NCBI GenBank assembly: GCA_030425705.1
Contig: JAUHZU010000005.1
Coordinates: 62,001 to 126,000 of the forward strand
Origin: Phycisphaerae bacterium
Lineage (GTDB): Bacteria > Planctomycetota > Phycisphaerae > Phycisphaerales > Phycisphaeraceae
Length of the DNA stretch: 64,000 bases
Direction of reading: 5' to 3'
Shown here piece by piece: positions 1 through 64,000 of the stretch. A model generated the notes under the pieces. The model ran no database searches. It saw only the letters and a list, made by a program, of their open reading frames with translations, and was not told the DNA's origin. A program made the position numbers and the translations under genes. Every line of letters begins with the position of its first letter. Position 1 is the first letter of the stretch.

Positions 1-144
1 GACCTGCAACTGGTCGACCTCAGCGGCGACACCCCCGAGGCCGAACGCGGCGGCAAGGAGATCTGGCGCACGCTCGCCACGCTGCTGCTGGCGATGGTCG
101 TCATCGAGTCGTGCTTCGCCGCCTGGGTCGGACGCGAACACTAA
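1..144 (+). CDS. C-terminal end of a BatA-like / VWA membrane protein (5' truncated by window)
   Basis: An open frame runs from the first base to TAA at 142-144 and encodes the last 47 residues of a protein that starts outside the window. The tail has a hydrophobic segment (TLLLAMVVIESCFAAWVG) ending in a short charged terminus. In planctomycetes such a tail closes BatA-type proteins, which have an N-terminal double-transmembrane domain, a large exported region and a final membrane helix, and lie directly upstream of a VWA/amidotransferase-like gene like the one that follows. The identity therefore rests on context and topology rather than on a domain seen here. Confidence 0.6.
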   Translation, partial: DLQLVDLSGDTPEAERGGKEIWRTLATLLLAMVVIESCFAAWVGREH

Positions 145-268
145 CGCAAGACGGATCGAGACAAACGCAAGCGACACGGAACTGAACTGAAAACCCGGTG
201 CGTACCACGGCCCGACGCCAGGGCCCATCCAACGCGGACACCGGACACCGAACATCGGATGCCCCTAC

Positions 269-2842
269 ATGGTTCGTTTTTTCCAATGGCTGATCGGCAT
301 CGACTCGGCGGAGCACGTCGAGGGCGGTTCCTGGCGGCTGGACCTGCTGGCCCGGCCCGGCGGGGACACGATGCTGCTGGTGCTCGTCGGGCTCGCGCTC
401 GCCGCGGCCCTGTTCTACTGGCTCTACAAGCGCGAGGGCGGGCAGCTCACCGCCAAGGCCCGCGCCTTCCTGCTCACCCTCCGCGTCCTGCTGCTCGCTA
501 TCGTCGCGTTCATGCTCATGGAGCCCGCGATCGTGCTCAGCAAGCAGGAGCAGCGCCCCTCCCAGCTCCTGGTCCTGATCGACACCTCCCCGTCGATGGG
601 CATGTCCGACGCCTGGGTCGACCCCGAGCGTGCACAGAACGCCGCGCGCAACGCCGGGCTCGCCGACGTATCGATGCTGTCGGAGACCGCGCGGCTCGCG
701 CTGGCACAGGGCGTGCTCCGGCAGGGGCTGCTCGATGAGCTCCGGCAGGACGGCGACCGCGAGCTACACATCCACACCTTCGATGAGAGCCTCAGCCGCG
801 GTGAGCTGCAGACACAGTCCCAGCGCAACCCCTCGGCCGAGGGCGAGACGCCCGACACCGACGCCGGCGACGAACTGGCGGGCATGCTTGCGCTGTCGGG
901 GCGGAGCACCGGGCTGGGCGAGGCGATGCAGCAGGCGTTGCAGGCCTACCGCGGGATGCCGCTGGCGGGCGTGGTGATCCTCACCGATGCGCAGAACTCG
1001 ACGCCCAACTCCCTGCCGGTGATGAAGGCCGCCGAGCAGGCCGCGGCCGACGGCGTGCCGGTCTACCCCGTGGGCATGGGCACGGTGCTGGGCCCGCGCA
1101 ACGCGACGGTCGCGCAGCTTGAGAGCAACGACATCGTCTTCATCCGCGACACCGCCCGGCTTGTCGCGACGGTCCACTCGCGTGGGCTGGAGGGCGAGCC
1201 GGCCCGGGTCGTGCTCGAGCACCTCGTCGAGTCGGGCGAAGAGGACGAGGACGACATCTGGGCCCCGGTCCCCCTGCCCCCGGGTGCCAACGGCGCGGCG
1301 CGGTTCGTCGAGCCCGTCGAGGTGGAGCTCCTGGGCAACGGCCAGACCCAGCCGGTCGCTTTCGAGTTCTCCAGCGACAAGGAGCAGACGCTGATCTTCC
1401 GCGCCCGGCTCGAGCCGGTGGACGGCGAGATCGACCCGCTGGACAACACCGCGATCAAGCAGGTCAACGTCGTCCCGGACAAGACCAAGGTGCTGTTCAT
1501 CGCCGGCTACTCGTTCCCCGAGGTGCAGTTCCTGCGGAACACGCTGCTGCGGGACAGCAGCGTGCAGGTGTCGACCTGGCTGCAGGAGGCCGTCGCCGCC
1601 AACGCCAACGACGCGAGCAAGGACTGGGAACAGCCCGCGACACCCGGGCACCGGCTCAACCGCCTGCCGCGCACGATCGAGGAGCTGGACCAGTTCCACT
1701 GCATCGTGCTCTACGACCCCGACCCCGCCGCGCTGCCCCCGGGCTTCTCACAGATGCTCGAGGAGTTCGTCGCCGTGCGCGGCGGCGGGCTGGTCTACAT
1801 CTGCGGGGAGCGGAACACCGCGAACATGTTCGCCCGGCAGGGCAGCCCGGACGTCTCGTTCCTCGACCTGCTGCCGATCGAGCGCGACCCGGGGCTGTTC
1901 CCCTCGGCCGTGCAGATCTCCCTGTCGATGCGCCAGCCCTGGAAGCTGCTTGTCACCGAGACGGGGATGCGCGACCCGGTGTTCGCCTTCCACCGCGACG
2001 CGGTGGTGAACCGGCGGATCCTTGAGCAGATGCCGGGCATGATGTGGCACTTCACCGTCACCCGCGAGAAGCCGGGCGCGACCGTGCTCGCGCGGCACGG
2101 CCACCCGGGCATGGTCAACAAGTACGACGAGCAGGAAGTGCTCATGGCCACGCACCTGGTCGGCCCGGGCCGGGTGATGTACATCGGCTTCGACTCGACC
2201 TACCGCTGGCGGTTTGTCGACGAGCAGCTCTTCGACGGGTTCTGGGCGCGGGTGATCGACCGGGCCGGGCTGATGAAGCAGCTCGGCGGGCAGCACCCGT
2301 ATCGCGTCTCGACGGACAAGACCAGCTACGAGCCGGGCGAAGAGGTCACCGTCACCGCGCGGTTCACCGACCCCAACCAGCGCGACGCGGGGCTGAGCGT
2401 GTTGTACTGCGAGGTCCAGTCCGGCGAGGGCGAGCCGATCCAGCTCACGCTCGCGCCCGAGGGCGGCGACAGCAACAGCTTTTCCGCCAGCTTCGTCGCC
2501 GACCGCGCCGGGGACTTCCTCATCCGCGTCTGGCCGGGCGACTCGACCACGCAGCGCACCGCCAAGCCCAACACGGTGAGCTTCCGTGTCGAGGTACCCG
2601 ACCACGAGGCAAGGAACCCGACCCTCGACGCGGACCTCATCCAGCGCGTCGCCACCCAGACCGGCGGCCGGGCCTTTACCCTCGACACCCTCGACCAGCT
2701 CGCCGACGCGATCACCATCGGCATGGTCGACCGCGAGCAGATACAGGTCCAGCCCGTCTGGAACGCCCCGCTGCTCACCCTGCTGTTCCTCGCGTTCATC
2801 ATCATCGAGTGGATCATCCGCAAACGCTGCCGGCTGGTCTGA
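269..2842 (+). CDS. VWA / glutamine-amidotransferase-like membrane protein of the Bat-type operon
   Basis: 857 residues. Two membrane helices lie near the N-terminus (about 35-52 and 66-88), followed by a large extracytoplasmic region and a last helix near 833-850 ending in RKRCRLV. A von Willebrand A fold starts near residue 103 with the metal-binding motif DTSPSMG. The stretch GGGLVYICGERNTANMF (about 510) matches the amidotransferase-like domain found in this planctomycete family, and an Ig-like region (YEPGEEVTVTARFTDP) precedes the last helix. It follows a BatA-like tail and precedes a DUF4175-like gene, the usual order of MoxR-DUF58-BatA operons linked to envelope stress. The ATG has no clear Shine-Dalgarno sequence. 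The exact substrate or partner is unknown. Confidence 0.8.
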   Translation: MVRFFQWLIGIDSAEHVEGGSWRLDLLARPGGDTMLLVLVGLALAAALFYWLYKREGGQLTAKARAFLLTLRVLLLAIVAFMLMEPAIVLSKQEQRPSQLLVLIDTSPSMGMSDAWVDPERAQNAARNAGLADVSMLSETARLALAQGVLRQGLLDELRQDGDRELHIHTFDESLSRGELQTQSQRNPSAEGETPDTDAGDELAGMLALSGRSTGLGEAMQQALQAYRGMPLAGVVILTDAQNSTPNSLPVMKAAEQAAADGVPVYPVGMGTVLGPRNATVAQLESNDIVFIRDTARLVATVHSRGLEGEPARVVLEHLVESGEEDEDDIWAPVPLPPGANGAARFVEPVEVELLGNGQTQPVAFEFSSDKEQTLIFRARLEPVDGEIDPLDNTAIKQVNVVPDKTKVLFIAGYSFPEVQFLRNTLLRDSSVQVSTWLQEAVAANANDASKDWEQPATPGHRLNRLPRTIEELDQFHCIVLYDPDPAALPPGFSQMLEEFVAVRGGGLVYICGERNTANMFARQGSPDVSFLDLLPIERDPGLFPSAVQISLSMRQPWKLLVTETGMRDPVFAFHRDAVVNRRILEQMPGMMWHFTVTREKPGATVLARHGHPGMVNKYDEQEVLMATHLVGPGRVMYIGFDSTYRWRFVDEQLFDGFWARVIDRAGLMKQLGGQHPYRVSTDKTSYEPGEEVTVTARFTDPNQRDAGLSVLYCEVQSGEGEPIQLTLAPEGGDSNSFSASFVADRAGDFLIRVWPGDSTTQRTAKPNTVSFRVEVPDHEARNPTLDADLIQRVATQTGGRAFTLDTLDQLADAITIGMVDREQIQVQPVWNAPLLTLLFLAFIIIEWIIRKRCRLV

Positions 2843-2900
2843 CGAGTAACGCCGCGCTCTGGCCCCACGCTCTTCGACCCTCGACCCAGACACACCCGCC

Positions 2901-5102
2901 ATGACGACCCTGAACACCCCACCCCCCGCCGGCGACATGGACTCGATGCAGCGCAAGCTGGCGGACCGCCTGCTGCGCCTGGGGGGGCGGATCCGCCGGC
3001 AGATCGCGCTGGACGGCTTCACCCGCGGCTTCGCGGTGCTCGTCGGGCTGCTCGCGCTCAGTCTGGTGCTGGACTGGTGGCTCGAGCTCAGCCGGCCGGT
3101 CCGCGTGATCTACTGGCTGGTCACGCTCGCCGCCGCGGCGCACTTCCTCTACCACTACGCGCTCAAGCCGCTGGCCAACAAGTTCGGCCCGATCGAGCTG
3201 GCCCAGGCCGTCGACCACGCCAGCGGCGCGAAAGGCGACCGGCAGGTCGCGCCCCGCGTCGCCACGGTGCTCCAGCTCCCGGCGATGCTCGGCGACGATA
3301 CCGCGACCTCTTCGAACATGATCAGCTCCGCGGTCAGCCGCAGCTACCACTCGCTGGAGCAGGATAACTTTGAGCGGCACGTCAACGGCCGGCACATGAT
3401 GGCCTGCGGGCTGGGGCTGGTCGCGGCGGTCGCGGTCCCCGCCGGCCTCGCGCTGTTGATGCAGTTCGGCGCCAACGGCGCGTTCGGCACGTGGGCCAGC
3501 CGCTGGCTGCTCCTGGCCGACGCCGACTACCAGCGCAACACCCAGATCGTCGTCGCCGGGCTCGACGAGGACGGCCGGCTGGTCGTGCCGAAGAACGAGT
3601 CCGCCACGATCCGCGCCAGCGTCACCAACAAGAACGGCGAGGTCCAGGAGGTCGAGATCGTCACCCGGCCCGAGGGCGGGCGGACCCGCACCGGCGTCAT
3701 GGACCGCTTCGACGCCGGCGACTACCGCTTCGAACTCGTCGGCACGCAGGTGCCCGTCCGCGCGACCATCCGCTCCGGCGACAACAGCGTCAGCTTCCCC
3801 GTCGTCCCGGTCGACCGGCCCAGCGGCACGGTCAAGCTCTACCACACGCACCCGGCCGACTGCGTGCGCCGCGAGCTGAAGTTCGACGGCACGGACAGCG
3901 GCCTGTCCCTGCTGGACCTCAACGACGTCGAGCTGGTCATCACCGCCAACGTCCCCATCGCCGAGGCCCGCTACACCGAGAACATCCAGCCCGAGGACCG
4001 GCCCGGCCGGATCGAGCGGCTGGGCGACGACGGGCGGACGTTTGTGATCCGCTGGCAGCACACCCGGCGGGAACGGTTCCGCGTCGAATTGGTCAGCGCC
4101 GAGGCCGGCCTGGTCTCCCACCCCATCGCCGTCTCGGTCGGGCTCAAGACCGACCGCGCCCCACGGGTCCGGCTGCAGTCCACCGGCGTCGGCGGGCGGA
4201 TCACGCCCAACGCCCAGGTCCCGCTCAGCGCCGAGGCCCGCGACGACTTCGGCCTCACGTCGCTGGACATCCGCATCGTCCGCGACCGGCCCGGCGAGGC
4301 GGCCGACGACGACCGGTACGATCCCGTCGGCCTCTTCGCCGCACGCCGAGACGACCAGGGCAACCTCGGCGACCTGCCCCTCACCGCCAACGGACGCCAC
4401 GCCCTGGAGATCGAGGAGTACGGCGTCCGGCCGACCGACGTGGTACGGATCATCGGCGTCGCCATTGACGACCGGTACACCGGCGTGCAGCGCGGCGAGT
4501 CGACCACGCTCACCTTCCGCGTCGTCACGCACGAGGAACTGGCCCGCGAGATCAAGGCCCGTCAGGAGCAGGCCCGCAACGAGTTCCGTCAGGCGATGGA
4601 GGCCTGCCGTGATATCAAACAGGCGATCATCGACGCGGAGGACGGCGGCGACGCGGCCGCGCAGGCCCGCCGGTTCCGCGCGCTGCAGCGGGAGGTGTGG
4701 AAGGTGCACCGCGCGATCGAGGCGACGGCCGAGGAGATGCGGCTGAACCGTCTGGCGGGGACGCGCGAGGACGGCAGCCGGGCGTATGAGCTGATCCAGC
4801 AGGACGTGCTGTCGCCGATGGCGGACCTGCACCGCGGGCTGATGGACGACCAGCGCCAGGCCCTGGAGCAGGCCGGCGGCGCGGACGCGGATCAACGCGC
4901 GGCGCTGGCGGACCAGCAGCAGGCCGTGGTCGACAAGATGAACAGCATCCTCCGCGCGATGGACCAGTGGGCGAACATGATCGACCTGATCAACCAGATC
5001 ACGGAGGTCATCGAGACGCAGCGGGGCCTGCTCAAGAAGCTGGACGAGCTGTTCAACAGCCAGCTCGACGACGCGCTGGACGACGGCGCTTTTGACGATT
5101 AG
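2901..5102 (+). CDS. DUF4175-like membrane protein with C-terminal coiled coil
   Basis: 733 residues. Membrane helices are at about 44-61, 68-86 and 167-188, followed by a long extracytoplasmic beta-rich region and, from about residue 540, a charged helical coiled-coil segment. This matches the layout of the DUF4175-type or hypothetical proteins that follow VWA/amidotransferase genes in planctomycete Bat operons. No catalytic motif is visible. It starts 58 bases after the previous gene and is probably co-transcribed with it. A structural role bridging membrane and periplasm is an inference. Confidence 0.65.
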   Translation: MTTLNTPPPAGDMDSMQRKLADRLLRLGGRIRRQIALDGFTRGFAVLVGLLALSLVLDWWLELSRPVRVIYWLVTLAAAAHFLYHYALKPLANKFGPIELAQAVDHASGAKGDRQVAPRVATVLQLPAMLGDDTATSSNMISSAVSRSYHSLEQDNFERHVNGRHMMACGLGLVAAVAVPAGLALLMQFGANGAFGTWASRWLLLADADYQRNTQIVVAGLDEDGRLVVPKNESATIRASVTNKNGEVQEVEIVTRPEGGRTRTGVMDRFDAGDYRFELVGTQVPVRATIRSGDNSVSFPVVPVDRPSGTVKLYHTHPADCVRRELKFDGTDSGLSLLDLNDVELVITANVPIAEARYTENIQPEDRPGRIERLGDDGRTFVIRWQHTRRERFRVELVSAEAGLVSHPIAVSVGLKTDRAPRVRLQSTGVGGRITPNAQVPLSAEARDDFGLTSLDIRIVRDRPGEAADDDRYDPVGLFAARRDDQGNLGDLPLTANGRHALEIEEYGVRPTDVVRIIGVAIDDRYTGVQRGESTTLTFRVVTHEELAREIKARQEQARNEFRQAMEACRDIKQAIIDAEDGGDAAAQARRFRALQREVWKVHRAIEATAEEMRLNRLAGTREDGSRAYELIQQDVLSPMADLHRGLMDDQRQALEQAGGADADQRAALADQQQAVVDKMNSILRAMDQWANMIDLINQITEVIETQRGLLKKLDELFNSQLDDALDDGAFDD

Positions 5103-5185
5103 CGACCCGCCCACCGGTGGACCGCGTATAGACTGGATGGATCGCCGGCTTTGCCGGGGCCCGACCTTCGCATGGAGATGACACC

Positions 5186-6628
5186 ATGAAACACCGCCCG
5201 ACACGCCTCCCCGCCCTGCTCGCCGCCCTGCTGATGGTGCTGTCGGCCGCGGGGGTGTCCGCCCAGGCGATCCACGGCGAAGAAGGCACCGAGGCCGACG
5301 GTGCCGCGATCCAGAACCAGCGCGCCCTCGAGCACATGCGTGAGCTGGAGGACCGGATGGCGACGCTGTCGCGGCTGCTCAAGGACACCCAGCCCGAGGA
5401 CGCCGAGCGGCTGGAGCTGAGTTTCCGCCGATCGCGGGACTCGCTGGTGACCGAGCGGATGGCGGAGATCGGCCGGCTCATCGGGTCGCTGGAGCTGACC
5501 GAGGCGACCACCAACGTCGAGGACGTGATCCGCGAGCTGGAAGCGATCAAGCAGATGCTGCTGACCCAGGATCTGGACCTGCTGCGCAAGCTCGAGCAGC
5601 TCCGGCAGATCAACGCCGCGATCGAGGCGATCGAGGAGATTGAGGCGCGCGAGGCGGAGAACCAGGAACAGACCGACGGGCTGGCCGAGCAGGCGGACCC
5701 CAGCGCGCAGGCGATGCAGGGGCTGTCCGCCGCCGAGTCGCGCAACGAAGAGGCGACCGAGGCGCTGGAGGGCCAGGTCGGGGAGATCGACCCGAACAAC
5801 GAGCAGCTCTCCGCCGCGCAAGAGGCGTTGGAGAGCGCCGCGGGGAGCATGAGCGAGGCGGCCGGCGAGCTGGGCCAGCCCGGCGGGAGCCCGAGCGGCG
5901 CCTCGCAGAGCCAGGGCGAGGCGCGCGAGAGCCTGCGCGAGGCACGTGAAAACCTCGAGACCGCGCGCGATGCGCTGCAGGAAGAAGTGGAACGCGCGGT
6001 GCGCGAGGTCGTCGTCGAGAACCTGCAGGCGATGCTGGATCAGCAGGTCGCGATCCGCGAGCTGCTGGAGTCGGTCTCGGAGCGTGCGGACGCGGGCGAC
6101 GCGCGGGCGATCGTCGCGGTGCGTGGCCTCGCGGCGGAGGAAGAGAAGATCGTGATCCTCGCCGAGGAGACGATCGAGCTGGCGGAACAGACCGAGTTCA
6201 GCGTGGCGCTGCCGCCGGCGTTGTCGGCGGTGCGCGACCGGATGCTGTACCTGGTGGACGACTACACGGCCGGGCTCGGCGGGCCGAGCGTCGTCGACGC
6301 GACCGTGCAGGTCGAGGACGACCTGCGGGCGCTCATCCAGGCGATGGAACAGAGCAACGCCAACCAGGACCCGCCCGAGGACCAGCAGCAGCAGCAGTCC
6401 GGCGAGCAGCAGCAGCAGCGCGAGATGAACCAGATCCTCGCCGAGTTGCGGATGCTCAAGCTCCTGCAGGCCGCGAACAACGACAACACCGCCCGGCTGG
6501 AGGAATCCCGGGTGCGGGGGAACCTGCCCGACTCGGAGGTCCGCCGGCGGGAGCTGGGGCTGCGGGACCGGCAGGAGCAGATCCGCGACACGACCCGAGA
6601 GCTGGGCCGGCGGGCGTCGGGCGGCTGA
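5186..6628 (+). CDS. Exported coiled-coil protein, glutamine-rich
   Basis: 480 residues with a clear signal peptide (basic start, hydrophobic core LPALLAALLMVLSAAG, cleavage near VSA-QA). The mature part is almost entirely charged helix (many Glu, Arg, Leu and Ala heptads) and is predicted to form coiled coils. A glutamine-rich patch (QQQQQSGEQQQQR) lies near residue 395. No enzymatic motif is visible. GGAG sits 8 bases before the ATG and supports this start. It is the fourth gene of the Bat-like operon. Proteins like this are common and unnamed in planctomycete Bat operons, and a partner role for the preceding coiled-coil membrane protein is an inference. Confidence 0.65.
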   Translation: MKHRPTRLPALLAALLMVLSAAGVSAQAIHGEEGTEADGAAIQNQRALEHMRELEDRMATLSRLLKDTQPEDAERLELSFRRSRDSLVTERMAEIGRLIGSLELTEATTNVEDVIRELEAIKQMLLTQDLDLLRKLEQLRQINAAIEAIEEIEAREAENQEQTDGLAEQADPSAQAMQGLSAAESRNEEATEALEGQVGEIDPNNEQLSAAQEALESAAGSMSEAAGELGQPGGSPSGASQSQGEARESLREARENLETARDALQEEVERAVREVVVENLQAMLDQQVAIRELLESVSERADAGDARAIVAVRGLAAEEEKIVILAEETIELAEQTEFSVALPPALSAVRDRMLYLVDDYTAGLGGPSVVDATVQVEDDLRALIQAMEQSNANQDPPEDQQQQQSGEQQQQREMNQILAELRMLKLLQAANNDNTARLEESRVRGNLPDSEVRRRELGLRDRQEQIRDTTRELGRRASGG

Positions 6629-6767
6629 CGACGGGCCCGGCACCCTGCCTGAACGTCCCTGAGGCGGGAATTGTGCAAACCGCGCTGGGTTGGGGAACCG
6701 ATACCAGCTATGATGCGTTTATGTTGAGGGCGGGAGCCCCGCCTGTTCACCCTACCGGAGTCTGACG

Positions 6768-7199
6768 ATGACCCGTTTACGAATCGCCGGCCTGCTCGCG
6801 GCCTTGGCGTTGTGCTGCGCCCCCGCGTGGGCCCAGGACGCCGACCCGCCGCTGGCCGAGGAAGCCGCCACCGACATCCAGGTGGTCGACGGCGTGCCGG
6901 TCAACCCCGAGCTGCGGGAGCTGTTGAGCCAGAACCCCGGCAAACGTTCGCTGGACGAGCTGATCGCCGCGTCGAACGAGCTGATCCAGCGCCAGCAGGC
7001 CGAGCTCGCCGAGCAGCAGGAGCAGGCCGACGCCGAGTGGATGAACGACCCGTTCAACCACCTGGAAGGCGAGATGGACCAGCTCGCGATGCACTTCGAG
7101 GACGGCCGGACCGACGCCCCCGTGCAGGCGCAGGGCGAAGAGGTCGTTGAGAAGCTCGACCAGCTGATCGCGTTGCTCGAATCCATGTGTGAATCGTGA
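6768..7199 (+). CDS. Small exported helical protein
   Basis: 143 residues. The signal peptide (MTRLRIAGLLAALALCCAPAWAQ) has a good AWA-Q cleavage site. The remainder is acidic and helical, with a Gln/Glu-rich coiled-coil centre (QRQQAELAEQQEQAD) and a conserved-looking tail EKLDQLIALLES. GGAG lies 8 bases upstream of the ATG. It is in line with the preceding coiled-coil gene and probably part of the same operon. I do not recognise a family. Confidence 0.6.
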   Translation: MTRLRIAGLLAALALCCAPAWAQDADPPLAEEAATDIQVVDGVPVNPELRELLSQNPGKRSLDELIAASNELIQRQQAELAEQQEQADAEWMNDPFNHLEGEMDQLAMHFEDGRTDAPVQAQGEEVVEKLDQLIALLESMCES

Positions 7200-7238
7200 C
7201 CGGGCGGCGGATCTGGCCCGGGTGGTCAGCAAGGCAAC

Positions 7239-7487
7239 ATGGCGAACCGCGGCGGCCCCGCACAAGACTCGACCCTGGCAGCGGGCGGTGTGCCCGCCGG
7301 CGAACTCCACGCCGAGGGCGAAGGCAACCAGCGGTTCAATGACCTGTCGGACACGCAGCGCGACGAGATCCTCCGCTCGCAGCAGGACGGCTTCCCCGCC
7401 GGCTACGAAGACCTGCTCGCCGAGTACTACGCCCGGCTCGCCAACGAGTCGGCGATCGAGGACGGCGAAGCGACCGACGACGAGTAA
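7239..7487 (+). CDS. Hypothetical acidic protein
   Basis: 82 residues with no signal peptide or membrane segment. The centre reads RFNDLSDTQRDEILRSQQDGFPAGYEDLLAEYYARLA and looks like two amphipathic helices. The tail is acidic (ESAIEDGEATDDE). It sits 39 bases after an exported coiled-coil gene and 95 bases before the NPCBM gene on the same strand. A short AAGG lies 8 bases before the ATG. Codon use matches its neighbours, so a real gene is likely. In planctomycete Bat operons a similar short protein often follows the coiled-coil gene. The function is unknown. Confidence 0.55.
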   Translation: MANRGGPAQDSTLAAGGVPAGELHAEGEGNQRFNDLSDTQRDEILRSQQDGFPAGYEDLLAEYYARLANESAIEDGEATDDE

Positions 7488-7582
7488 CCCCGAACCCACG
7501 CGCCACGCCCCCCAACCGGGGCCTGGCGTCTTCCCGCCCACGTGACCGCCCGCTTCCGGGCCCCCGCTTACGGACCCGCCCT

Positions 7583-9412
7583 ATGACTGCCGACCGCGAC
7601 CGCCGCCGGACGTTGACCCGACGCCCCGGCCACGGGCGATGCGCCGCGCTGCTGCTCGCCGTGCTGTGCGTCCTGATCGCCACCGCCCCCGCGCCGGCCG
7701 ACATCGCCCAGTCCATCGACGCGGGCGACCTCAACGGCCGGGTCACCGTCGACGAGCAGGGCACCCTCACCGTCACCCCCGACGAAGGCGACGCGACCAC
7801 CATGCACCTGGCCGACGTCCACCGCGTGGTGTTCGGCGACAACCTGGTCGTCCGCAGCGGCGACGTGCTGCTCATCGACGCGGACGTCACCGCCATCGTG
7901 ACGAAGACGATCAAGCTCCGCGCCGGGCTGCACCACATCGTGCTCCCCTACTGGCAGGGACCGACCAACCGCACGCTGGACTTCTCCGTCAGCGGGCCGG
8001 GCTTCCCCGGCGGCGAGGTCCCGCCCAGCCACTTCTACTGCTTCCGCGAGGCGGGCGAGCTGCCCGAGCCGTCTATCGGCATCGACGAGCAGGGCTACCG
8101 CCTGCCCGAGCTGACGCTGGATATGACCGAGGACGACCGGCTGCGCCGGCGCATCCGATACACCTACCTCGTCGGCGAGCCGGGCGGGCCGTGGGAAGAC
8201 TTCAGCGTCTTCTCCAAGATGCAGGAGCGCCGCGGCGGCGTGGCGGGCGGCATCACCTACCGCATGGCCGGGCAGTCCGAGTACTTCGGCATCATCTTCC
8301 ACGGGTTCATCAAGATCGACCAGGACGGCGAGTACGCCTTCACGATCAACTGCGACGACGGGGCCCGGCTGTACTTCGGCCAGCCCGACCAGTTCCAGGC
8401 CGGCATCCCCCCCACCGTCGACGCGCCCGAGTGGGCCGGGGTCACGCGCTACGGCACCCGGGTGAGCGGCAAGCTCGCGACCGTCGCCGACGGGCGGGCC
8501 GCGTTCTCCGTGCCCATCAACGAACAGAGCGACCTCGAACTGGACCTCGGGCTCGAGACGTTCGCGGAGCTGTGGGCCGCCGACACCGACGTCGACCAGA
8601 TCGACCGCGGCGGCGAGTCGGAGGTGGACGACACCGCGTACATCCAGGACCGCAACAACGAGGGCAACGTCCTCAAGGTGCCGGGCACGGTCGTGTCGCT
8701 CGACGCGGAGTTCCTCCGGTTCGACTACCGCGGGCAGGTCCGGCAGATCAGCCGCGACCGCGTGCTCGGGCTGGTGCTCAACAGCGCCGACCGCCCGCGG
8801 GCCGAGACGCTCGGCTACCACCAGACCCTGCACCTGAAGACCGGTCAATCGTTCCCCGGCCAACTCGTCGGCATCGACGCGCAACACATCCGCTTCGACC
8901 TCGTCGGCGGGCAGCGCGTCCGCCTGGCGCGCGGCGACGTGTTCATGGTCCGCAATGAGCAGGGCCGGGTCATCGACCTCACCGCCGTCGAGCCCACCGC
9001 CGTCGAAGAGGTCCCCTACTTCGACCACGTCATCCCCTACCGCCGGGGCACCGCGTTCGACGGCGGGCCGATCCGGCTCTTCGACGACAAGGAGTACGCC
9101 GACGGCTACGCGGTCCACTCCCGCAACCGCCTGCACTTCCGCCTCGAAGGCGGGTACACCGGGCTCCGCGCCGGCGTCGGGCTGCTCAAGCCGGGCGGAC
9201 GAACAGGAAACATCACCGCGCGCGTCCTCGGTGATGGCGAGGTGCTCTGGGAACACGAAAACCTCACCGCCGACGACGGCCGGGTCGACCTCGATATCGA
9301 CCTCACCGGCGTGGACCGCCTGATCCTGGAGATCGACTTCGGCGCGGGTCAGCACGTCGGCGACCGCGCGGCCTGGGTCGAGCCCATCCTCATCCGGGAC
9401 GCGGTCGAATGA
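7583..9412 (+). CDS. Exported NPCBM-domain protein with PA14-like region
   Basis: 609 residues. After a basic N-terminus there is a signal peptide (CAALLLAVLCVLIATAPAPADIA). A region near 245-280 (GFIKIDQDGEYAFTINCDDGARLYFG) resembles a PA14 or carbohydrate-binding beta fold. The C-terminus (about 480-605, containing YADGYAVHSRNRLHF, VLGDGEVLWEH and WVEPILIR) matches the NPCBM/NEW2 domain, which is found at the ends of glycosidases and binds sugars. No glycosidase catalytic domain is present. Short repeated motifs such as LDAEFLRFDYRG and IDAQHIRFDLVGG may be small beta repeats. The stop codon overlaps the start of the next gene (ATGA), showing translational coupling. Confidence 0.7.
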   Translation: MTADRDRRRTLTRRPGHGRCAALLLAVLCVLIATAPAPADIAQSIDAGDLNGRVTVDEQGTLTVTPDEGDATTMHLADVHRVVFGDNLVVRSGDVLLIDADVTAIVTKTIKLRAGLHHIVLPYWQGPTNRTLDFSVSGPGFPGGEVPPSHFYCFREAGELPEPSIGIDEQGYRLPELTLDMTEDDRLRRRIRYTYLVGEPGGPWEDFSVFSKMQERRGGVAGGITYRMAGQSEYFGIIFHGFIKIDQDGEYAFTINCDDGARLYFGQPDQFQAGIPPTVDAPEWAGVTRYGTRVSGKLATVADGRAAFSVPINEQSDLELDLGLETFAELWAADTDVDQIDRGGESEVDDTAYIQDRNNEGNVLKVPGTVVSLDAEFLRFDYRGQVRQISRDRVLGLVLNSADRPRAETLGYHQTLHLKTGQSFPGQLVGIDAQHIRFDLVGGQRVRLARGDVFMVRNEQGRVIDLTAVEPTAVEEVPYFDHVIPYRRGTAFDGGPIRLFDDKEYADGYAVHSRNRLHFRLEGGYTGLRAGVGLLKPGGRTGNITARVLGDGEVLWEHENLTADDGRVDLDIDLTGVDRLILEIDFGAGQHVGDRAAWVEPILIRDAVE

Positions 9413-10581
9413 GCCCGATGCGCCTCGCTCAGCCCGCCGCCCTGCTGCTTGGGGCCCTGGCGTTTGCCTCCGCCGGCGTCGCGCAGGACGCGCCCGCGCC
9501 ACCCGCCGACCCGGCCGCGCAGGAAACGCCCGCCACCGCCGAGCCCGACGGGCTGATCGTCCGCGACCTGTTCGTCCTGCAGGCGGACGTCTTCGGCGAC
9601 GCCGCCAACGCGCCCAGCGACTTCGAGACCACGCTCTTCAACAACGCCCCCCGCCGCCGACGCATCAGCGAGCGCCCCGACGACACGCCCATGCCCCTGG
9701 GCACCGTGACGCTCGACGGCGAACTCGCCGAGCCCGCGGCCATCCGCATCGATATCGGCCCGGACAACGGCCGGTTCCTCGGCCACTGGCCCAAGGGCGT
9801 CGCGGGGGGAGACTTCCTCGCGTGGTTCGATATCCGTCCCGTGCCCACGCCCGCCGGCCGGATGCGCATCCCCGACGCGCACTGGCTCAACGGCATCCGC
9901 GACACCACCGACACCCTGTGCTTCAACACCCGCGGCCACATCGACCGCTTCTTCGCCTACGACGCGACGTTCCCCTACCGGCCCGCCATCACCCTCGAAG
10001 GCAATACCGAAGACGGCTACACCGCCGTCGGCGACGGGCTCGCGCAGTCGGAGCTGGTCCTCGTCGCGCGACCCAGCGATACCGGCTGGGTCAGTGGGCT
10101 CGCCGACACGACCACGGGACAGGTCACGCTCACGCCCGTCGACAGCCCGGCCCAAGCGCTCGCCCCGGTCCGCAAGCTCTTGGCCGAGCGCGGCTACTGC
10201 GACGCCCAGGCCGACACCACGCTCGCGATGCTCGAAGAGTCGGCATTCGGCAACGCGTCGATGACACTCATCTACCTGCTCCCCCGCGACCAGGCCGACA
10301 CCCTGCTGCCGCTCACCGTCAGCGGCGCATCGGCCCAGGTCGTCCGCACCGGGCTGGTCGTCGTCAGCAACGTCGAGCCGGACATCGTGGGCACGGTCGC
10401 GCGGCTGGTCGAGCAGCTCGGCAGCGAACGCTGGGCGCAGCGCGACGCCGCGCAGCGTGCCCTGATCGAGATGGGCCGCGCCGCGATCGAGGTCGTCCGG
10501 CAGAACGCCGACCACCCCGACGCCGAGGTCGCCTACCGCGTTGAGCAGATCATCGCTGAGTTCGAATCGAGCCACGAGTAG
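9409..10581 (+). CDS. Exported protein with C-terminal HEAT-like repeat
   Basis: 390 residues with a signal peptide (LAQPAALLLGALAFASAGVAQ), then a Pro/Ala-rich spacer and a beta-rich region of unknown family. The last 60 residues (LVEQLGSERWAQRDAAQRALIEMGR and onward) match the HEAT-like helical repeat common in planctomycete secreted proteins. The start overlaps the previous stop by 4 bases, so the two are translated together. It closes the operon, because the next gene is convergent with only 16 bases between the stops. The function is unknown. A scaffold or partner for the NPCBM protein is plausible from the coupling. Confidence 0.65.
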   Translation: MSPMRLAQPAALLLGALAFASAGVAQDAPAPPADPAAQETPATAEPDGLIVRDLFVLQADVFGDAANAPSDFETTLFNNAPRRRRISERPDDTPMPLGTVTLDGELAEPAAIRIDIGPDNGRFLGHWPKGVAGGDFLAWFDIRPVPTPAGRMRIPDAHWLNGIRDTTDTLCFNTRGHIDRFFAYDATFPYRPAITLEGNTEDGYTAVGDGLAQSELVLVARPSDTGWVSGLADTTTGQVTLTPVDSPAQALAPVRKLLAERGYCDAQADTTLAMLEESAFGNASMTLIYLLPRDQADTLLPLTVSGASAQVVRTGLVVVSNVEPDIVGTVARLVEQLGSERWAQRDAAQRALIEMGRAAIEVVRQNADHPDAEVAYRVEQIIAEFESSHE

Positions 10582-10597
10582 CCGAGCTGCGTGCCGG

Positions 10598-11449
10598 CTA
10601 CGCCGCGCGTTCGCGCGGCCGGGCCTGCGTGGTGCGCTGCGCGGGGAGGGTGACCCGGCAGCGCTCGCGCGACGCCAGCGCGCACACGCCGCCGGCCTGT
10701 CGCACGTCGTGCATCGTGAGGGTCTGGCCCTCGGCCACGACCGCGCATGGCCGGCCGGGGAAGCCGAAGCTGCCGGTGTTCATGACCGTCCGCCCGCCGC
10801 GCCGCCAGAGCCCTTGCCGGTGCGAGTGGCCCATGACGATGACCCGCGCCTCGGGCGCGTACCGCTCCAGGAAGCCCGCCGCCAACCCGGGCACCGCACG
10901 CCAGAACGCAAGCACGCGCAGCGCATCCATCGGCTTGGCGATCACGTCCCAGGGGCGGATGCCGCGCTCGGTGTGCGTCGTGGGGTCGAGCCCGAACCCG
11001 TCATAAGCGACCCGCCGCGCGAGCGACAGCCGGTGGTCGAGGCAGTCGGCCAGCGCGGCCGGCGTCTTCGCGAGCCCGTCGCGGGTCATGCGTGCCATCG
11101 GTCCCGCCGCGCGCGTCCACGGCGCGATCCCCAGGTGCAGCGCGTGGCCGTGCATCACCAGCACCTTGCCGCCCATCAGCGTGAGGTGCTGGGTGTCGCT
11201 GATGTGCGCGTCGTGGTTGCCGCAGACCAGCGTCAGCCGCACGCCGTCGGCCGAGGCCATCGCGCGCAGCTCGTCGACGGCCCGCTCGGCCGCGGCCCGG
11301 ACCCGGGGCATCTGCAACTCGGCCGTATCGCCGTTGAATACCACCCGCTCGAACCCCCGCCACAGCGGACGCAGCGCGCGCGGCGACAACGCCCCGCCCC
11401 GGCCCAGGTGTGTGTCCGACAGGATCAGTGTGCGCCGTTCTCCGCCCAT
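10598..11449 (-). CDS. Calcineurin-like metallophosphoesterase
   Basis: 283 residues from the ATG at 11449; the frame is open further upstream but without family similarity. Metallophosphoesterase motifs appear in order: SDTHLGRGG near the N-terminus, VFNGDTAEL (GDxxE type) near 50, VCGNHDAHI (GNHD) near 80, MHGHAL near 105 and MGHSHRQ near 215. These supply the Asp, His and Asn ligands of a dinuclear metal centre. No signal peptide is present, so it is cytoplasmic. Its closest known type is the UDP-2,3-diacylglucosamine hydrolase (LpxH-like) branch, but the substrate cannot be fixed from sequence alone. Confidence 0.85.
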   Translation of the reverse strand: MGGERRTLILSDTHLGRGGALSPRALRPLWRGFERVVFNGDTAELQMPRVRAAAERAVDELRAMASADGVRLTLVCGNHDAHISDTQHLTLMGGKVLVMHGHALHLGIAPWTRAAGPMARMTRDGLAKTPAALADCLDHRLSLARRVAYDGFGLDPTTHTERGIRPWDVIAKPMDALRVLAFWRAVPGLAAGFLERYAPEARVIVMGHSHRQGLWRRGGRTVMNTGSFGFPGRPCAVVAEGQTLTMHDVRQAGGVCALASRERCRVTLPAQRTTQARPRERAA

Positions 11450-11698
11450 ACCCGGACTATCGGCCGATCCGACCGCCCACGCGACCGTCTCGGCCAGTCG
11501 ACCCCTGTTTTTTGTGCTCTTTCTCCCGTTTCGGGCCGGCATGATACCCGATCTGTGCGTGCCGGCACCGAGTGGTCAGGTGCCTTCGGGCCCTCACCGG
11601 TTCTTAATGTTCGCCCCCCTAGACTCCGCCCGTGGTTGTTTTGGAGTGAGAACGAACCTCGCCGCAGCCCGCACACCCCCAAGGCAAGGGAGCCGAAG

Positions 11699-12508
11699 AT
11701 GAAAACCGTATGCCCTCTCCTAACCGTCCCGACGCTGCTGCTCGCGTCCGCCGTGAATGCGGACCCCGTGCTGCACGACTACACCCAGGCCACGTTCGGC
11801 CCCAACAGCGCCGACATCACCAACCCGCTCACCGGGTTCGGGACGCAGACGCTCTCGATCTTCGAGGGCGAGGTGGAGGACGGCGTCGAGCGCATCGAGG
11901 TGCTCTCGACGACCAGCACCATCGAGATCCTCGGCGTTCAGAACCGCGTCGTGGAAGACCGGGCGTATATCGACGGCGTGCTCGTCGAGGTTGCGCTGGA
12001 CTGGTACGCCCAGGACACCGACGGCAACGTCTGGTACTTCGGCGAGGACGTCGTGAACTACAACTACGACGACGACGGCAACTTCCTCGGCACGGACACC
12101 GAGGGCTCGTGGATCGCCGACGGGGTCACGAGCCTGCCCGGCATCCTCATGCGGGCCGCCCCGCTGACCGGGGACGCGTACTTCCAGGAGTGGGCGCCCG
12201 GCGTGGCCTTCGACTTCGCCGAGGTCCAGGGGCAGACCACCGTCATCAACATCGACCTCGGCACGTTCGACAACGTCCTGACCACCGGCGAGGGCAACCT
12301 CTTCGACGAGCCGGACGGCGAGATCGTCGAGCTCAAGCACTACGCCCACGGCACGGGCCTGGTCCTGATCCAGGAGTTCGATGACGACGGCAACGTGGCC
12401 TACGAGATCCCGCTCATCAGCCAGACGGTCGTGCCCGAGCCCGGGTCGGCCGTGCTGCTGCTCGCCGGGGCGGTTTGGCTGGTGCGCCGCCGACGCCCCC
12501 GGGCGTAG
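11699..12508 (+). CDS. PEP-CTERM sorted secreted protein
   Basis: 269 residues. The signal peptide is MKTVCPLLTVPTLLLASAVNA. The end is a typical PEP-CTERM signal: VPEPGS, a hydrophobic helix and a basic tail (RRRRPRA). Such proteins are exported and processed by an exosortase, often with an exopolysaccharide system. The body is acidic and contains DWYAQDTDGNVWYFGED near residue 100, a motif I recall from exported proteins of two-component loci. The start was chosen because the signal peptide begins here. It lies just upstream of a response regulator and histidine kinase, which suggests, but does not prove, that it is a target or accessory of that system. Confidence 0.8.
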   Translation: MKTVCPLLTVPTLLLASAVNADPVLHDYTQATFGPNSADITNPLTGFGTQTLSIFEGEVEDGVERIEVLSTTSTIEILGVQNRVVEDRAYIDGVLVEVALDWYAQDTDGNVWYFGEDVVNYNYDDDGNFLGTDTEGSWIADGVTSLPGILMRAAPLTGDAYFQEWAPGVAFDFAEVQGQTTVINIDLGTFDNVLTTGEGNLFDEPDGEIVELKHYAHGTGLVLIQEFDDDGNVAYEIPLISQTVVPEPGSAVLLLAGAVWLVRRRRPRA

Positions 12509-12619
12509 CGCACCGTCCCGTGGAGGATGGGAGAGCCCATCGCCGTGTGCCGGCTCAGGCGTCTCTGCGTCGGCATGCGGCATCGGGTCTTCGGTTGCGG
12601 CCGCGTGCCGTCAACTTCT

Positions 12620-12648
12620 TTGGCGACCCCGCCGTAGCGGAGTAGGAT
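12620..12648 (+). promoter_or_regulatory. Candidate sigma70-type promoter for the two-component operon
   Basis: TTGGCG at 12620-12625 and TAGGAT at 12643-12648 are separated by 17 bases and lie about 50 bases upstream of the response regulator start. Both boxes match four of six consensus positions. This is a pattern match only. Confidence 0.4.
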
Positions 12649-12696
12649 TCAGAGTACCCGTGCCCACGATGCACTCAATCCAAGGCAAGGAACACG

Positions 12697-13413
12697 ATGC
12701 GTGTGCTGGTCATCGAAGACTACGAGCCGCTGCGGAGAAGCCTGGCCCGCGGGCTGAGCGAATCCGGCTTCGCGGTGGACGCGACGGGCGACGGCAAGGA
12801 AGGGCTCTGGTTCGCCCGGGACGAGGCGTACGACGCGGTCGTGCTGGACCTCATGCTCCCGGGGATGGACGGCCTGTCGATCCTCAGGCGTCTGCGCGAC
12901 GAGGGCAAGACCTGCCCGGTCCTGATCCTGACAGCGCGGGACGGCGTGCCCGACCGGGTGCACGGGCTCAACGCCGGGGCCGACGACTACCTGGTCAAGC
13001 CGTTCGCCTTTGAAGAGCTGCTCGCGCGGGTAAACGCGCTGGTCCGCCGCAAGTACGAGGTCCACGCCAACCACGTCTGCGTCGGTGGGCTGACCATCGA
13101 CCTCAACGCCAGGACCGCGTCACGGCCGGATGGCGAGGTCGCCCTCACCGCGACAGAGTTCGGCATCCTGCAGCTGCTCGCGCTGCAGCCGGGCCGGGTC
13201 GTCTCTCGCACGGAGATCACCGAACACCTCTACGGGTTCGACGGCGAGCCGAACAGCAACGCGATCGACGTGCATATCGCCCAGCTGCGGCGCAAGCTCG
13301 AAGCCGACGGCGATCACCCCCGCTGCATCCACACCCGCCGCGGCATGGGCTACATCCTGCTCCCCCCCGACGCCTCTGAATCGGACACACGGACCACGGC
13401 ATGCGATCACTGA
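12697..13413 (+). CDS. OmpR/PhoB-family response regulator
   Basis: 238 residues. The receiver domain (1-118) has the acidic pocket E7/D8, phospho-acceptor D51 (VVLDLMLPGMDG), T79 and K101. The winged-helix DNA-binding domain (about 128-225) ends in the characteristic HTRRGMGYIL. It would be phosphorylated by the histidine kinase encoded next, whose start overlaps this gene's end by 13 bases, so the two are translationally coupled. AAGGAA lies a few bases before the ATG. The closest well-known layouts are QseB/PmrA/CusR-type regulators. The regulon is unknown, and the PEP-CTERM gene just upstream is a plausible target. Confidence 0.92.
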   Translation: MRVLVIEDYEPLRRSLARGLSESGFAVDATGDGKEGLWFARDEAYDAVVLDLMLPGMDGLSILRRLRDEGKTCPVLILTARDGVPDRVHGLNAGADDYLVKPFAFEELLARVNALVRRKYEVHANHVCVGGLTIDLNARTASRPDGEVALTATEFGILQLLALQPGRVVSRTEITEHLYGFDGEPNSNAIDVHIAQLRRKLEADGDHPRCIHTRRGMGYILLPPDASESDTRTTACDH

Positions 13414-14903
13414 AGCACACGCTCATCGGGTGGGTCATCGCCTCCGTCGTCGTCCTCACGTCGGCCGCCGGGGCCGGGTTCTACCTGACCGCACGCGCCT
13501 ACCTCATCGAGCGGTTCGACGACGATCTGGAAGAACGGTTCGAGCTGCTGGCGTCCTCGATCGAGTATGAGATGGGCGAGCTGGACCTGGGGTTCGATGA
13601 GCTGGAAATGGACGACTTCGGCGAACGCGATGGCGACGACGAAGCAGACGAAGACGAAGACGAAGACGAAGACGAGGAAGACGAGGACGAGGACCCGCTC
13701 AGCTACCTCGTCATCGCGACCGCTAAAGGCACGGCGTATCGCTCGCCGACGCTTGGGTCGGACGGGTTGCTGCCTTCCGCTACGACCGAGGACCCCGAGT
13801 GGCTGGATCTGCCCGATGGCCGACGCGGCCGGGTCTATACCCAGACGTTTGATCCACAGGTCGACTTTGGCGACACCGTGCTCGAGTGGGCCGAGCACGT
13901 CCTCGCGCTGGATGTCAGCCGGCACGACGCCGTGACGATGTCGATCGCGCGGGACACGCGCGAGCTCGACACCGCACTGGCCACCTTGCGGATCGGGCTG
14001 ATCGTGGGTGGGCTGGGGCTGGCGGCGGTGATGTCGTGGGTCGTGGCCTACGGGGTCCGGCGGGGGATGCGGCCGGTCGATGGGCTGGCCCGCCGCCTGG
14101 CGAGGCTGGATGCTTCTTCGCTGGACGAGCCGATCGAGCCCGGGCCCCTGCCCGCCGAGCTTCGGCCGATCGTCGAGCAGTACAACGCGCTGCTGTCCCG
14201 GGTCGGGCAGGCCTATGCCCGGGAACGCGGCTTCTCCGCGGACGTGGCGCACGAGCTGCGGACCCCGCTCGCCGGGCTACGCACGACGCTGGATGTCGCG
14301 ATGGCCAAGCCGCGCACCCCCGAGCAGGCCGCGGAGGTCTTCGGGGAGCTTGGCGAGGTGACCGAGCACATGCGGACGCTGGTCGAGGCCTTGCTACGCC
14401 TCGCCGCGCTCGAAGCCGGCACGCTCGAGGACCCGCCCGGCACGGTACGCCTGGACGAAGAGGTCCGCCGGGTCTGGCGGCTGGTCATCAACAACGGGGT
14501 CTCGCACCGCGTCTTCGAGTCCGAGCTCACGCTCGACGCCGACGCGCCGATCGCCACCCGCCCGGGGTTGCTCGAGCTGGTGCTGCGTAACATCCTGCAC
14601 AACGCGGCGGCCTACGTCGACGAGGGCGGGACCGTGACGATCCAGACCACAATGGACGACCAGCGCGTACGGGTCGTCGTCACGAACACCGGCAGCACGG
14701 TAAGCGGCGAGGACGCCGCGCGGGTCTTTGACCGCTTCTGGCGGGCCGACACCTCGCGGGCCGGTACGGGCAGGCACTGCGGCCTCGGGCTCGCGCTGAC
14801 GCGATCAGCCGTGCACGCGATGGGCGGGACCATCCGCGCCGAATCGACTGCCGGCGGCAGCTTTACCCTCGCGGTCACGCTTCCAAGAAAATCCCAAGCG
14901 TAG
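13401..14903 (+). CDS. Sensor histidine kinase with an extremely acidic periplasmic loop
   Basis: 500 residues. Membrane helices at about 10-30 and 199-220 enclose a periplasmic domain of about 168 residues. Residues 71-98 of this loop are almost only Asp and Glu (for example DEADEDEDEDEDEEDEDED), encoded by a GAC/GAA repeat near 13640-13690. A HAMP-like segment follows, then the H-box FSADVAHELRTPLAG with phospho-acceptor H284, the N-box (LRNILHNAAAYV) and a G-box (GLGLALTRSAVHAMGG). It is the partner of the overlapping response regulator. Acidic patches in PhoQ- or PmrB-type sensors bind metal cations or cationic peptides, and such a ligand is inferred here. Confidence 0.92.
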   Translation: MRSLKHTLIGWVIASVVVLTSAAGAGFYLTARAYLIERFDDDLEERFELLASSIEYEMGELDLGFDELEMDDFGERDGDDEADEDEDEDEDEEDEDEDPLSYLVIATAKGTAYRSPTLGSDGLLPSATTEDPEWLDLPDGRRGRVYTQTFDPQVDFGDTVLEWAEHVLALDVSRHDAVTMSIARDTRELDTALATLRIGLIVGGLGLAAVMSWVVAYGVRRGMRPVDGLARRLARLDASSLDEPIEPGPLPAELRPIVEQYNALLSRVGQAYARERGFSADVAHELRTPLAGLRTTLDVAMAKPRTPEQAAEVFGELGEVTEHMRTLVEALLRLAALEAGTLEDPPGTVRLDEEVRRVWRLVINNGVSHRVFESELTLDADAPIATRPGLLELVLRNILHNAAAYVDEGGTVTIQTTMDDQRVRVVVTNTGSTVSGEDAARVFDRFWRADTSRAGTGRHCGLGLALTRSAVHAMGGTIRAESTAGGSFTLAVTLPRKSQA

Positions 14904-14911
14904 GTACCCGT

Positions 14912-15325
14912 TCAGCTCGCGTCCGGGCCGACCGGGTCTGTGGCCTCCCCGGGCGTGGGCGGGACCAGCGGCTTCTCCCGGAAGAACCGGACGCTCTGAT
15001 ACACACACCAGCCCCCGAGCAACGCGGCCAGCGCGATCCCCGCGACGCCGGACCAGCCGACCGCCGGGTCTTCCCCTTCGCCGGCCGTGACCAACGCCGA
15101 CACGCTGAAGTACATCGCCGGCAGCGTCTTCGCCAGTACCAGCACCCCCGTCACCACGAACACCCACGCGACCCACTTCGGCGTCGGCGGGGTGTACGTC
15201 TTGCCGCAGCGCAGACAACGCCGGTCGCCGGAGAAGCTCACCAGCCGGTTGGACCGGGTCTTCTTCGCGACCTTGGACCCGCAGCGCGGGCAGGCGTGGC
15301 AGAGCGGCGTCTGTCGTGGCGGCAT
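14912..15325 (-). CDS. Zinc-ribbon small membrane protein
   Basis: 137 residues from the ATG at 15325; the frame extends upstream without recognisable content. The N-terminus has two CxxC knuckles (CPRCGSK and CLRCGKTY) spaced as in a zinc ribbon, followed by two membrane helices at about 50-75 and 88-108. The tail is polar. It is convergent with the histidine kinase, with 8 bases between the stops. I do not recognise a named family; the arrangement resembles unnamed zinc-ribbon membrane proteins of planctomycetes. Confidence 0.6.
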   Translation of the reverse strand: MPPRQTPLCHACPRCGSKVAKKTRSNRLVSFSGDRRCLRCGKTYTPPTPKWVAWVFVVTGVLVLAKTLPAMYFSVSALVTAGEGEDPAVGWSGVAGIALAALLGGWCVYQSVRFFREKPLVPPTPGEATDPVGPDAS

Positions 15326-15438
15326 GTGGGCCTCGCGTCCCCCCACCGGTGGCAACCGCGCGGTCGCCTGACGTGCATCATCGGTCTTGCCAAACGGCTG
15401 CCGCCGATCCGGCGACGGATGCCGATACAAAACCCCAA

Positions 15439-15511
15439 TGACCGGGCTGGGACTCGAACCCAGAACCAGCGGCTTAAAAGGCCGATGCTCTACCGATTGA
15501 GCTACCCGGTC
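15439..15511 (-). tRNA. tRNA-Lys (UUU)
   Basis: The reverse strand folds into a full cloverleaf: a 7-base-pair acceptor stem GACCGGG/CCCGGTC, a D arm with GCTC/GAGC, an anticodon loop CTTTTAA giving anticodon UUU, and a T arm CTGGG-TTCGAGT-CCCAG with the invariant TTCGA. The outermost pair of the anticodon stem (T27-C43) is a mismatch. The discriminator base is A. CCA is not encoded and must be added after transcription. Confidence 0.95.
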
Positions 15512-15526
15512 GGCAGCGAGCCGGGC

Positions 15527-15555
15527 ATTTTAGGGGCCCCGCTAAGGGTCGGCAA
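15527..15555 (-). promoter_or_regulatory. Promoter of the tRNA-Lys gene
   Basis: On the reverse strand TTGCCG (15555-15550) and TAAAAT (15532-15527) are separated by exactly 17 bases. The predicted start of transcription lies about 9 bases before the mature tRNA. TAAAAT matches five of six and TTGCCG four of six positions of the sigma70 consensus. Confidence 0.6.
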
Positions 15556-15604
15556 ACCGCGAGAAACTCCGCGGCATCGTCGGGATCGGCCGATAAACCT
15601 TGGT

Positions 15605-16687
15605 ATGACCGCCGCCCACAACCCGCCGAGCCCGACCGCGCCGCGGGCCGCCCGGCCGCTGGCGTTCCACCCCGCCTCGGCTGATCGGTGCGCGCGGGTG
15701 TGTGTCGTCGCGGAGATCGGTGTGAACCACGACGGCGACGCTGGGCGTGCCGCGGAGCTGATCGACGCCGCCGCACGGGCCGGGGCGGATGCGGTCAAGC
15801 TGCAGTACTTCCACCCCGACCGGCTGCTGTCCAACCAGGCGGAGCTTGCGGGCTATCAGCAGGGACAGGCCGCGAGCCAGCACGAGCTGCTCGCCCGACT
15901 CGCGCTGCCGCAGGACACGCTCATCGCGCTCGGCGAGCGGGCGCAGGATGCGGGCCTGGGGTTTGTGGTCACGCCGTTCAGCCCCGCCGACGCAGACGAG
16001 CTGGCCGACGCCCCGCTAAGCGCGGTGAAGACGGCGTCGCCCGACGCGGTGAACCCGCCGCTGCTCGAGCGTGTGTTCGCGCTGGGCGTCCCGGTGCTGC
16101 TGTCGACCGGGACGTGCACGCTCGACGAACTGGCCGACGCCGCGGCGCGGATGCTCGCGCACGACGCGGGCGGGGTGATGCTGCACTGCGTGTCGAGCTA
16201 CCCCACCCCGGCGGACGACGCGGGGCTGCACGGGATGTCGGCGATTGCGTCGCGCTTCGGGCTGCCGGTGGGCTACTCCGACCACACGCCGTTGACAGCC
16301 ACCGGCGGGCTCGCCGCGGCGGCGGGCGCGGTCGTGCTCGAGAAACACCTGACCTACGACCGAAGCGCGCCCGGGCCGGATCACGCGGCCTCTTTGGGCC
16401 CTGGTGGGTTCGCGGACTACGTCCGGCAGGTGCGGTCCGCGGAGCGCATGCTCGGGCCGATCGATAAGTCGCCGGGCCGTGTCGAGGCGGACGTTCGGCG
16501 GGTGTCGCGGCAGAGCGTGTGCGCGGTGCGCGGCCTGCCCGCGGGCCACCGGCTGACGCGCACCGACCTGACGGTGAAGCGGCCGGGCACGGGCATCCCG
16601 GCCGCCCAACTCGAGGCGCTGGTCGGGCGGACGTTGAGCCGGGCGGTCGGCGAAAACGATCTAATCCGTGCTGAAGACATGGTTTAG
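15605..16687 (+). CDS. neuB: N-acetylneuraminate synthase family protein (NeuB/SpsE-like)
   Basis: 360 residues from the ATG at 15605. It would condense an N-acyl sugar with phosphoenolpyruvate to make a nonulosonic acid such as sialic, legionaminic or pseudaminic acid. The TIM barrel contains the family motifs AEIGVNHDGD, DAVKLQYFHPDRLL, TPFSPADADEL, STGTCTLDEL, LHCVSSYPTP and YSDHT, with EKHLTYDR near residue 245. A C-terminal SAF (antifreeze-like) domain occupies about 297-358. No CMP-transferase or epimerase gene is adjacent, so the exact sugar is open. The start follows a GATAAA box by 7 bases. The usual family length is about 335-360 residues. Confidence 0.88.
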   Translation: MTAAHNPPSPTAPRAARPLAFHPASADRCARVCVVAEIGVNHDGDAGRAAELIDAAARAGADAVKLQYFHPDRLLSNQAELAGYQQGQAASQHELLARLALPQDTLIALGERAQDAGLGFVVTPFSPADADELADAPLSAVKTASPDAVNPPLLERVFALGVPVLLSTGTCTLDELADAAARMLAHDAGGVMLHCVSSYPTPADDAGLHGMSAIASRFGLPVGYSDHTPLTATGGLAAAAGAVVLEKHLTYDRSAPGPDHAASLGPGGFADYVRQVRSAERMLGPIDKSPGRVEADVRRVSRQSVCAVRGLPAGHRLTRTDLTVKRPGTGIPAAQLEALVGRTLSRAVGENDLIRAEDMV

Positions 16688-16832
16688 GCCGCGTTATCGG
16701 TCAAGGGCCGGCCGAGAAAACTGGCCGGGGCGTCGGCTGACGGCCGATCTTGTTGGGGATGCGTGCCACACGGCGCGTCGGCCTGGCCACGAGGCCCGAC
16801 TCACGGTTCACCCGCCCCGCCGGAGCCACCCG

Positions 16833-17060
16833 ATGCTGCAAGCCCTGCTGATCGTCCTGGGGGTCTACGTCGCGGCCTGCTACGTCTACGGCATGTACCT
16901 CGCGATCCGGCTGTTCACCGGCCGACGCCTCCGCCAGACCGCGATGGGCACCGCCAACCGCCGGCTCGTCCGCCCGCTCGGCCCGTCCGCCAGCGCCCCG
17001 GTCGGCCCGGCCGAGCAGGCCGCCGCCCAAGAGGTCGAACGCGCCAAGGCCGCGGCCTGA
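16833..17060 (+). CDS. Small single-pass membrane protein
   Basis: 75 residues from the ATG at 16833, which is preceded by GGAG at a spacing of 7. The N-terminus is one hydrophobic helix (LQALLIVLGVYVAACYVYGMYLAI), followed by a basic segment (RLFTGRRLRQ) and an Ala/Pro/Glu-rich cytoplasmic tail. By the positive-inside rule the tail is cytoplasmic. No family is recognised. It is on the same strand as the NeuB-like gene, 145 bases downstream. Confidence 0.45.
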   Translation: MLQALLIVLGVYVAACYVYGMYLAIRLFTGRRLRQTAMGTANRRLVRPLGPSASAPVGPAEQAAAQEVERAKAAA

Positions 17061-17165
17061 GCGGACACGCGGTTTCCACCCCTGCACACTGAACCCGCCG
17101 CTGCATAGCTTGTGGCGGTGATGTTTTTTCGTGACGAAGCGTGCGAGCCCCCGCGCAGCGCGCGA

Positions 17166-18269
17166 TCAGGTGTACGCGACCGTCCCGTGCCGGCGTGCGC
17201 CCAGGGCGTGCTGCTCGGCCTTGGCGAAGTCGGCGTAGTAGAAGAACAACAGCACCAGCCACCACAACGACAGGCCGATCAGCCCGAGGATCCCCAGGCA
17301 CGCCCCGCCGCAGGTGATGATGGCCACGGCCGCGCCGATGCCCGAACTGTTCCCGCCCAGGAGCGCGACGAGGATCGCCAGCAGGAACGCCGCGGGGAAC
17401 AGCCCGATCGAGAGGATAAACCCCCACATGACGGTGCGGGTCTGAGACGCGAGCGATCGGTTGGGCACGCGCCGCGCGAGCCCGTGCAGGTAGACAAACA
17501 TCGCGAAGAAAGCGATGAGCATCGGCACCAACGTCAGCATGCTCAGTGTCATGCCGACCCAGAGGTGGACCATCAGCGCGGCCTGCCCGGCGATGCTGAT
17601 GGCCGTTGCGGTGATCCACCCCCAGCGGAAGAGCACCCGCGAGGAAGAGACGGCCCCCTCCGACTCGCCGGGCATCGGCGTGGTGAGCTGCCAAACCCCG
17701 ATGATGTACAGGACCCCGGAGATGATCGCGAAGATCAGGGCGACGGCGAGCTGTGCGGTGCCGCCCATCTGGGACTGAAGAGCCTGTGTAAAGTTCGGTG
17801 GGCTGCCGGCCTGCCCGGGCTGAGGCGCGAACGGGGAGGCCCCGGCGGGCTGCAGGACCGACGCGACCACGAAGTTGACAAAGCTCAGCGCGATGGCGGC
17901 GAAGATGGCGATGATGAACCAGAGCATGCCGCGCTTCAGCGAGCCCAGCCAGGCCGGGTCGTGGTAGGCCAGCCGGTCGACGCGGGTGGACCACTCAACG
18001 GAGGCACCGCACTCGGGGCAGGTGTTGCTCAGGGACTGGCCGCGGAGGTTGTACCCGCAGCCGCGGCAGGTGATGTCGGCGTCGATCCGGCCGGCCATGT
18101 CGAGCGCCGGGCCCCGGCTCTGCCAGGTATAGGCGGGCGTGGCCGACTGCGCCGCCGCGGCGAGCCCGGCCAGGGGGTCATCGGCCGCGGACGCATCGCC
18201 CGCTTCCGACGGTTCGTGGTCGTCCGGGGGGCCGGTGGCCCAGGGGTGGTCGTCGTCTTCGGGAGGCAA
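17166..18269 (-). CDS. Zinc-ribbon multi-pass membrane protein (paralogue 2)
   Basis: 367 residues from a TTG at 18269, chosen because GGAGA stands 6 bases before it; a GTG 18 codons further upstream is also in frame. After an acidic linker a zinc ribbon (CRGCGYNLRGQ and CPECGASVEWS) lies at about 65-95, followed by about six hydrophobic segments from about residue 110 to 350. It is a clear paralogue of the next gene upstream: both have CxxCG-x8-CPxCGA-VxWS and a following DPAW(L/V)GSL(K/R)xGM. It is the last gene of the FtsH cluster. The function is unknown. Confidence 0.7.
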   Translation of the reverse strand: MPPEDDDHPWATGPPDDHEPSEAGDASAADDPLAGLAAAAQSATPAYTWQSRGPALDMAGRIDADITCRGCGYNLRGQSLSNTCPECGASVEWSTRVDRLAYHDPAWLGSLKRGMLWFIIAIFAAIALSFVNFVVASVLQPAGASPFAPQPGQAGSPPNFTQALQSQMGGTAQLAVALIFAIISGVLYIIGVWQLTTPMPGESEGAVSSSRVLFRWGWITATAISIAGQAALMVHLWVGMTLSMLTLVPMLIAFFAMFVYLHGLARRVPNRSLASQTRTVMWGFILSIGLFPAAFLLAILVALLGGNSSGIGAAVAIITCGGACLGILGLIGLSLWWLVLLFFYYADFAKAEQHALGARRHGTVAYT

Positions 18270-18323
18270 CAGGTATCTCCAATTCGGTCGCGCGGGCAAC
18301 GCCGGCGGCCCAGCCCAACACAC

Positions 18324-19370
18324 TCACCAGCGTACGGACTTTGACCGTTGAGCGTAGCCAAGGGCGGTCGTCAGGACCGAACGGTAGCGGAACAGCAGCA
18401 TGACCCACGCGATCGTCAGCACGATGACCGCAACGATCGAGAAGCAGCTAGCCGTCACCGCCGTCTTGAACACGGCCGACTGCTCCATCTTGTTCATCGA
18501 CGCGCCGGACCCGGAGTAGCCGACATACAGAAACAGCAGGCATACCAGCACCAGCACGGTCAGCCCGAGCATCAGGACCAGGAGCAACTGCGTCCTTGCG
18601 GCGAGGACCGGGTCGGGCACTCGCAGCGCGAGCGCCCGAAGGTAGACCAGCATCGCGGCGGTCGCGGCGATACTCACAACGGTGTTTACCCCCGACAGTG
18701 TGACCCCGATCAACGGGTCGGTCAGCAGCACGACGCCGCCGATCGCGGACAGGACGGTCGACGCCAGCCAGCCCCAGCGGAAGACCTCGCGCGCCGCGGT
18801 GTCACCCGCCGCCGCGCCGCCCGGCTCACGGGCCGTGAGCTTCCACACCCCGACCATCATCACTGTCGTGCAGACCAGCCCAATCACCATCGGCCCCGCG
18901 GCGACCTCGGGCGGGCCGATCGACTGCTCCAGCGCCTGCTCGAACGACACCGGCTTGGCATGCTCATTCCGGACCCCGCCGGACTGGGCCGGCAGCGTCG
19001 CGGCCTGCACGGCGACCTGGATCACCACCGCCGCCACGAGCAAGCCGATGTAGAGCAGCACACCCGCGACCAGCGTCGCCATGCCCGAACGCAGCGACCC
19101 GACCCAGGCCGGGTCGGCGTAGTTCAACCGGTTGCCACGGGCCGACCAGCCCACGGCCGCGCCGCACTTGGGGCACTTGCCCTTGATCTTCTGCCCGAAC
19201 AGGTCGTGCCCGCAGCCCATGCAGGCGACCTTGATCAGCAGCCGGCCCTTCTCGTCCAACGGCAACGCCGGGTCGCCCCACGCGCACAACGGCTCTCGCC
19301 GGCTGTAGGACGACGAGGGCCGCTCGTCCGCCGGGTCGTCCCACACGATCTTGCCATCGTCCTGCGTCAT
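18324..19370 (-). CDS. Zinc-ribbon multi-pass membrane protein (paralogue 1)
   Basis: 348 residues from the ATG at 19370; a second ATG 10 codons upstream is also possible. A short acidic head precedes a zinc ribbon (CMGCGHDLFGQ and CPKCGAAVGWS) at about 60-90, then about six membrane helices. It is paralogous to the gene immediately downstream and separated from it by about 54 bases. It lies 74 bases after the ftsH stop and could be co-transcribed. No catalytic motif is visible. The ribbon may serve in protein contacts, which is an inference. Confidence 0.7.
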   Translation of the reverse strand: MTQDDGKIVWDDPADERPSSSYSRREPLCAWGDPALPLDEKGRLLIKVACMGCGHDLFGQKIKGKCPKCGAAVGWSARGNRLNYADPAWVGSLRSGMATLVAGVLLYIGLLVAAVVIQVAVQAATLPAQSGGVRNEHAKPVSFEQALEQSIGPPEVAAGPMVIGLVCTTVMMVGVWKLTAREPGGAAAGDTAAREVFRWGWLASTVLSAIGGVVLLTDPLIGVTLSGVNTVVSIAATAAMLVYLRALALRVPDPVLAARTQLLLVLMLGLTVLVLVCLLFLYVGYSGSGASMNKMEQSAVFKTAVTASCFSIVAVIVLTIAWVMLLFRYRSVLTTALGYAQRSKSVRW

Positions 19371-19444
19371 CCGGGCCCCCGCGAGGTGAGCCCGGATCAT
19401 ACGCGAATCGCGTGTTCGAGGTGCCTTTGAGGGTCGGGACGGCC

Positions 19445-21529
19445 TTACGCCGGGCTGGGGAGGATGCCGGGGGTGTCGGGGCCGTCGTCTTCGATGGGCG
19501 GCGCGGCGGGCTTGGGCTCGGCGGGCTTGGCGCGCTCCTGCTGGAGCAGGTCGCCGACGGTCGGCTTGGCCAGCGGCTCGCCCTTCATGAGCTTGTCAAC
19601 CTCACCAAACGACAGGGTCTCGTACTTGAGCAGCGCCTCGGCGAGGTCGATGACCTGCTGGCGGTGGTCCTCGATGATCTGTTTGGCCTCGGCGTAGGTG
19701 GTGTCGATGAGGCGCTTGACCTCCTCGTCGATGGCCTTGGCGGTGTCGTCGCTGAGCTGGTCGCCGCGCTGCCAGGGCTCGCGGTCGTCGTCACCGAAGA
19801 GCTGAAACCCGACGCGTTCGGACATCCCGTACTCGGTGACCATCGCGCGGGCGATGCCGGTCGCCTGGCGGATGTCGCCGGCCGTGCCGTTGAACTGGTC
19901 GTCGCAGAACATCTGCTCGGCGATGCGCCCGCCGTAGCTGACGCGCATCATCGCCATCAGCCGCTTCTTGCCGTGGATGTGCCGGTCCTTGTCGGGCAGC
20001 ATGAACGTCGCGCCCAGCGACCCGCCGCGCGGGATGATCGTCACCTTGTGTAGGGGCTCGGCGTGCTCGTCGAAGTAGGTGATGACGGCGTGGCCGGCCT
20101 CGTGGTAGGCGATGACCTTCTTCTCGTCTTCCTCGACGCGGGCGCTCTTGCGTGACCGGCCGTAACGGACCTTGTCACGCGCCTCCTCCAGGTCGTCCTG
20201 CTCGACCCAGTCCTTGTTCTGCATGGTCGCGGCGATGGCGGCCTCGTTGATGATCGCTTCGAGTTCGGCACCCGAGAACATCGGCGTGCCGCGGGCGATC
20301 CGCTCCAAGTCCACGTCCGGGCTCATCTTGATCTTGCGGCTGTGGACCTTGAGGATCTCCATCCGCCCCTTGACGTCGGGCAGGTGGACCTGCACGGACC
20401 GGTCGAACCGGCCGGGCCGGGTCAGCGCGGGGTCGAGGACGTCGGCGCGGTTGGTCGACGCGAGGACGATGACCTGGTCGGACGAGTCGAACCCGTCCAT
20501 CTCGACGAGGATGGCGTTGAGCGTCTGCTCACGCTCGTCGTGCCCGCCGGAGGAGAACCCGCTGCCGCGGCGTCGGCCGACGGCGTCGATCTCGTCGAGG
20601 AAGATGATGCACGGGGCGTTGTCCTTGGCCTGCTTGAACAGGTCGCGGACGCGGGACGCCCCGACGCCGACGAACATCTCGACGAAGTCGCTGCCGGAGA
20701 TCGAGAAGAACGGCACGTCCGCCTCGCCGGCGACGGCCTTGGCGAGCAGCGTCTTGCCGCAGCCGGGCGGCCCGATCAGCAGCACGCCGCGGGGCACGCG
20801 GCCGCCCAGGCGCTGGAACTTCTTGGGCTCCTTGAGGAACTCGATGATCTCGCCGACCTCGTCCTTCGCCTCGTCGATCCCCGCGACGTCGCTGAGCGTG
20901 ACGTTGGAGTGCTCCTTGGTGAGCATCTTGTGTTTAGACCGGCCGAAGTTGCCGAGCATCCCGCCCGGGCCCCCGCCGCCCGAACGCATCGCGCGGAAGA
21001 TGAAGAAATAGATCAGGAACGCGATCAGGAACAGCGGCCCCCAGTTCAGCAGGAACATGAGGAACAGGTTGCTGCCCTTGTTTGACTCGCGGAACTGGAG
21101 CGGCACGAAGCCCTCGCTGGGCTTGTCGCCCGCGGCGGCCTGCTCGTTGAGCTGGTCCAGCAGCATCGTCCGGTACGGCAGGTTGTCCGGCTGCACGTCC
21201 GTCGACACACGGGTCACGGTCTTGTCGATGTCGTCGGTGCGGCGGGCGTCTTCTTCCAGCTCGGCGACGAACTTGTTGTCCTTGGCGAGGATCTCGCCGT
21301 CGACGAACTGGCCGTCGGTGGCGTACTGGTAGAACTCCTGCCAGGCGATGTCCTTGGGCTTGCTCTGGCTGGTGCCCATGACCAGGAGCATGGTGACGGC
21401 CAGGCCGATGAGCAGCACCCAGCCCAGGGGCCAGCGGCCCAGCGGGTTCGCGGGCTTGCCGTTGGGCGCGGGCCGGCCCTTCTCGTCGCCGGGGTCGCGT
21501 CCGGGTTGGTTGTCGTCGGGTTCGGGCAT
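19445..21529 (-). CDS. ftsH: ATP-dependent zinc metalloprotease FtsH
   Basis: 694 residues from the ATG at 21529, chosen because GAGGTGG lies 4 bases before it. It is the membrane-bound AAA+ protease that degrades unneeded and damaged membrane and regulatory proteins. Two helices (about 35-55 and 165-190) frame a periplasmic domain. The AAA module has Walker A GPPGCGKT near residue 252, Walker B IIFLDEID, and a second region of homology ending in [11 protein letters not shown]. The zinc site HEAGH is near 476. The C-terminal coil carries a Pro/Ala-rich tail. It stands downstream of outer-membrane assembly genes, fitting a role in envelope quality control. Confidence 0.97.
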
Positions 21530-21731
21530 CAAGCCACCTCGGGTTCCCGCCGGCCGATCGCCGGGGGTTGGTGTCGCTGGCGGTCGTTCCGCCGGGGTCA
21601 TTCTAGCCGCGTGCCGGGGCCGGGAGGGCATCGCGAGCCCCCTATGGTATCGGCATCCCACGGGGCGGGCGTTGACGCGGATCGCGGCGGATAGCCGTGG
21701 ATGGCGGCGGCCCATCGTGGATGGCAGCGAC

Positions 21732-21752
21732 CCGCCGCGTGTGACGCGGCGG
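21732..21752. repeat. Palindromic repeat, copy 1 of 4
   Basis: The 21-base near-perfect palindrome has core CGCCGCGTGTGACGCGGCG. It lies between lptE and ftsH. Identical copies occur at 34775-34795, 54790-54810 (inverted) and 54835-54855. Confidence 0.85.
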
Positions 21753-21781
21753 GGATTGCCGCAGGCATCGCGACGCGGCCC

Positions 21782-22306
21782 CTACTCCCAGGCGTCGTCC
21801 CGCATGGCCGAGACGATGTCCTCCGCCATACGCTGGATCGCGCGGTGCTGGGCGGTCTGGGCGAACTCGCCCACGGTCCGCTCGGGGACGTACTGCCCGG
21901 CCGCGGCAAAACCCTGGAACCCGCGCAGCGTCTCGCCGGTCCGCAGGTCCCGCCAGGTGAAGTCGATCGTCACCGTCACCTCGACCTCCTGGGGCACGCC
22001 GCCGTCGGCGGTCCGGCTGACCAGGTCGCTCTCGACGCTGAGCACGACGCCCTCGATCACCGTGTCCGCCGACCCCGGCGTCCGCACGACCTTGTACGGC
22101 GTGCGCTGCTCGATCTCCTTGACCAGGGCCTCGCGCAGCTCGAACTCGACGCCCTGGCTGAACGTGCGGTTGTCGAAGTTGGGCACCGCCACGGTCCGGT
22201 AGGCCGACGGGTACAGCTCCTGCGCGGTGTAGCCGCAGCCGGCCAGCGCCAGCAGCGCGGCGGCGAGGACGAGCAGGGGCAGCGGCTTGAATCGCGGGTG
22301 ATGCAT
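21782..22306 (-). CDS. lptE: LptE-family LPS-assembly lipoprotein
   Basis: 174 residues from the ATG at 22306; a GTG 7 codons upstream is also in frame. The signal is a lipoprotein type, with lipobox LAGC and Cys24. The body has the LptE fold pattern: GCGYTAQELYPSAYRTVAVPNFDNRTF, EALVKEIEQRTPYKVV and a VTIDFTWRDLRTGE strand. LptE plugs LptD in the outer membrane during lipopolysaccharide insertion, which implies a diderm envelope. It lies directly after a BamD-like gene and upstream of ftsH. LptE sequences are weakly conserved, so the family call rests on the N-terminal motif and overall length. Confidence 0.8.
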   Translation of the reverse strand: MHHPRFKPLPLLVLAAALLALAGCGYTAQELYPSAYRTVAVPNFDNRTFSQGVEFELREALVKEIEQRTPYKVVRTPGSADTVIEGVVLSVESDLVSRTADGGVPQEVEVTVTIDFTWRDLRTGETLRGFQGFAAAGQYVPERTVGEFAQTAQHRAIQRMAEDIVSAMRDDAWE

Positions 22307-22342
22307 GGCGTGTGCGTCTCGGATCACGTCGGGGTTGTCGCG

Positions 22343-23431
22343 CTACTCGTCGTCGGTGTTCGGGTTGATCTCGACCTCCAGCTCCCGGGCGGGGTCGGTC
22401 GGGACGGTCTGCAGCCCGGGCACGGCGTCGGCGCGCGGGTCGATGAGCGGCGCGCCCAGCTCGTCCAGCCGGGCGAGCGCCCGGCCGGCGGCGGCGGTGT
22501 CGTCGTAGGCGAGGATGAGCCGGCGGTAGAGCGTGACGGCGCTGAGCGTCTCGCCACGGGTGTCGTACCAGCGGGCGGTGGTCAGGTCCTTGAGCGCGAG
22601 CGACTCGCGGATGCGGACGAGCAGCGCGTCGGCGCCGATGCGTTCGGCGGCGGCGGGGAACTCGTCGCGGTACTGGTCCAGCCGCTGCGCCGCCTCGAAG
22701 AGCCCCTTGGGGTCGAACGCGGGCCCCTTGAACTGCGCGAGCGAGGCCTGGATCAGCCGGAGCAGCGCCCACTCGCGCAAGGGCGAGTCGGGGTAGGTCG
22801 ATTCGAGGAAGATGCTGTAGGCCTCGACGGCCATGTCCATCGTGCCCTGGTCGAAGTAGTAGTCGCCGATGCCGATGCTCGCGCGTTCGCCCAGCTCGCT
22901 GCCGGGCAGCCGTTCCTGGATGCGGATGAGCAGCTCGACGCCGATGTCCCCGGCCGGGTAGAGGCGGAAGGACACGACGTTGCCGCGGCGTCGGACCCCG
23001 CCGATGTAGAGCATGGCGATGTCGTACTCGCGCTGGAGGGCGGTGCGGTAGTACTCGGTGCCGGGGAACAGGCCGACGATCTGCTCGTAGTCGCCGATGG
23101 CCTTGTAGTAGTAGCCGCGGAGCATGCGTGCGTCGCCTCGCAGGAGGTAGGCGGCGGGCTCCTGCGGGTGGCCGGGGTTGCGTTCGAGCCAGGCGGTCAC
23201 TTCTTCGACGAGCCCGCCGGGCCGGTCGTCCGCGAGCCGGCGCTGCATCGCCAGGAGCTGGCCCTCGGGCGACGCGGGGTCGGGCTCGTTCACGGCGATC
23301 CACTGGCCGTCCTCGGTCAGCTCGTGCCGCTGCTGCGCCGACGCGGAGCCGGCCCACACCCCGCCCAACAGCACCGCGATCAGCACCGCCGCTCGGCCAA
23401 GCACCCGCCCAAGTTCGTGGTACGCTCGCAT
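22343..23431 (-). CDS. BamD/YfiO-like TPR outer-membrane assembly protein
   Basis: 362 residues from the ATG at 23431; a GTG sits one codon before it. The signal peptide is LGRAAVLIAVLLGGVWAGSASA, without a lipobox Cys, unlike proteobacterial BamD. Repeated helical TPR motifs follow (YYYKAIGDYEQIVGLFPGTEY, YYFDQGTMDMAVEAYSIFL and SPLREWALLRLIQASLAQFKGP), which is the pattern of YfiO/BamD lipoproteins and of planctomycete outer-membrane assembly proteins. The C-terminus is acidic. It heads the bamD-like, lptE, ftsH cluster. A role in the Bam complex is inferred from domain type and neighbours. Confidence 0.7.
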   Translation of the reverse strand: MRAYHELGRVLGRAAVLIAVLLGGVWAGSASAQQRHELTEDGQWIAVNEPDPASPEGQLLAMQRRLADDRPGGLVEEVTAWLERNPGHPQEPAAYLLRGDARMLRGYYYKAIGDYEQIVGLFPGTEYYRTALQREYDIAMLYIGGVRRRGNVVSFRLYPAGDIGVELLIRIQERLPGSELGERASIGIGDYYFDQGTMDMAVEAYSIFLESTYPDSPLREWALLRLIQASLAQFKGPAFDPKGLFEAAQRLDQYRDEFPAAAERIGADALLVRIRESLALKDLTTARWYDTRGETLSAVTLYRRLILAYDDTAAAGRALARLDELGAPLIDPRADAVPGLQTVPTDPARELEVEINPNTDDE

Positions 23432-23440
23432 CACGCCGCC

Positions 23441-23469
23441 ATCATACGGACGCCCCCCCGCCCCGGCAA
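23441..23469 (-). promoter_or_regulatory. Promoter of the bamD-like/lptE/ftsH cluster, probably leaderless
   Basis: On the reverse strand TTGCCG (23469-23464), a 17-base spacer and TATGAT (23446-23441) are present. The predicted transcript start falls at about 23434, right at the GTG/ATG start codons, so the mRNA would have no 5' leader. Confidence 0.5.
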
Positions 23470-23559
23470 AACCGGCAGCGCACCGGGCCCCGGCCCCCCG
23501 CCGGCACGATAGAATCTATACCCCCACGCTCCACCCGCCCGACCCCAAGGAACCCCACG

Positions 23560-23877
23560 ATGTCCGGACTCGACGACCGCAAAGACGGCATGGACGCGAA
23601 GCTCGCCCACGACAACGAGCTGCGCTTCAAGGTGATGAACCGCCGCAACAAGCTCCTGGGGCTCTGGGCCGCCGCCAAGCTCGGGAAGACCGGCGAGGAC
23701 GCCTCGGCCTACGCGAAGGAGGTCGTCAAGGCCGACTTCGAAGAGGCCGGCGACGACGACGTCCACCGCAAGGTCAAGAAGGACCTGGAAGGCACCGGCA
23801 CGACGCCCGAGCAGATCCGCGCCGAGATGGACCGGCTGATCGCCGTCGCCCACGACCAGGTCGTCAACGAGGCCTGA
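23560..23877 (+). CDS. DUF1476 protein, F1-ATPase inhibitor zeta subunit homologue
   Basis: 105 residues, the family's typical length. It carries the family signature in order: LDDRKDGMDAKLAHDNELRF (2-23), NRRNKLLGLWAA (27-38), YAKEVVKADFEEAGDDDV (51-68) and a C-terminal helix QIRAEMDRLIA. In Paracoccus and other alphaproteobacteria this protein is the zeta subunit, whose N-terminal helix enters the catalytic F1 head and blocks ATP hydrolysis. It is cytoplasmic, with no signal or membrane helix. AAGGA is 8 bases before the ATG. The ATP synthase genes lie 14 kb away. Transfer from alphaproteobacteria is a possible origin. Confidence 0.9.
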   Translation: MSGLDDRKDGMDAKLAHDNELRFKVMNRRNKLLGLWAAAKLGKTGEDASAYAKEVVKADFEEAGDDDVHRKVKKDLEGTGTTPEQIRAEMDRLIAVAHDQVVNEA

Positions 23878-23921
23878 TCGCGAAACGCACCGGCCCCGCG
23901 ATTCCGCGATAATCTGACACC

Positions 23922-26900
23922 ATGTCAGAAGACGGTGCCCACGAACCCGGACCGCCGCCCGACGCGCACGCCGGCCCCGCCGACGCGCCGTGGGCCGATG
24001 CGCCCGATCGCCCCGAAGGTGCCCACGACGAGCCCATCGACACCTCAGCCGAACTGCTCCCCGGGCCGGTCACCATCGAGGTCGTGTTCGACCCGCGCAT
24101 CAACTTCGCGATGCACCACAACGCGGTCCCCGCAGTCAAGCAGGTCGCGCTGACGCACCACGGCGACACGCCGATCCGGCTCGCCGAGCTGCGCCTCTGG
24201 GTCGACCGCGCCATCTCCGGTACGTGGACGCGCACGATCGAGCGGCTGGAGCCCGGCGCGACCGTCACGCTCGACACCGTCGACCTGCCCCTGCGGGCCG
24301 ACACCCTCGCGCACACGACCGAGCGGGACTCGGCCGAGCTGCGCTGCGAGCTGCGGCTGGGCGACGCCGTGCTCGCCGAGCGGCGCGACGCGGTCGAGGT
24401 GCTCGCCTTCGACGAGTGGGCCGGCGTGGGCTCGCTGCCCGAGGCGCTCGCCGCGTTCGTCACGCCCAACCACCCCGCGGTCGACCGGCTGATGGGCGAC
24501 GTGCGCAAGCACCTCGAGTTGGACAGCCAATACCCCGACGCCGGCGCGCTCTCCGGCTACCAGCGGCGCGACCCCGGCTACGCCCGCGCGATCGTCCAGG
24601 CCGCCTACCGCGCCGTCGGCGACCTCGCGCTGGGCTACATCACCACCCCCGCCAGCTTCGAGGAGCAGGGCCAACGCGTCCGCCTGCCCGATCAGGTCAC
24701 CGAGCGGCGTCAGGGCAACTGCCTGGACCTGTCGCTGCTGCTCGCGGCCGTGCTCGAACAGGCCGGGCTCCACCCGCTGGTCGTGCTGGTCAAGGGCCAC
24801 GCCTTCGTCGCCTGCTGGCTGCACGACGACTCGTTCCCCGAGCCGGCCGTCACCGAGCCGCTGCGCCTCCGCAAGCGCGTGCAGCTCGGCGAGATCCTCG
24901 CGCTCGAGGCCACCGGGCTCACCCACCAGCCGGCCATGACCCTCGACGCCGCCGAGCGCGAGGCCCTGCGCCGCCTCGAAGACCCCGCCGAGTTCTACTA
25001 CGCCATCGACGTCGCCACCGCCCGCCGGCGACGCATCCGGCCGCTGCCTCTGCGCATCAAGCCCGGTACGTACGACCTCATCGACCTCGAACGCGCCCGC
25101 GCCGCCGAGCCCCGACACCCCGCGTCCCCCGACCTGGTCGCGCATGACCCGCCCGCGCACGACACCCAATCCGTCCCTTCGGCCGAGGGGGGACCGCCGC
25201 CCGAGACCCACCCCACCCCGAGCCCCGCGCCCGACGCCGAGCCCGGCCTGGACCTGGGCATCGACCTCGCCGACGCCTCCGCGACGCGGGCCCGGCTGGA
25301 CCGCTGGAAGCGCAAGCTCCTGGACCTCTCCCTCCGCAACCGCATCCTCAACCACCGCGATACCCGCAAGCACATCCCCCTCACCTGCCCCGACCCCGCC
25401 CGCCTCGAAGACCTGCTCGCCGACGGCCGACGCTTCGAGCTCCGCCCCCGCGACGACCTCCAGCGGGCCGACGACCCCCGCTCCGCCGAGCTGCACACCG
25501 AACGCACCGGCGAGGACCCGGCCGAGCAGTTCCTCCGCGACGAGCTCACCCACCAGCGGCTCTACGCCGACCTCACCGCCGGCGAGCTCGACAAACGCCT
25601 GGTCGAGGTCTACCGCGCCGCCCGCCTGATGATCGAGGAGTCCGGCGCGAACACCCTCTACCTCGCCATCGGCTTCCTCGAGTGGTACGAGACGCCGACC
25701 CACGACACCCCCCGCCGTGCGCCGGTCCTGCTCGTGCCCGTCGAGCTGGAGCGTCTGCCCGCGCAGCGCGGCTACCGTCTGTCGCAGCTCGACGACGACG
25801 CACGCATCAACGTCACGCTGCTCGAGAAGCTGCGCACCGAGTACGACCTGGACGTCGCCGGGCTGGACGAGCTGGCGATCGATGACGCCGGGCTGGACGT
25901 CCCGCTCATCCTCCGCCGGTTCCGCGAGGCGGTGAAGGACATCCCGCGTTGGGACATCAAAGACGACGTCGGCGTCGGGCTGTTCAGCTTCACCAAGTTC
26001 CTGATGTGGCGCGACCTGGAGGACCGCTCGGACGCGCTGATGAACAGCCCGGTCGTCCGCCACCTGGTCGAGCAGGACGGCGTGCTGCCGGGGGCCGATG
26101 CGCCGCTGCCCGACCCGGCGGAGCTGGACGCGACGCGTGCGGTGGCCGACACGTTCTGCGCGAAGGACGCGGACTCGTCGCAGCTCGCCGCGGTGTTCGC
26201 CGCGCAGGACGGGCATAGCTTCGTGCTCGAGGGCCCGCCGGGCACGGGCAAGTCGCAGACGATCACGAACCTGGTCGCGCAGATGCTGGCGCAGGGCAAG
26301 CGGGTGCTGTTCGTGTCGGAGAAGATGGCGGCGCTGAGCGTGGTGTACAAGCGGCTGTCGCAGATCGGTCTCGCGCCGTTCTGCCTGGAGCTGCACTCGA
26401 ACAAGGCGAACAAGCGCCGGGTGCTGGAGCAGCTCAGCGAGGCGCTCGACGCGGCCGGGGCGCAGGAGCCCGAGGGCTGGCGGGACCGGGCCGAGCAGCT
26501 CCAGGCGGCGCGCGACGGGCTGAACGCGGTCGTGGCAGCGCTGCACGCCGAGCACCCGATCGGGCTGAGCTACTACCAGGCCACCGCCGAGCTGATCGGG
26601 CTGCGGGACGTGCCGGCCCTGGACCTCGGGCTGGACGACATCGCGTCGCTGGACGCGGCCACGCTGCGGGCGATGCGCACGGCGCTGGACAAGCTCGCCA
26701 CCGCCGCGCTCGCCATCGCCGACACCGGCGGCGCGGCCGACCACCCCTACCGCGCCGCCGGCGTCACCGACTACACCACTACGCTGCCCGACCGCCTCCG
26801 CGACACGATCGACCCGGCCCGCGACGCGCTCGCCGCCTATGGCGACGCCCTGAGCGCGATGATCAACGCGACCGGCTTCGTGTCAACCGATACCGACCAC

Positions 26901-29900
26901 GCCACCGCCGCGCTCAGCGCCGACGACGCCCGCTGGCTGATCGCGCTCGGTGAACTGCTGCACGATCCGACCCGACCGGCCGAGGCGCTGCTGAGTGCCG
27001 GCGACTGGGCCGCGTTCAAGCCCGCGATGCTCGGACACCTCGCGCTCGGCCGACAGCGCGACGCCGAGCGCCAACGCCTGTTCGCCCGCTACCGCGACGC
27101 CGTGCTCGACGAGGACCTCGACACGCTGCGCGGCCGGCTGGTCACGGGCATGACCGCCCTGCCGATCCTCTCCTGGTTCAAGTGCCGAGGTCCGCGCAAG
27201 CGCATGAAGATGCTGCTCGCGGCCGGCAAGCTGCCCGGCAACGCCGAGCTGGTCGAGGACCTCGACGCGCTGCGCAAGCTCAAGACGCTGACCGCGTCGC
27301 TCGTCGACCCTGCCCATCCGGCCGCCGCGGCGTTCGGCCCCGCTTGGCGAAGCGGCGAGGCAGAGTGGGACACGCTCGAGCAGCAGCTCGACTGGGCCGA
27401 GCGCTACCGCACGCACCTCGCCCGTCCCGTGAGCGACGGGCTGGGCCCCGCCGACACCCGCCGGGAACGCGCGATAGCGCTGGCGTGCGCGGAGCGCGAG
27501 CCGTTCCTCGCCGAAGGCCCGGGCGCGCGAGCGACCGAACAACTGCGCAGCGCCGACCGCGTGCTGGCCGAGAAGCTCGACGCGCTCAACGCGCTCATGG
27601 CCGCCGACGACACGATGGCCTGGGGCGCGGCCGACGAGCCGGGCCGGGCCGGGACCGTCCGCACGACGCTCGACGCATGGTCGTCCCACACCCTGCTGCT
27701 CCGCGACTGGTGCCACTACCGCGGCACGCGCGACGCCGCGGCCGACCAGCGCCTCGGCCCGGTCATCCACGCCTACGAGTCCCGCCTCATCGGGCCGGCC
27801 GACTTCCAGGACGTGCTCACGCGCTCGGTCCTGACGCAGTGGCACGCCGCCGCCTCCGACGCGACGCCCGAACTCGGCCGGTTCGCCTCCGCCGAGCACG
27901 AACGGCAGATCGAACGGTTCCGCGCGCTCGACAAGCAGTACCTCGATCTCGCCGGCCGGGTCGTCTACAGCAAGCTCGCCGAGCGCGTGCCCATGCTCTT
28001 CGCCGAGCCCAGCGCGAACTCCGAGGTCGGCATCCTCAAGCGGCAGATGAAGCTCAAGCGTCGGCACATGCCCGTGCGCCAGCTCCTGCAGGCGCTGCCC
28101 AACCTGCTGCCCCGGCTCAAGCCGTGCCTGCTGATGAGCCCGCTGTCGGTCGCGCAGTACCTGGACGCGGACCACCCGCCGTTCGACCTGGTGGTGTTCG
28201 ACGAGGCGTCGCAGATCCCGGTGTGGGACGCGGTGGGCGCGATCGCGCGCGGCGCGTCGTGCGTCGTCGTGGGCGACTCGAAGCAGCTCCCGCCGACGTC
28301 GTTCTTCCACAAGCTCGAGGGCGACGACGCCGTGCCCGACGAGAACGACTTCGAGGAGCTCGAGAGCATCCTGGACGAGTGCAGCGCCGCGGGGCTCCCG
28401 TCGATGCGGCTGCTGTGGCACTACCGGTCCCGGCACGAGTCGCTGATCACGTTCAGCAACTACCACTACTATGACAACCGCCTGTTCACTTTCCCCAGCC
28501 CGGTGCGCGAGTCGCGGACGATGGGCGTGTCGATGCGGGCCATCGAGGACGGCGTGTACGACCGCGGCCGGACCTGCACGAACCCCATCGAGGCCGAGCG
28601 GCTCGTCGCGGAGGTCGTCGACCGGCTGACGGGCTACGACGACGACAGCTACCAGAGCATCGGCGTGGTGACGTTCTCGATGGCGCAGCAGACGCTGATC
28701 GAGGACCTGCTCGACGCGGCCCGGCGGGACCACCCCGCGATCGACCGGTTCTTCACCGACGCGGTCGAGGAGCCGGTCTTCATCAAGAACCTGGAGAACG
28801 TGCAGGGCGACGAGCGGGCCGAGATCTTCTTCTCCGTGTGCTACGGCCCGGACAGCGCGGGCAAGGTCGCGATGAACTTCGGCCCGCTGAACCGCGAGGG
28901 CGGGGAGCGACGGCTGAACGTCGCGATCACGCGGGCCCGCCGGCGGGTCGTGGTGTTCTCGTCGCTGCGGGCGGACCAGATCGACCTGTCGCGGACGCAG
29001 CAGGTCGGCGTGAAACACCTGCGCAGCTTCCTGGACTACGCGCAGCGCGGCGCGGACGCGATCGGCGAGGCCGTCGCGCTGGGCGAATCGCTCCGCGCGA
29101 TCCGCCCCTTCGAGCGGGCGGTCGAGCAGGCGGTCCGCGAGCTGGGCTACGGCGTAGACCGGCACGTGGGCGCCTCGGGCTACCGCGTGGTGCTGGGGGT
29201 GCGCGACCCGCGCGCCGCAGACGCCGACGGCACACACAGTGAGACCGACGGTCAAGGCGACGGCCGGTACCTGCTGGGCATCGAGTGCGACGGGCCGATC
29301 TACGCCAGCGCGCCCGCGGCACGTGACCGCGACCGCACGCGGCCGGGCGTGATGGGCGGGCTCGGCTGGCGGCTGCACCGGGTCTGGTCCGCCGACTGGT
29401 GGCACGACCCGGCCGGCGAACAGGCGAAACTCAAGGAAGCCATCGAACGCGCCCTGCGCGGCGAGGAAACACCACGCGCCACACCCACCGCGCCCCCCAG
29501 CGACGACGGCGGGACGCACCACGCGCGACGAGCGCTGCCGCGCCGCGTGCCGGGCATGTCCGAGTACAAGCCGTACGTCGCGTCGCGCCCGGCCGGGGAC
29601 AGCGACGGCTTCTACGACCCGGGCAAGACGTCGCAGGCGGTGAAATCGCTGATGAAAGCCGCCGAGCGCGAAGCGCCGATCCACCACGAGCTCTTGGCCC
29701 GGCGGGTCGCGGGGCTGTGGGGGGTGACGCGGCTGACGGGTAAGGCGCAGGCGCGCGCCGAGGAGCTGGTCCGGCAGGCCGTCGCCGAGGGCCGGCTCCG
29801 TGTTGAGGGCGGGTTTGTGTGGCTGGCGTCGCAGTCGCCGGCGGACTACGCGGGGTTCCGTGCGCCGTTGGGCGGCGGCGAGCCGCTGCGGCACATCGAG

Positions 29901-30125
29901 GAGGTCCCGCCGGCGGAGGTGGGCAACGCGGCGTTGGCGGTGCTGGACCAGATGGTCGCGCTGCCGCGCGAGGAGCTGGACCGTGCGGTGGCGGAGCTGT
30001 TCGGGTTCGCGCGGGTGACCCGCCGGGTGCAGCCGACGATCGACACGGCGGTGCAGGGGCTGCTGGACGCGGGGCGTTGTGTGCTGGACGAGAACGGGAA
30101 CGTGGCGTTGCCCGCGGGGCAGTAG
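23922..30125 (+). CDS. DUF4011 / superfamily 1 helicase / Vsr-like nuclease / DUF3320 protein (Hhe-type candidate phage defence)
   Basis: 2067 residues. In order: a beta-rich N-terminus, a transglutaminase-like segment (RRQGNCLDLSLLLAAVL, about 262-300), the DUF4011 region (RLDRWKRKLLDLSLRNRIL, from about 459), and an SF1 helicase core with Walker A LEGPPGTGKSQTITN (about 768), Walker B VVFDEASQIP (about 1425), GDSKQLPP, WHYRSRHESL and VAITRARRR (about 1666). A Vsr/MTES_1575-like nuclease follows (LGIECDGPIYAS and GWRLHRVWSADW, about 1785-1830). A DUF3320 domain closes the protein (about 1880-2065). This single-gene layout corresponds, from memory, to the Hhe antiviral family. The position usually His after the IECDG-x-x-Y motif is Ala here. 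CutC follows 16 bases later. Confidence 0.85.
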   Translation: MSEDGAHEPGPPPDAHAGPADAPWADAPDRPEGAHDEPIDTSAELLPGPVTIEVVFDPRINFAMHHNAVPAVKQVALTHHGDTPIRLAELRLWVDRAISGTWTRTIERLEPGATVTLDTVDLPLRADTLAHTTERDSAELRCELRLGDAVLAERRDAVEVLAFDEWAGVGSLPEALAAFVTPNHPAVDRLMGDVRKHLELDSQYPDAGALSGYQRRDPGYARAIVQAAYRAVGDLALGYITTPASFEEQGQRVRLPDQVTERRQGNCLDLSLLLAAVLEQAGLHPLVVLVKGHAFVACWLHDDSFPEPAVTEPLRLRKRVQLGEILALEATGLTHQPAMTLDAAEREALRRLEDPAEFYYAIDVATARRRRIRPLPLRIKPGTYDLIDLERARAAEPRHPASPDLVAHDPPAHDTQSVPSAEGGPPPETHPTPSPAPDAEPGLDLGIDLADASATRARLDRWKRKLLDLSLRNRILNHRDTRKHIPLTCPDPARLEDLLADGRRFELRPRDDLQRADDPRSAELHTERTGEDPAEQFLRDELTHQRLYADLTAGELDKRLVEVYRAARLMIEESGANTLYLAIGFLEWYETPTHDTPRRAPVLLVPVELERLPAQRGYRLSQLDDDARINVTLLEKLRTEYDLDVAGLDELAIDDAGLDVPLILRRFREAVKDIPRWDIKDDVGVGLFSFTKFLMWRDLEDRSDALMNSPVVRHLVEQDGVLPGADAPLPDPAELDATRAVADTFCAKDADSSQLAAVFAAQDGHSFVLEGPPGTGKSQTITNLVAQMLAQGKRVLFVSEKMAALSVVYKRLSQIGLAPFCLELHSNKANKRRVLEQLSEALDAAGAQEPEGWRDRAEQLQAARDGLNAVVAALHAEHPIGLSYYQATAELIGLRDVPALDLGLDDIASLDAATLRAMRTALDKLATAALAIADTGGAADHPYRAAGVTDYTTTLPDRLRDTIDPARDALAAYGDALSAMINATGFVSTDTDHATAALSADDARWLIALGELLHDPTRPAEALLSAGDWAAFKPAMLGHLALGRQRDAERQRLFARYRDAVLDEDLDTLRGRLVTGMTALPILSWFKCRGPRKRMKMLLAAGKLPGNAELVEDLDALRKLKTLTASLVDPAHPAAAAFGPAWRSGEAEWDTLEQQLDWAERYRTHLARPVSDGLGPADTRRERAIALACAEREPFLAEGPGARATEQLRSADRVLAEKLDALNALMAADDTMAWGAADEPGRAGTVRTTLDAWSSHTLLLRDWCHYRGTRDAAADQRLGPVIHAYESRLIGPADFQDVLTRSVLTQWHAAASDATPELGRFASAEHERQIERFRALDKQYLDLAGRVVYSKLAERVPMLFAEPSANSEVGILKRQMKLKRRHMPVRQLLQALPNLLPRLKPCLLMSPLSVAQYLDADHPPFDLVVFDEASQIPVWDAVGAIARGASCVVVGDSKQLPPTSFFHKLEGDDAVPDENDFEELESILDECSAAGLPSMRLLWHYRSRHESLITFSNYHYYDNRLFTFPSPVRESRTMGVSMRAIEDGVYDRGRTCTNPIEAERLVAEVVDRLTGYDDDSYQSIGVVTFSMAQQTLIEDLLDAARRDHPAIDRFFTDAVEEPVFIKNLENVQGDERAEIFFSVCYGPDSAGKVAMNFGPLNREGGERRLNVAITRARRRVVVFSSLRADQIDLSRTQQVGVKHLRSFLDYAQRGADAIGEAVALGESLRAIRPFERAVEQAVRELGYGVDRHVGASGYRVVLGVRDPRAADADGTHSETDGQGDGRYLLGIECDGPIYASAPAARDRDRTRPGVMGGLGWRLHRVWSADWWHDPAGEQAKLKEAIERALRGEETPRATPTAPPSDDGGTHHARRALPRRVPGMSEYKPYVASRPAGDSDGFYDPGKTSQAVKSLMKAAEREAPIHHELLARRVAGLWGVTRLTGKAQARAEELVRQAVAEGRLRVEGGFVWLASQSPADYAGFRAPLGGGEPLRHIEEVPPAEVGNAALAVLDQMVALPREELDRAVAELFGFARVTRRVQPTIDTAVQGLLDAGRCVLDENGNVALPAGQ

Positions 30126-30141
30126 TGCCGGAGGTGTGGAC

Positions 30142-30927
30142 GTGGCCGAGCCGTTGCTGGAGGTGTGTGTGTCGTCGCTGGGGGACGCGTTGTCGGCGGT
30201 CGAGGCGGGTGCCGGCCGGGTCGAGCTGAACAGCGCGCTGGAGCTGGGCGGGCTGACGCCCTCGCCGGGGCTGCTGCGCGAGGTGGTCGAGGCGCTGTCG
30301 GTGTCGCCGGCGACAGTGATCGCGATGGTCCGGCCCCGGCCCGGGGGGTTCTGCTACCGCCGGTCCGACCTGCGGGTGATGAAGCGGGACGTCGCGATGG
30401 CGCTGCGCCTGGGCGCGGATGGCGTGGCGCTGGGCGTGCTCACGGCCAACGGCGAGGTCGACGCGGAGCGCAACGCGGAGCTGATCCGGCCTGTGCTCGC
30501 GGCGGGCCGGCAGGCGGTGTTCCACCGCGCGTTCGACCTGACGCCCGCGCCGATGGAGGCGCTCGAGACGCTGATCGAGCTGGGGTTCCACCGCGTGCTC
30601 ACCAGCGGGCAGGCGGCGAGCGCGCTCGAGGGCGTCGGCACGATCGGCGCGCTGACACGATGCGCCGCGGGGCGGATCGAGGTGCTGCCCGGCGGCGGGG
30701 TCCGGCCGGACAACGTCGCCCGGCTCATGTCCTTCGGCGGGTGCGCGCAGCTGCACGGCTCGATGCGCACGCTCCGGCAGGACCCGTCTACCCGGCACCA
30801 GCCGACGCTGCGCTTCGGGCCCGAGCAGCTCCCGCCCGAATCGGTCTACGGCGTGACGGACGAGCAGTTGGTCGCCCACGTCGTGCAGGCGATGCGCGAC
30901 GCGGCAGAGGCGGACGCGGGGTCGTAG
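30142..30927 (+). CDS. cutC: CutC family protein (copper homeostasis)
   Basis: 261 residues from a GTG at 30142. GGAGGT lies 6 bases before it, an ideal ribosome-binding site for this start and not for the other in-frame candidates. The protein is a TIM barrel with the CutC signature EVCVSSLGDALSAVEAGAGRVELNS at the N-terminus, then GGLTPSPGLL, VMVRPRPGGFCY-like MVRPRPGGFCYRRSD, HRAFDLTPAP, VLTSGQAASALEG and LPGGGVRPDN. CutC is assigned to copper tolerance in Escherichia coli, though its direct role is debated. It follows the large helicase by 16 bases and may be co-transcribed by read-through. Confidence 0.93.
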   Translation: MAEPLLEVCVSSLGDALSAVEAGAGRVELNSALELGGLTPSPGLLREVVEALSVSPATVIAMVRPRPGGFCYRRSDLRVMKRDVAMALRLGADGVALGVLTANGEVDAERNAELIRPVLAAGRQAVFHRAFDLTPAPMEALETLIELGFHRVLTSGQAASALEGVGTIGALTRCAAGRIEVLPGGGVRPDNVARLMSFGGCAQLHGSMRTLRQDPSTRHQPTLRFGPEQLPPESVYGVTDEQLVAHVVQAMRDAAEADAGS

Positions 30928-30947
30928 GGTTTACCGGTGTTGCGGGG

Positions 30948-31862
30948 TCAGCCCGCGGCGCCGACCGGCTCGGGCACGGCCCTGGTGTATCGGCCGTCGG
31001 CGCAGACGTGGTACTCGAAGACGTGGTTGGCGGTGCGGGTCGTTGCTGCGCCGACTTCGCCGTCGGCGCGGACGGCGAGCAGGGAGATGCCCATCGCCGC
31101 GGTCTCGGGCTTTCGGCGGATCATGGCGTGCATGACTTCGGTGCCGGCCTCGTCGGGCGTGAGCCCGCGGGCCATCGCATCCACCGTGCGCGCGGCCAGC
31201 GCGAAGCGCAGGATCTCTTCGCCCACGCCGGTACACACCACCGCGCCGGCGTGGTCGTCGGCGTAGAGCCCGGCACCGACGATCGGCGAGTCGCCCACCC
31301 GGCCCGGGCGCTTGTAGCCCAGCCCGCTCGTCGCGACGCACGCGACGGTCTCGCCCGCGGTCCCGCCGCCGGCCAGGTGGTGCCAGCCCAAAAGGCCGAC
31401 GGTGTCGTGCCCGACCATGCGGTCCGCATCGGTCTCGCCGCGTTGCACCTTGGCGCGCCAGTCGGCGAACTGGGCGCGGGTCTGCTCGGTCAGCAGGTTC
31501 TGCGGCGTGAAGCCGTGGGCGAGCGCGAAGTCGTCGGCGCCCTGCCCGGCGAGGAGCAGGTGGTCGGTCAGCAGCGCGACCTTGTAGGCGACGTCGATCG
31601 CGGGCAGCGTCCTGCGGAGCGCGGCGACCGCGCCCGAGCACAGGTCGCTGCCGCGCATGAACGCGGCGTCGAGCTCCATCACGCCGGCGCGGTTGGGCAG
31701 CCCGCCCCGGCCGACGGTGGGGATCGTCGGATCGATCTCGATCGCGGCGGTGCCGGCGACGGCGGCGCGCTCGAGGTCGGGCTCGCTGTCCCACCACGCC
31801 CAGGCGGTGCGGACCGCGAGCTCGCCGAAGGCCCACGTGCTGGCGAAGATCGTCTCGGGCAT
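30948..31862 (-). CDS. N4-(beta-N-acetylglucosaminyl)-L-asparaginase / isoaspartyl peptidase family
   Basis: 304 residues from the ATG at 31862. This is an N-terminal nucleophile hydrolase made as a precursor that cuts itself before a Thr. The cleavage site is visible as GHDTVGLLGW, which makes Thr154 the nucleophile. Substrate-pocket motifs follow (GTAGETVACVATSGLGYKRPGRVGDSPIVGAGLYAD and CTGVGEEILR). The family cleaves the glucosaminyl-asparagine bond of glycopeptides or beta-aspartyl peptides. No signal peptide is evident, so it is probably cytoplasmic. It is convergent with cutC, with 20 bases between the stops. Confidence 0.9.
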   Translation of the reverse strand: MPETIFASTWAFGELAVRTAWAWWDSEPDLERAAVAGTAAIEIDPTIPTVGRGGLPNRAGVMELDAAFMRGSDLCSGAVAALRRTLPAIDVAYKVALLTDHLLLAGQGADDFALAHGFTPQNLLTEQTRAQFADWRAKVQRGETDADRMVGHDTVGLLGWHHLAGGGTAGETVACVATSGLGYKRPGRVGDSPIVGAGLYADDHAGAVVCTGVGEEILRFALAARTVDAMARGLTPDEAGTEVMHAMIRRKPETAAMGISLLAVRADGEVGAATTRTANHVFEYHVCADGRYTRAVPEPVGAAG

Positions 31863-31888
31863 GCGGGGAGTGTAGCCGGTGCGGGGAC

Positions 31889-31921
31889 AAAAAAACACAC
31901 CGGCGCATCGGCGCCGGTGTG
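31889..31921 (-). terminator. Intrinsic terminator after the lipoprotein gene
   Basis: Read on the reverse strand, an 11-base-pair perfect stem (CACACCGGCGC / GCGCCGGTGTG) closes a 4-base loop and is followed directly by seven U residues. It lies 26 bases after the lipoprotein stop, just before the asparaginase start. Confidence 0.9.
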
Positions 31922-31947
31922 CGAATGGGTACGGTGCGGGTCGCGGG

Positions 31948-33090
31948 TCAGCGGCGGTCGCTAAAGCTCAGACCGTTGACGCTTACGGCCCCGGGCATGC
32001 GGGGCACGCGTAGCCGGCCGTTGACCGACATCAGCCCGGTCGGCGAGGAGGTATCTACCCCGCGCCCGCGCGTCGCGGCCATGATCGCCAGCCCGTCACG
32101 GACCTCGCCGCTGGACATCGAGATCGACACGCTCTTGCCCGACGCACGGACCTCCATCTTCTCGATCAGCCGGTTCACCACCGACGGGTGCGGCGGGTTC
32201 TCCGACTCGATCAACGCGTTCTTGATCCCCGCCCGGCGGTTGATCAGCCCGTCGTTGTGCTCCTCGGCGTAGGTCTCGGCCTGCTCCTTCTCGTCGAAGT
32301 TGACCATCACCTCGACGCTCGGGCTCCCGCCGGTCGACACGGCCATCACGACCGACTCGGTGTGGAGCTGCTCCTTAAGCCGGGCCTCCTGCTCGTCGGT
32401 GATGCCTTCGCGCTTCAGTTCCTTCTCGATCTCTTCCTTCACCGCCTCGGGCATGGTCCACGCGGTCACGGCCGTCGCCCCGCCGGCGGAGCGCAGCAGC
32501 TTCTCGAACGCCTTGGCCACGTCCTTGTCACCGTCGTCGGGCAGTTCGGGAGCGGTCTGGCCCTCGGGGTACTCGCGGGTCAGGTAGAGCCAGGTGTCCT
32601 CGTCCTTGACCTTCTCGAACTTGATCTTCTCGTTGCCATCTTCCTTCGCGAACTCGGCGAGCGCCTCTTCGAGGTCGTCGGTGGAGGTGCCCTTCTTCAC
32701 GCGGACCAGGACGTAGGACTGGTAGTCGGTGGTGGTGACGGCGTTGTCGCCCTCGCCGACGGTCTTCTCCACGGCGTAGTGCAGGACAAGGAAGCCCTGG
32801 CCGCCGGCGTCGGTGAAGGCCTCCCAGCGGTCCATGTAGCTGGCCTCCATGGCGTCGGCCTGGGCGGACATCCACAGCCGGGCCTTGGGCTGGTCGTCGT
32901 CCATGTCTTCCGCGACGTCGTTGAGCATCTTGATCGCGTCGTCGGGCGACATGTTCTTGGTATCGAACCACTGGACGGCGTAGAGCTCCTCGGTCATCGC
33001 CGACTCGGGCAGCGAGACGGACGAGCCGCCGCAGCCGACCATCGAGAGCATCATCAACAACGCGAACAGGGAGAGCGATAGACGTTTCAT
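31948..33090 (-). CDS. Hypothetical lipoprotein
   Basis: 380 residues. The signal is a lipoprotein type with lipobox MVGC and Cys20, so the protein is anchored in an envelope membrane. The mature part is acidic, helical and beta mixed, with a YQSYVLVRVKKG strand and a C-terminal region SVSISMSSGEVRDGLAIMAATRGRG that may lie against the membrane. It does not match a family I recognise. It has its own strong terminator downstream. The region upstream to the citrate synthase stop (178 bases) holds a 6-base inverted repeat GGATCG/CGATCC near 33112 and nothing else recognised. Confidence 0.65.
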   Translation of the reverse strand: MKRLSLSLFALLMMLSMVGCGGSSVSLPESAMTEELYAVQWFDTKNMSPDDAIKMLNDVAEDMDDDQPKARLWMSAQADAMEASYMDRWEAFTDAGGQGFLVLHYAVEKTVGEGDNAVTTTDYQSYVLVRVKKGTSTDDLEEALAEFAKEDGNEKIKFEKVKDEDTWLYLTREYPEGQTAPELPDDGDKDVAKAFEKLLRSAGGATAVTAWTMPEAVKEEIEKELKREGITDEQEARLKEQLHTESVVMAVSTGGSPSVEVMVNFDEKEQAETYAEEHNDGLINRRAGIKNALIESENPPHPSVVNRLIEKMEVRASGKSVSISMSSGEVRDGLAIMAATRGRGVDTSSPTGLMSVNGRLRVPRMPGAVSVNGLSFSDRR

Positions 33091-33268
33091 GGGAAGGGCC
33101 CCTCTGAGTTTGGATCGGACACGATCCGAGACGGTTGGGTTGAGTCGAAGCCGACGCCCGCCGCGTAGCGGACCGGCTGCATCCTACCAAGCCCGCGCGG
33201 GCCCGCCAAGGGGCCGGGGGCGCGGGCGCGGGTGCGTCGGGGTCTTGGGCGTGTGGGGGGCCGGCGGG

Positions 33269-34564
<1,296 letters not shown>

Positions 34565-34682
34565 AACATCGGGCCTTGGTTGTTCTTGAGGCGGGCCGGC
34601 GTCTGCGGTCTTGCCCACGCCCGGGGCGGGCGGGTCCAGACCAGGGGACGGACAAGCCGGCCACCCCGTGGTGCGAGCCCGT

Positions 34683-34711
34683 ATTTTAGGGGGTGAAACG
34701 CTCGCCTGCCA
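34683..34711 (-). promoter_or_regulatory. Candidate promoter of citrate synthase
   Basis: On the reverse strand TGGCAG (34711-34706), a 17-base spacer and TAAAAT (34688-34683) are present. The -10 box matches five of six positions and the -35 box is weaker. The 5' leader would be about 110 bases. Confidence 0.4.
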
Positions 34712-34774
34712 GCGGGCGGACCCGCGTGACCTGCCAGACCCGTCCGGGGGCTTCGGGCGCTCAGGAGGAATGGA

Positions 34775-34795
34775 CCGCCGCGTGTGACGCGGCGG
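34775..34795. repeat. Palindromic repeat, copy 2 of 4
   Basis: Identical to the copy at 21732-21752. It touches the 3' end of the GNAT acetyltransferase gene, whose stop lies at 34796-34798. Confidence 0.85.
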
Positions 34796-35278
34796 CTATT
34801 CGCTCTGGCTAGCACCCCTAAGCCCATCATCCCCCCACCGCATCTCGAGGTGATCGATGCCCGCCTCCTGGTACACGTCGCCCTGCCGCTCCCAGCCCAG
34901 CGCGGTGTACCACCGCTCCAGGTACGCCTGAGCCGACATCACGCCGGCCCGGCCCGGCTCCCGGGCGATCCAGTCCTGCACGCCCCGCATCAACGCCACG
35001 CCCACCCCCCTGCCGCGCCACGGCTTGCCCACCGCGACCCGGCCGACCTTGATCGTCCGCCCCCCGTCCTTCGCCAGCAGGCGGGCCGTCCCCGCCAGCG
35101 CGTCGCCGACCCACAGCATCGCGTGGTGGCACCTCGGGTCGTCGTCGTCCACGTCCGGCAGCGAGCAGATCCCCTGCCCCACCACAAACACCTCGCCCCG
35201 CAGCTTCAGGCAGGCGTGTAACTCCCGGACGGTCAACGCGTCAAACGGCTTGATGTCTACGGCTTCGCCGGTGGCCAT
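34796..35278 (-). CDS. GNAT family N-acetyltransferase (ElaA-like)
   Basis: 160 residues from the ATG at 35278. The acetyl-CoA loop is KVGRVAVGKPWRGRGVGVALM (central RGRGVG, about 95-107). Upstream, LKLRGEVFVVGQGICSLPDVDDDDP matches the start of ElaA-type acetyltransferases, where a variant of EVFVVEQ is conserved. The C-terminal strand ERWYTALGWERQGDVYQEAGIDH is also typical. It transfers an acetyl group to an amine; the substrate is not predictable. The longer open frame upstream of this start is antisense to the next gene and is not part of the protein. Confidence 0.85.
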   Translation of the reverse strand: MATGEAVDIKPFDALTVRELHACLKLRGEVFVVGQGICSLPDVDDDDPRCHHAMLWVGDALAGTARLLAKDGGRTIKVGRVAVGKPWRGRGVGVALMRGVQDWIAREPGRAGVMSAQAYLERWYTALGWERQGDVYQEAGIDHLEMRWGDDGLRGASQSE

Positions 35279-35383
35279 GGGCCCAGTGTAGCGGCTGGCC
35301 TCGGGCGGATCGGCCGCGCAAAACGCTTGAGGGTCGGGCGGGTTGTGCCGATGATGACGGTACCCCTTCGTCAGGAGAAACCC

Positions 35384-37198
35384 ATGCCGTGTATCGCTGA
35401 ACGACTGGCCCGGCCGTTCGGGCCGACGCTTGCCCTCGCCCTGCTGCTGGTCGTCGGGTTGGCCGGCCCCGCCGCCGCCCAGCCGTTCCGGGGGGCGCTC
35501 ACCGCCGACGACGCCACGCTCGGCGATGGCAGCCACTACGACATGTACACCTTCCACTGCGTCGGCGGCGAGGCCTTCCGCCTGTCGCTGCGGACCGGCG
35601 GGTTCGACGGACGTATCATCATCATGCCGCCCGACGACGGCGAGATGGTCGCCAGCCCCCCGCCCCAGCTCGTGCCCGAGCCCGGCACGTTCATCGACCT
35701 CATCGCCAACACGCCCGGCGACTACGTCGTCGCCATCACCAGCATCGCGCCGCAACAGACCGGCGAGTACGAGCTGATGCTCACGCCGCTGAGCAACGGC
35801 CAGTGGGTCACCGACCGCCAGGGCGTCAGCCAGAGCGAGGGCGGCAAGCTCGAGTTCGCGCTGATCGCGCTGCCCGGGCACGGCCGGCTGCTCGTGTACG
35901 GCGAGGGGCTGGGCCCGGTGCTCTCGCTCGAGGCCGGCGAGGCCGGGGGCGACCACGGCCCCAGCCAGTCGTTCGGCCAGGGCAGCGGCGCGGTCTTCCC
36001 CGTCAACTTCGAGGCCGGCGGCGTGCCCCTCGCCACCGCGACACTCGCCAACGGCCGCAACGGCGAGGTCTACTGGGCCTACCAGCGCTACGTCCCCGCC
36101 GAGACCGTCGAGGCCATGCGCTCCCGCACCCCGCAGCGCCGCATCGACGGCCGCTTCCCCGCCGGCGGCGCACGGCAGACCAGCTTCACCATCAACCTCG
36201 CCGAGGACCAGTTCTTCTTCACGTTCGTGATGCCCGAGGGCTTCATGGATGTGGAGGGCGCGCTCAACGGCGACGAAGCGCCGCCGTCCCACGAGGACTA
36301 CCGCGTCCGGGTCACCGGGCCGGACGGCGCGGCGGTGCGTGACACGACCAGCGCCGCGTATATGTCCGAGTTCCGCGCCCCCGCGGCCGGTCAGTACACG
36401 ATCCACGTCAGCGCGGTCCGCGACGTGCCCGACGCGTTCAAGCTCGCCTACAGCCTCGGCCGGGACGTGCCCGCCATCGATGCGCCGATCCGCTGGTCCA
36501 GCGACGCGGGCCGCATGGTCTTCACCGGCACGCTCGACGACGACAGCGACCTGATCTCCGGGCGTCGGCACGTGGCCTACGGCATCCCGGTCAAGGCCGG
36601 GGACCGGGTCGAGATCGACGTGTGGTCCGAGGAGTTCCTGCCCGGGCTGGTCGTCGCGACGCCCGACGAGCAGGGCATCGGCAACCAGGGCTACGACGGC
36701 TCGGACCGCCACGCCCGGGTGAGCTTCACCGCGGAGGCCGACGGCTTGTGCACCCTCTTCGTCGCCGGCCGGACCCCCGAGGACGCCGGCCGGTTCGAGG
36801 TCAGTGTCGGCACCTCGCAGCCCGACGCCGCCGGCCCCGCGCCCGACCCGCTCCAACGCGAGGACCCCACCGCCGGCGGGTGGACCGTCCAGAAACGCGA
36901 CACCGGCACGCTCGACGACCAGGACCAGACCCTCGACGGCCGGTACTACGAGGGCTACCAGATGCGCGTCGACGCCGACGACACCCTACGCATGGTCCTC
37001 ACCGGCGACGGCTACCGCGCGGACCTGCTCGTCGCCCTGCCCAACGGCGGGGACGTGCTCGAGCCCGAGTACGACCCGGCAACCAACACCTCCACCGTCG
37101 TCATCCCCCCCGGCACGGAGGGCACGCTCGACTTCGTCATCAGCGCGATCACCCCCGGCGAGGGCGGGCCCTATACCTTCGAGGTGCAGGGCCGGTAG
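35384..37198 (+). CDS. Large exported beta-rich protein, PPC-like
   Basis: 604 residues from the ATG at 35384, preceded by AGGAGAAACCC. The signal peptide core is LALALLLVVGLAGPAAA with cleavage at AAA-QP. The mature protein consists of several beta-sandwich segments with the spacing of bacterial pre-peptidase C-terminal (PPC) domains, such as YDMYTFHCVGGEAFRLSLRT near 60, GDYVVAITSI near 120 and GQYTIHVSAVRD near 345. No catalytic site is visible. It would lie in the periplasm or outside the cell. It ends at a strong terminator shared with the convergent ATP synthase operon. Confidence 0.6.
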   Translation: MPCIAERLARPFGPTLALALLLVVGLAGPAAAQPFRGALTADDATLGDGSHYDMYTFHCVGGEAFRLSLRTGGFDGRIIIMPPDDGEMVASPPPQLVPEPGTFIDLIANTPGDYVVAITSIAPQQTGEYELMLTPLSNGQWVTDRQGVSQSEGGKLEFALIALPGHGRLLVYGEGLGPVLSLEAGEAGGDHGPSQSFGQGSGAVFPVNFEAGGVPLATATLANGRNGEVYWAYQRYVPAETVEAMRSRTPQRRIDGRFPAGGARQTSFTINLAEDQFFFTFVMPEGFMDVEGALNGDEAPPSHEDYRVRVTGPDGAAVRDTTSAAYMSEFRAPAAGQYTIHVSAVRDVPDAFKLAYSLGRDVPAIDAPIRWSSDAGRMVFTGTLDDDSDLISGRRHVAYGIPVKAGDRVEIDVWSEEFLPGLVVATPDEQGIGNQGYDGSDRHARVSFTAEADGLCTLFVAGRTPEDAGRFEVSVGTSQPDAAGPAPDPLQREDPTAGGWTVQKRDTGTLDDQDQTLDGRYYEGYQMRVDADDTLRMVLTGDGYRADLLVALPNGGDVLEPEYDPATNTSTVVIPPGTEGTLDFVISAITPGEGGPYTFEVQGR

Positions 37199-37230
37199 CA
37201 CACACGCTCAACACCACACCCCACACCAAA

Positions 37231-37265
37231 GAAGCCCACGCCGTGACGGCGTGGGCTTCGGTGTT
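37231..37265 (+). terminator. Intrinsic terminator between convergent genes
   Basis: A 13-base-pair perfect stem (GAAGCCCACGCCG / CGGCGTGGGCTTC) with loop TGA is followed on the + strand by GGTGTTT. It lies between the secreted-protein stop and the atpA stop. The opposite side has only a weak T-rich run, so it may work in both directions with unequal strength. Confidence 0.75.
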
Positions 37266-37292
37266 TCGAATGCGTGCTTCGGCGTCGATCGC

Positions 37293-38837
<1,545 letters not shown>

Positions 38838-38947
38838 CGCGGGTCCGCTTTGGTGGGGTTCAGGGATGGGACGACCGATCGACGCAGGTTCTCATGGGCA
38901 AGTGGGCCGGGGCCCTGCCGTGTGACCGGCTTATCGTGATCGGAGTC

Positions 38948-38968
38948 CATCGGTGTGCATCGGTGGTT
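38948..38968. repeat. ATCGGTG-type dispersed repeat, copy 1
   Basis: The sequence C-ATCGGTGTRCATCGGTGGTT is an imperfect direct repeat of CATCGGTG. It lies between atpH and atpA. A second copy, differing at one base, is at 53416-53436. Confidence 0.7.
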
Positions 38969-38993
38969 ACAAACTCGGGGTGGGTGGGCCGGC

Positions 38994-39869
38994 TCAGCGG
39001 GCCCGCATGATGTTGCGCTTCATCTGGTTGAGCTGCGACGCGACGCTCGCGTCGATCAGTTTGTCGCCGACCTTGATCTTCAGGCCGCCGATCAGCGAGG
39101 CGTCCACGTGCTGCCGCAGCGTGACCTGCTTGCCCAGCGACTGGCCGATCTGCTCGGCGACGCGGGCCGCGGTGGCCTCGTCCATCGCGGTGGCGACATA
39201 GGCATCGACGTCAACCAGCCCGCGGTGCTCAGACACCTGCAGCAGGTACCCGCCGAGGATCGACTGCAGCGACCCGAGCCGGCCCTTGCCCGCGACGACC
39301 TGGAGGAAGCGGTAGAGCAGGTCGCTGACCCGGCCCTCGAAGACGCGCTGGACAATCTTCGCCCGCTCGTCGGTGCTGATCGCCGGGTTCGTCACCAGCA
39401 GGTACAGTTCCCCGCCGGGCTCGACCAGCGGCAGCAGCCCGCCGACCTCCTCGGCGATGGCGTCGACGTGGCCTGCGTCCTGCGCCAACTCGAGCAGCGA
39501 CTGGGCGTAGACACGGCCTACGGCGTCGGTTTTCAGTTCTGCGGTCTCGGGCAAGGTCGTCTCGCTCTGAACGGGGGTTTCGGGTGCCGGGTCGGGGGGC
39601 TCGGGCCCGGCTTCGTCTGGCGTGCTGTCCGCGGTGTCTTCCGGGGGGTCGGGCGGCGGGCCCGCGTCGATCTCGATCAGGTCCGCGTCGTGATCCGGCA
39701 GGGTCTCGTCGGGACCGGGCGGTTGTTCGCGGCGGTCTGGATCGGGCTCGGTCGGGGTCTGGGATTGGGCGGTCGGCGGCGGCTCGGGCGTCGGGTCGGC
39801 CGGCGGCGTGTCCTTCTCGGGGTCCTCCCCCCTGCCGAAGAGCCGCTGCCAGAGGCCTTTGCGAGCCAT
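38994..39869 (-). CDS. atpH: ATP synthase F1 subunit delta with long acidic/proline-rich N-terminal extension
   Basis: 291 residues, while the family usually has about 175-185. Residues 111-291 are a normal delta subunit (VGRVYAQSLLELAQ, VTNPAISTDERAKIVQRVF, and the C-terminal LIGGLKIKVGDKLIDASV). Residues 1-110 are an extra region made mostly of Pro, Asp, Glu and Thr after a short basic start (MARKGLWQRLFGR). Delta joins F1 to the peripheral stalk. No in-frame ATG lies near the family's normal start, and the whole frame has the local codon pattern, so the extension is probably real. Confidence 0.93.
   Translation of the reverse strand: MARKGLWQRLFGRGEDPEKDTPPADPTPEPPPTAQSQTPTEPDPDRREQPPGPDETLPDHDADLIEIDAGPPPDPPEDTADSTPDEAGPEPPDPAPETPVQSETTLPETAELKTDAVGRVYAQSLLELAQDAGHVDAIAEEVGGLLPLVEPGGELYLLVTNPAISTDERAKIVQRVFEGRVSDLLYRFLQVVAGKGRLGSLQSILGGYLLQVSEHRGLVDVDAYVATAMDEATAARVAEQIGQSLGKQVTLRQHVDASLIGGLKIKVGDKLIDASVASQLNQMKRNIMRAR
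39540..39869 (-). other. Extra N-terminal region of the delta subunit
   Basis: This 110-codon low-complexity segment encodes an acidic, proline-rich extension not found in standard delta subunits. It is predicted to be disordered. Confidence 0.75.
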
Positions 39870-39897
39870 GTTGTCCCGCGCGTCGGCGCGGCTCCGG

Positions 39898-40479
39898 TTA
39901 GTTCTTCGAGGTCAGCTCGGCGAGCGAGTCGGTGACGAGCTGCTGCTGGTCCTGGGCGTTGATCTCCCGCTTGAGGATGCGCGACGCGATCTGCGTAGAC
40001 AGCTCGGCCGTCTGGCTGTAGATCTCGCTGAGCGCCTGTTCCTTGGCGGCGGCGATCTCGGCGCTCGCGCGCTCGCGGAGCTGCAGGGCCTGGGCCTCGG
40101 CGTCGGCCTTCACCTTCGCGGCGACCTGCTCGGCCGCGGCGCGGGCCTCGGCCACCACCTTGCCGGCCTCCTGCTGCGCCTCGGCGATCTTCGTCTTGTA
40201 CTCCGCCAACGCCAGCTCCGCGTCCTTGCGGGCACGCTCGGCACCGACGAGGTCGCCCTCGAGCTTCTGCTCGCGGTCCTGCAGCGCCTTGAGCACCTTC
40301 GGCCAGACGAAGAAGCCCAGGATCCCCGCGAACAGCAGGAACAGGACGGTCGCCCAGATCATCTCGAGCTTGAGCAGGCCCATCGGGTCCGTGTTGCCGT
40401 GGGCGTCGTCCGCGGCGAGGGCGGGCAGGGACACCAGCAGCGTGGTCGCGAGGGCGAAGAGTCGTGGGGTGTGCTTCAT
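39898..40479 (-). CDS. atpF: ATP synthase F0 subunit b
   Basis: 193 residues from the ATG at 40479. A signal-like hydrophobic stretch at the N-terminus (FALATTLLVSLPALAADDA) precedes the normal b-subunit membrane helix (MIWATVLFLLFAGILGFFVWP, about 38-58). A long charged coiled coil follows and ends in LAELTSKN. The b dimer forms the peripheral stalk. A cleavable leader in front of the b membrane helix is seen in planctomycetes and some other phyla. The leader AGGCCCGATGTT before the ATG is the same as that of citrate synthase. Confidence 0.93.
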   Translation of the reverse strand: MKHTPRLFALATTLLVSLPALAADDAHGNTDPMGLLKLEMIWATVLFLLFAGILGFFVWPKVLKALQDREQKLEGDLVGAERARKDAELALAEYKTKIAEAQQEAGKVVAEARAAAEQVAAKVKADAEAQALQLRERASAEIAAAKEQALSEIYSQTAELSTQIASRILKREINAQDQQQLVTDSLAELTSKN

Positions 40480-40592
40480 AACATCGGGCCTGGCGTTCAA
40501 AATGGGGCCAACACTATACAGACATTCGGGGTCAAGGCCCCGCCGGGCGGTCGGGCCCGGCGGGGTGTGGATTCATGTTTCAGAAGCCGGCC

Positions 40593-40943
40593 TTAGTGGA
40601 CCGTGTCTTCTTCGATGACGTACTCGGCCTGCTCGGCGGGAGCGACCATCGAGTGCTCTTCGTGGGCAGCGCCCAGCTCTTCGGCGGCGGTGATGGCCGC
40701 GGCACCCGAGCCGCTGGCGGTGATGATGCCGAAGAACGCGACGCCTTCGATCAGCGCGGCGGCGATCAGCATCTGGAGGAAGACCTGGCCCGAGGCCTCG
40801 GGCTGGCGGGCGGTCGCCTGGGTGGCGTTGCCGCCGATGTTGCCGATGCCGATGCCGGCACCCAGCACACACAGCCCGGCACCGACGCCGGCGAGGCCGG
40901 CGGCCCAGCCGGCGGCATCCAGACCTGCAAGAACGTTCAACAT
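40593..40943 (-). CDS. atpE: ATP synthase F0 subunit c with C-terminal tail
   Basis: 116 residues, longer than the usual 75-90. Helix 1 contains the glycine motif GAGIGIGNIGG, the polar loop is ARQPEA, and helix 2 carries the ion-binding carboxylate Glu66 (LIEGVAFFG). After helix 2, about 39 residues form an Ala/Glu-rich tail with several acidic residues. The positions that bind Na+ in sodium-type rings (Gln in helix 1 and Ser/Thr after the Glu) are Ile and Gly here, so proton coupling is expected. GGAG lies 7 bases before the ATG. Confidence 0.95.
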   Translation of the reverse strand: MLNVLAGLDAAGWAAGLAGVGAGLCVLGAGIGIGNIGGNATQATARQPEASGQVFLQMLIAAALIEGVAFFGIITASGSGAAAITAAEELGAAHEEHSMVAPAEQAEYVIEEDTVH

Positions 40944-41087
40944 GCGAAACTCCGATCAAAAAAGGGGGGAATGGGAGGAAGGATCTCGTGCCGGTCTTTG
41001 GGGGGCGGTACACCGGCGGGCCCGTGTTCGGGGGCCGCACCGTCGCGTTGCTCAGGTACGGCTTGGGTTGTGCTAACTGTTCTGGGG

Positions 41088-42041
41088 TCAAGTCGTCGCG
41101 GGGGTCTCGTGACCCGCAGGCGGGTTCATGCCGTGCGGCCCGTCGACCAGTTCGTGGCCGTGCGCATCGTGGCCGGCGTGTTCGTGGTCGTGTTCGTGGG
41201 GCAGGCCCAGCGAGATAAAGATCGCGGTGAGGAACATGAAGATGTACGCCTGGAGGAAGGCGACGAACAGTTCGAGGAAGAAGATCGCCAGCGAGCCGAG
41301 GAACGCGATCACGGAGCCGACGTACCCGCCGTCGGCGAAGGCGGTGACGGAGATGATGACGATGGACCCGAGGACCATGTGGCCGGCCATCATGTTGGCG
41401 AGCAGACGCACGCACAGCGCGAACGGCTTGATCAGCACGTTGCCGGCCACTTCGAGCACGGCGATCATGATCCCCACCACGATCAGCAGCGGCCAGAGCG
41501 CCTTGGGCTGGTCGCCCAGAGGCACGACCCAGTAGTGCTTGATGTAGCCCATGCCGCCCTCATTCAGACCGGCGAAGAGCCAGACGATACAGGCGATAGC
41601 GGCGAGCGCGATCGTGAAGTTCCAGTTGCCGGTGAACGTCCCGCCCAGGTGCGAGTTGCCGCCGAGCAGGCCCGAGACCGGCCCGATGGGCAGCATGCCC
41701 ACAAGGTTGCCGAAGAGGATGAAGAAGAAGATCGACCAGAGGAAGCCGATGTACTTGTCGGTCTTCTGGTGCAGCAGCGGCTTGACGGTCTCGTCACGCA
41801 GGTAGACGAGGACCAGTTCGAAGAACCCGGCCAGGCCGCCGCGGGTGACGTAGCCCTTGGCGCCTTCTTCGGGGCGGGGCTGCATCTTCTTGGCGACGAG
41901 CCAGAGCACCATGAGCGCGATGAAGGACGCGACGATGCTCATCAGCAGGTGGTTGTTGAACCACTCGCTGCCGAACAGCGCGTGGCGCTGGATGTGGGAC
42001 TCGGCACTGAGTTCGCCGCCGGCGGCGAGGGTCGTGGACAT
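41088..42041 (-). CDS. atpB: ATP synthase F0 subunit a with histidine-rich tail
   Basis: 317 residues. Membrane helices run through the protein, with the essential Arg in LCVRLLANMMAGH near 212 and the helix LELFVAFLQAYIFMFLTAIFI that carries the proton-path residues. The last 35-40 residues (HEHDHEHAGHDAHGHE and so on) are His/Asp/Glu rich and go beyond the normal end at ...GLP. The start overlaps the stop of atpI (TGATG), and AAGGAG lies inside the end of atpI. The c subunit follows after 144 bases. Confidence 0.95.
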   Translation of the reverse strand: MSTTLAAGGELSAESHIQRHALFGSEWFNNHLLMSIVASFIALMVLWLVAKKMQPRPEEGAKGYVTRGGLAGFFELVLVYLRDETVKPLLHQKTDKYIGFLWSIFFFILFGNLVGMLPIGPVSGLLGGNSHLGGTFTGNWNFTIALAAIACIVWLFAGLNEGGMGYIKHYWVVPLGDQPKALWPLLIVVGIMIAVLEVAGNVLIKPFALCVRLLANMMAGHMVLGSIVIISVTAFADGGYVGSVIAFLGSLAIFFLELFVAFLQAYIFMFLTAIFISLGLPHEHDHEHAGHDAHGHELVDGPHGMNPPAGHETPATT

Positions 42042-42520
42042 CAGACAGACTCCTTGGGGAGTGCCGGCGCGAGGCCGGGCGAATCAATCGTGGGTCGGTG
42101 GGGCTCGATCCCCGCGGTCGCCTTCACGGCCGGGGCGAGGACGAGGACCTCGATCACCAGCAGCACGAGGTAGCCGCCGGCGATGCACATGCTGAACTGG
42201 CCGGAACGCGCGAGCCCGGCCCCGGGGCCCCAGATCGCCAGCGCCGCGCCGGCGGGCATCCGCACGAGCATGCCGCCGAGGAAGCCGTACACCGCGCCGC
42301 CGCGCATCCGCCCCGCCGCCGCCGCCGCGCCGACCAGGCCGGGCAGCCCCGCCAGCAGCAGCAGCCCCCCCGCCGTGGCGATGTCGTGGGCGACCGGCTC
42401 GGCCCCGACGAGTTGGGCGATGCCGTACGCCGCGCCCACCGCCAGCGCGCCCAGCACGCCGGCCAGGACGGCGGCGCGGGCGACGCGCAGGTGCGGGTTG
42501 TGTGCGGGGTTCGGGGTCAT
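42041..42520 (-). CDS. atpI: AtpI-like ATP synthase accessory membrane protein
   Basis: 159 residues from the ATG at 42520. There are four hydrophobic segments (about 12-35, 40-60, 70-95 and 100-130) and no strong sequence motif, as is usual for AtpI, which helps assemble the c-ring. Its identity rests on position between AtpZ and subunit a and on topology. It overlaps atpZ by 4 bases (ATGA) and atpB by 1 base (TGATG), so the three genes are translationally coupled. Confidence 0.7.
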   Translation of the reverse strand: MTPNPAHNPHLRVARAAVLAGVLGALAVGAAYGIAQLVGAEPVAHDIATAGGLLLLAGLPGLVGAAAAAGRMRGGAVYGFLGGMLVRMPAGAALAIWGPGAGLARSGQFSMCIAGGYLVLLVIEVLVLAPAVKATAGIEPHRPTIDSPGLAPALPKESV

Positions 42521-42885
42521 CGTTCGGCGTCGTCGGGTCGGTCTTCGGTCGCGGGGGGTGCTTCGCCACACGGGGTTGTTTCGTGTCCGGGCTTCTTCGT
42601 GCCGGGTCTTTTCTGAGCGGGGGCCGTGACGCCCGGGATCTCGGGCAGCTTCCCGCCGTTGGCCATCTTCAGGGCGTGCCAGCCGCCGCCGGTGATGCCG
42701 AAGACCACGCCGGCCAGCGCGATCCAGGGCGAGGTGCCGAGCTTGCCGTCGGCCCAGTTGCCCAGCCAGGCGGCCCCGCCGATCACCGCGGCGAGTTCGA
42801 GCCCGATGCCCAGCGCCCGCCAGTCCTGCGGCTTGAGCCCCATCAGCGGTTTGCGCTCCGGCTTCCGGGGGGGCTTGTCTGTCAT
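42517..42885 (-). CDS. atpZ: AtpZ/AtpI family small membrane protein
   Basis: 122 residues from the ATG at 42885. After a basic head the segment LGIGLELAAVIGGAAWLGNWADGKLGTSPWIALAGVVFGITGGGW has two helices and the G-x4-D-x5-P pattern of AtpZ/AtpQ proteins, which form an Mg2+/Ca2+ transporter with AtpI or assist its function. The tail is Pro/Lys rich. It lies 68 bases after the gamma stop, behind a double hairpin repeat, and overlaps atpI by 4 bases. Confidence 0.8.
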   Translation of the reverse strand: MTDKPPRKPERKPLMGLKPQDWRALGIGLELAAVIGGAAWLGNWADGKLGTSPWIALAGVVFGITGGGWHALKMANGGKLPEIPGVTAPAQKRPGTKKPGHETTPCGEAPPATEDRPDDAER

Positions 42886-42893
42886 GCCGGTGG

Positions 42894-42945
42894 GACAGGC
42901 ATCCTGCCTGTCGTTTGTCTTATCGATCACAGGCAGGTGCCTGTG
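42894..42945. repeat. Double hairpin repeat (GACAGGC-type) inside the ATP synthase operon
   Basis: Two short perfect stems stand next to each other: GACAGGC-ATCCT-GCCTGTC (42894-42912) and CACAGGC-AGGT-GCCTGTG (42928-42945). Neither has a U-run, so they are not classical terminators. Related sequences are, in my experience, widespread in planctomycete genomes. Confidence 0.7.
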
Positions 42946-42953
42946 CTACTGTC

Positions 42954-43841
42954 CTACTCCAGCGCCGCGGCACCGGCGATGATCTCCGACAGCTCGGTCG
43001 TGATCGCCGCCTGGCGGGCACGGTTGAACTGACGCTTCAGGGATTTGCCCATCTTCCCGGCCGCGTCGGTCGCGGCTTTCATCGCCACCATCCGCGCGAT
43101 CTGCTCGCTCACCACCGCTTCATTAAACATCTGGAACAGCGACGACTTCACCGTGATCGGCAGCAGCTCGCCCAGCAGGTCCTGCGGGCTGGGCGAGAAC
43201 TCGTAGTTCGTCGCGACGCCAGCTTTTTTTTGCTCGGTTTCGTCGGCCTGCGGCGGCTCGAGCGGCAGCAGGGTCTGCAGCACCGCCTCCTGCTTGGACA
43301 TCGAGCGGAACGCCATGTAGCAGACCCGCACCGCGTCGTACCGGCCGTCCACAAACGCATCCATGTAGGTCTGCGCCAGCGCGGCGACGTCATCGTAGCT
43401 CGGCGTGTCGCCGATGTGGGCGTGCACTGTGTCCACGGGGACGCGGGTGAACTTGAAGATGTTGACGGCCTTCTTGCCGACCACTTCGAGGTCCAGGCCC
43501 TCGCGGCCGGTCTCGCGGATGTGCTTGAGGGCGGTCCGCATCACGTTGCCGTTGTACGCCCCGCAGAGCCCGCGGTTAGACGTCAGGACCAGCAGCAGCT
43601 CCTTGCCGGCCTTCTTGGCGGGCGGGCTGATGAGCGGCAGGTCGACCTCGGCGGGGTTCATGGTCGACGCGACCTCGCCCACGACCTCGGCCACCTTGAG
43701 GGTGTAGGCCTGCGCATCGGTCGCGCGCTTCTGCATCTGCTGGAACCGGGCCGACGCGATCAGCTGCATCGTTTTCGTGATGCGTTTGATGTTGCCGACG
43801 GCCTTGATCCGGCCCTTAATCTCTCGGATATTCGCTGGCAT
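42954..43841 (-). CDS. atpG: ATP synthase F1 subunit gamma
   Basis: 295 residues from the ATG at 43841. It is the central stalk of F1. The N-terminal helix (REIKGRIKAVGNIKRITKTMQLIASAR) and the C-terminal helix (FNRARQAAITTELSEIIAGAAALE) carry the family signatures, and TSNRGLCGAYN lies near residue 85. A promoter lies 10 bases upstream. Unusually, it is the first gene of the operon, before AtpZ, AtpI, a, c, b, delta and alpha. No beta or epsilon follows. Confidence 0.97.
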   Translation of the reverse strand: MPANIREIKGRIKAVGNIKRITKTMQLIASARFQQMQKRATDAQAYTLKVAEVVGEVASTMNPAEVDLPLISPPAKKAGKELLLVLTSNRGLCGAYNGNVMRTALKHIRETGREGLDLEVVGKKAVNIFKFTRVPVDTVHAHIGDTPSYDDVAALAQTYMDAFVDGRYDAVRVCYMAFRSMSKQEAVLQTLLPLEPPQADETEQKKAGVATNYEFSPSPQDLLGELLPITVKSSLFQMFNEAVVSEQIARMVAMKAATDAAGKMGKSLKRQFNRARQAAITTELSEIIAGAAALE

Positions 43842-43850
43842 AGGTCGCGT

Positions 43851-43878
43851 ATGATAGCGACCCACACCCCCCCGACAA
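43851..43878 (-). promoter_or_regulatory. Promoter of the ATP synthase operon, probably leaderless
   Basis: On the reverse strand TTGTCG (43878-43873), a 16-base spacer and TATCAT (43856-43851) are present. TATCAT matches five of six consensus positions. The ATG of atpG is 9 bases further, so the transcript would have a leader of only about 3-4 bases. No Shine-Dalgarno sequence precedes this ATG. Confidence 0.55.
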
Positions 43879-43943
43879 CCCGAGGGGCGGGCCCTCCCCG
43901 CGGGAACCGGCCTCAGCCCACGCCAGCCCCCGGATGGCCGGGA

Positions 43944-45311
43944 TCAGCCCACCGTCGGCGGCGCGAAACCGTCACGATACGCACGCCGGATGACCGTGTC
44001 CGTCGCCTCCTGGTGGTTGGTGAACGCGAGGTTTGCGCGGTCCCAACGCAGCTCTTCCCCGGGGAAACGCGAGGCCTTCACCGCCAGCAACGCCGGCTCG
44101 GTGATCCGCACCGCCTGCTCGAAGGGCGTCCACACCTCCGCCTCCCGCCCCAGGCACCGGTCGATCCACGCGTGCCAGTGGTTGAAGAAGGCGAACTCCG
44201 GCAGGTCGGGCATCCGCCAGCCCTCGGTCTTCTCGCCGTTGCGCCAGACCTCGAGGTTCCGGCCTTCCACATCGACCGCGAGCGTGCCCCCCTCGCAGCA
44301 CACCAGCGTCATGTGGTCGCTGGGCCAGCGGTCCCCGGGCATGTCGTGCATCGCGCGCGGGTCGGCCAGGCGCGAGTCGGCGTAGTGGATCGGGAAGGTG
44401 TCGTCGGCGAACATATCCGAGCCGGACACGTCGTAGGTGATCGTCGCTTGGCAGTGCGCGGTGTGGTAGAAGTTCGCGGCACGCGGGGTGTGGGTCATCA
44501 CCGAGACCGGCGAGGTCAGCTCGTCGTAGCTGAAGAAGATGATGTCGAGCATGTGCACGCCCCAGTCGCCCAGCCCGGCCGTGCCGTAGTCCCACCAGTT
44601 GCGCCACTCCGCGGGCGTGATGCGGTCGCGGTAAGGCGCTTCTTCGGCCGGGCCCAGCCACAGGTCCCAGTCCAGCCCGGCGGGCACCGGCGAAGGGTCG
44701 GCGACCCGCGGGCGGTAGGCACGCCCCTGCACCGACCCGGTCCACACGTGCGCCGATCGCGCCGGGCCGAGCTGACCCTGACGCAGGATCGACACCGCGG
44801 CGCGTCGGCCGCGCTCCATCATCCGCTGGTTGCCCGTCTGCGTCGCCAGCCCCGGCTTCGCGGCGATCGCCCGCTCCACCATCGCCAGCTCCTCCACCTG
44901 CTGCACCAGCGGCTTCTGCCCGTAGCAGTGCTTGTCGTGCGCGAGCGCGGCCAGCAGCATCGGCGCGTGCTGGTGGTCCGGCGTCGAGACAACGACCGCA
45001 TCAAACTCGTCGGCGCGGTCGGCGAACACCTGCCGGTAGTCCTTCGCGGTGAAGGCGTCGAGGTGCTCGCGCTTCGCGCCCTCCATCCGCCGGTCATCGA
45101 CATCCACCAGCCCGACGATGCGGGCCCGGGGGTGCTCCTCGATCTGCTTGCGGTCGACCCCGCCCATGCCCTGCACGCCGATCTGCACGACCCGCAGCTC
45201 GCGCGGCCCCCCGCCGCCCTGCTGCGCGGCCACCGCCGAAACGGGCAACGCCCCGGCACCGAGCGCCAGGCCCGTGGTCTTTACAAAATCACGGCGGGTC
45301 AGGTCCGGCAT
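43944..45311 (-). CDS. Gfo/Idh/MocA family oxidoreductase with twin-arginine signal (paralogue 2)
   Basis: 455 residues from the ATG at 45311. The twin-arginine export signal is LTRRDFVKTTGLALGAG. The Rossmann fold follows (RVVQIGVQGMGG, VGLVDVDDR), with VVVSTPDHQHAPMLLAALAHDKHCYGQKPL, where EKP is QKP in this subfamily as in other exported planctomycete members. The C-terminal domain holds WRNWWDYGTAGLGDWGVHMLDI. It would oxidise or reduce a sugar or polyol with NAD(P) in the periplasm; the substrate is unknown. It follows a very similar gene on the same strand. Confidence 0.88.
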   Translation of the reverse strand: MPDLTRRDFVKTTGLALGAGALPVSAVAAQQGGGGPRELRVVQIGVQGMGGVDRKQIEEHPRARIVGLVDVDDRRMEGAKREHLDAFTAKDYRQVFADRADEFDAVVVSTPDHQHAPMLLAALAHDKHCYGQKPLVQQVEELAMVERAIAAKPGLATQTGNQRMMERGRRAAVSILRQGQLGPARSAHVWTGSVQGRAYRPRVADPSPVPAGLDWDLWLGPAEEAPYRDRITPAEWRNWWDYGTAGLGDWGVHMLDIIFFSYDELTSPVSVMTHTPRAANFYHTAHCQATITYDVSGSDMFADDTFPIHYADSRLADPRAMHDMPGDRWPSDHMTLVCCEGGTLAVDVEGRNLEVWRNGEKTEGWRMPDLPEFAFFNHWHAWIDRCLGREAEVWTPFEQAVRITEPALLAVKASRFPGEELRWDRANLAFTNHQEATDTVIRRAYRDGFAPPTVG

Positions 45312-45500
45312 AACAAGTGCTCCCTGGGTCGGTTCCGGGCCGGGCCGCTGCTCGGGGCGAGCCCGCCGCGGTAGACGGGTCACATACCTCAAACCATCGG
45401 CCGCCGCTAAAAGAAGGATCGATACATCGAGACGGCGCAACGCACACCGGACCCGCTTCATTGCCTTGGATCCGGCGATGCTTCACGGCCGGTCGTAAAC

Positions 45501-46862
45501 TCAAAACGTCGGCAGGCCGAACCCGTCGCGGTAAACACGACGGACGACGGTGTCGGTCGCTTCCTGGTGGTTGGTGAAGGTGAGCGAGGCGCGGTCCCAG
45601 AGCAGTTCCTTGCCGGGGAACCGCGAGGCCTTGACGCCGAGGATCGACGCCTCGGTGATGCGGACGCCGTCGCGGAACGGGGTCCGCAGCTCGGTGTCGA
45701 TGCCCAGGCAGTTGTCGACCCAGGCGTGCCAGTGGTCGAGGTGCGGGAAGTCGGGCAGGTCGGGCATCCGCCAGCCCTCGGTCATCTCCCCGCCGCGCCA
45801 GATCTCCAGCCCGCCGCCCGCGGTGAGTGTGAGGACGCCGCCCTCGCAGACCACGACGGTCATGTTCGCGTCCGGCCAGGCATCGCCGGGGATCCCGAAC
45901 GCCGCGCGGGAAGGCGCCAGGTTCGAGTCGGCGTAGTGGATCGGGAACCGGTCGTGCGCAAACCGGTCCGAGGAGACCGCGTAGGTCAGCGTCGTCCGGC
46001 AGTGGGAGGTGTGGCACCAGTCCGCGGCGCGGGGGGTGTCGGTCTTGACCGCGATCGGCGAGGATAGCTCGTCGTAGCTGTACATGATGATGTCGTGCAG
46101 GTGCACGCCCCAGTCGCCCATCCCCGCGCTGCCGTAGTCCCACCAATTACGCCAGTTGTACGGCGTGATGCCGTCGCGGTAAGGCACCTGCTCGCACGGC
46201 CCAAGCCAGAGGTCCCAGTCCAGCCCGCCGGGCACGTCTTTGGGGTCGCCCATCTGCCCGCCGGTAAACCGGCCCTGCACCGAGCCGGTCCAGACCCACG
46301 CCTCGACCGCCGGCCCGAGCTGGCCCTGCCGGAGGATCTCCACCGCCGCGCGGCGGCCGCGCTCGGCCATCCGCTGGTTGCCGACCTGCGTCACCAGGCC
46401 CGGCTTCGCGGCGAGCGCCTCCTCCATCTTCTGCAGCTCTTCGAGCTGATGCACCAGCGGCTTCTGCCCGTAGCAGTGCTTGTCGTGCGCGAGCGCTGTA
46501 AGCATCATCGGCGCGTGGTTGTGGTCGGGCACCGAGACGATGACGGCGTCGAACTCGTCAGCGCGGTCGGCGAACACCTGCCGGTAGTCCTTCGCGATGA
46601 AGGCGTCGGGGTGGTCCTGCTTCGCTGCCTCGATCGCTGCGTCGCTGGTATCGCAGAGCCCGACGATGCGTGCGCGTGGGTGGCTGTTCACCCGGCTGCG
46701 GTCCCATTCCCCGATGCCCGTCACCCCGATCGACAGGACACGCAACTCATCCGGCACGCCGGCCGCACCGCCCTGCGCCGCCAGCGCCGAGACCGGCAGG
46801 CCCGCGGCGCCGAGCGCCACCCCCGTGGTCTTCATGAAATCACGTCGCGTCAGGTCAGACAT
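45501..46862 (-). CDS. Gfo/Idh/MocA family oxidoreductase with twin-arginine signal (paralogue 1)
   Basis: 453 residues from the ATG at 46862, which is preceded by GGAGACCCCG. The export signal is LTRRDFMKTTGVALGAAGLP. The Rossmann motif (RVLSIGVTGIGEW, VGLCDTSD), IVSVPDHNHAPMMLTALAHDKHCYGQKPL and WRNWWDYGSAGMGDWGVHLHDI show a close tandem duplicate of the next gene. The two agree at most positions over their whole length and probably act in the same carbohydrate pathway. The substrate is unknown. Confidence 0.88.
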   Translation of the reverse strand: MSDLTRRDFMKTTGVALGAAGLPVSALAAQGGAAGVPDELRVLSIGVTGIGEWDRSRVNSHPRARIVGLCDTSDAAIEAAKQDHPDAFIAKDYRQVFADRADEFDAVIVSVPDHNHAPMMLTALAHDKHCYGQKPLVHQLEELQKMEEALAAKPGLVTQVGNQRMAERGRRAAVEILRQGQLGPAVEAWVWTGSVQGRFTGGQMGDPKDVPGGLDWDLWLGPCEQVPYRDGITPYNWRNWWDYGSAGMGDWGVHLHDIIMYSYDELSSPIAVKTDTPRAADWCHTSHCRTTLTYAVSSDRFAHDRFPIHYADSNLAPSRAAFGIPGDAWPDANMTVVVCEGGVLTLTAGGGLEIWRGGEMTEGWRMPDLPDFPHLDHWHAWVDNCLGIDTELRTPFRDGVRITEASILGVKASRFPGKELLWDRASLTFTNHQEATDTVVRRVYRDGFGLPTF

Positions 46863-47040
46863 CGGGGTCTCCTTGGAGGATCGGCCGGGACATGCGGATA
46901 CCCAGCGGACACGCACGGACGCCGCCACATTACAGCCGTTCAGCGGACGGTCTGCGGTAAGATAGCACGCGGCAGACCGCGGGCGGCGCTTCTATCGAAA
47001 GCCATGCCCGCATCGCACCCCACCTCTTTGCGAGCACACC

Positions 47041-47619
47041 ATGCAGTCCAAAGCCGCGACCGTCGCCCAGTACCTCAAGGAGCTCCCCGACGACCGCCGG
47101 GAGGCGATCGAGGCGATCCGGGCCGTCATCCTCAAGCACCTGCCCAAGGGCTACGAGGAAGGCATGCAGTACGGCATGATCGGTTACTACGTGCCCCACA
47201 CCCTCTACCCCCCGGGCTACCACTGCGACCCGAAGCAGCCCCTGCCCTTCGCCTCGCTCGCCTCGCAGAAGAACCACATGGCCCTCTACACCATGACGGT
47301 CTACAGCGACCCCAAAATCCAGGCGTGGTTCACCAAGGCCTGGACCGCCAAGGGCCACAAGCTCGACATGGGCAAGTCCTGCATCCGATTCAAGAAGCTC
47401 GAAGACGTCCCGCTCGATGTCGTCGGCCAGCTCATGAAGAAGGTCAGCGTCAAGCAGTACATCCAGACCTACGAAGACGCTTACGTCAACCGCAACAAGC
47501 CCGCGAAGAAGGCCACGAAGAAGGTTGTGAAGAAGAAGACAACATATAAGCAACCGGTGAAGAAAGAGACGACCCAGAAGAAAGCCGTCAAGAAGAAGGC
47601 GTCCAAAAAGAAGAACTAG
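47041..47619 (+). CDS. DUF1801 protein with lysine-rich C-terminal tail
   Basis: 192 residues. Residues 1-140 match the DUF1801 / YdhG-like fold (TVAQYLKELPDDRREAIEAIRAVI, EGMQYGMIGYYVP, AGMPCFRFKKLEDV-like CIRFKKLEDVPLDVVG). The last 40 residues are almost only Lys, with Thr, Ala and Val (KKVVKKKTTYKQPVKKETT and KKAVKKKASKKKN), like the tail of bacterial histone H1-like proteins. This suggests binding to nucleic acid, but the DUF1801 function is not established. It is cytoplasmic, transcribed divergently from the oxidoreductase pair, and 36 bases before an SGNH gene. Confidence 0.8.
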   Translation: MQSKAATVAQYLKELPDDRREAIEAIRAVILKHLPKGYEEGMQYGMIGYYVPHTLYPPGYHCDPKQPLPFASLASQKNHMALYTMTVYSDPKIQAWFTKAWTAKGHKLDMGKSCIRFKKLEDVPLDVVGQLMKKVSVKQYIQTYEDAYVNRNKPAKKATKKVVKKKTTYKQPVKKETTQKKAVKKKASKKKN

Positions 47620-47655
47620 CACGGCGATTCCCCGATCCCCCCGAAAACGATCCGC

Positions 47656-49065
47656 ATGATTCACACCTTCAACCGACTTGTTTCCCGCTTCTGTACCGTC
47701 GCGTTGACGGCCTGCGCCCTTGTCGTCTGCCCCGCCGCGCTGGCGCAGTTCGACGGGGACATCGGGCGCTGGGTCGCGCAGGACGCGCTGCAGCCGCACG
47801 CCCCCGGGGCGATCCTGTTCACCGGCAGCTCGAGCATCCGGCGGTGGGAGCGGCTGGCCGAGGACTTCGCGGACTACCGGGTGATCCAGCGGGGGTTCGG
47901 CGGGTCGCAGTTCGAGGAGCTGACCCGCTACGCCGACGATCTGGTGCTGCGGCACCGCCCGGGCGCGATCGTGGTGTGGGAGGGGACCAACGACATCGCC
48001 AGCGGCGAGACCGGCGTCGAGGTGTTCGCGGACTACCAGCAGTTCGTCAAGCGGGTCCGCGCCGAGCTGCCGGACGTGCCGATCTTCTACGTCGGGATCA
48101 TGCCCACCCCCGGGCGGTTCCACCTCGAAGCCGAAAACGCCATCGCTAACCGCCGGATCCAGGCGTTCACGGCCGAGCACGACGGGCTGTACTACCTGGA
48201 CATCCCCTCGGCGTTCCAGGCGCTCAACCCGCCGGAGGACGGCGGGTTCACGGCCTTGTTCGTGGACGCGATCCACCTGGGCCAGGCGGGCTACGACATC
48301 TGGACGCGGGTGATCCGCCCGCAGATCGAGGCCGTCGTCCCGCCGAACAAGGTCTACGCGCCGGACGACCAGACGCTGCGCCCGGGCCGGAGCATCCTGC
48401 TGGACCTGGGCCCGAGCAACCCCGAGGACGGCGACCCGACCCCCACGACCGACGCCGACGGCCGGCACTGGAACAACTGGCACCCGGCCGAGGGCGGCCA
48501 GCCGGTCAACGCCGGCGAACACCTGGGCCGGCTCACCGACACCGCCGGCGAAACCACGTGCGTCGGCATCACGATCACCGGCGGGTTCCAGACCAACGGC
48601 AAGGCGCACGGCGGGCTGATGGAACCCGACCCCGAGCTGCTCGGCGACCTGGCCATCCCCACCGCGACGCAGGACTACTTCTTCTGCTCGGCCGACGGCA
48701 AGCTCGGCGGCGGCAACGATGACGACCCCGGCGGGCTCATGATCCACGGGCTCGACCCCGCCCGCCGCTACGACCTGACGCTCCTGGGCTCGCGCGAGCA
48801 CTCGCAGACCCGCATCACCGAGTATCGCGTCTGCGGTGCCGTCTGCCGGACCGTCACGCTCCAGACCTCGGGCACGGACATCGGCGCCGACGGCGCGTTC
48901 GACGGCAACGACGACCAGCTGATTGTCATCACCGGCGTCCGCCCCGACGTGTTCGGCCAAGTGTTTATCGACCTCACCCTCGTCGCCGGCGAACACGCCT
49001 ACCTCAACGCGCTGAAGCTCACCGCCCAGCCCGATGAGCAAAGCAACACACGCGACGGGTCCTAA
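47656..49065 (+). CDS. Exported SGNH/GDSL-type hydrolase with C-terminal beta domain
   Basis: 469 residues. The signal peptide is FCTVALTACALVVCPAALA-Q. The esterase fold has block I ILFTGSSSIRRW with the catalytic Ser, the Gly block NVxGFGG-like QRGFGGSQ, block III WEGTNDIASGE with the Asn, and block V VDAIHLGQAGYD with the Asp/His pair. The C-terminal half (from about 235) is a beta-rich domain with ITITGGFQTNG and YDLTLLGSREHSQTRIT, which resembles a carbohydrate-binding or galactose-binding-like domain. It probably de-esterifies polysaccharides outside the cytoplasm. Confidence 0.82.
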   Translation: MIHTFNRLVSRFCTVALTACALVVCPAALAQFDGDIGRWVAQDALQPHAPGAILFTGSSSIRRWERLAEDFADYRVIQRGFGGSQFEELTRYADDLVLRHRPGAIVVWEGTNDIASGETGVEVFADYQQFVKRVRAELPDVPIFYVGIMPTPGRFHLEAENAIANRRIQAFTAEHDGLYYLDIPSAFQALNPPEDGGFTALFVDAIHLGQAGYDIWTRVIRPQIEAVVPPNKVYAPDDQTLRPGRSILLDLGPSNPEDGDPTPTTDADGRHWNNWHPAEGGQPVNAGEHLGRLTDTAGETTCVGITITGGFQTNGKAHGGLMEPDPELLGDLAIPTATQDYFFCSADGKLGGGNDDDPGGLMIHGLDPARRYDLTLLGSREHSQTRITEYRVCGAVCRTVTLQTSGTDIGADGAFDGNDDQLIVITGVRPDVFGQVFIDLTLVAGEHAYLNALKLTAQPDEQSNTRDGS

Positions 49066-49436
49066 GCTCAGATCGCAGCATTTCGATGGGATGGCATCTC
49101 AACAGACCACGCATCTACACGCGTACGAGGGCGCACGCGGCGAGGTCATACGTCCCGCAGCCCACCGGACCAGGTCTGGCCCGCCCCGGCAATCTGGGGG
49201 GTTGGTGCGGGCTGGGGGTGCGATAACCTTGGGGATGGCGCGGCCGGGCGGGGCTCGGGTTCGTTGAATCCGGTTCATGGGCTACAATTCAGGGTCCGAC
49301 CTACCCGCGGGCGGTCTCTCTCTTGGGGGCCCGACGGCGGGTGCGGCGTGGCCCACCGGGTGGGCCGGGCTGGGGCAGGGATGGAGAGCACGGCCGGCCG
49401 CGGTGGCCGGCGTGTACGAGCAAGGGGCACCTGGGT
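49066..49436. other. Intergenic region without recognised features
   Basis: This 371-base gap between the SGNH hydrolase and the FHA-VWA gene has no open frame with normal codon structure, no tRNA and no hairpin with a U-run. A GATAACC box at about 49223 could be part of a promoter for the downstream gene, but no convincing -35 box accompanies it. Confidence 0.5.
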
Positions 49437-52400
49437 TTGCTGAAGCTGGAGTTGATCTCGGGGCCGCGCAAGGGCCGGCACATCCGCGTCAGCGACGACG
49501 TGCCGGTATCGATCGGCCGATCGGTCGGCCGGCTGCGGCTGCACGACTCGCGCGTGTCCAAGGACCACGCGGAGATCGTCTTCGACGGCGTGAGCTGGGT
49601 GCTCCGGGACCTGGGCTCGTCCAACGGCAGCTACGTCAACGGCGACCGGCTGACCGGGCTCGCGGAGCTGGAGCGCGGCGACACGCTGCAGTTCGGCCGG
49701 GTACGCGTCAAGGTGCGCGAGGCCAACCGCACGGGCGTCCGGCACGTCGATCCCGCCGAGGCCGGGCTCACCGACGCGGGCAGCGCACAGGCCCCGGCCA
49801 AGCCCGCGCCACCTAAGCCGGTCCCCGAGGACACCTCCGACGATGAGCCGGCCGGCCTCGACCGTACGCCCGGGTTGGATGACGCATTCGCCGACGCGCC
49901 GCCGTTCGACGCCGCGCAGGACGATGACGGCGAGCTGGACCTGGATGCGCTCTTCGCCGAGGCAGAGGATGCCGACGACGAAGATGATGCCGACGACGTC
50001 GCGGACGACGTCGAGAGCAAGACGCCGAGTTCGGGGTACACCAACACGGCGCTGCGTTCAAACACACAGACCGAAGCACCGCCGCCGACGCAGGACACCG
50101 GCCCCGACGCCGTGCCGATCGAGGATGAAGCCGAGGACCCCGGCCACGACCCATCGGGTTCCTCCGCGGGCGGGATCAACATCGAGTCCGGCGTGTTCGA
50201 CCCGGTGCCGGGCGCGGCGGGCTGGGAGATCGAGCCGGCGGACGACGCGGCCGACGATTCGAGCGAGCGGCTCGGCGAATCAGCCGTCGCGGAAGAATCG
50301 CAAGAGCAACCCGTGGAAGCCGAGGCCCAAAGCCCGGCCGTCGCGGCAGCCGGTGCCGACGCACCCGCCGGACCGGCAGCGCTCGATGACCCGGACGAGG
50401 ACACCGACGACCCTGAGGATGCACCGGGCAACACAGAGTCTCAGCCAGACGCGGACGACCGACCCGCGACAACCGCCGACCAGGTGCGGATCGACGATGA
50501 CACGCCCAGCAAGCCCGCGAGCGGCGGCACCACCCTGAAGCTGCCGCACGAGACCCTCGCGGCCGCAGCCGGCAGCGACCGGTCGGCGGCGATGACGGAC
50601 GCCTCCCGCGAGCTCCGCAAGGCACAGGAAGACAGCGCGTTCGGCGAGGAAGACGCGATCGGGCTCGCGGACGATCGGCCGTCGGTCTTTGACGACGCCA
50701 CCGCCGAGGAACCCCCGTCCCCGCCACAGGACGAAGCGGCCGAAGACCACGACCACGACCTGGTCCGCATCGGCGACGACACGCCGATCGGCCCCGCATC
50801 GGTGCTCGACGAGCGCGAGCTGACACCAACCGTCGATACCGCCGGCGAATCGGTGCCGATGCCCGAAGACCTGTCCGCCGACGGATCGGCCGACGCGGAA
50901 ACGGACGAGGGGGCACAGGAAGAAGCAGAAGTCGCCGAACCGCTCGTCACGGAAACACCGCACGAAGACCCGGCCACTGAACCCGTCGCCGACACCGACA
51001 CCGAAGACAGCGATCACCTTGCCGAGGCCACAGCCGAAGAGGATGTCGACACGGTCTCGCTGGAAGCCCTGCTCGCCGCCGAGGCGGAAGATGAAGCGCG
51101 TGCCGCGGTCGACGAGGGGGTCGAGGGGGTCGAGACCGAAGACGAACCGGTCGCCGAAGCCGAGCCCCAGGTCGAGGCCGAGGCCGCCGACCAGGCGAAG
51201 GTCACCGCGGAAACATCGCCTTCGGCCGACACGGACGCTGACGCCGAGTCGGAACCGCCCGAGCCGGTCTCGGTCGAGTTGGACGACGATGGGCCCGCGG
51301 TTGCCGAGACCGAGCCGGCCGAGGATGAACCGCACACCGAATCGAGTGACGCCCAGGACAGCGACGACGCTCCGGCAGTGGCCGAAGCCGACGCGGTCAT
51401 GGCCGCGGAGGAACACGCGCCCCCCGCCGAGCCCGAGACCCCGTCGCCCGAGCCGACCGCGGCCACCCCGCCCGAGCACGCGCCGCCGGCCGCGCCGGTC
51501 GACGTGAGCCAGCTCCGCGCGGCGCTGGCGAAGCTGCACGGCCCCGGCGTTACACCGACGCTCGCTCCCGAGGCCGACGCCGCGGAGGTCGTCTCGTCGA
51601 TCGTTGAGGGTGCCGACGCCGTGTCCCTGGACGCCGACACCGAGTCGCAAGCGGACAACGCGGCGCAAGACCCGGGCGAAACGGATTACGACGCACCGAG
51701 CCCCGCGTCCTTTGCGGCCGGGCTGGGCACCGCCGACGCCGTGGCCGACGAACTGGACCGGGACCAGACGGTCGCCGAGCACGCCGCGCTGGTCGAGGCC
51801 GCGACGCAAGCCGCCGCCGGACAAGACGAAGACGCCTCGGCCACCGGTAGCTCCGAGGGTGCCGCGCCGCTCGCCGCGCAGCCGCGACCGGGCGTAAACC
51901 CGACCTCTACGCTCCCGCCCACCGAGCCGCGCACCTCCCGCCGAAGCGTGCCCAACTTCGCCGAGCGCCCACACCGTCGCGGCCTCGCCATCGCCGCCGG
52001 CATCGCCCTGCTCCTCGCCGCCGCCGCCGGGCTCTACTTCTCCGGTGTCATCACGCTCCCCACCATCGCCGGCCGCGACACGCCCGGCCTCCCCGACAAC
52101 ACCGCACCGGACGCCAACCCACCGCTCAACCCCGGCACACCCGGACGCAACACGCCCAACAACCCCGGCACGCAAAACCCTGGCAACAACCCCGGCACCA
52201 CGCCACCCGACAACCCGCGCAACACCCCCGGGCCCGGCACGACCCGGCCCGACCGGCCGACCCCGCCGAACAACCCCGCCGCGGTCGACCCGTTCACCAA
52301 CACCGCCCGCGTCCTCGGCGCCGCCGCCCTCGCCGGCCGCACCACCGACGACCGCAGCGTCCGCGTCCCCACCGACCCCAACACCCCCACCACCGACCCG

Positions 52401-53159
52401 CCGACCGACACGGGCACGACCCCGCGCAACCCCAACAACCTCCCGCCGCTGGTCATCCCCGAAGACGGCAACCCCGCGAACCCCACCGACAACCCACAGG
52501 ACAACAACCCCGGCGACAGCACCCAGGCCAACAACCCGCCCGACGACAACACCGACAACCCGCAGGACAACACCAACCCCGCCGTGCCCGCCGATGGCGA
52601 CCGGCTGGTCTTCCTCGTCGACTGCTCCGGCTCCCTGGTCGACTCGCTGCCGCAGATGCTGCTCTGGCTCCGCGACGCGATCGGGACCCTGAGCCCGGAC
52701 GAGACCTTCACCATCATCTTCTTCAAGCAGGACCAGGCCATCGAGACCCCGCCCGCCGGGCTCCAGCCCCTCACCCGCGCCTACCAGCGCAACCTCATCG
52801 CCAACTGGCTCGACGACAACGCCTCGCCCGTCCTCCCCGCCGGCCGGTCCGACCCCACCGCCGGGCTCCAGCTCGCGCTGTCCTACAACCCCTCGGACAT
52901 CTACCTGCTCTCCGACGAGTCGTTCGGGCAACGCACCGGCGACACCACCCCCGACCAAGCCGTCCGCTACGTCACCGAGCTCGTCGCCGATACCGACGTC
53001 CGCCTCCACGGCGTGCAGTTCTTCTACGACGATACCGACGGCGCGCTGCAGAACCTCGCCGAGCAGTTCAACGGCACCTACGAGTTCGTCCAGGAAACCC
53101 GCCACCCCGAGCGCGACCCCATCGACCTGCTCGAAGAACTCGAGAACCGCAACCGCTGA
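49437..53159 (+). CDS. FHA-transmembrane-VWA giant protein
   Basis: 1240 residues from a TTG at 49437, chosen because the FHA domain begins here and AAGGGG lies 9 bases before it; a longer frame opens at 49323. The FHA domain (1-95) has SIGRSVGRLRLHD, SRVSKDHAEI and GSSNGSYVNG, the phospho-threonine-binding residues. A disordered acidic linker of about 750 residues (Asp, Glu, Ala and Pro) follows. One membrane helix lies at about 848-877, then a Pro/Asn/Thr linker and a VWA-like domain with metal motif DCSGS near 1062. The FHA domain is cytoplasmic and the VWA domain extracytoplasmic by topology. No function is established. Confidence 0.85.
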   Translation: MLKLELISGPRKGRHIRVSDDVPVSIGRSVGRLRLHDSRVSKDHAEIVFDGVSWVLRDLGSSNGSYVNGDRLTGLAELERGDTLQFGRVRVKVREANRTGVRHVDPAEAGLTDAGSAQAPAKPAPPKPVPEDTSDDEPAGLDRTPGLDDAFADAPPFDAAQDDDGELDLDALFAEAEDADDEDDADDVADDVESKTPSSGYTNTALRSNTQTEAPPPTQDTGPDAVPIEDEAEDPGHDPSGSSAGGINIESGVFDPVPGAAGWEIEPADDAADDSSERLGESAVAEESQEQPVEAEAQSPAVAAAGADAPAGPAALDDPDEDTDDPEDAPGNTESQPDADDRPATTADQVRIDDDTPSKPASGGTTLKLPHETLAAAAGSDRSAAMTDASRELRKAQEDSAFGEEDAIGLADDRPSVFDDATAEEPPSPPQDEAAEDHDHDLVRIGDDTPIGPASVLDERELTPTVDTAGESVPMPEDLSADGSADAETDEGAQEEAEVAEPLVTETPHEDPATEPVADTDTEDSDHLAEATAEEDVDTVSLEALLAAEAEDEARAAVDEGVEGVETEDEPVAEAEPQVEAEAADQAKVTAETSPSADTDADAESEPPEPVSVELDDDGPAVAETEPAEDEPHTESSDAQDSDDAPAVAEADAVMAAEEHAPPAEPETPSPEPTAATPPEHAPPAAPVDVSQLRAALAKLHGPGVTPTLAPEADAAEVVSSIVEGADAVSLDADTESQADNAAQDPGETDYDAPSPASFAAGLGTADAVADELDRDQTVAEHAALVEAATQAAAGQDEDASATGSSEGAAPLAAQPRPGVNPTSTLPPTEPRTSRRSVPNFAERPHRRGLAIAAGIALLLAAAAGLYFSGVITLPTIAGRDTPGLPDNTAPDANPPLNPGTPGRNTPNNPGTQNPGNNPGTTPPDNPRNTPGPGTTRPDRPTPPNNPAAVDPFTNTARVLGAAALAGRTTDDRSVRVPTDPNTPTTDPPTDTGTTPRNPNNLPPLVIPEDGNPANPTDNPQDNNPGDSTQANNPPDDNTDNPQDNTNPAVPADGDRLVFLVDCSGSLVDSLPQMLLWLRDAIGTLSPDETFTIIFFKQDQAIETPPAGLQPLTRAYQRNLIANWLDDNASPVLPAGRSDPTAGLQLALSYNPSDIYLLSDESFGQRTGDTTPDQAVRYVTELVADTDVRLHGVQFFYDDTDGALQNLAEQFNGTYEFVQETRHPERDPIDLLEELENRNR

Positions 53160-53162
53160 GAG

Positions 53163-53414
53163 ATGCAACCGATGGAATGGTTATCGATACTGTTCAGCGT
53201 CATCGCGCTCTCGGTCGCGACGGTTTCTGTCTTGATCATCATCGGCAACAACGCCGCGCGGGCACGCTCTGCCAAGCAGAACCTTCAGACATTCACTGAA
53301 GACCTCAAGACAGCCGTAGAGATGGTCAAGCAGGATCAAGCCAGGGTTCACGCTAAGCTCGATGAGATCACGAAACAACTCGAAGGTATAGCGCGACGCA
53401 AGGACGTAAATTAA
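53163..53414 (+). CDS. Small membrane protein with coiled-coil tail
   Basis: 83 residues. An N-terminal helix (WLSILFSVIALSVATVSVLIII) is followed by a charged helical region, probably a coiled coil (DLKTAVEMVKQDQARVHAKLDEITKQLEGIARRKD). It starts 3 bases after the stop of the FHA-VWA gene, so it is probably co-transcribed and may be its partner. The base composition is less GC-rich than its neighbours. No family is recognised. Confidence 0.5.
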   Translation: MQPMEWLSILFSVIALSVATVSVLIIIGNNAARARSAKQNLQTFTEDLKTAVEMVKQDQARVHAKLDEITKQLEGIARRKDVN

Positions 53415-53415
53415 T

Positions 53416-53436
53416 CATCGGTGTACATCGGTGGTT
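53416..53436. repeat. ATCGGTG-type dispersed repeat, copy 2
   Basis: It differs by one base from the copy at 38948-38968. It lies two bases after the stop of the small membrane protein and just before a TATACT box preceding the VOC gene. Confidence 0.7.
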
Positions 53437-53464
53437 CTATACTTACCGATCTAAAGGAGCCGCC

Positions 53465-53848
53465 ATGTCCGACTTCAACAGCAAGCACAACCGCGCCGTC
53501 TGGCTCGACATCCCGGTGACCGACCTCAAGCGTGCCTGCGGGTTCTACGCCGCCGTGCTCGGCTGCAAGGTCGACGCCGAGGAGTTCAACGGCTTCCGGT
53601 TCGCGGTCATCGAGCACCAGGACGGCAACGGCGGTTGCCTCGCAGAGATGCCCGACCAGGTCTCGGACAAGGGGCTGATCGTCTACTTCAACGCCGACGG
53701 CCGGATCCGCGACGCCGTGCAGCAGGCCGAGCAACACGGCGGGACGGTCCTCGAACCGGTCAAGGCGATCGGGCCCCACGGCTTCCGCGCCTTGGTCAAA
53801 GACAGCGAGGGCAACCGCATCGCGCTGCACTCGAACACGGATGCTTGA
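53465..53848 (+). CDS. VOC family (glyoxalase/bleomycin resistance-like) protein
   Basis: 127 residues, one typical VOC domain made of two beta-alpha-beta-beta-beta units (AVWLDIPVTDLKRACGFYAAVLG and GLIVYFNADGRIRDAVQQAEQHGG). The last strand ends in DSEGNRIALHSN with a metal-ligand-type Glu. AAAGGAG lies 6 bases before the ATG. It is related to PhnB/glyoxalase-I-like proteins; the substrate cannot be told. It is monocistronic or follows the small membrane protein. Confidence 0.88.
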   Translation: MSDFNSKHNRAVWLDIPVTDLKRACGFYAAVLGCKVDAEEFNGFRFAVIEHQDGNGGCLAEMPDQVSDKGLIVYFNADGRIRDAVQQAEQHGGTVLEPVKAIGPHGFRALVKDSEGNRIALHSNTDA

Positions 53849-53858
53849 GCGGCGCTGC

Positions 53859-53963
53859 GTAGGGTGGGTGGAGCGAGTCCGCGAGCGATACCCACCAACA
53901 CAACACAACGCCATCGGCTGCGCGCGGTGGGAATCCGTCGCGGACTCCTTCCACCCGCCCTAC
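53859..53963. repeat. Long imperfect inverted repeat of GTAGGGTGGGT type
   Basis: Left arm GTAGGGTGGGTGGAGCGAGT and the reverse complement of the right arm (ending CACCCGCCCTAC) pair over about 20 bases with some mismatches, and inner parts GGTGGG and CCCACC also pair. It fills the space between the convergent VOC and DUF1080 genes. The sequence type GTAGGGTGGGT is, from general knowledge, a dispersed intergenic palindrome in many bacteria. Confidence 0.7.
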
Positions 53964-53974
53964 CGCCGATCCGG

Positions 53975-54676
53975 CTACTCGATTTCACGGATGTACAGTT
54001 CGCGCCAGCGGACCTCGTACGGCCCGGTGCCACGGCCGATGCCGTGGACCTGCAGGCCGATGACGCCTTCGCCGTAGTGCCCGTCGTAGTCCTCGGTGAC
54101 CTCGACGTCGGCGATGAGCGTGCCGTTGATCCAGGTGCGGATGCGTCGGCCCTCGGCGAGGACGCGGTACTGGTTCCACTCGCCGTTGCGGAAGTGGTCG
54201 TGCTGGCGCTTGGCCGGGTCGTCGGACTCGGGCTCGGGGGAGATCCACCCGCCGCTCGCCTCGCCGTAGATATAGCCCGCCTGGCCGGGGCCGGCCTCGA
54301 CCTCGACCTGCGGCCCGCGGAGCACCCCGCCGTGCGGCTCGTTCGCGTTGCCGTTGGTCCGGCTGCGGATCTGCACGCCGGAGTTGAGCGCGTCGTCGAC
54401 CATCACCTCGAAGCGCAGCTCGAAGTCGCGGTAGGTCGCGGGCGAGCAGAGGAAAGTGTTGGGGCTGCCGTCGGCGGTCGTGCCGACGATCGCGCCGTCT
54501 TCGATGCGGTAGGTCGCGAAGCCGGTGACCTTGGTCCAGTCGTCGATGGACTCGCCGTCGAACAGCGCGACCCAGCCGTCGCCCTCGGGCTGGTCGGCGT
54601 GGGTCGGGGTCACGGGCGCGGCGAGCGTGAAGGTCAGGACGGCGGACAAGGCGATCAGGGCAAGCGCAAAACGCAT
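53975..54676 (-). CDS. Exported DUF1080 (3-keto-disaccharide hydrolase-type) protein
   Basis: 233 residues with a signal peptide (RFALALIALSAVLTFTLA). The DUF1080 concanavalin-like fold is recognised by GWVALFDGESIDDWTKV, FLCSPATYRDFELRFEVMV, NSGVQIRSR, GPQVEVEAG and NEYRVLAEG-like WNQYRVLAEGRRIRTWINGT. Family members hydrolyse 3-keto sugars or carry glycans in planctomycetes and Bacteroidetes. It lies next to a very large PVC-type cytochrome c protein on the same strand, a known pairing in the carbohydrate gene sets of this phylum. Confidence 0.9.
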   Translation of the reverse strand: MRFALALIALSAVLTFTLAAPVTPTHADQPEGDGWVALFDGESIDDWTKVTGFATYRIEDGAIVGTTADGSPNTFLCSPATYRDFELRFEVMVDDALNSGVQIRSRTNGNANEPHGGVLRGPQVEVEAGPGQAGYIYGEASGGWISPEPESDDPAKRQHDHFRNGEWNQYRVLAEGRRIRTWINGTLIADVEVTEDYDGHYGEGVIGLQVHGIGRGTGPYEVRWRELYIREIE

Positions 54677-54786
54677 CGGTTACTCACGGGTTAGAGGGTG
54701 TCGGGACAACCAACAGACAGCCGGACGGGCCCGGGGATTACAGCCGGTCGCGACGAACCGCGTTACGTGGTCTGCCGCCGCGATTC

Positions 54787-54858
54787 TAGCCGCCGCGTCA
54801 CACGCGGCGGGGCTCGGCGGGTGCTGGAGTGTCCCCGCCGCGTGTGACGCGGCGGCTA
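54787..54858. repeat. Palindromic repeat, copies 3 and 4 as an inverted pair
   Basis: Copy 3 (54790-54810, inverted) and copy 4 (54835-54855) of the CGCCGCGTGTGACGCGGCG element face each other about 20 bases apart. Their flanks extend the match to 26-base perfect inverted arms. The pair sits between the cytochrome gene stop and the DUF1080 gene start. Confidence 0.85.
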
Positions 54859-54878
54859 ACGAATGGCGCAGGGAACGG

Positions 54879-57800
54879 TCACGCCTTCTGGTTGACGAGG
54901 TAGACCAGCAGGGCGAAGCCCATGAGCCCGGCGGTGATGCCGAGTAGGAAGATGGGCATCACAAACGCGTGGTTCCAGGCGGCGCCGGGGTTGTGGACGG
55001 CCGGGCCGTCATAGCCCGCGCCGCCGGCGGCCAGCGCCGGGCCGGTAGACTCGGAGGCGGGGCCGCGGCCGTCCTGCAGCGCACGGAGGTAGGCGACCAG
55101 GTCGCGCAGCTCGCGGGCGCTGAGCCGGTCGGCCATGGTCGGCATGAGCGAGGTGTCCTGCACGGTGCGCTTGGTGATCGCCGCGGCGGGCAGCTCTTCG
55201 AGGTCGCCGTTGCCGTTGGCGAGCGTGACGACTTCACTGGTTTCGCTGACGATGCGGCCGGCCTTGATGTTGCCGTTGTTGAGGGTGAGGGTGACGGACT
55301 GGTAGCCGTCGGCGATGACCGCGCCGGGGTCGAGCAGGGCCTGGAGCAGATAGGGCGCGGGCTGGTCCGATCCGACGTGCGCGAGCATCGGGCCGACCGC
55401 GCCGCCGCCGTCGTCCTCGGCGAAGGCGTGGCAGCGGAGGCAGTTGGCGTTCTCGTTCTGGTAGGCGAGCACCCGACCACGCTCGGGGTCGCCGCCGGCG
55501 AGGAGGGTGTCGGCGACGAAGCCGTCGTACGGGCTCGGGTTCAGGTTGCGGTAGTCCGTCGCACGGCCGGCGACGTTCGGGTCGGGGCTGCGGCGGACGG
55601 ACTGGTACGCCTCGAGGCGCAGCGCGGGATCGACATCGCCCCGCTTCAGCCGCAGCGAGAGGTCGGCGATGGCCTGGATGGCGTCGGGGAAGTCGGCCGC
55701 GTCGTCACCGTGCGCGAGCGCGGCGAGCTGGGTGATCGCCTGCTGCTGCTCGGCGGTGCTGCCCTGCGTCAGCGCGTTAAGGTAGCTACGGAGCGCGGCG
55801 GTGGCGTCGAGATCGGTGAGCAGCGCGCGGGCGTGGTTCTTGAGCTCGTCGGACGTGTCCGCCAGGTCGGCGAGGACGGCGAGCGACTCGGCCGTCGCCG
55901 GGTCATCGGGGTAACGGTCGGCGAGCAGGTCAGCGGCGGTACGGCGGAGCAGCTCGGCGGCGTCGGTGTTGAGCGCGACCGAGCCGAGCTCGTCGGCGGA
56001 GGCGGCGGTGACGTACTTGAGGCGCATCGCCGCGGCGAGCCCGGCCAACTCTTCGTCGCCCTGCGCGGCGGCCTCGATCGCGTCGATGTGCGCGGCGAAT
56101 GCGGCGCGGGCTTCGCCGGCGTCGTGCGGCGGGCGGGGACGCCAGTGGCCCCAGACGCCCTCGCGGTGCTTGGTCTGGTCCCAGCCATCGAGTTCGGTGA
56201 TGGCGAGCCTGCGCCAGGGGGCATCGAACGCGGGGTCGCCCGCCATGCGTGCAAGCCGGTCGGCCTGCGCCGCGCCGCCGAGCTGGGCATTGGCCTCGAT
56301 CACCCGGCGGAGGACGGGCTCGATGCGCAGGTTCTCGGGGGGCGAGAGCCCGCGACGGTCTTCCTTGGTGATGTCCGGGCCCAACGTGCCGGCATGCTCC
56401 CGATCGAAGAGCGCCGCCAGGGCCGGCATGGCCTCCGCGACCTGCATGTCATAGATCGCACGCGCGGCCTCGGCGACGACCATGAGCCCCGGGTAGCCCA
56501 GGAAATCCGCGAGCCGGGGGTCGGCGATGTGCCGCAACGCAAGGACCATGCCCAGCCGTCCGCCCTCGTTCAAGATCGGGCTCGAAGACGTGGTCAGGAC
56601 ACGCTCCCAATAGTCGTACACCTCGTCCGCCGGCATCAGCGACAACGCATAGCTCCCCGCGTGCCGGAGCATCGGGTCTTCGCAGTCGTTGCGTGCCAGC
56701 ATCATGAGGATGTCGCCGACGGCTTCGACCGCCTGCGTCTTGCCCAGCGCCAGCGCCGCATAAAACCGGGCCTGCGGGTGTTCGTCGCGCAGCAGTGCGG
56801 TGTACCGCTCCGTCGCTTCATAGCGCAGGTCGCCCAGTGTCTTCACGGCCTGTGTCCGCACCTGCGGGTCGGCGTCTGTCAGCAACGGCGCGATCGCGTC
56901 GGCAACTCCCGGCTCACGCCGAGCGATCATGCCCAGCGTCCAGATGGCATGGATGCGCTGCAACTGCGGGATGTCGGTGTTCTGCGCAGCGTCGGCGAGC
57001 ATGCCCGCCGCACCCTCGTGCTTCGCGACTTCGTACTGTGCATGCAGCCGGACGCGTTGGTCGGCGTGGCCCAGCAAGGCGATCAGTTCCTCTGTTCCGC
57101 GGTGGGCAAACCCCTCCACAAACAACGCCTGTACCTCCGCGATCAGCGCGGCCTGCAGCGCATCCGCGTGCACCGCCTCGTTCGTCAGCGTGTAGATAAA
57201 ACCATTGGGGTTCGGCGACCAGCCGCCGCCCCAGTCGCTCAGGTACAGCCGGCCGTCGTAACCCCAGCACACGTCCGTCACCGTCTTGCCCGTCACCGGC
57301 GTATCCACCCGCGCAACGCGCGACCACGCGCCGTCCGGCTCGACGAGCACGTGCCGCACCTCCCCCGGGAAGTTGGCCATGAGGAACGACCCGTTCGCCG
57401 GGTAGCTGTCGCCCGTCCCCGGGTAGTGCGCCAGCCCCGACGGGCCGTAGCCCACGTGCGCGATCGGCGGGATGATCCACGCCGGCTGTGTCGGGTCGTC
57501 GCTCCCCCGGCGGAGTTCCCACATCTTCTCGCGCAGCCACGGGCCGCGGTCCGGCAGGGACTGCACATCCTGGTGCCAGCCCGAGTCGCCGCCCTCCACC
57601 AAATGAACAAACCGCGCCTTGTCGCCCGCGTCGCAGTTGTTGTCGCCGGTGTACAGGTTGCCGTAATTGTCGAACGCGAGCTCCTGCGGGTTGCGCAGCC
57701 CGATGTGGAACACCTCCAGCCCGCTGCCGTCGGGCCACATGCGGAACACCGCGCCGCGCTCGGGCGCGTACAGGTGCTCGCCCTCCTGGTTGGTGATGTT

Positions 57801-58556
57801 GAACCCGCGGTCGCCCATCGAAAAATAGATGCGGCCGTCCGGCCCCATGACCAGGCCGTGCAGGTCGTGCCCGTAGAACGCCCAGCGGATGCCATACCCG
57901 TAAGACAGCGACGCGCGCTCGCCGGGCGTTGCTTCGTCCGCGTCGCCATCACCGTCCACATCTTCCAGCCGCCAGACGTGCGGGATGCAGGTGTAGTACA
58001 GCCCTCCGTCGAGCCAGAGCAGCCCCGCGCCGATCCCGTCCAGCGGGTCGTTGAACCCGCCGGCGAACACGGCCGAGTCGTCGGCCACGCCGTCGCCGTC
58101 CGTGTCGCGCACGAGGCGGACCCGGTCCTCGGTCCGCGTGAAGAAGTCCGGCTCGAACGCGCCCTCGGCGACCCACCGGTTGATCTGCGCCAGCCGGTCC
58201 TCCACCGACGTCATCTGCAGGTCCTCTTCCACGCCGTTGAGGTGGCCCAGGTTCCGTGTGTCGCTCACGGCGTTGCCCGCGCGGTCCGACTCGGCCACGT
58301 ACACGTTGCCCCACGGGTCGATGCAGATCGCCACCGGGCTCTGCGTCAGGCCGACCGCCGCCCACACCCGTTCGGTCCGCGCGACGCCGTCGGCCTCCGC
58401 CGGCGGTGCCGCGTCCCCCGGCCCCTCGCCGTGCGCCCCGGCCCCGCCTTTTTCCTGCGCAAGCACCGCGCTGCCGGCACCCGGCCGGGCACACAGCCCC
58501 ACCAGCGCGATCAGCGCCAGCCACAGCACACCCGCCCCGCCCACCCGCCGACCCAT
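54879..58556 (-). CDS. PVC-type cytochrome c / HEAT-repeat / membrane-bound dehydrogenase protein
   Basis: 1225 residues from the ATG at 58556; a TTG six codons upstream is also in frame. After a signal peptide (GVLWLALIALVGLCARPGAGSA) a beta-propeller dehydrogenase domain (about 60-440) carries NVYVAESDRAGN, FSMGDRGFN, RNPQELAFDNYGNLYTGDN and YLSDWGGGW. HEAT repeats span about 460-980. A heme c domain has NCLRCHAF (CxxCH) near 1067 and an LMP heme Met near 1150. A last helix (FLLGITAGLMGFALLVYLV) anchors it. It likely passes electrons from sugar oxidation. A TAAAAT box occurs about 85 bases upstream. Confidence 0.88.
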   Translation of the reverse strand: MGRRVGGAGVLWLALIALVGLCARPGAGSAVLAQEKGGAGAHGEGPGDAAPPAEADGVARTERVWAAVGLTQSPVAICIDPWGNVYVAESDRAGNAVSDTRNLGHLNGVEEDLQMTSVEDRLAQINRWVAEGAFEPDFFTRTEDRVRLVRDTDGDGVADDSAVFAGGFNDPLDGIGAGLLWLDGGLYYTCIPHVWRLEDVDGDGDADEATPGERASLSYGYGIRWAFYGHDLHGLVMGPDGRIYFSMGDRGFNITNQEGEHLYAPERGAVFRMWPDGSGLEVFHIGLRNPQELAFDNYGNLYTGDNNCDAGDKARFVHLVEGGDSGWHQDVQSLPDRGPWLREKMWELRRGSDDPTQPAWIIPPIAHVGYGPSGLAHYPGTGDSYPANGSFLMANFPGEVRHVLVEPDGAWSRVARVDTPVTGKTVTDVCWGYDGRLYLSDWGGGWSPNPNGFIYTLTNEAVHADALQAALIAEVQALFVEGFAHRGTEELIALLGHADQRVRLHAQYEVAKHEGAAGMLADAAQNTDIPQLQRIHAIWTLGMIARREPGVADAIAPLLTDADPQVRTQAVKTLGDLRYEATERYTALLRDEHPQARFYAALALGKTQAVEAVGDILMMLARNDCEDPMLRHAGSYALSLMPADEVYDYWERVLTTSSSPILNEGGRLGMVLALRHIADPRLADFLGYPGLMVVAEAARAIYDMQVAEAMPALAALFDREHAGTLGPDITKEDRRGLSPPENLRIEPVLRRVIEANAQLGGAAQADRLARMAGDPAFDAPWRRLAITELDGWDQTKHREGVWGHWRPRPPHDAGEARAAFAAHIDAIEAAAQGDEELAGLAAAMRLKYVTAASADELGSVALNTDAAELLRRTAADLLADRYPDDPATAESLAVLADLADTSDELKNHARALLTDLDATAALRSYLNALTQGSTAEQQQAITQLAALAHGDDAADFPDAIQAIADLSLRLKRGDVDPALRLEAYQSVRRSPDPNVAGRATDYRNLNPSPYDGFVADTLLAGGDPERGRVLAYQNENANCLRCHAFAEDDGGGAVGPMLAHVGSDQPAPYLLQALLDPGAVIADGYQSVTLTLNNGNIKAGRIVSETSEVVTLANGNGDLEELPAAAITKRTVQDTSLMPTMADRLSARELRDLVAYLRALQDGRGPASESTGPALAAGGAGYDGPAVHNPGAAWNHAFVMPIFLLGITAGLMGFALLVYLVNQKA

Positions 58557-58738
58557 CGCCTGTTCGCTGTCCAACGCCTGTCCCTTCGGTCAGTCCATCA
58601 CCACGGCACACCCGCCAACAGGCACGCCCAAGCCGGGCATTTTAGGGCAATCCGGCCCCTAGGTGCGAGGAGACGTAGTCGCTGCGGATGGAAAACAACG
58701 CCCCCGCAGGACCGTTCTCAAACAGCTCCATGGACGGA

Positions 58739-58996
58739 TCAGCCGTGCTTGGTAAGCGCCCGGCGCTTGATGAAGTCCCAAAGCCCCGCGTACTTCTGTC
58801 CATCATCGACATAGTGCTCGATCACATAGAACACAAAGTAGTAGCAACGACAGAATGACCACACCGCGATCGCGAGAAGCAGCACTATCTTCCACGAAAA
58901 CGCCTCGACTAACAGCCCCGCCGACGCGAGCACCCCGGCCACAAGGAATAGCACACCCTTGAAGTAGATCACCTTTGGGTTCTTCAGGTCGGCCAC
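58739..58996 (-). CDS. Small two-helix membrane protein
   Basis: 85 residues from a GTG at 58996, chosen because AGGAAGGA stands about 7 bases before it; an ATG 13 codons upstream is also in frame. The helices are FKGVLFLVAGVLASAGLLVEA and IVLLLAIAVWSFCRCYYFVFYV, with a polar C-terminus (HYVDDGQKYAGLWDFIKRRALTKHG). The DNA is less GC-rich than the rest of the window. No family is recognised. Confidence 0.55.
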   Translation of the reverse strand: MADLKNPKVIYFKGVLFLVAGVLASAGLLVEAFSWKIVLLLAIAVWSFCRCYYFVFYVIEHYVDDGQKYAGLWDFIKRRALTKHG

Positions 58997-59050
58997 TGCT
59001 CGTCCTTCCTGTTTTACGCGCTGGAGGGTTCTCAACGTGTCATAAGTCGG

Positions 59051-60664
59051 CTACCGACGTAGTCGGCCGGAGCGCAAGAGCAGTACTCCACCGAGCCCCA
59101 TACACAACAAGGCCGAAGAAGGCTCTGGCACTGTTGCCGAAAAAATGCCTTCGCTGCCATCAGCGAAAGCGAGGAAGAACACGATCGGCTGATCCGTTCC
59201 GTCGTTGACTAAATCGCCTCGGACAGCCAGTTCAACCTCATGGACAAGGCGAAAATCATCGATTAGTGGATCGATATTGACATCAAACATCTGCCCCTGA
59301 CGCACTACAAGGCGAATCATGCCATCGGGCGTTGCCACCCAGATCCCCTCATCCTGACTACTGGTGACACCATCGACTTCTGCATGGAAAATCACGCGGC
59401 CAGCCTCATCCATATAGGCGGTCTTAAACAGATGGAAGAACGCATCGTCCTCGCCATACGGCGCGATCTCACCCGACTGCGCCACGAGGCCGAGATCGCC
59501 GTCACGTTGTGCCCAAACGCCTCGCCCAACGCTGCCGTCGGGGCGTTCGATGTCGGCACGGATTGCAAAATCCCCTTCGGAGTTCATGGAAGGCATTGTA
59601 AGACCGCTGAAGACTACCCCGGGAGCTGTGCCCGGAGCACCCTGTCCTTCACGAACCACCTCACCAATCCCCTCAAGAAAAACAAACGTGCGGATCTCCA
59701 TCTCGGGGGAGTTGTCACGCGCAACACCGTGGTACATGATCTGCCCATCACCAAAGAACACGGGGACGCCGATCAGATTGATGATCTGTTCTGTGCCGCC
59801 CGTACCCGGCAGGTCATCTCCCAGCCGAGCCACCTGCCTAAGGACACCGTTTTCACTAACCCAGAAGCTCAAATCATTGACATTGCTCTCGGTGTCGGGA
59901 CCAAGAATGTCAGCAATAAACGCGACTGCCCCCGAATCGTGCAGATAAGTTTGGCCCGAAGTGTGAATAAAGATGTAGTCATTGGATAGGCCCGGTGGGG
60001 TCAGGCCATCAAGCGAAACCAACTCCAACGCACCGGGCTCGCCCGTCCAGATGCCCGGGTACGAACTCTCGATCGATGGTCCGATCGCCTCCAGGTCTGC
60101 ACCGAATGAAACCACACCCGAACTATTGATCGCGGAGTGTCCGAGGAAGGTCTCGAAATCTGTGAAGGTTGCCCCCGGCGCGACTGAATTGGACCTTACG
60201 ACCAGTTCCAAACCATTGGGGCCGGTACGCCATATTCCTCGGCTATTGGCACTCGTTACCCCGGGGCCGGTGATGAACGCATCAAAAACAATATCGCCAT
60301 GTACATTCATGTACGGACGACTGTCAAAAACACTAAAAGTCACACCGGAGGTTGTTCCCGGTGCCTGATCGCCTTGACGAGCTATCAACATCATCGCTCC
60401 AGACGCATTCGACCAGATCGCATCATTATTCAGGTTATCCGTGTTCGCACCCACAATCGTCCCGTGAAACACAACTGCACCATTGCCGTTTACGACGGGC
60501 CGAGAGAGTGTTTCATAGAACTGACCAGCAGGTGCACCTGCGACGGCAGTTCCAGTCAAGGCGAGCGTTTGAAACTCTAAAGGCGGCACCGCGTCACCCG
60601 CGAAAGCAAGACCCGATACTACTGCATTCATCATGGTAGATAAGGCGAATGTCCGAAAAATCAT
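59051..60664 (-). CDS. PEP-CTERM protein with NxxGxxxF repeats
   Basis: 537 residues. A signal-like start (FRTFALSTMMNAVVSGLAFA) is followed by repeated units carrying N-x-x-G-x-x-x-F motifs (NGNGAVVF, NVHGDIVF, NSSGVVSF, NSEGDFAI and DEAGRVIF), as in the choice-of-anchor NxxGxxxF family. It ends in a PEP-CTERM signal (VPEPSSALLCMGLGGVLLLRSGRLRR). GGGAG lies 8 bases before the ATG. The DNA is clearly AT-richer than flanking genes, suggesting recent transfer. It is exported and probably linked to exosortase processing. Confidence 0.85.
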   Translation of the reverse strand: MIFRTFALSTMMNAVVSGLAFAGDAVPPLEFQTLALTGTAVAGAPAGQFYETLSRPVVNGNGAVVFHGTIVGANTDNLNNDAIWSNASGAMMLIARQGDQAPGTTSGVTFSVFDSRPYMNVHGDIVFDAFITGPGVTSANSRGIWRTGPNGLELVVRSNSVAPGATFTDFETFLGHSAINSSGVVSFGADLEAIGPSIESSYPGIWTGEPGALELVSLDGLTPPGLSNDYIFIHTSGQTYLHDSGAVAFIADILGPDTESNVNDLSFWVSENGVLRQVARLGDDLPGTGGTEQIINLIGVPVFFGDGQIMYHGVARDNSPEMEIRTFVFLEGIGEVVREGQGAPGTAPGVVFSGLTMPSMNSEGDFAIRADIERPDGSVGRGVWAQRDGDLGLVAQSGEIAPYGEDDAFFHLFKTAYMDEAGRVIFHAEVDGVTSSQDEGIWVATPDGMIRLVVRQGQMFDVNIDPLIDDFRLVHEVELAVRGDLVNDGTDQPIVFFLAFADGSEGIFSATVPEPSSALLCMGLGGVLLLRSGRLRR

Positions 60665-60798
60665 CTCTAATCTCCCTACGAAACCGGAAAAACAACAAAC
60701 AATGTAATAGTGTAATCCCGCGTGGCTGAAATGTAACGAAAATTTGAGCCCCCAATGAAATCTGTGCTCGATTCGGAGGGTCCGGGTGTAACTAACTG

Positions 60799-60828
60799 AA
60801 AAAAAGCCCCGCGCATACGCACGGGGCT
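60799..60828 (-). terminator. Intrinsic terminator after rpoC
   Basis: Read on the reverse strand, a stem of AGCCCCGTGC with GCGCGGGGCT (10 pairs, one G-T) closes a GTAT loop and is followed by six to seven U residues. It lies about 50 bases after the rpoC stop. Confidence 0.85.
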
Positions 60829-60878
60829 AAGTATAAATCGCATGTCGTACGGCACCCGCTGTGATGGGCAGCCCATCC

Positions 60879-63800
60879 TTACTTCGGCGGCTTGCCGTTG
60901 GCTTCGTCGCCGAGGAGCTGGGCGACGAGCTTGGAGTCGCCGACGGTCGTGCCGGCCGCGACCTCTTCGGGGGCGAGGGCGCCGGCGAGTTCGGCGATCT
61001 CTGCGGCGGCGGCGATCTCTTCCTCTACCGAGAGCTGCTCGGGCTGGGCGGGCTCGGCGAGGTAGGTGATGCCCATCTTCTGGTACTCGCGGAAGCCCGT
61101 GCCGACGGGGATGAGGTGGCCCAGCAGCACGTTTTCCTTGAGGCCCTGGAGCACGTCGGACTTGCCGGCGAGCGCGGCCTCGGTCAGCACCTTCGTGGTT
61201 TCCTGGAAGGACGCACCGGACAGGAACGACTCGGACTGGAGCGAGGCCTTGGTGATGCCCAGCAGCAGGGTCTGGCCGACAGCCGGCTTGCACTTGACGC
61301 CCTTGGCGGGGTTCTTGCCGTCGGCTTCGAGCTTGGCGTTGGTGTCCTTAAGCTCGTCCTTGGACAGGATGTGGCCGACGGGCAGCGACGCGTCGCCGGG
61401 GTCCTTGATCTTGATCGAGGTGGCGGCGGCGGTGATGGCCTGGCGGAAGCGGTACTTGTCGATCACTTCGTTGGGCAGCAGGCCGGTGTCGCCGGGCATG
61501 TCGATGCGGATCTTGCGGAGCATCTGGGCGAGGATGATCTCGATGTGCTTGTCGTCGATCTGGACGCCCTGGGCGCGGTAGACGTTCTGCACTTCCTCGA
61601 GGAGGTAGTTGAAGAGCGCTTCCTCGCCCTTGATGCGGAGGATGTCCTGGGGCACCATCGGGCCCTGGATGAGCGGGTCGCCGGCGTTGACGTACTCCCC
61701 GGCGTGGACGGAGAGGCCACGGTCCTGGGGGACGTGGTGGTCGACCTCGAGGCCCGAGTCGGACTTGACGATGACGGTCATCTTGCCCTTGCGCTTGTCG
61801 TTGCGGAGCTCGACGATGCCGGAGATCTCCGCCATGACGGCGGCGTCCTTGGGCTTGCGTGCCTCGAAGATCTCGGTGACGCGGGGCAGGCCGCCGACGA
61901 TGTCCGCGGAGCCGGAGGCCTCACGGGGCTGGCGGGCGATCATGTCGCCGGCCTTGACGGGGGTGCCTTCGGTGACGTCGATACGTGCCTTGGCGGGCAG
62001 GTAGTGGAAGTCGAGGATCTTGCCGTCCTCGTCTTCGACGACGAGGCGGGGGTGCATCTCGCCCTTGTGCTCGGTGACGACGAGCGCGGTGCCGCCGCCG
62101 GACTTCTTTTTCTTGCCGGCGGCCTGCTGGCCCTCGGCCTCGGTGCGGACGGTCTCGCCGACGATGACGTCTTCGAAGCGGATCTTGCCTTCCTTCTCGG
62201 CGAGGATGGGGGTCCGGTGCGGGTCCCAGTTGACGAGCAGGTCGCCGCGCTTGACGGTCTGGCCCGGCTTGACGCGGATGAAGGCGCCGTACTGGAGCGG
62301 GAACTTCTCGAGCTCCCGGCCCTTGTCGTCGAGGATGAGCAGCTCGCCGGAGCGCTTGAGGGGGACGAGGACGTCGTTGCCGTCTTCATCGGTGTTGGGG
62401 ACGGCGTTGGCGTCGCGGATCTCGACGGAGCCGTTGGAGCCGGCGACGAACTGGGTGTCGATGGTGTCGGTGGTGGCGACGCCGCCGGTGTGGAACGTCC
62501 GCATGGTGAGCTGTGTGCCGGGCTCGCCGATGGACTGAGCGGCGATGATGCCGACCGCGAGCCCGCGTTCGGCGAGCTTGCCGGTGGAGAGGTCCATGCC
62601 GTAGTCGAGCACGGAGATGCCGTGGCCGGCCTCGGTGGTGAGCGGGGAGCGGACGACGACGGCGTCGATGCCCAGGTCCTCGATCTTGCGAGCGGCCTCC
62701 ATGGTGATCATCTCGTTCTCGCGAACGATGGTCTCGTCGGTGATCGGGTTGACGATCGTCTCCCGCGCCACCCGGCCGAAGATCCGGTCGCGCAGCGGGA
62801 CGTCAACCTCTTCACCCTTGTAGAGCGCACGCTTGGTGATACCACGCTTGCTGCCGCAATCGTGCTCGGTGATGAACACGTTCTGGGCGACGTCGCAGAG
62901 CTTACGCGTCAGGTAGCCGGAGTCCGCGGTCTTCAGCGCGGTGTCGGCCAGCCCCTTACGCGCGCCGTGGGTCGACGAGAAGTACTCCAGAACCGACATG
63001 CCCTCGCGGGCGTTCGCGCGGATGGGCGTCTCGATGATCTCGCCGGACGGCTTAGCCATCAGGCCACGCATGCCCGCGAGCTGCTGGATCTGGCTGACGT
63101 TACCACGCGCACCCGAGTCCGACATCATCCACACCGGGTTGAGATACTTCATCCCCTCATCGGTGTTGATCGGGACGAGGTCGCCGTTCTCATCGCGGCG
63201 GTCGTTCTTCAGTTCGTCGAGCAGCTCGTCCTTGACGGCTTCCCGGCAGTGCGTCCACAGGTCCAGCAGCTGGTTGTAGCGTTCGCGTTCGGTGATGGCA
63301 CCGGCGTTGTACGCCTTCTCGATGCGGTCGACCTTCTTCTGGGTCTTGTCGATCAGCTCGTGCTTCTTCGCGGGGATGCGCAGGTCGGTGATGCCGAACG
63401 ACAGGCCGGACACCGTCGACTGCTTGAAGCCGGTCTCCTTCATCGCGTCCAGCAGCGCGATCGTCGCCGGGCGGCCGGCGTAGGCGTAGGTGTCGTCGAT
63501 GACGCGCGAGCAGCCCTTCTTGCCCAGGGCGCAGTTGTAGTACGGCATGCCCTCTTCGAGGATGTCGTTGAAGAACAGCCGGCCGATCGTCGTGATCACC
63601 CGCTCGTTCTCTGGCATCGGCTCGACGTCGCCCTTCTGGCTGTTAACCAGGCCGGAGTACCGGCCCTTGGGCAGGCGGACGACGATGGGCTCGTGGATGC
63701 CGATCTTCTTGACGTCGTAGGCCATGAGCGCCTCGGCGACGTCCTTGAACTCGCGGTATTGCCGGAGCTGCGCGACCTGCTCGTCGGTCGCATCGGTGCC

Positions 63801-64000
63801 GGGCGCGAGGATCAGCTTCGCCAGCGCCTCGGGGACGGGCTCGGGCATCACGGTGATGAAGTAGACACCGAGCACGATGTCCTGCGACGGCGAGATAATC
63901 GGGCTGCCGTTCGCCGGCGAGAAGATGTTGTGCGGCGAGAGCATCAGCACGGACGCCTCGGCCTGGGCCTCAACGGACAGCGGCAGGTGGACGGCCATCT
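60879..64000 (-). CDS. rpoC: DNA-directed RNA polymerase subunit beta' (C-terminal part, 5' cut by window)
   Basis: About 1040 residues of the catalytic beta' subunit are present; the N-terminus lies beyond the window end. Signatures: [20 protein letters not shown] directly after the catalytic region, [93 protein letters not shown]-like [18 protein letters not shown], and GTGFREYQ near the end. The zinc ribbon that normally follows TEHDC is degenerate: Cys remains in EHDCGSKRG, but the other three positions are Thr, Ser and Asp. Transcription ends at a strong terminator. Confidence 0.97.

Follow-up and report, generated by a model that had tools for sequence, protein, structure and literature searches.

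The window, a 64,000-nucleotide stretch of contig JAUHZU010000005.1 from a Phycisphaerae bacterium, carries on its + strand a single unbroken frame with an ATG start, encoding 2067 aa, that matches the NCBIfam anti-phage ProA model NF058533 from end to end (2023.3 bits against a curated cut-off of 1500). A full-length match to a curated family model argues that the ORF is not a chance one, and the ORF and the domains that a sequence-only reading had assigned to it proved real, by the frame itself, by Pfam and by a modelled transglutaminase-like fold. For residue counts the protein was aligned with 86 homologues (87 rows in all), namely ORFs of 1,450 aa or longer that BLASTP matched, each locus represented once, excluding the window's own copies, rows identical over a 600-residue stretch, and shorter or split homologues; the alignment used a faster MAFFT mode, and its gap placement is approximate. 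The features are:

23560..23877, +, ATPase inhibitor subunit zeta, 44 bp upstream of ProA (PF07345, E 2.4e-34)
23922..30125, +, ProA-family giant protein, 2067 aa, intact ORF (NF058533, model 1-1903 of 1903)
24057..24410, +, N-terminal beta-sandwich (Ig-like) domain, residues ~46-163 (AlphaFold2 model m800f5c1e8136, mean pLDDT 85.0; numerous sandwich hits, Z 9-10)
24426..25010, +, transglutaminase-like cysteine peptidase domain, residues ~169-363, with C267/H293/D363 (both H293 and D363 in 66 of the 67 rows with the Cys)
25314..25832, +, DUF4011, residues 465-637 (PF13195, 168.4 bits)
26157..26531, +, SF1 helicase first part, residues 746-870, Walker A GPPGTGKS at 771-778 (AAA_11; Lys in 87/87 rows)
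26532..28061, +, helicase insert, residues 871-1380; this and the C-terminus evolve fastest (per-domain identity)
28062..29021, +, SF1 helicase second part, residues 1381-1700, with DEASQ, QLPP, VQGDE and AITRAR (AAA_12; D1427 and E1428 in 87/87 rows)
28818..28820, +, codon of A1633 in motif V, where Asp usually follows VQGDER (74 of the 86 rows ungapped here)
29109..29444, +, Vsr-like MTES_1575 nuclease domain, residues 1730-1841, predicted to have lost catalysis (PF18741, 86.1 bits, profile 1-96 of 96)
29190..29192, +, codon GTG, V1757 replacing a near-invariant nuclease Asp (77 of the 86 rows ungapped here have Asp)
29304..29306, +, codon GCC, A1795 replacing the usual nuclease His (50 of the 84 rows ungapped here have His)
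29604..29744, +, DUF3320, residues 1895-1941 (PF11784, 36 bits)
30142..30927, +, cutC, likely GTG start 16 bp past the ProA stop (PF03932, 200.3 bits)

Of the two flanking genes named in the sequence-only reading, cutC was correct, but the gene taken for a respiration regulator encodes the inhibitory zeta subunit of ATP synthase; BamD/YfiO-like, LptE and FtsH genes are found farther to the left. That reading had also reported no adjacent methylase, and none was found among the flanking genes scanned.

Two defence libraries support the gene as a single-gene candidate antiviral system, the second being PADLOC, whose best model was the candidate PDC-S37 (PDLC05009; 1358.7 bits, residues 455-2054 to 6-1539 of 1550), a near-full-length match judged on bit score and model coverage. 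The label first given to the system, Hhe, fared less well: the Hhe models do match, best across the helicase-nuclease half (804.4 bits for NCBIfam NF042953, 570.4 for PADLOC Hhe), but the former score lies under its curated cut-off of 2000 and both lie far below those for ProA and PDC-S37, and we regard it as highly improbable that this protein is an Hhe system. The family name ProA is NCBI's. The literature search, as far as its papers could be consulted, returned no phage assay of this protein or of any ProA, and no paper naming PDC-S37, and ProA was not recognisable as an anti-phage protein among the papers listed; the accessible text of PMC13249269 names ‘Gao Hhe’ with the protein not described there, and the DefenseFinder system ‘Prometheus’, as far as its description could be consulted, may or may not be ProA.

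In Pfam, DUF4011, AAA_11, AAA_12, the MTES_1575 REase and DUF3320 each scored above their own cut-offs, and the transglutaminase-like segment left a trace alone (DUF553, E 0.072). This segment gains support from its modelled fold, in which model residues 125-319 superpose on the putative protease 3kd4 (Z 9.3, rmsd 3.2, 134 residues). No DUF4011-like fold appeared among the structural matches listed, which is uninformative either way. The 86 homologues are not all ProA, some being Hhe-like or otherwise related, and 20 of the 87 rows have no Cys at position 267; where the Cys is present, H293 and D363 nearly always accompany it, and the Cys-His-Asp set is that of a putative peptidase.

The nuclease presents a different picture. 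It had been read as a Vsr/MTES_1575-like nuclease with an IECDG motif, and both the match and the motif are there, but a working enzyme is doubtful, given V1757 and A1795, which that reading had not noticed. The modelled fold is kept, matching Vsr itself (1cw0: Z 11.1, rmsd 2.3, 106 residues) and I-Bth0305I (3r3p: Z 12.3). V1757 is one of only eight positions at which the window protein departs from a consensus of at least 80%, and it lies in what we take, the alignment being weak (profile to 3hrl, E 0.064), to be the strand bearing the catalytic Asp of Vsr-fold nucleases. A sequencing error is unlikely at this position, which is also Val in L005 (codon GTA) and is Thr in L004 (ACG); the two closest outgroups, L052 and L053, have Asp there. 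The 87 rows show three losses of the Asp, and the His is absent from all nine rows without it, an association whose Fisher test ignores relatedness and which partly reflects general divergence, since rows without D or E match the domain consensus at 0.59 on average vs. 0.79. The window's own domain matches it at 0.80. The nuclease fold is still constrained in the closest pair, the window and L005 (domain dN/dS 0.123/0.86; whole gene 0.213/0.59), with no clear extra constraint in the comparison with L004 (0.289/0.60 vs. 0.354/0.68). From V1757 and A1795 we infer that the Vsr-like nuclease of the window protein is inactive.

Walker A, DEAS and AITRARR are present in the helicase, whose Walker A/B and VAITRARR motifs the sequence-only reading had described as intact; motif V has A1633 in place of Asp, and by its sequence the helicase is not wholly canonical. 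Like K777, D1427 and E1428, Q1455 is present in all 87 rows, and none of the nine rows that lack the nuclease Asp has lost any of these four, or H293 or D363. The motif V Asp, by comparison, is missing in eight of those nine vs. four of the 77 others (relatedness ignored); since the two losses coincide, the working of the helicase may have shifted along with the nuclease. Membership in ProA stands by the model cut-off, the Asp and His criterion being our own yardstick outside the NF058533 definition, and the residue loss marks a variant within the family.

The sequence-only reading had held that absence from defence searches, combined with core-genome conservation throughout the order, would speak against an antiviral system. 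Both libraries match the gene, and of 201 genomes of the order that were searched only 22, including all five of the genus, exceed the ProA cut-off, on which count we rejected a core gene of the order. Distribution is patchy across the order, and two ProA lineages occur inside the one genus. The place of the gene, between core genes, is identical in G000 and G001, and in G002 it adjoins cutC; in these three of five congeners ProA thus has housekeeping genes around it, a setting not typical of a defence island. The two congeners whose ProA adjoins cutC lack the nuclease Asp and His, as the window protein does; a third, without ProA at the cutC place, and a fourth each have a different ProA, with an intact nuclease, at another place. 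A single vertical ProA lineage for the whole genus was rejected because the G003 and G004 proteins are only ~41-44% identical, fall on another tree branch, and have flanks with no match to the window ORFs compared (the G003 left flank ending with its contig). AtpA identity is 88% in G003 vs. 90% in G002. Relatives (E up to 1e-30) occurred in 349 of 72,556 plasmid records, in only seven of which a single place covers 80% of the query, and a search of viral contigs with the N-terminal alignment gave 94 pattern matches and no relatives. Among 90 ORFs flanking the homologues, picked from a list of 245, defence models were scattered, none in more than two of the 90. The same 90 included three AAA_27 and three Metallophos members; there being no control set, we claim no enrichment of any of these.

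We favor, at a probability of about 0.52, the reading of this gene as a single-protein anti-phage system of the ProA family whose Vsr-like nuclease has, in this lineage, become a pseudo-nuclease, leaving the helicase and protease-like domain to act. Foreign nucleic acid would be bound by the C-terminal winged-helix/DUF3320 region together with the retained nuclease fold; the SF1 helicase would hydrolyze ATP and move along or remodel the nucleic acid; and the conformational change would activate the N-terminal transglutaminase-like cysteine peptidase, the presumed effector, on phage or host proteins, with the nuclease kept as a non-cutting module. Defence against phages in this host is likewise a presumed role. 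Alternatively, the nuclease may still cut via other residues (E1788, D1790 and nearby acids), making ProA a helicase-nuclease that destroys phage DNA: E1788 and D1790 are present in all nine Asp-less rows, the domain is strongly constrained between the window and L005 and as consensus-like as intact domains, and in a motif search the plasmid- and phage-record relatives read had the Asp in six of six, plus Glu and His in four, so that nuclease action fits much of the family. For the window protein we nonetheless think this unlikely, the missing Asp lying in the strand of the catalytic Asp (by the residue roles of Vsr) and the His being absent too.

We also doubt that ProA was co-opted in this genus for housekeeping, in DNA repair or RNA handling, with its defence role gone, although the shared place between core genes or by cutC would suit such a role, as would nuclease loss with an altered motif V and a divergence resembling that of cutC (identities of 73 and 60% for ProA, 73 and 53% for cutC). 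A DUF4011 gene beside cDHS1, which may or may not be a ProA, belongs to the core genome of P. aeruginosa according to the accessible part of PMC10250203. Against co-option, one congener has no ProA at the cutC place and two have a distant ProA elsewhere, as if activity had been regained by transfer. Extending the pseudo-nuclease reading to the family, we tentatively suggest, as a possibility short of even odds, that ProA need not cut at all: helicase and transglutaminase-like peptidase would be obligate, the nuclease fold would sense nucleic acid and be coupled to motif V, and ProAs with a pseudo-nuclease would be a recurrent class, able to settle in core genomes. ProA would then be a nucleic-acid-triggered protease system, not a restriction-like nuclease.

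Among known systems, the window protein shares with NF058533 ProA a full-length match over the cut-off, and differs in its lineage's loss of the nuclease Asp and His and in its position among housekeeping genes. The PDC-S37 model starts at about residue 455 of the window protein and so does not include the N-terminal transglutaminase-like part, and Hhe is homologous. Natural losses of the nuclease residues caution that domain lists alone are unsafe for naming these genes. The closest described architecture, in the accessible part of PMC3710099, is that of the MTES_1575-type giants (HEPN-transglutaminase-SF1 helicase-Vsr-wHTH); the window protein is likewise transglutaminase-like with an SF1 helicase, a Vsr-type domain and DUF3320, which overlaps the winged helix there, and is without a methylase gene, but no HEPN family is among the 25 listed of its 28 Pfam matches (E up to 1) and it has lost its nuclease residues. 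As far as that 2013 account could be consulted, the nuclease acts first and the protease-like domain is a further line. The window protein is a ProA variant, recognized by its residues, in which the nuclease Asp and His are lost and the helicase ATPase residues and Cys-His-Asp set are kept, and such natural losses offer an inexpensive way of finding out which domain acts as the effector.

The window protein belongs to a known defence family, as defence-system searches gave matches in both NCBIfam (ProA) and PADLOC (PDC-S37). It is encoded by a single ORF, which follows a short gene on the same strand:

23560-23877, + strand: F1FO-ATPase inhibitor subunit zeta (PF07345)
23922-30125, + strand: ProA, a single intact ORF with ATG start and 2067 codons

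The sequence-only reading had proposed a single-gene antiviral system of the Hhe type, and of the domains that it named, DUF4011, two SF1 helicase halves, the MTES_1575 restriction-endonuclease-like domain and DUF3320 scored above Pfam cut-offs. The Hhe label was a near miss, a related protein but another family: the NCBIfam 'anti-phage protein ProA' model matched over its full length with 2023.3 bits against a cut-off of 1500, and the score for Hhe was 804.4 bits, below its cut-off of 2000; PADLOC gave 1358.7 bits for PDC-S37 vs. 570.4 for Hhe, and the three congeneric copies tested (genomes G002, G003 and G004) showed the same split. Among the literature matches listed, no description of ProA as an anti-phage protein was found, nor was DUF3320 found in any paper besides PMC3710099. 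Residues 45-680, modelled with AlphaFold2 (mean pLDDT 85.0), form a beta-sandwich and, after it, a transglutaminase-like domain that resembles 3kd4, annotated as a putative protease (Z 9.3, rmsd 3.2, 134 residues).

The window protein was aligned with 86 homologues, not all of which are ProA. Where 60 or more rows have a residue, it departed at only 8 positions from one shared by at least 80% of rows: six changes that look conservative, V1757 in the nuclease and A1633 in the helicase. V1757 replaces the Asp of the motif GYRIDLAV, present in 77 of the 86 rows with a letter there, and A1795 replaces the nuclease His (50 of 84). In Vsr, an Asp that probably corresponds to position 1757 and a following His are catalytic. 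The nuclease domain model has the Vsr fold (mean pLDDT 80.8), superposing on the I-Bth0305I catalytic domain (Z 12.3, rmsd 2.4, 96 residues) and on Vsr 1cw0 (Z 11.1, rmsd 2.3, 106 residues); plain Foldseek was weaker (best E 1.8e-3). The domain's sequence profile matched RAP-domain proteins best (E 4e-4), and also endonuclease-like 3hrl at E 0.064, aligning the Asp motif with VDF and IECDG with VEADG.

Loss of nuclease residues in this defence family is unusual and repeated. In the 84 rows that can be read at all three positions, Asp, the Glu of IECDG and His were all present in 49. Nine rows lacked Asp, and all nine lacked His; 14 lacked Glu, 13 of them also His; a further 12 lacked His alone. 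By parsimony on a FastTree phylogeny of the 87 rows, Asp was lost three times (in the window's clade, in a five-member clade from another family of the order, and in homologue L101), with ten changes for Glu and twelve for His. His was the column most tied to Asp or Glu loss among 69 tested, and second of 64 in rows with the Cys discussed below, with other columns close behind. In the second, independent Asp-less clade (L046-L049 and L010), Asp became Ser in 5/5. Among relatives on plasmid or phage records, the six that were read by motif search, without alignment, all have Asp; two of them (L151, L154) lacked Glu and His. The only phage record, L154 (MT836269.1), is an unverified 11 kb faecal scaffold, identical in nuclease motif reading to the Bacteroides plasmid copy L151 and perhaps a mislabelled bacterial fragment. 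In two of the four annotated plasmid loci a YhaN-family protein and a 'DNA repair exonuclease' adjoin the relative (L152, 906-5637; L153, 162-4883), reminiscent of an SbcCD-like pair.

Nuclease domains without Asp or Glu are on average more diverged, but that of the window is not (consensus match 0.80 vs. a mean of 0.79 for intact ones). The relative nearest to the window protein, L005, is identical at 72% of aligned sites and has V and A at positions 1757 and 1795 too. By Nei-Gojobori the two nuclease domains are 82% identical with dN 0.123 and dS 0.86; over the whole gene dN is 0.213 and dS 0.59. By these values the domain is not decaying. Comparison with homologue L004 gave no clear contrast (nuclease 64%, 0.289 and 0.60; whole gene 59%, 0.354 and 0.68).

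In contrast to the nuclease residues, helicase K777, D1427 and E1428 were present in 87 of 87 rows. In motif V, an Asp follows VQGDER in 74 of the 86 rows with a residue there. In the window protein (A1633), in L005 and L004 and in 5/5 rows of the other Asp-less clade it is replaced by Ala, so that the window helicase cannot be called unchanged. L101 retains this Asp; four rows (L089, L058, L057 and L068) lack it but keep that of the nuclease. Joint loss in two separate lineages, in counts that ignore relatedness, suggests that nuclease and helicase work together. In the transglutaminase-like region, H293 and D363 were both present in 66 of the 67 rows having C267; these rows were picked by the Cys, thus only His and Asp conservation is informative.

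The ProA gene lies 44 bp after zeta and 16 bp before cutC, all on the + strand. Subunit zeta is known from alphaproteobacteria; 21 of 121 genomes of the order have a PF07345 match above its threshold, and no paper joining it with Planctomycetes was found. The ProA cut-off was exceeded in 22 of 201 genomes of the order and 5/5 in the genus. Congener G001 shares the window's neighbourhood on both sides, and G002 has phosphoesterase, ProA and cutC, with citrate synthase and atpA further along. G003 has these same four flanking genes with no room for ProA, the aligned phosphoesterase and cutC ends being ~120 bp apart; the cutC contig of G004 ends there. G003 and G004 each carry one ProA on another contig, with Asp, Glu and His intact and on a separate tree branch. 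A ProA was therefore gained or lost beside cutC inside the genus, and a second lineage occurs elsewhere in two of its species.

Because nuclease residues have been lost, it can be tested which of the domains acts as effector. PMC10250203 reports that one core flank of a defence hotspot in P. aeruginosa is a DUF4011 gene. For giant HEPN-transglutaminase-helicase-Vsr-wHTH proteins, PMC3710099 (2013) proposed an action that needs no modification enzyme, to which protein cleavage might add another layer of defence.
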